The position numbers were made by a program, and so were the translations under genes. The notes beneath the pieces are model-generated. The model had not been told where the DNA came from and searched no databases. It saw only the letters and a program-made list of their open reading frames with translations. From the NCBI GenBank assembly GCA_937902695.1, contig CALFNI010000557.1, forward strand, positions 1-10,855: a stretch of DNA of 10,855 nucleotides, read 5' to 3'. This document shows, piece by piece, positions 1-10,855 of the stretch. Every line of letters begins with the position of its first letter. Position 1 is the stretch's first letter. Source of the stretch: an uncultured Rhodanobacteraceae bacterium. GTDB taxonomy: Bacteria > Pseudomonadota > Gammaproteobacteria > Xanthomonadales > Rhodanobacteraceae.

Positions 1-804
1 AGCGTCGGCGCCGAGATTATTGACGTAGTCGAGGCGCGCCTCGAACGGCCAGTGACCGAGCCCGGCGTGCCCGACGAGTTGCATGTCGAGCAGGCGGTAA
101 TCGTCGACGAGCCTGCCGGCGACGATCGTGTTGGTCCGCGCGAGACCCTGCCTGGTCAATTCGCCGAGATCGCTGAAATCGAGATACGACAGCAGCGCCG
201 CGGCATGCGTCGGCGCGCCTTCGTGCCAGCGCCAGCCGAGCTCGATCGCACCGATGCGCGAATCGTCGCCGTAGAGATGATCGCCGGCGAAGTAGCCCGC
301 GACCAGCTGCAGCCGGTCGAACTCGGACAGCGGAATCGACTGGTCGAGCGCGATGCCGGCAGGACGGAGGTCCTGATCCCAGAGCATCGGCGAAAGCTCG
401 AGCGGCAGCGGCGTCTTGCCGAGATTGACGCTCGTGTTCTCGCCGGGACGCCAGCGGATGAAGAGCTGGTCGAGCGCGACGTCGTTGCTGCGTTCGTTGT
501 CGTTGTTGCGGCGGTTGTCGTCGTTGGAATCGGTGCCGGCCGCGAGACGCACCGAGCCGGCGATCTCCCAGGTCGGTGTCACGTTCCAGAACGCGCCGGC
601 ACGCACGCGCGTGAGGCCGCGGCTGAGATCGTCGCGACCGTTGGGCAAGCCGGAGACGTGGTCGTAGCCGGCCCAGGCATCGCCGAACCAGCTCCAGTCG
701 CGCGTCTCGGCTTCGGGCTCTTCGGCGCTGAGGATCGCATCCTGCGCAATCGCGGGCGTCGCCGTGAGCGCGAGCAGCACGACGGCCGCTGCATGACGCA
801 TCAT
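1..804 (-). CDS. Putative outer-membrane porin, partial (C-terminus beyond left edge)
   Basis: The frame is open from an ATG at 804 to the window edge, giving 268 residues and no stop. Residues 1-20 form a clear signal peptide (Arg, hydrophobic core, Ala-rich tail ending TPAIA before Gln21). The mature part has alternating aromatic/polar stretches typical of beta-barrels, such as WSWFGDAWAGYDH and ALDQLFIRW. A GK...P motif (residues 129-133) is followed by LWDQDLRPAG (141-150), which resembles the strand-loop signature of the putative porin family Porin_5. A D/N/R-rich stretch (91-108) just before it is probably a surface or periplasmic loop. The start codon overlaps the stop of the upstream kinase gene as ATGA, so the two are probably translationally coupled. 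Inferred role: diffusion channel in the outer membrane; substrate unknown. The barrel nature is well supported, the exact family less so. Confidence 0.8.
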   Translation of the reverse strand, partial: MMRHAAAVVLLALTATPAIAQDAILSAEEPEAETRDWSWFGDAWAGYDHVSGLPNGRDDLSRGLTRVRAGAFWNVTPTWEIAGSVRLAAGTDSNDDNRRNNDNERSNDVALDQLFIRWRPGENTSVNLGKTPLPLELSPMLWDQDLRPAGIALDQSIPLSEFDRLQLVAGYFAGDHLYGDDSRIGAIELGWRWHEGAPTHAAALLSYLDFSDLGELTRQGLARTNTIVAGRLVDDYRLLDMQLVGHAGLGHWPFEARLDYVNNLGADA

Positions 805-3479
805 GCGCGAAGCTCCGTCAGGGCCGCATTGAGCTCGCGCGCGCTCGCGTAGCGTTCGTCGCGATCGCGGCGCAGGCACTTCAGGATGACCGCTTCGAGC
901 TCCTTCGGAATCTCGGGCCAGAGCTTCGATGGAAGGATCGGCTCGTCGCGCATCTGCGCCTGGTAGATCTCCATCGTGTTCGAGCCCGTGAACGGCAGTC
1001 CCCCGCAGAACGACTCGCTCATGACGACCCCGCACGCGTAGATGTCGCCGCGCTCGTCGACGTCTTCGCCGGTCAGCTGCTCGGGCGCGCAGTAGTTCGG
1101 CGTGCCGATGAACGTGCCGGGCTGCGTGTGGCCGGGCTCGGCGCGGCGCGCCGGGCGCGCGATGCCGAAGTCCATCAGCTTCGCGTTGCCGTTCGCCTCG
1201 AGGATCAGGTTCTCGGGCTTGATGTCGCGATGGAGCACGCCGACTTCGTGCGCGGCCGCGAGGCCGGCCGAGAGCTGGCGCGCGATGCGCAGCGCCGCCG
1301 AATACGGCACGCGTGCCGTTTCGCCGAGCAGATAACGCAGCGTGAGGCCGCGCACGTATTCCATCGAGATGTACGGCCGCCCGCCGACCTCGCCGAAATC
1401 GAACGTGCGCAGCACGTTCGGATGCGTGATGCGCCGCGCGAGCTTGATCTCGCTCTTGAGGCGGTCGAGCTGTTCGGAATCGAGCAGCACGCCCGGAAGC
1501 AGCATCTTCAGAGCGACGACGTCGTCGAGCTCGAGATCGTGGGCCTTGTAGACGACGCCCATGCCGCCGGCGCCGAGCGTCGAGATGATCCGGTAGCGGC
1601 CGCCGAGCGTCGAACCCGGCGCAAGCTCGCCGGCCGGCGCGGCGGCCGCTCCTGCCGGCTTCGCACGGATCACGGTCGTCGCCGCATCGGCGGTCAGCTT
1701 CGGCAGCGCGGACGTCGCGAGCGCGTAGTAGCGCTTGCCGCTGAACGCACCGGTCGCGACGACGAGCGCGTCGGATGCGAGATCGCCCTTCAGCGCATCG
1801 CCGGCGCCTTTCGTCATCAGGAGCTGGGCGGGCGCCGCATCGCAGAGCAGACGATCGATCTGCGCCGTTGCCGCACCGAGCACGACGCGATCGGCATCGT
1901 CCGCGCCGCGCGAAAGCACGACATCGCTTTCGGCAAGCGCGCCCGACGGCGCCGGCACGCGCGCCTGGCCGCAGTGCGCGATGACCGTCGCCCACGCGCG
2001 CACGGCATCGCGCAGGCGACGCGACGACGCGAAAGCGATCTGCCAGCGCGCGCCGCCGGCGTTGCCGAGCTCACCGCCGCTCGCCTGCGCGATCGATTCG
2101 AGCAGGCCGCGCACGCCGGCAAGATCGGTTGCGAGAAGCTGCGGCGGACGCGCCGCCTCGGAAACGCCGAGCAGATGGCGGAACTCGATGCCGAGCAGCG
2201 CAACCGTGTCGCGGCGCGGCGGCTCGGGCGCGGGCGGTCGCGCGGGCGCCGGCGCGGCGGCGAGGCCTTCGGCCGTCGGCTCCGGCAGATACCGCGCGAG
2301 ATGGCCGACATAGCCCTCCATGTCGCTCTTCTCGCGAAGATCGGACAGAAGCGTGTCGAACGCGCGGGCGAGACGGCCGAGCGCATCGCCGCCGCCGGTG
2401 CCGATGCGCGTGCGGTAATCGCCGGCCGCTGCCGACTCCGCAGCCTCGGCCAGCGTGCCGATCGGACGCAGGATGCGCCGGGCGAGCACGACCGAAAGCA
2501 CCAGCGCGACCGCGAGCGAGGCGATGCCGGCGAGGATCACCCAGTTCAGGATCGCGCTGTAGCTGCCGACGATCTGGTCGGTCGAGCTCAGCACGGCGAC
2601 CGTGCCGAGCTGCGCTGCGTCCTGCGTCGCGGTCGGCGCGAGATGCGCGACCCAGTCTTGTCCCGCGAAACGGAGCGGCACGCGATCGAGTGTCCTGCCG
2701 CCCTGCACGGCCGGTGCGAGCTCGGCCTTGTGCGCTGCGAGTGCGTCGTCGAGCTCCTTGACGTGCGCCGCATCGAGCGAGCTTGCGACGAGCGCGATGC
2801 CGTCGTCGCGCGGCAGCAGGAAAGCGACCTGCGCACCGCTGACCTGCGCGACCGACTTCGACAGCGCATCGTCGACCGCGAGCGCGACGAGCAGGAACCC
2901 GACCAGATCCTGATCCTGCGCCAGCGGAATCACCGCGGCCTGGTACAGCCGGGCGCCCTGACGCCAGTAGCCCGAGAATGGCGCCGCGTCGCGCACGGCC
3001 GGCGCGACCAGCGGATCCTTGGCGAGCGATGCCTTGAACGCCTCGGTCTCGTCGGTGCGCGCGAGTACTTCGCCGCGCGCATCGAGCAGCATCGCAAGAT
3101 CGAGCCCGAAATCCTTCTGACGCTCGCCGAGCAGGTCGCGCATCGAGCCCGTATCGGGCACCGCGTCGCCGCCGAGGCCCGGCAGGTTGTTCGAACCCGC
3201 CGCGTCGGCGATGTACTTGACGAAGCCCGCGTCGGCCGCGATCAGCCGCGCCGCGAGCTGCAGCGTTTCGAGTCGCCGCTGCTCGAACTCGCGCTGCACG
3301 GCCGCGCTCGTCGTCAGCGATTTGCCGATCGCCTGCTCGGCGATGCGCCGGCCCTGCAGCACGGTCACCAGCACCGCCGCACCGACCGCGAAGGCGATCA
3401 GAAGCGCGGTGCCGAGGAAGAGCCGCAATGCGAGCGGCATCGCGAAGCCGCGCTGCCGGTGCCAGTCAGTAGTCGCCAT
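801..3479 (-). CDS. Transmembrane sensor Ser/Thr protein kinase with HAMP and degenerate cyclase domain
   Basis: About 892 residues counted from the ATG at 3479. Order: TM helix 16-42; periplasmic region 43-311 that looks like a double-CACHE type sensor; TM helix 312-333; HAMP 334-388; Pro/Ala linker about 402-422; class III cyclase-like domain about 424-568; C-terminal protein kinase 629-891. The kinase has every catalytic element: glycine loop GAGGMG (636-641), Lys658, helix-C Glu677, HRD (750-752), DFG (770-772), GTPNY activation segment and APE (798-800), so it should be active. In the cyclase-like domain the residues aligned with the two metal-binding Asp are Ile and Ala, so it is probably a non-catalytic dimerisation or nucleotide-sensing module. 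The start is uncertain: GTG 3485, ATG 3479 and ATG 3440 are possible and none has a strong ribosome-binding site. The first two overlap the cupredoxin gene. Inferred role: relays a periplasmic signal to cytoplasmic Ser/Thr phosphorylation. Confidence 0.93.
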   Translation of the reverse strand: MATTDWHRQRGFAMPLALRLFLGTALLIAFAVGAAVLVTVLQGRRIAEQAIGKSLTTSAAVQREFEQRRLETLQLAARLIAADAGFVKYIADAAGSNNLPGLGGDAVPDTGSMRDLLGERQKDFGLDLAMLLDARGEVLARTDETEAFKASLAKDPLVAPAVRDAAPFSGYWRQGARLYQAAVIPLAQDQDLVGFLLVALAVDDALSKSVAQVSGAQVAFLLPRDDGIALVASSLDAAHVKELDDALAAHKAELAPAVQGGRTLDRVPLRFAGQDWVAHLAPTATQDAAQLGTVAVLSSTDQIVGSYSAILNWVILAGIASLAVALVLSVVLARRILRPIGTLAEAAESAAAGDYRTRIGTGGGDALGRLARAFDTLLSDLREKSDMEGYVGHLARYLPEPTAEGLAAAPAPARPPAPEPPRRDTVALLGIEFRHLLGVSEAARPPQLLATDLAGVRGLLESIAQASGGELGNAGGARWQIAFASSRRLRDAVRAWATVIAHCGQARVPAPSGALAESDVVLSRGADDADRVVLGAATAQIDRLLCDAAPAQLLMTKGAGDALKGDLASDALVVATGAFSGKRYYALATSALPKLTADAATTVIRAKPAGAAAAPAGELAPGSTLGGRYRIISTLGAGGMGVVYKAHDLELDDVVALKMLLPGVLLDSEQLDRLKSEIKLARRITHPNVLRTFDFGEVGGRPYISMEYVRGLTLRYLLGETARVPYSAALRIARQLSAGLAAAHEVGVLHRDIKPENLILEANGNAKLMDFGIARPARRAEPGHTQPGTFIGTPNYCAPEQLTGEDVDERGDIYACGVVMSESFCGGLPFTGSNTMEIYQAQMRDEPILPSKLWPEIPKELEAVILKCLRRDRDERYASARELNAALTELRA

Positions 3480-4125
3480 TGGCACTGCGCCCGTAAGGCT
3501 TGCCGAACTTGTTCATGTGCGGCGGAATGCGCCGAAGATTGAGATCGAGCGTGACGTCGAACGGCGCCGCTTCGCCGGCGACGATCTCCTCGTGCCACGG
3601 CGTTGCGCGGTCGTGCCAGATCACCAGATCGCCTATTCCCTTCAGCACGTCGGCGAAGCTGAAGCGTCCGCTCGCATCGTGGCGCGTGAAATACGGCGTA
3701 TCGAGCACGAGAATGTGGCCGACCATCGAGTGATGCACGTTGCAGTAGACGCGCACGTAGCCCGCGTGCGTGAATGTGATCGCCTGTGCGTCGCCCTGCC
3801 CGTAGAGGCCGACGTCGAACGCGTTGTCCTTCGACGTCGAGAACGCGTTGTGCAGGATCGGATCCTGATTCGGAAAGCGCACTTCGGTGCCGACGACGAC
3901 CGGCAGGATGCGCGGCACGAACTGCTTGCGCATCGTCGACATTTCGACCGGCGCCGCCGGCGGCTTCACGGCCGCGGGCGTCGCGGAACGGAAATAGACG
4001 ACGACGTCGGCCGCTTCCTCGGCGCGCAGCGGCTTGCCGTCGACGACGAGCCCGACGTGGCCCTCCAGGCTCGCCGCCGCCGCGATCGCGAGCGCCAGCA
4101 GCAGCGCGAGTGCGAATCTGCGCAT
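3466..4125 (-). CDS. Periplasmic cupredoxin-like copper protein (often annotated methylamine utilization protein)
   Basis: 219 residues from the ATG at 4123-4125, which follows an AAGGAGG ribosome-binding site. A longer start at 4155 would put charged residues before the signal peptide and is not preferred. Residues 2-18 form a signal peptide (Arg-Arg, then Leu/Ala-rich core). The mature protein has a plastocyanin-like fold signature: His92 in LHNAF, then YCNVHHSM (127-134) with Cys128, His131 or His132 and Met134, matching a type 1 copper site (His, Cys, His, Met). An additional domain of about 70 residues follows (from about 150), with SGRFSFADV resembling a carboxypeptidase-regulatory-like beta sandwich. 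Such proteins carry the database name methylamine utilization protein, but no methylamine dehydrogenase gene is seen here, so that name should not be read as function. It is the first gene of the unit cupredoxin, kinase, porin. Possible roles: electron carrier, copper binder, or ligand-presenting partner of the kinase sensor. Confidence 0.88.
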   Translation of the reverse strand: MRRFALALLLALAIAAAASLEGHVGLVVDGKPLRAEEAADVVVYFRSATPAAVKPPAAPVEMSTMRKQFVPRILPVVVGTEVRFPNQDPILHNAFSTSKDNAFDVGLYGQGDAQAITFTHAGYVRVYCNVHHSMVGHILVLDTPYFTRHDASGRFSFADVLKGIGDLVIWHDRATPWHEEIVAGEAAPFDVTLDLNLRRIPPHMNKFGKPYGRSANGDY

Positions 4126-4133
4126 CGAACCCC

Positions 4134-4156
4134 CCTCCTTCCCGCCAGCGATCATA
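4134..4156 (-). promoter_or_regulatory. Likely -10 box and Shine-Dalgarno of the cupredoxin-kinase-porin unit
   Basis: On the minus strand TATGAT (4156-4151) matches the sigma70 -10 consensus at five of six bases. AAGGAGG (4140-4134) follows, 8 bases before the ATG. No convincing -35 box lies 16-18 bp upstream, so the promoter may need an activator or another sigma factor. The leader would be short, about 20 bases. Confidence 0.45.
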
Positions 4157-4245
4157 CCGCCTGTCCGCGCGGCCCGCCGTGATCGGGGGCACGCTGAATG
4201 CCATGCGCCGCGCGAGCTCGGCGCGCCCGGGCAGGTCTGTCTACT

Positions 4246-4264
4246 TGGTTGACTCCGTCAACCA
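4246..4264. promoter_or_regulatory. Palindromic operator candidate upstream of the MarR-GNAT gene
   Basis: TGGTTGAC-TCC-GTCAACCA is an inverted repeat with perfect 8-bp arms and a 3-bp spacer. It ends 40 bp before the MarR-GNAT start. MarR dimers usually bind short near-perfect palindromes of this size, and TTGACT within it (4249-4254) could double as a -35 box, so binding would block transcription. The expected -10 position (4272-4277, GAGCAT) is weak. It lies about 90 bp from the cupredoxin -10 box, so control of that divergent operon is possible but not indicated by overlap. Autoregulation is an inference. Confidence 0.6.
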
Positions 4265-4304
4265 TTTGTCGGAGCATGCCTGGCGCTCAAACGAGGTCGC
4301 CGTC

Positions 4305-5216
4305 ATGCTCGCCCGCCAGATCGACGCGGCACGCCGCTTCAACCGTTTCTACACGCAGCGGATCGGCGTGCTCGACGAAGGCCTGCTCGACAGCCCTTTC
4401 TCGCTGACCGAAGTGCGCGTCATGTACGAGCTCGCGCACCGGCGCTGTGTCGGCGCGGCCGAGCTCGCGCGCGACCTTGGCCTCGACAAGGGTTATCTCA
4501 GCCGCATCCTCAAGCGCTTTCGCGCGAAGAACTGGCTTGCCCGCTCGGTCGCCGGCGACGACGCGCGGCGCCATGTGCTGGCGCTCACCGCCGCGGGACG
4601 CCGGGCCTTCGCGCCGCTCGAACGGCGCTCGCAGCGGCAGATGCGCGCGATGCTCGCGCCGCTCGCGACTGCACAGCGCCAGCGCGTGCTCGATGCGATG
4701 CGCACGATCGAGCACGGTCTCTCGCCCGGCGAGCCATCGCCGGTCGTGCTGCGCGCGCACCGGCCCGGTGACATCGGCTGGGTCGTGCAGCGCCACGGCG
4801 AGATCTACTGGCACGAATACGGATGGAACGAGACGTTCGAGGCGCTCGTCGCGGAGATCGCGGCGAAGTTCGTCCAGCATCTGGATCCGCGCCGCGAGCG
4901 CTGCTGGATCGCCGAGCGCGACGGCGTCCGGCTCGGCTGCATCTTCCTCGTCGCGCAGGACAAGACGACCGCGAAGCTCCGCCTCCTGCTCGTCGAGCCG
5001 GAAGCGCGCGGCCTCGGGCTCGGCAAGCGCCTCATCGACGCCTGCGTCGCGTTCGCGCGCGAGAGCGGCTACAGGCGCGTCGTCCTCTGGACGCAGACCA
5101 ATCTCGATGCGGCGCGGCATCTCTACGAACGCGCCGGATTTCGCCGGAGCGGTTCCGAGTCGCATCACAGCTTCGGCAAGGATCTCGTCGCCGAGACGTG
5201 GGCGCTCAAGCTATGA
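4305..5216 (+). CDS. MarR-family regulator / GNAT acetyltransferase fusion
   Basis: 303 residues from the ATG at 4305, with GAGG about 9 bases upstream. Residues 1-140 are a MarR-type winged helix: N-terminal dimer helix (QIDAARRFNRFY), recognition-helix region around LDKGYLSRILKRF (60-72), and a wing with DARRHVLALT. Residues about 147-303 are a GNAT acetyltransferase with the acetyl-CoA pyrophosphate loop EARGLGLGKRL (233-243) and the C-terminal motif NLDAARHLYERAGF (266-279). This two-domain layout is a known family of helix-turn-helix/GNAT proteins. The frame stays open upstream to 3786, but that part is antisense to the cupredoxin gene, lacks MarR similarity and would place the palindrome at 4246-4264 inside the gene, so it is excluded. 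Its partners face away (cupredoxin operon) or converge (ndh), so it is probably a single-gene unit, likely autoregulated through that palindrome. The acetylated substrate is unknown. Confidence 0.93.
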   Translation: MLARQIDAARRFNRFYTQRIGVLDEGLLDSPFSLTEVRVMYELAHRRCVGAAELARDLGLDKGYLSRILKRFRAKNWLARSVAGDDARRHVLALTAAGRRAFAPLERRSQRQMRAMLAPLATAQRQRVLDAMRTIEHGLSPGEPSPVVLRAHRPGDIGWVVQRHGEIYWHEYGWNETFEALVAEIAAKFVQHLDPRRERCWIAERDGVRLGCIFLVAQDKTTAKLRLLLVEPEARGLGLGKRLIDACVAFARESGYRRVVLWTQTNLDAARHLYERAGFRRSGSESHHSFGKDLVAETWALKL

Positions 5217-6476
5217 CGCGTCCTCGCGCGTCTTGCGCCCGAAAATGATCCGCGCGTGCCGCTTGTACGTCCAGTACGACCACGCCCAGTCGATCAGCAC
5301 CATGATCCGGTTGCGAAAGCCGATCAGAAAGAACACGTGCGCGATCAGCCAGAACCACCACGCGATCAGCCCCGACAGATGGAACCCGCGCAGATCGACC
5401 ACCGCGGCCATGCGGCCGATCGTCGCGAGGTTGCCGTAATCGTGATAGCGGAACGGTTTCGTCGTGCGTCCCGCGAGCCGTGCCCGGATCGCTTCGGCAA
5501 CGTAGTGGCCCATCTGCTTGGCCGCCGGCGCGATGCCGGGCACCGGCTTGCCGTCCTGCATGACGGTCGCGAGATCGCCGACGACGAAAACATCCGGATG
5601 CCCGGGCAGCGAAAGATCCGGCTCGACCGGCACGCGTCCCGCTCGATCGCACTGCGCGCTGAGCTGGCGCCCCAGCGGAGACGCCGCAACGCCGGCGGCC
5701 CACAGCACCGTCTCGGTTTCGACGCGGCGCCCGCCGAACTCGACGCCGTTCGCATCGATCGCCGTGACCGCTTCGCCGACGTGCACCTCGACGCCGAGCC
5801 TTGCGAGTTGCCGCTGCGCGTTTTGCGACAGCGATTCCGGCATCGATGGCAGCACGCGCGGGCCTGCCTCGACGAGAATGATGCGTGCGTCGCGCGGATT
5901 GATGCGGCGGAACTCGTGCCGGAGCGTATGGCGCGCGATCTCGGCAAGCGTGCCGGCGAGCTCGACGCCGGTCGGGCCGCCGCCGATGATGACGAAGTTG
6001 AGGAGCGCGGCCCGCGCGGTCGCATCGGGCTCGCGCTCGGCGACCTCGAACGCTTCGAGCACCTTGCGGCGTACGACGAACGCATCGTCGAGCGTCTTGA
6101 GGCCGGGCGCGAAGCGCGACCAGTCGTCGTGGCCGAAATAGGTGTGTGCCGCGCCCGTCGCGACGATCAGGAAATCGTAGTCGAGCGTGCCGCCATCGAG
6201 CGTAACGCGGCGCTGCGTCGTGTCGATCGTGCGCACTTCGTCGAGGCGGACTTCGACGTTCTCCTGCTCGCGCAAGAGATGGCGGAGCGGCGCGGCGATG
6301 TCCGGTGCCGAGAGCCCGGCCGTCGCAACCTGATAGAGCAACGGCTGGAACAGGTGATGGTTCGAGCGGTCGACCAGCGTAATGCGGACGGGCGCGCGCG
6401 CGAGCGCGCGTGTCGCCCATAGGCCGCCGAAGCCGCCGCCGATCACGAGGACATGCGGTGCCGTCGCGTCAGTCAC
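5211..6476 (-). CDS. ndh: Type II NADH:quinone oxidoreductase (NDH-2)
   Basis: 421 residues from a GTG at 6474-6476, with GGGAGAGA about 6 bases upstream. An ATG at 6503 (9 residues longer) is the alternative. Dinucleotide-binding motifs: GGGFGG (13-18) for FAD and GGGPTG (165-170) for NADH. FQPLLYQVATAGLS (43-56), the second FAD motif VFVVGD (296-301) and AAKQMG (318-323) in the quinone-facing region are typical of NDH-2. The C-terminal part (about 364-412) carries a hydrophobic Trp-rich stretch (SGLIAWWFWLIAHVFFLIGF) and an amphipathic basic tail that would anchor the enzyme to the inner membrane. It passes electrons from NADH to quinone without pumping protons. The gene converges on the MarR-GNAT gene with a 6-bp overlap and is divergent from the DUF72 gene across 66 bp. 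Its frame stays open further upstream, antisense to DUF72, which is not coding. Related sulfide:quinone reductases are less likely. Confidence 0.93.
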   Translation of the reverse strand: MTDATAPHVLVIGGGFGGLWATRALARAPVRITLVDRSNHHLFQPLLYQVATAGLSAPDIAAPLRHLLREQENVEVRLDEVRTIDTTQRRVTLDGGTLDYDFLIVATGAAHTYFGHDDWSRFAPGLKTLDDAFVVRRKVLEAFEVAEREPDATARAALLNFVIIGGGPTGVELAGTLAEIARHTLRHEFRRINPRDARIILVEAGPRVLPSMPESLSQNAQRQLARLGVEVHVGEAVTAIDANGVEFGGRRVETETVLWAAGVAASPLGRQLSAQCDRAGRVPVEPDLSLPGHPDVFVVGDLATVMQDGKPVPGIAPAAKQMGHYVAEAIRARLAGRTTKPFRYHDYGNLATIGRMAAVVDLRGFHLSGLIAWWFWLIAHVFFLIGFRNRIMVLIDWAWSYWTYKRHARIIFGRKTREDAS

Positions 6477-6542
6477 GATTCGTCTCTCCCAGCTCGCCGG
6501 CATTGTCGCCGATCGCGTCGCTGCATGTGGCAAGATTCCGCC

Positions 6543-7397
6543 ATGACGCCGCGAATCAAGGCCTCCGCCGCCGCGGACGCGATTGCCGCGCCCATGCGCG
6601 CGCCATCGCGCATTCGCGCGGGCACCGGCGGATGGACATACGCGCCCTGGCGAAGCAACTTCTATCCGGCCGGACTCGTGCAGCGGCGCGAGCTCGAGTA
6701 CGCGAGCCGCCATGTGACGGCGATCGAGATCAACGGCACGTTCTACGGCGCGCAGAAGCCGGCGAGCTACGCCGCATGGCGTGCGCAGACGCCGGACGGA
6801 TTCAGGTTCTCGCTGAAGGCGCCGCGCTACGCCACCGAGCGCAAGGAGCTCGCCGGCGCCGGCAAGACGATCAGGGATTTCGTGTTCGGCGGTCTCGCCG
6901 AGCTCGGTGATCGGCTCGGTCCGATAAACTGGCAGCTGCCGGAACGAAAACGGTTCGACCGTGACGATCTCGCTGCCTTCTTCAGCCTGTTGCCGCGCGA
7001 GCTCGACGGCGCGCCGTTGCGGCACGTGATCGAGGTGCGCGACGCGAGCTTTGCCGATCCCGACTATGTCGCGCTCGCGCGCGAGCACGATGTCGCGACC
7101 GTCTCTACCGATTCGCCGGAGTATCCGTCGTTCGCCGACGTCACCTGCGACTTCGTCTACGCCCGGCTTCGCTGCTGCGAGAGCGCGATACCGACGGGAT
7201 ATTCGCCGCAGGCGCTCGACGCATGGGCGGAACGCGCGCGCGAGTGGGCACGCGGCGGCGAGCCCGCCGATCTTCCACGTGTCGCAGGCGCGAAGCCGGC
7301 TGCCGGCGAGCGGGACGTCTTCATCTATTTCATCAACGGCGCGAAGGAGCGCGCGCCGGCGGCCGCGATGGCGCTGCTCGATCGGCTGGAGCCGTGA
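6543..7397 (+). CDS. DUF72 (YecE-like) TIM-barrel family protein
   Basis: 284 residues from the ATG at 6543; ATG 6594 is an alternative, since the first 22 residues are Ala-rich and lie before the conserved core. Family signatures: GTGGWTYAPW (27-36), IEINGTFYG (61-69) and the phrase FRFSLKAPRY (87-96). GDRLGPINWQLPE (122-134), IEVRDASF (163-170) and FIYFINGAKERAP near the C-terminus also fit. Length is within the usual DUF72 range plus a short N-terminal extension. No biochemical function is established for the family, so none is assigned. The family usually has RLHG after the Tyr of the late strand; here the segment reads YARLRCCES (207-215), a noticeable change. No good Shine-Dalgarno is visible; CAAGAT 6 bases before the ATG might instead be a -10 box of a leaderless message. 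It is divergent from ndh and ends 7 bp from the convergent aminotransferase gene. Confidence 0.9.
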   Translation: MTPRIKASAAADAIAAPMRAPSRIRAGTGGWTYAPWRSNFYPAGLVQRRELEYASRHVTAIEINGTFYGAQKPASYAAWRAQTPDGFRFSLKAPRYATERKELAGAGKTIRDFVFGGLAELGDRLGPINWQLPERKRFDRDDLAAFFSLLPRELDGAPLRHVIEVRDASFADPDYVALAREHDVATVSTDSPEYPSFADVTCDFVYARLRCCESAIPTGYSPQALDAWAERAREWARGGEPADLPRVAGAKPAAGERDVFIYFINGAKERAPAAAMALLDRLEP

Positions 7398-7404
7398 ACG
7401 TGCG

Positions 7405-8226
7405 TCAGATCGCCTGCGGCGCGTTCGACGCGTAGCAGGCGTCGAGCAATGCCTTCAATGCCGGATCGACGCTGAAGCGGACGCCGTCGATTTCGGAGAT
7501 CGGCCTCATCGCGCACGCGCAGTTGGTCAGGAACGCGGAGCGGAAAGCGCCGATGTCTGCGTGCGCGACGCGCAGGGAGTCGCTGGGCACTCCGCGCGCG
7601 TGCAGGCCGTTCTGCAGGAGCTGCATCGAAATGCCGCGGAGCGACGGCGCATCGGGCCAGACGATGCCGCGGCCGTCGAAGAAGCCGATGTTCCAGATGG
7701 ACGCCTCCGCGATCGCGCCGCCCGCGTCGACGAAAAGCGCATCGTCGAAGCCGTCGAGCTGCGCGAGCCGCCGGTGATGGAAGAGGCCGAACGTGCCGAC
7801 GTGCTTGACGTGCGGCAGCACGCGCTCGTAGCGGAACGATTTGAGACGCACGGGCGTCGCCTCGATGCGGCGCGGCGCGCTCACACTGACGACGACATCG
7901 GGCGGCGCAGGCTCCGCCATGCGATCGCGATGAAGCCGGCGCGAGAAAACGTTGACGCGCAGCGAAGCGGCCCCGTCGTGATCGCCGAGCGCATGGCGCA
8001 TGAAGCCGCGCACGGTGTCGCCGTCGAGCGGCTGGCCAAACAGCTCGCGCGTCGAGGCATCGAGGCGCAGGAGGTGCAGGTCGAGGCCGCGCACGCCGCC
8101 CGGCTCGGCCTGCATGCTCGTGAAGTGGCCGTAATTCATAAGCGCCAGCGCGCGCAGATCGTCGGCGCTTGCCGGCTCGCCATTGAGCTCGCATCGGTCG
8201 AGCGTGCCAACTGTCGTATGCGTCAC
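7405..8226 (-). CDS. Class IV PLP-dependent aminotransferase (IlvE / aminodeoxychorismate lyase superfamily)
   Basis: 273 residues from a GTG at 8224-8226, preceded by AGGAG 11 bases upstream. The family-like beginning (L-x-x-x-x-L-N-G-x-P-A then LRALALMNYGHFTSMQ) supports this start, although the frame is open to 8352. Lys141 in HVKHVG is the expected Schiff-base lysine; DALFVDAGGAIAEASIWNI (162-180) gives the conserved Glu174 that contacts the PLP ring nitrogen; SLRGIS (195-200) is the phosphate-binding turn. RGLDLHLLRL (46-55) is typical of the superfamily N-terminal domain. Substrate cannot be read off: branched-chain amino acids, D-amino acids and aminodeoxychorismate are all used in this superfamily, and no pabB-like gene is adjacent. 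The gene follows a long, strongly structured gap, so RNA-level or repressor control is possible. It converges on the DUF72 gene with 7 bp between the stops. Confidence 0.88.
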   Translation of the reverse strand: MTHTTVGTLDRCELNGEPASADDLRALALMNYGHFTSMQAEPGGVRGLDLHLLRLDASTRELFGQPLDGDTVRGFMRHALGDHDGAASLRVNVFSRRLHRDRMAEPAPPDVVVSVSAPRRIEATPVRLKSFRYERVLPHVKHVGTFGLFHHRRLAQLDGFDDALFVDAGGAIAEASIWNIGFFDGRGIVWPDAPSLRGISMQLLQNGLHARGVPSDSLRVAHADIGAFRSAFLTNCACAMRPISEIDGVRFSVDPALKALLDACYASNAPQAI

Positions 8227-8244
8227 GGAATGCGCCGCTCCTGA

Positions 8245-8309
8245 GGGATTTTCCCCGGCGCGCACGGGCCCTTCGCCGATGCGCGCGATCACGTCCCTGC
8301 CTATCGTGA
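8245..8309 (-). promoter_or_regulatory. Structured leader region of the aminotransferase gene
   Basis: Read on the minus strand, three stem-loops lie in series before the GTG start: a 5-bp stem (8305-8309 with 8289-8293), a strong stem of 7 plus 3 pairs with one bulge (8280-8286 with 8258-8264, inner 8276-8278 with 8265-8267), and a small GGGG-AAAA-TCCC hairpin (8256-8245) ending 5 bases before the AGGAG. Alternative pairing of AGGGA (8298-8294) with TCCCT (8248-8244) would enclose the middle stem. CGAAGG and GAAA...CTCAGG segments resemble glycine riboswitch boxes, but key parts of that aptamer are missing. Function unproven. Confidence 0.4.
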
Positions 8310-8323
8310 CTCCACCGAAACAA

Positions 8324-8365
8324 CTTGCATTTCCACACCGATCCGCCTGCAAGCCGGTGTGGAAA
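8324..8365. repeat. Two interleaved inverted repeats
   Basis: TTTCCACACCG (8330-8340) and its exact complement CGGTGTGGAAA (8355-8365) form perfect 11-bp arms with a 14-base spacer. A second pair, CTTGCA (8324-8329) and TGCAAG (8348-8353), is interleaved with it, so the pairs would make a pseudoknot or be mutually exclusive stems. Alternatively the 11-bp arms are two half-sites for a DNA-binding protein upstream of the aminotransferase gene. No T-run follows on either strand, so a terminator is unlikely. Confidence 0.65.
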
Positions 8366-8384
8366 CAGGGGGAGTCGGGACAGT

Positions 8385-8441
8385 CCGCAGCGTGGCGTTC
8401 GAAAGGTACTCGGCGGTCCCTTTTCGAGCGCGACGCTGCGG
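8385..8441. repeat. Long imperfect palindrome (about 22-bp arms)
   Basis: The arm 8385-8406 pairs with 8418-8441 with one mismatch (8394/8432), one G-T pair (8398/8428) and one bulged base, leaving an 11-base loop. It lies between the NTF2-like and aminotransferase genes. The outer neighbour GGACTGTCCCGACTCCCCC (8387-8369, minus strand) recalls, from memory only, short intergenic repeats common in proteobacteria. It could be a REP-like repeat, a processing or stability stem, or part of a small RNA. No T-run is present. Confidence 0.6.
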
Positions 8442-8451
8442 GCCTCTTATT

Positions 8452-8477
8452 TTCCGCCGCCGGCGCGCCGGACGGAA
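8452..8477 (-). terminator. Hairpin just after the NTF2-like gene, possible terminator
   Basis: Starting 3 bases after the TAG stop, TTCCG (8477-8473, minus strand) pairs with CGGAA (8456-8452) and encloses the perfect 12-bp palindrome CCGGCGCGCCGG (8460-8471). The stem is very GC-rich, but an A-rich rather than T-rich tract follows, so it is not a canonical intrinsic terminator. It may instead block 3' decay. Confidence 0.35.
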
Positions 8478-8479
8478 GC

Positions 8480-8974
8480 CTAGGCCGCGTCGGGGAACAG
8501 CACCTTCGCGTCGCCGTCCTTCCAGACGTTGTCGATGCGCACGTGGTCCATCAGCCACGCATCCACCGAGCGCGAAAGCTCGATCCGGTAGACATTCTTG
8601 AGCGTCAGGCGACGCGAGTGATCGGCGCGCAGCAGATGCGCGGCCTCGACCAGCGCGGTCAGCGTCGCATGGCGACCGTCGTAATCGGTGATGCGCGGAT
8701 TGGTCACCGTGTGCGTCGTGTCGAGCTCCGCGATCGCCGCGAAGATCGTATCGGCGATCGCCGCGCAACCTTTGAACACCGGGATCTCGAGACCGAGCCG
8801 CTTGGCCGGCTGCGTGAAATCGAGGACCGCGTCGTGCGCGATCGCCGATTCGAAGAGCGAACGATCGCTCATGTCCTGCCCCGCGCCGAAGCGATACAGC
8901 GCATCGACGATTGCGATGTGGTCGGTCGGGTCGATCGCGCGGTGCGCGAACGGCATCGAAGAAACTGCTTGCAT
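8480..8974 (-). CDS. NTF2/SnoaL-like family protein
   Basis: 164 residues from the ATG at 8972-8974, with GGGAG 6 bases upstream. The frame is open for 39 more residues upstream, but these look unrelated and lack a good ribosome-binding site. The pattern IAIVDALYRFGAGQDMSDRSLFESAIAHDAVLDF opens the sequence (about 20-53): an N-terminal helix pair with Tyr27, Asp34 and Asp51. It is followed by a GCAAIADTIF turn, THTVTNPRI (87-95) with His88, and a C-terminal sheet (RLTLKNVYRIELS). This is the cone-shaped alpha+beta fold of small SnoaL_4-type proteins, a superfamily of polyketide cyclases, dehydratases, isomerases and non-enzymatic binders. Tyr, Asp and His in the pocket would be compatible with a dehydratase, but no substrate can be named. 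It is divergent from the DUF1428 gene and followed by hairpins at 8452-8477 and 8385-8441. Confidence 0.82.
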   Translation of the reverse strand: MQAVSSMPFAHRAIDPTDHIAIVDALYRFGAGQDMSDRSLFESAIAHDAVLDFTQPAKRLGLEIPVFKGCAAIADTIFAAIAELDTTHTVTNPRITDYDGRHATLTALVEAAHLLRADHSRRLTLKNVYRIELSRSVDAWLMDHVRIDNVWKDGDAKVLFPDAA

Positions 8975-9068
8975 GAAGTTCTCCCGGCATCCGGAGTGTT
9001 CGATGGCATCGTGCTGGCGGTTCACCCGCGGTTTCACGACATGAATGCGCAAGGTGGCGCCGGCAACG

Positions 9069-9101
9069 CAACTGCGCGACACTCGGGACACTCCAACTGC
9101 G
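9069..9101. repeat. Nested direct repeats before the DUF1428 gene
   Basis: CAACTGCG occurs at 9069-9076 and 9094-9101, enclosing two tandem copies of GACACTC (9078-9084 and 9087-9093, 9-bp period). The block abuts the GAGGAG ribosome-binding site of the DUF1428 gene, in the 138-bp divergent gap shared with the NTF2-like gene. It could be a regulator site; I see no clear -35/-10 pair in this gap. Confidence 0.5.
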
Positions 9102-9112
9102 AGGAGAGTTCA

Positions 9113-9472
9113 ATGAGCTACGTCGATGGTTTCGTCTTGCCCGTGCCGCGCAACAAGCTCGCGGCGTACCGAAGGATGGCGAAGAAAGGCGGCAAGATCT
9201 GGCTCGAGCACGGCGCCCTCGAATACCGCGAGTGCGTCGCCGACGACGTAAAGCCCGGCAAGACCACCTCGTTTCCGCAGGCGGTCAAGCTGAAGCCCGG
9301 CGAAGTCGTCGTGTTCTCCTGGATCGTCTACAAATCGAAGGCGGACCGGAATCGCGCCAACAAGAAGGTCATGTCCGATCCGCGGCTCGCCGAGTTCATG
9401 GATCCGAAGAACATGCCGTTCGACGGCAAGCGGATGTTCTGGGGCGGGTTCAAGCCGTTCGTGACGATGTAG
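9113..9472 (+). CDS. DUF1428 (YbaA-like) family protein
   Basis: 119 residues from the ATG at 9113, with GAGGAG 6 bases upstream. A much longer open frame reaching back to 8183 is antisense to two genes and is excluded. The sequence follows the E. coli YbaA pattern nearly throughout: start YVDGFVLPVPRNKLAAYRRM, a glutamate-rich middle (EHGALEYREC), the strand VVVFSWIVYKSK (about 63-74), then ANKKVMSDPR and the signature MPFDGKRMFWGGF (about 102-114). The family adopts a dimeric alpha-beta-barrel-like ferredoxin fold; its role is not established. No signal peptide, so cytoplasmic. The gene is a single unit, divergent from the NTF2-like gene and convergent with hutU. Confidence 0.94.
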   Translation: MSYVDGFVLPVPRNKLAAYRRMAKKGGKIWLEHGALEYRECVADDVKPGKTTSFPQAVKLKPGEVVVFSWIVYKSKADRNRANKKVMSDPRLAEFMDPKNMPFDGKRMFWGGFKPFVTM

Positions 9473-9537
9473 CGGCAACGCGTTTGCCGTCATTCGTTTG
9501 TTGCGACGGCAGCCGCGAGGTCATAGGCGCCGGCGCT

Positions 9538-9564
9538 GAGCGTCCCGCCGATGTCCGGACGCTC
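9538..9564. terminator. Possible bidirectional terminator between DUF1428 and hutU
   Basis: GAGCGTCC (9538-9545) pairs with GGACGCTC (9557-9564), an 8-bp perfect stem with an 11-base loop, in the 120-bp gap between two convergent stops. Only two T's follow on the plus strand and none usefully on the minus strand. A second, weaker stem, TGCCGTC/GACGGCA (9485-9491 with 9505-9511), lies nearer the DUF1428 stop. Position suggests termination; the sequence is not canonical. Confidence 0.4.
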
Positions 9565-9592
9565 TTCGCCGATCCGTGTTGCGCCTGACCGT

Positions 9593-10855
9593 CTAAATCA
9601 TCGGCAAGTTCAGACGCTGTTCTTTGGCGCACGCAATCGCAATGTCGTAGCCCGCGTCCGCGTGACGCATCACGCCCGTGCCCGGATCGTTCCACAGCAC
9701 GCGTGCAAGCCGCTTGTCGGCTTCGGCGCTGCCGTCGCAGACGATGACGACCCCCGCATGCTGCGAATACCCCATGCCGACGCCGCCGCCGTGATGGAAC
9801 GAGACCCAGGTGGCGCCGCCGGCCGTATTGAGCAGCGCGTTGAGGATCGGCCAGTCCGATACGGCATCGCTGCCGTCCTTCATCGCCTCGGTCTCCCGGT
9901 TCGGCGATGCGACCGAGCCCGAGTCCAGATGATCGCGTCCGATCACGATCGGCGCCTCGAGCTCGCCGGTGCGCACCATTTCGTTGAACGCAAGGCCGAG
10001 CTTGTGCCGTTGCCCGAGGCCCACCCAGCAGATGCGCGCCGGCAAGCCCTGGAAACTAATGCGCTGCTTGGCCATGTCGAGCCAGCGATGCAGGTGCGGA
10101 TCGTCCGGAATCAGCTCCTTCACCTTGCGATCGGTCCGGTAGATGTCTTCCGGATCGCCCGACAGCGCAACCCAGCGGAACGGCCCGATGCCGCGGCAGA
10201 ACAGCGGACGCACGTAGGCCGGCACGAAGCCCGGGAAATCGAACGCGTTCGCGCAACCCTCGTCCTTCGCCATCTGGCGGATGTTGTTGCCGTAGTCGAA
10301 TGTCGGCACGCCCATCGCCTGGAACGCGAGCATCGCCTCGACGTGCACGCGCATCGATCGCTTCGCGGCGTCGCGCGTGCCGTCCGGATCGCTCTTGCGA
10401 CGCTCGAACCACTGCTCGACGCTCCAGCCGATCGGCAGATAGCCGTTGACGGGATCGTGCGCGCTGGTCTGGTCGGTGACGGCATCGGGCTTCACGCCGC
10501 GGCGCACCAGCTCGGGGAGAATTTCAGCGGCGTTACCGAGCAGCGCGATCGACTTCGCTTCGCCCGCCTGCGTGTAGCGCGCGATGCGCGCGAGCGCGTC
10601 GTCGAGATCGCTCGCCTGCTCGTCGACGTAGCGCGTGCGAAGACGCATGTCGATGCGGCTCTGCTGGCATTCGATGGTCAGCGACGACGCGCCGGCCAGG
10701 CTGGCCGCGAGCGGCTGCGCGCCGCCCATGCCGCCGAGGCCAGCCGTGAGAATCCATCTCCCGGTGAGATTGCCGCCGTAATTCTGGCGGCCCATCTCGA
10801 CGAAGGTCTCGTACGTGCCCTGCACGATGCCCTGCGAGCCGATGTAGATCCACGA
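9593..10855 (-). CDS. hutU: Urocanate hydratase (urocanase), partial: N-terminus beyond right edge
   Basis: 420 residues are present, ending in the typical LNLPMI before TAG (9593-9595). The first visible codon is at 10855 and the sequence reads into [17 protein letters not shown], so about 134 N-terminal residues are missing relative to the usual roughly 555. Urocanase converts urocanate to imidazolonepropionate, the second step of histidine breakdown, with a tightly bound NAD+. Seen here: the glycine-rich NAD-binding segment GLGGMGGAQ (39-47 of the fragment), [25 protein letters not shown] with the conserved Cys (fragment residue 276, equivalent to Cys410 of Pseudomonas putida urocanase), [16 protein letters not shown], and [15 protein letters not shown]. 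No frameshift or missing motif. hutH, hutI, hutG or hutC are not in the window; the gene is last in its transcription unit, so any partners would be to the right. Confidence 0.98.

Follow-up and report, generated by a model that had tools for sequence, protein, structure and literature searches.

A cupredoxin, a dCache receptor Ser/Thr kinase and an outer-membrane porin form a conserved genetic unit that may act as a modular envelope-sensing cassette

PMC6321045 describes how periplasmic proteins relay the signal to the inner-membrane receptors LuxQ, TorS and LytS. The locus studied here resembles the LuxP/LuxQ, TorT/TorS and XylFII/LytS pairs in that an inner-membrane receptor carries a two-domain, Cache-like periplasmic sensor (LuxQ is among its fold matches) and the gene for a putative periplasmic partner adjoins the receptor gene, a likeness of gene linkage and fold similarity only. 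In Rhodobacter, the periplasmic copper-binding protein PrrC (SenC) is thought to influence the membrane sensor kinase PrrB, again a periplasmic copper-type protein with a membrane sensor kinase. The parts of the present locus are of known kinds. In the open-access literature searched, we found no description or published name for the cassette, and neither the combination, its spread nor its exchangeable output was found described there.

The window, by which we mean the whole analyzed stretch of 10,855 nucleotides, corresponds to contig C557 in a draft genome that is 77% complete and comprises 678 contigs, and named protein relatives are from Dokdonella, Tahibacter and Rudaea of the Lysobacterales. 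The minus strand carries all three genes of interest, with the following features:

3466..4125, minus strand: secreted cupredoxin with a C-terminal carboxypeptidase-regulatory-like domain (from predicted type 1 ligands and the family profile)
801..3485, minus strand: receptor Ser/Thr kinase ordered TM, dCache_3, TM, HAMP, cyclase fold, kinase; 894 aa, or 892 aa from the ATG at 3479
2577..3272, minus strand: dCache_3 periplasmic sensor domain, residues 72-303 (from Pfam, an AlphaFold2 model and fold matches)
2331..2489, minus strand: HAMP domain, residues 333-385 (from Pfam)
1698..2225, minus strand: class III nucleotide-cyclase fold, predicted to be non-catalytic, about residues 421-596 (without a Pfam match)
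843..1595, minus strand: Ser/Thr protein kinase domain, residues 631-881, with intact catalytic motifs (from Pfam and motifs)
1..804, minus strand: outer-membrane porin, probably Porin_5-type, of which the contig end leaves the N-terminal 268 residues

The cupredoxin and kinase genes overlap by 20 bases if the kinase starts at the GTG at 3485, or by 14 bases if it starts at the ATG at 3479; several relatives with an ATG at the kinase start overlap the cupredoxin gene by 14 or 17 bases. The kinase stop and the porin start share an ATGA at 804-801. A preliminary description of this DNA had proposed such a layout of three genes on one strand with both junctions, and it was confirmed. A promoter scan of 3300-4400 gave no sigma-70-like site and one terminator-like site at chance level. 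On the opposite strand, a divergent MarR-GNAT fusion gene (4203-5216, plus strand; Pfam MarR and Acetyltransf_1) begins some 77 bases away from the start of the cupredoxin gene, and this fusion gene was not found around the cupredoxin in 27 related contigs. The remainder of the window (5211-10855) holds ordinary neighbors, namely an NDH-2-like oxidoreductase, DUF72, a class IV aminotransferase, SnoaL-like and DUF1428 genes, and a urocanase (hutU) gene cut by the right contig end.

The cupredoxin gene runs from 4125 to 3466, with a second in-frame ATG at 4155, and encodes a protein with a signal-like N terminus. Its predicted type 1 copper ligands are His92 (3850-3852), Cys128 (3742-3744), His131 (3733-3735) and Met134 (3724-3726), the last three within a C-x2-H-x2-M loop. 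The Pfam Copper-bind score is 19.4, below the cut-off of 21.2; the family profile matches copper nitrite reductase at 7e-11 and amicyanin at 6.6e-6. The protein thus combines the His, Cys, His, Met set with a cupredoxin-like sequence, and the four residues are invariant in 25/25 aligned cupredoxins from loci of all partner types, in agreement with the earlier prediction of a secreted type 1 copper-site protein. Copper is probably bound by the protein in vivo. The window protein ends in a conserved tail, HMNKFGKPYG, and PF13620 is present in some relatives. By regular expression, which misses some cases, the (N/D)K.G.(P/S)Y tail was found in 28/41 kinase-type cupredoxins versus 0/56 GGDEF-EAL types.

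In the receptor kinase, the dCache_3 (PF14827; 41.9 bits, cut-off 25.7), HAMP (44.8, cut-off 25) and Pkinase domains each score above the Pfam cut-off, which bears out the membrane sensor kinase with a periplasmic domain that had been proposed. A double Cache domain lies between two transmembrane helices and is followed by HAMP, the arrangement of a dCache receptor. The AlphaFold2 model of the dCache domain has a pLDDT of 90.4, and its fold matches are CitA, DctB, KinD, chemoreceptors and LuxQ. In an alignment of 45 sequences of the domain, Cys, His or Met exceeds 40% in no column; a metal site in the dCache domain was rejected on this lack of conserved metal-type residues, whereas the cupredoxin has four.

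Between HAMP and the kinase lies a domain absent from the preliminary description, a degenerate class III cyclase fold that has no Pfam match and for which an hhalign comparison with three distinct cyclases was uninformative (1.7% probability). In cyclases, the metal-binding GDG motif takes part in catalysis. In the middle-domain profile this motif is aligned to G-a-R, so that the catalytic metal-binding motif is missing. A catalytic cyclase was rejected on this alignment, and the domain has probably lost cyclase activity.

The kinase domain of the window protein has the Gly loop, VAxK, HRDxKxxN, DFG and APE motifs, and HRDxKPxN is present in 56/61 members of the kinase family. Since the motifs are intact, phosphorylation would be expected. 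The closest PDB match is PknB (7.4e-50). The NCBIfam model PknB_PASTA scores 296.9 bits against a cut-off of 450, with a match confined to the kinase domain, and assignment as a PASTA kinase (PknB/Stk1) was rejected on that score.

The contig ends at position 1, which leaves the porin incomplete, and the missing C-terminal part was not found in the draft genome, an empty result that shows nothing. The fragment scores 21.0 against Pfam Porin_5, just below the cut-off of 22, while a complete homologue in locus L016 scores 27.5 and 18 of the 20 aligned porins have a Porin_5 match at E <= 0.01. The porin of the preliminary description is probably a Porin_5-type barrel.

Scanning genome contigs with 20 close cupredoxins yielded 27 loci. 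The kinase follows the cupredoxin in 25 of them. In one of the other two (L032) the contig ends inside the cupredoxin, and in the other (L033, from Acidobacteria) a dCache-HAMP histidine kinase stands in place of the Ser/Thr kinase and a 551-aa frame upstream was read as a barrel. The porin follows the kinase in 22 of the 25, and the other three contigs (L012, L017 and L025) end inside the kinase. Carriers of the trio include two environmental bacteria, Tahibacter aquaticus DSM 21667 (L018) and Dokdonella fugitiva A3 (L022). At L030, one of the 25, the kinase is split over two overlapping frames (8563-8937 and 8832-11255), a frameshift or a sequence error. The seven other window genes were matched in only one of the 27 loci (L016, three of them), so the trio is not merely part of a frozen block.

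The middle domain served as a marker of the long kinase and was present in 33/151 genomes of the order, one copy each. In 30 of these, a cupredoxin gene is located upstream on the same strand, no more than 2.5 kb away; in the other 3 the two genes are on separate contigs. Porins scoring above 400 bits occur in 26 genomes, and all 26 of these porins adjoin the kinase, with 157 as the highest score below them. A close porin is absent in 7/33 long-kinase genomes, some of which are contig ends: G076 (L042) breaks off inside the kinase, and 0 and 60 bases follow the kinase in G134 (L062) and G124 (L065), respectively. Chance or mere genome closeness was rejected as an explanation because the trio is kept while other window genes are not, and because none of the 33 genomes had the long kinase without any cupredoxin. 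Relatives keep this layout far more often than chance would allow, with most adjacency counts beginning from the cupredoxin and with search profiles built from members of such loci, which favors such loci. The conserved neighborhood that the preliminary description had named as its check was thus strongly borne out, and the idea of one system across three envelope compartments is well supported as a genetic unit by the conserved order.

An FHA-like protein with a C-terminal hydrophobic tail, also new relative to the preliminary description, is encoded next in line at 24/61 kinase loci, after the porin in 23 and directly after the kinase in one (L040). Three loci (L034-L036), apparently from the same genomes as L007, L016 and L031 since the scores are identical, were left out of this tally and of the survey of kinase motifs and dCache columns, while one other step retained them. 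In the three such proteins scanned with Pfam, FHA appears in two stretches. FHA domains bind phosphothreonine, which suggests that this protein is a reader of the kinase. The gene is absent at L016, the nearest relative of the window. The window genome has an FHA homologue elsewhere, on C597, with 46% identity; this gene (L204, G000:C597:710-1498) adjoins a frame that we take from its translation to be serC-like, and such a frame also lies downstream in L040.

The cupredoxin family extends well beyond these loci. Its profile matched 76 of 151 genomes of the order and, at 1e-15, 68 of 397 genomes of the phylum, and one GGDEF-type cupredoxin has at least 6890 relatives at E <= 0.001. Genes in these mostly high-GC loci, many from draft genomes, were called mechanically, and some downstream frames are in the wrong frame, so the neighbor tallies rest on similarity matches; phylum loci were classed by similarity alone. 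In the order, where 71 of 80 fetched places passed 100 bits, the frame directly downstream of the cupredoxin is a kinase in 40, a GGDEF+EAL receptor in 11, a receptor without a recognized output in 12 (L042, L043 and L056 being cut by contig ends), a contig end in 1 and no receptor in 7. Two of the last group do have a receptor beyond that position: the kinase in L038, past a longer gap, and a hybrid histidine kinase in L085, one frame further. In the phylum, the 60 places above 110 bits outside three genomes already covered gave 45 GGDEF+EAL receptors, 2 cyclases and 13 without a receptor. In 5 of these 13 (L153, L157, L159, L168 and L182) an approximately 400-aa protein, read as a barrel, follows the cupredoxin; Pfam gave BBP2 at 7.6e-4 for L153, below the cut-off, and nothing for L157 and L168. 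At L190 DUF3034 follows the cupredoxin, and at L187 a CCP_MauG di-heme peroxidase (4913-5983, minus strand) lies between the cupredoxin and a hybrid histidine kinase, perhaps similarly at L194 as judged by eye.

Pfam confirmed dCache_3, HAMP, GGDEF and EAL in the L087 receptor, and among 27 mixed neighbors it found HAMP in 12, dCache_3 in 10, GGDEF and EAL in 7 and DUF3034 in 6. The window genome itself has two further modules, a cupredoxin with a cyclase receptor (C619) and a cupredoxin with a GGDEF receptor (C222). This exchange of output domains went unmentioned in the preliminary description. The barrel family also differs between cassettes (Porin_5, DUF3034, Alginate_exp) while cupredoxin and receptor remain together, which suggests that barrel chemistry is not fixed; DUF3034 is near 31/45 phylum and 6/11 order GGDEF-EAL loci and 7/40 kinase loci. 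In some loci (L070, L190) a barrel but no receptor adjoins the cupredoxin. Several neighbors are less readily classed. The L080 receptor (5344-7014, minus strand) matches Pkinase weakly and in part (0.0053) and CHASE4 weakly; its output could be a degenerate kinase, and L082 resembles it. At L079, L089, L092, L094, L096, L099, L102 and L104, the cupredoxin is followed by a short protein (about 300-360 aa) that resembles a receptor but has no recognized output domain, with DUF3034 nearby. At L077 (4414-5817, plus strand) and L083 (5586-7004, minus strand), the cupredoxin is directly followed by a protein of some 470 aa that has a hydrophobic helix at its C terminus, and the L077 protein has no Pfam match.

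A quick tree built from 131 cupredoxins, without L003, L048, L202 and L203, groups the kinase, receptor-only and histidine-kinase types together in a 63-row set with support of 97. Partner type changes 20 times on this tree versus 63.3 with shuffled labels, and near-copies inflate the clustering. The cupredoxins of a sister branch are predicted lipoproteins with a linker of 60-136 residues, mostly proline-rich (those of L075 and L078 are poor in proline). By regular expressions, again with some cases missed, such linkers were found in 8/13 short-kinase, 7/12 receptor-only and 3/19 loci without a recognized receptor, and a linker of more than 11 residues after such a Cys in 0/28 long-kinase and 0/56 GGDEF-EAL loci. 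The window cupredoxin has no proline arm. The residue after a lipoprotein Cys sets membrane sorting (the +2 rule); here it is non-Asp in 18/18, which would indicate sorting to the outer membrane. In L067, L068, L070, L073 and L076, a lipobox-like Cys is followed by long tandem repeats (KPEP, PEVPE) that precede the cupredoxin domain and are reminiscent of a periplasm-spanning arm.

From this sequence analysis we propose, with a probability of about 0.6, that the three genes form a modular envelope-sensing cassette in which the cupredoxin serves as the periplasmic co-receptor. The state of the cupredoxin (copper-loaded or empty, oxidized or reduced, or bound to an outer-membrane partner) would be what the receptor reads, and the dCache domain would read it by contact, as LuxQ reads LuxP; the contact, the direction of signaling and the nature of the signal are predicted. 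The signal may then pass through HAMP and the non-catalytic cyclase-fold relay to the Ser/Thr kinase, which would phosphorylate cytoplasmic targets; in many relatives the tail-anchored tandem-FHA protein next in line is a likely target or reader. The barrel may let in copper or a redox-active solute, or may anchor the cupredoxin at the outer membrane. Counted against the cassette are the 13/60 phylum and 7/71 order loci with no receptor directly downstream, the barrel-only cupredoxin loci, the missing porins, the absence of the FHA gene at L016, the window Copper-bind and Porin_5 scores below the Pfam cut-off, the cyclase fold with no Pfam match and an hhalign probability of 1.7%, and the adjacency counts begun mostly from the cupredoxin.

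Close to the view of the preliminary description is the alternative that the receptor binds a small molecule, such as a carboxylate, in the dCache pocket, with porin and cupredoxin as uptake and oxidation machinery under its control and the cupredoxin a plain electron carrier. The dCache fold is indeed closest to CitA, DctB and small-ligand chemoreceptors, and the L187 cupredoxin lies beside a di-heme peroxidase and a hybrid histidine kinase; however, no dehydrogenase or other substrate enzyme was in the unit among the loci seen, and the barrel family varies while cupredoxin and receptor persist. We consider this explanation unlikely. That cupredoxin and porin are instead outputs or targets of the kinase, controlled in level or state without feeding the signal, is compatible with an operon, whose membership by itself gives no direction. 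It appears distinctly improbable, since the cupredoxin family also pairs with GGDEF-EAL, cyclase and histidine-kinase receptors that have only the periplasmic and HAMP part in common, which is more in keeping with an input than with a shared target.

Two further explanations start from database matches. Many Pseudomonas relatives of the cupredoxin are named methylamine utilization protein, and the loop is amicyanin-like, so the protein might be a MauL that acts in methylamine utilization beside incidental neighbors. The receptor neighbors are far too regular for that, and no methylamine dehydrogenase (mau) genes were noticed among the Pfam-scanned genes of the loci; we regard this as very improbable. 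An anti-phage kinase system of the PD-T4-6 kind is hardly credible: PADLOC PD-T4-6 models do match the kinase (best 8e-84), but the best match covers residues 624-892 only, a generic kinase domain with no match beyond it, and no PADLOC model matches the cupredoxin or the porin at 1e-3.

If the co-receptor reading is true, one periplasmic copper-type family would serve many second-messenger and kinase receptors as their input. A single question, whether the copper or redox state of the cupredoxin sets receptor activity, would then be testable for a large group of orphan receptors; functions would be suggested for DUF3034 and the methylamine utilization protein, and a cyclase fold would have been reused as a relay within a receptor kinase. 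The occurrence of cupredoxin kin beside receptors with quite different internal signals points to a little-explored sensing of envelope state. More tentatively, and with considerable doubt, the cassette could belong to a trans-envelope redox or copper relay from a barrel-docked cupredoxin to an inner-membrane dCache receptor, with lipoprotein arms spanning the periplasm in the sister lineage and many outputs across Pseudomonadota (Ser/Thr phosphorylation, c-di-GMP, cyclic nucleotide, histidine kinase). It would amount to general outer-to-inner-membrane signaling, masked so far by the annotations methylamine utilization protein and DUF3034.

Compared with known systems, the cupredoxin shares the C-x2-H-x2-M loop, the upstream His and the profile match to amicyanin with amicyanin/plastocyanin-type cupredoxins, the loop spacing being presumably like that of amicyanin, but its family differs in the extra C-terminal domain, the conserved tail and the neighboring receptor gene. 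(PMC6337780 concerns plant plastocyanin and has no bearing on the cassette.) The kinase domain is nearest to PknB among PDB structures; unlike PknB/StkP-type membrane kinases, the window kinase is not a PASTA protein, and its kinase domain is C-terminal, behind dCache, HAMP and the cyclase fold. Class III adenylyl cyclases with a periplasmic sensor and HAMP share the fold of the middle domain and are paralleled by the cupredoxin-dCache-HAMP-cyclase module on C619, whereas the window receptor lacks the GDG motif in the profile alignment and continues into a kinase. PrrC is of the Sco type, PrrB is a histidine kinase without dCache, and that pair has no barrel. In contrast to LuxP/LuxQ, TorT/TorS and XylFII/LytS, the putative partner here is a cupredoxin rather than a solute-binding protein and its contact with the receptor is predicted, the output is a Ser/Thr kinase, and an outer-membrane barrel is part of the unit.
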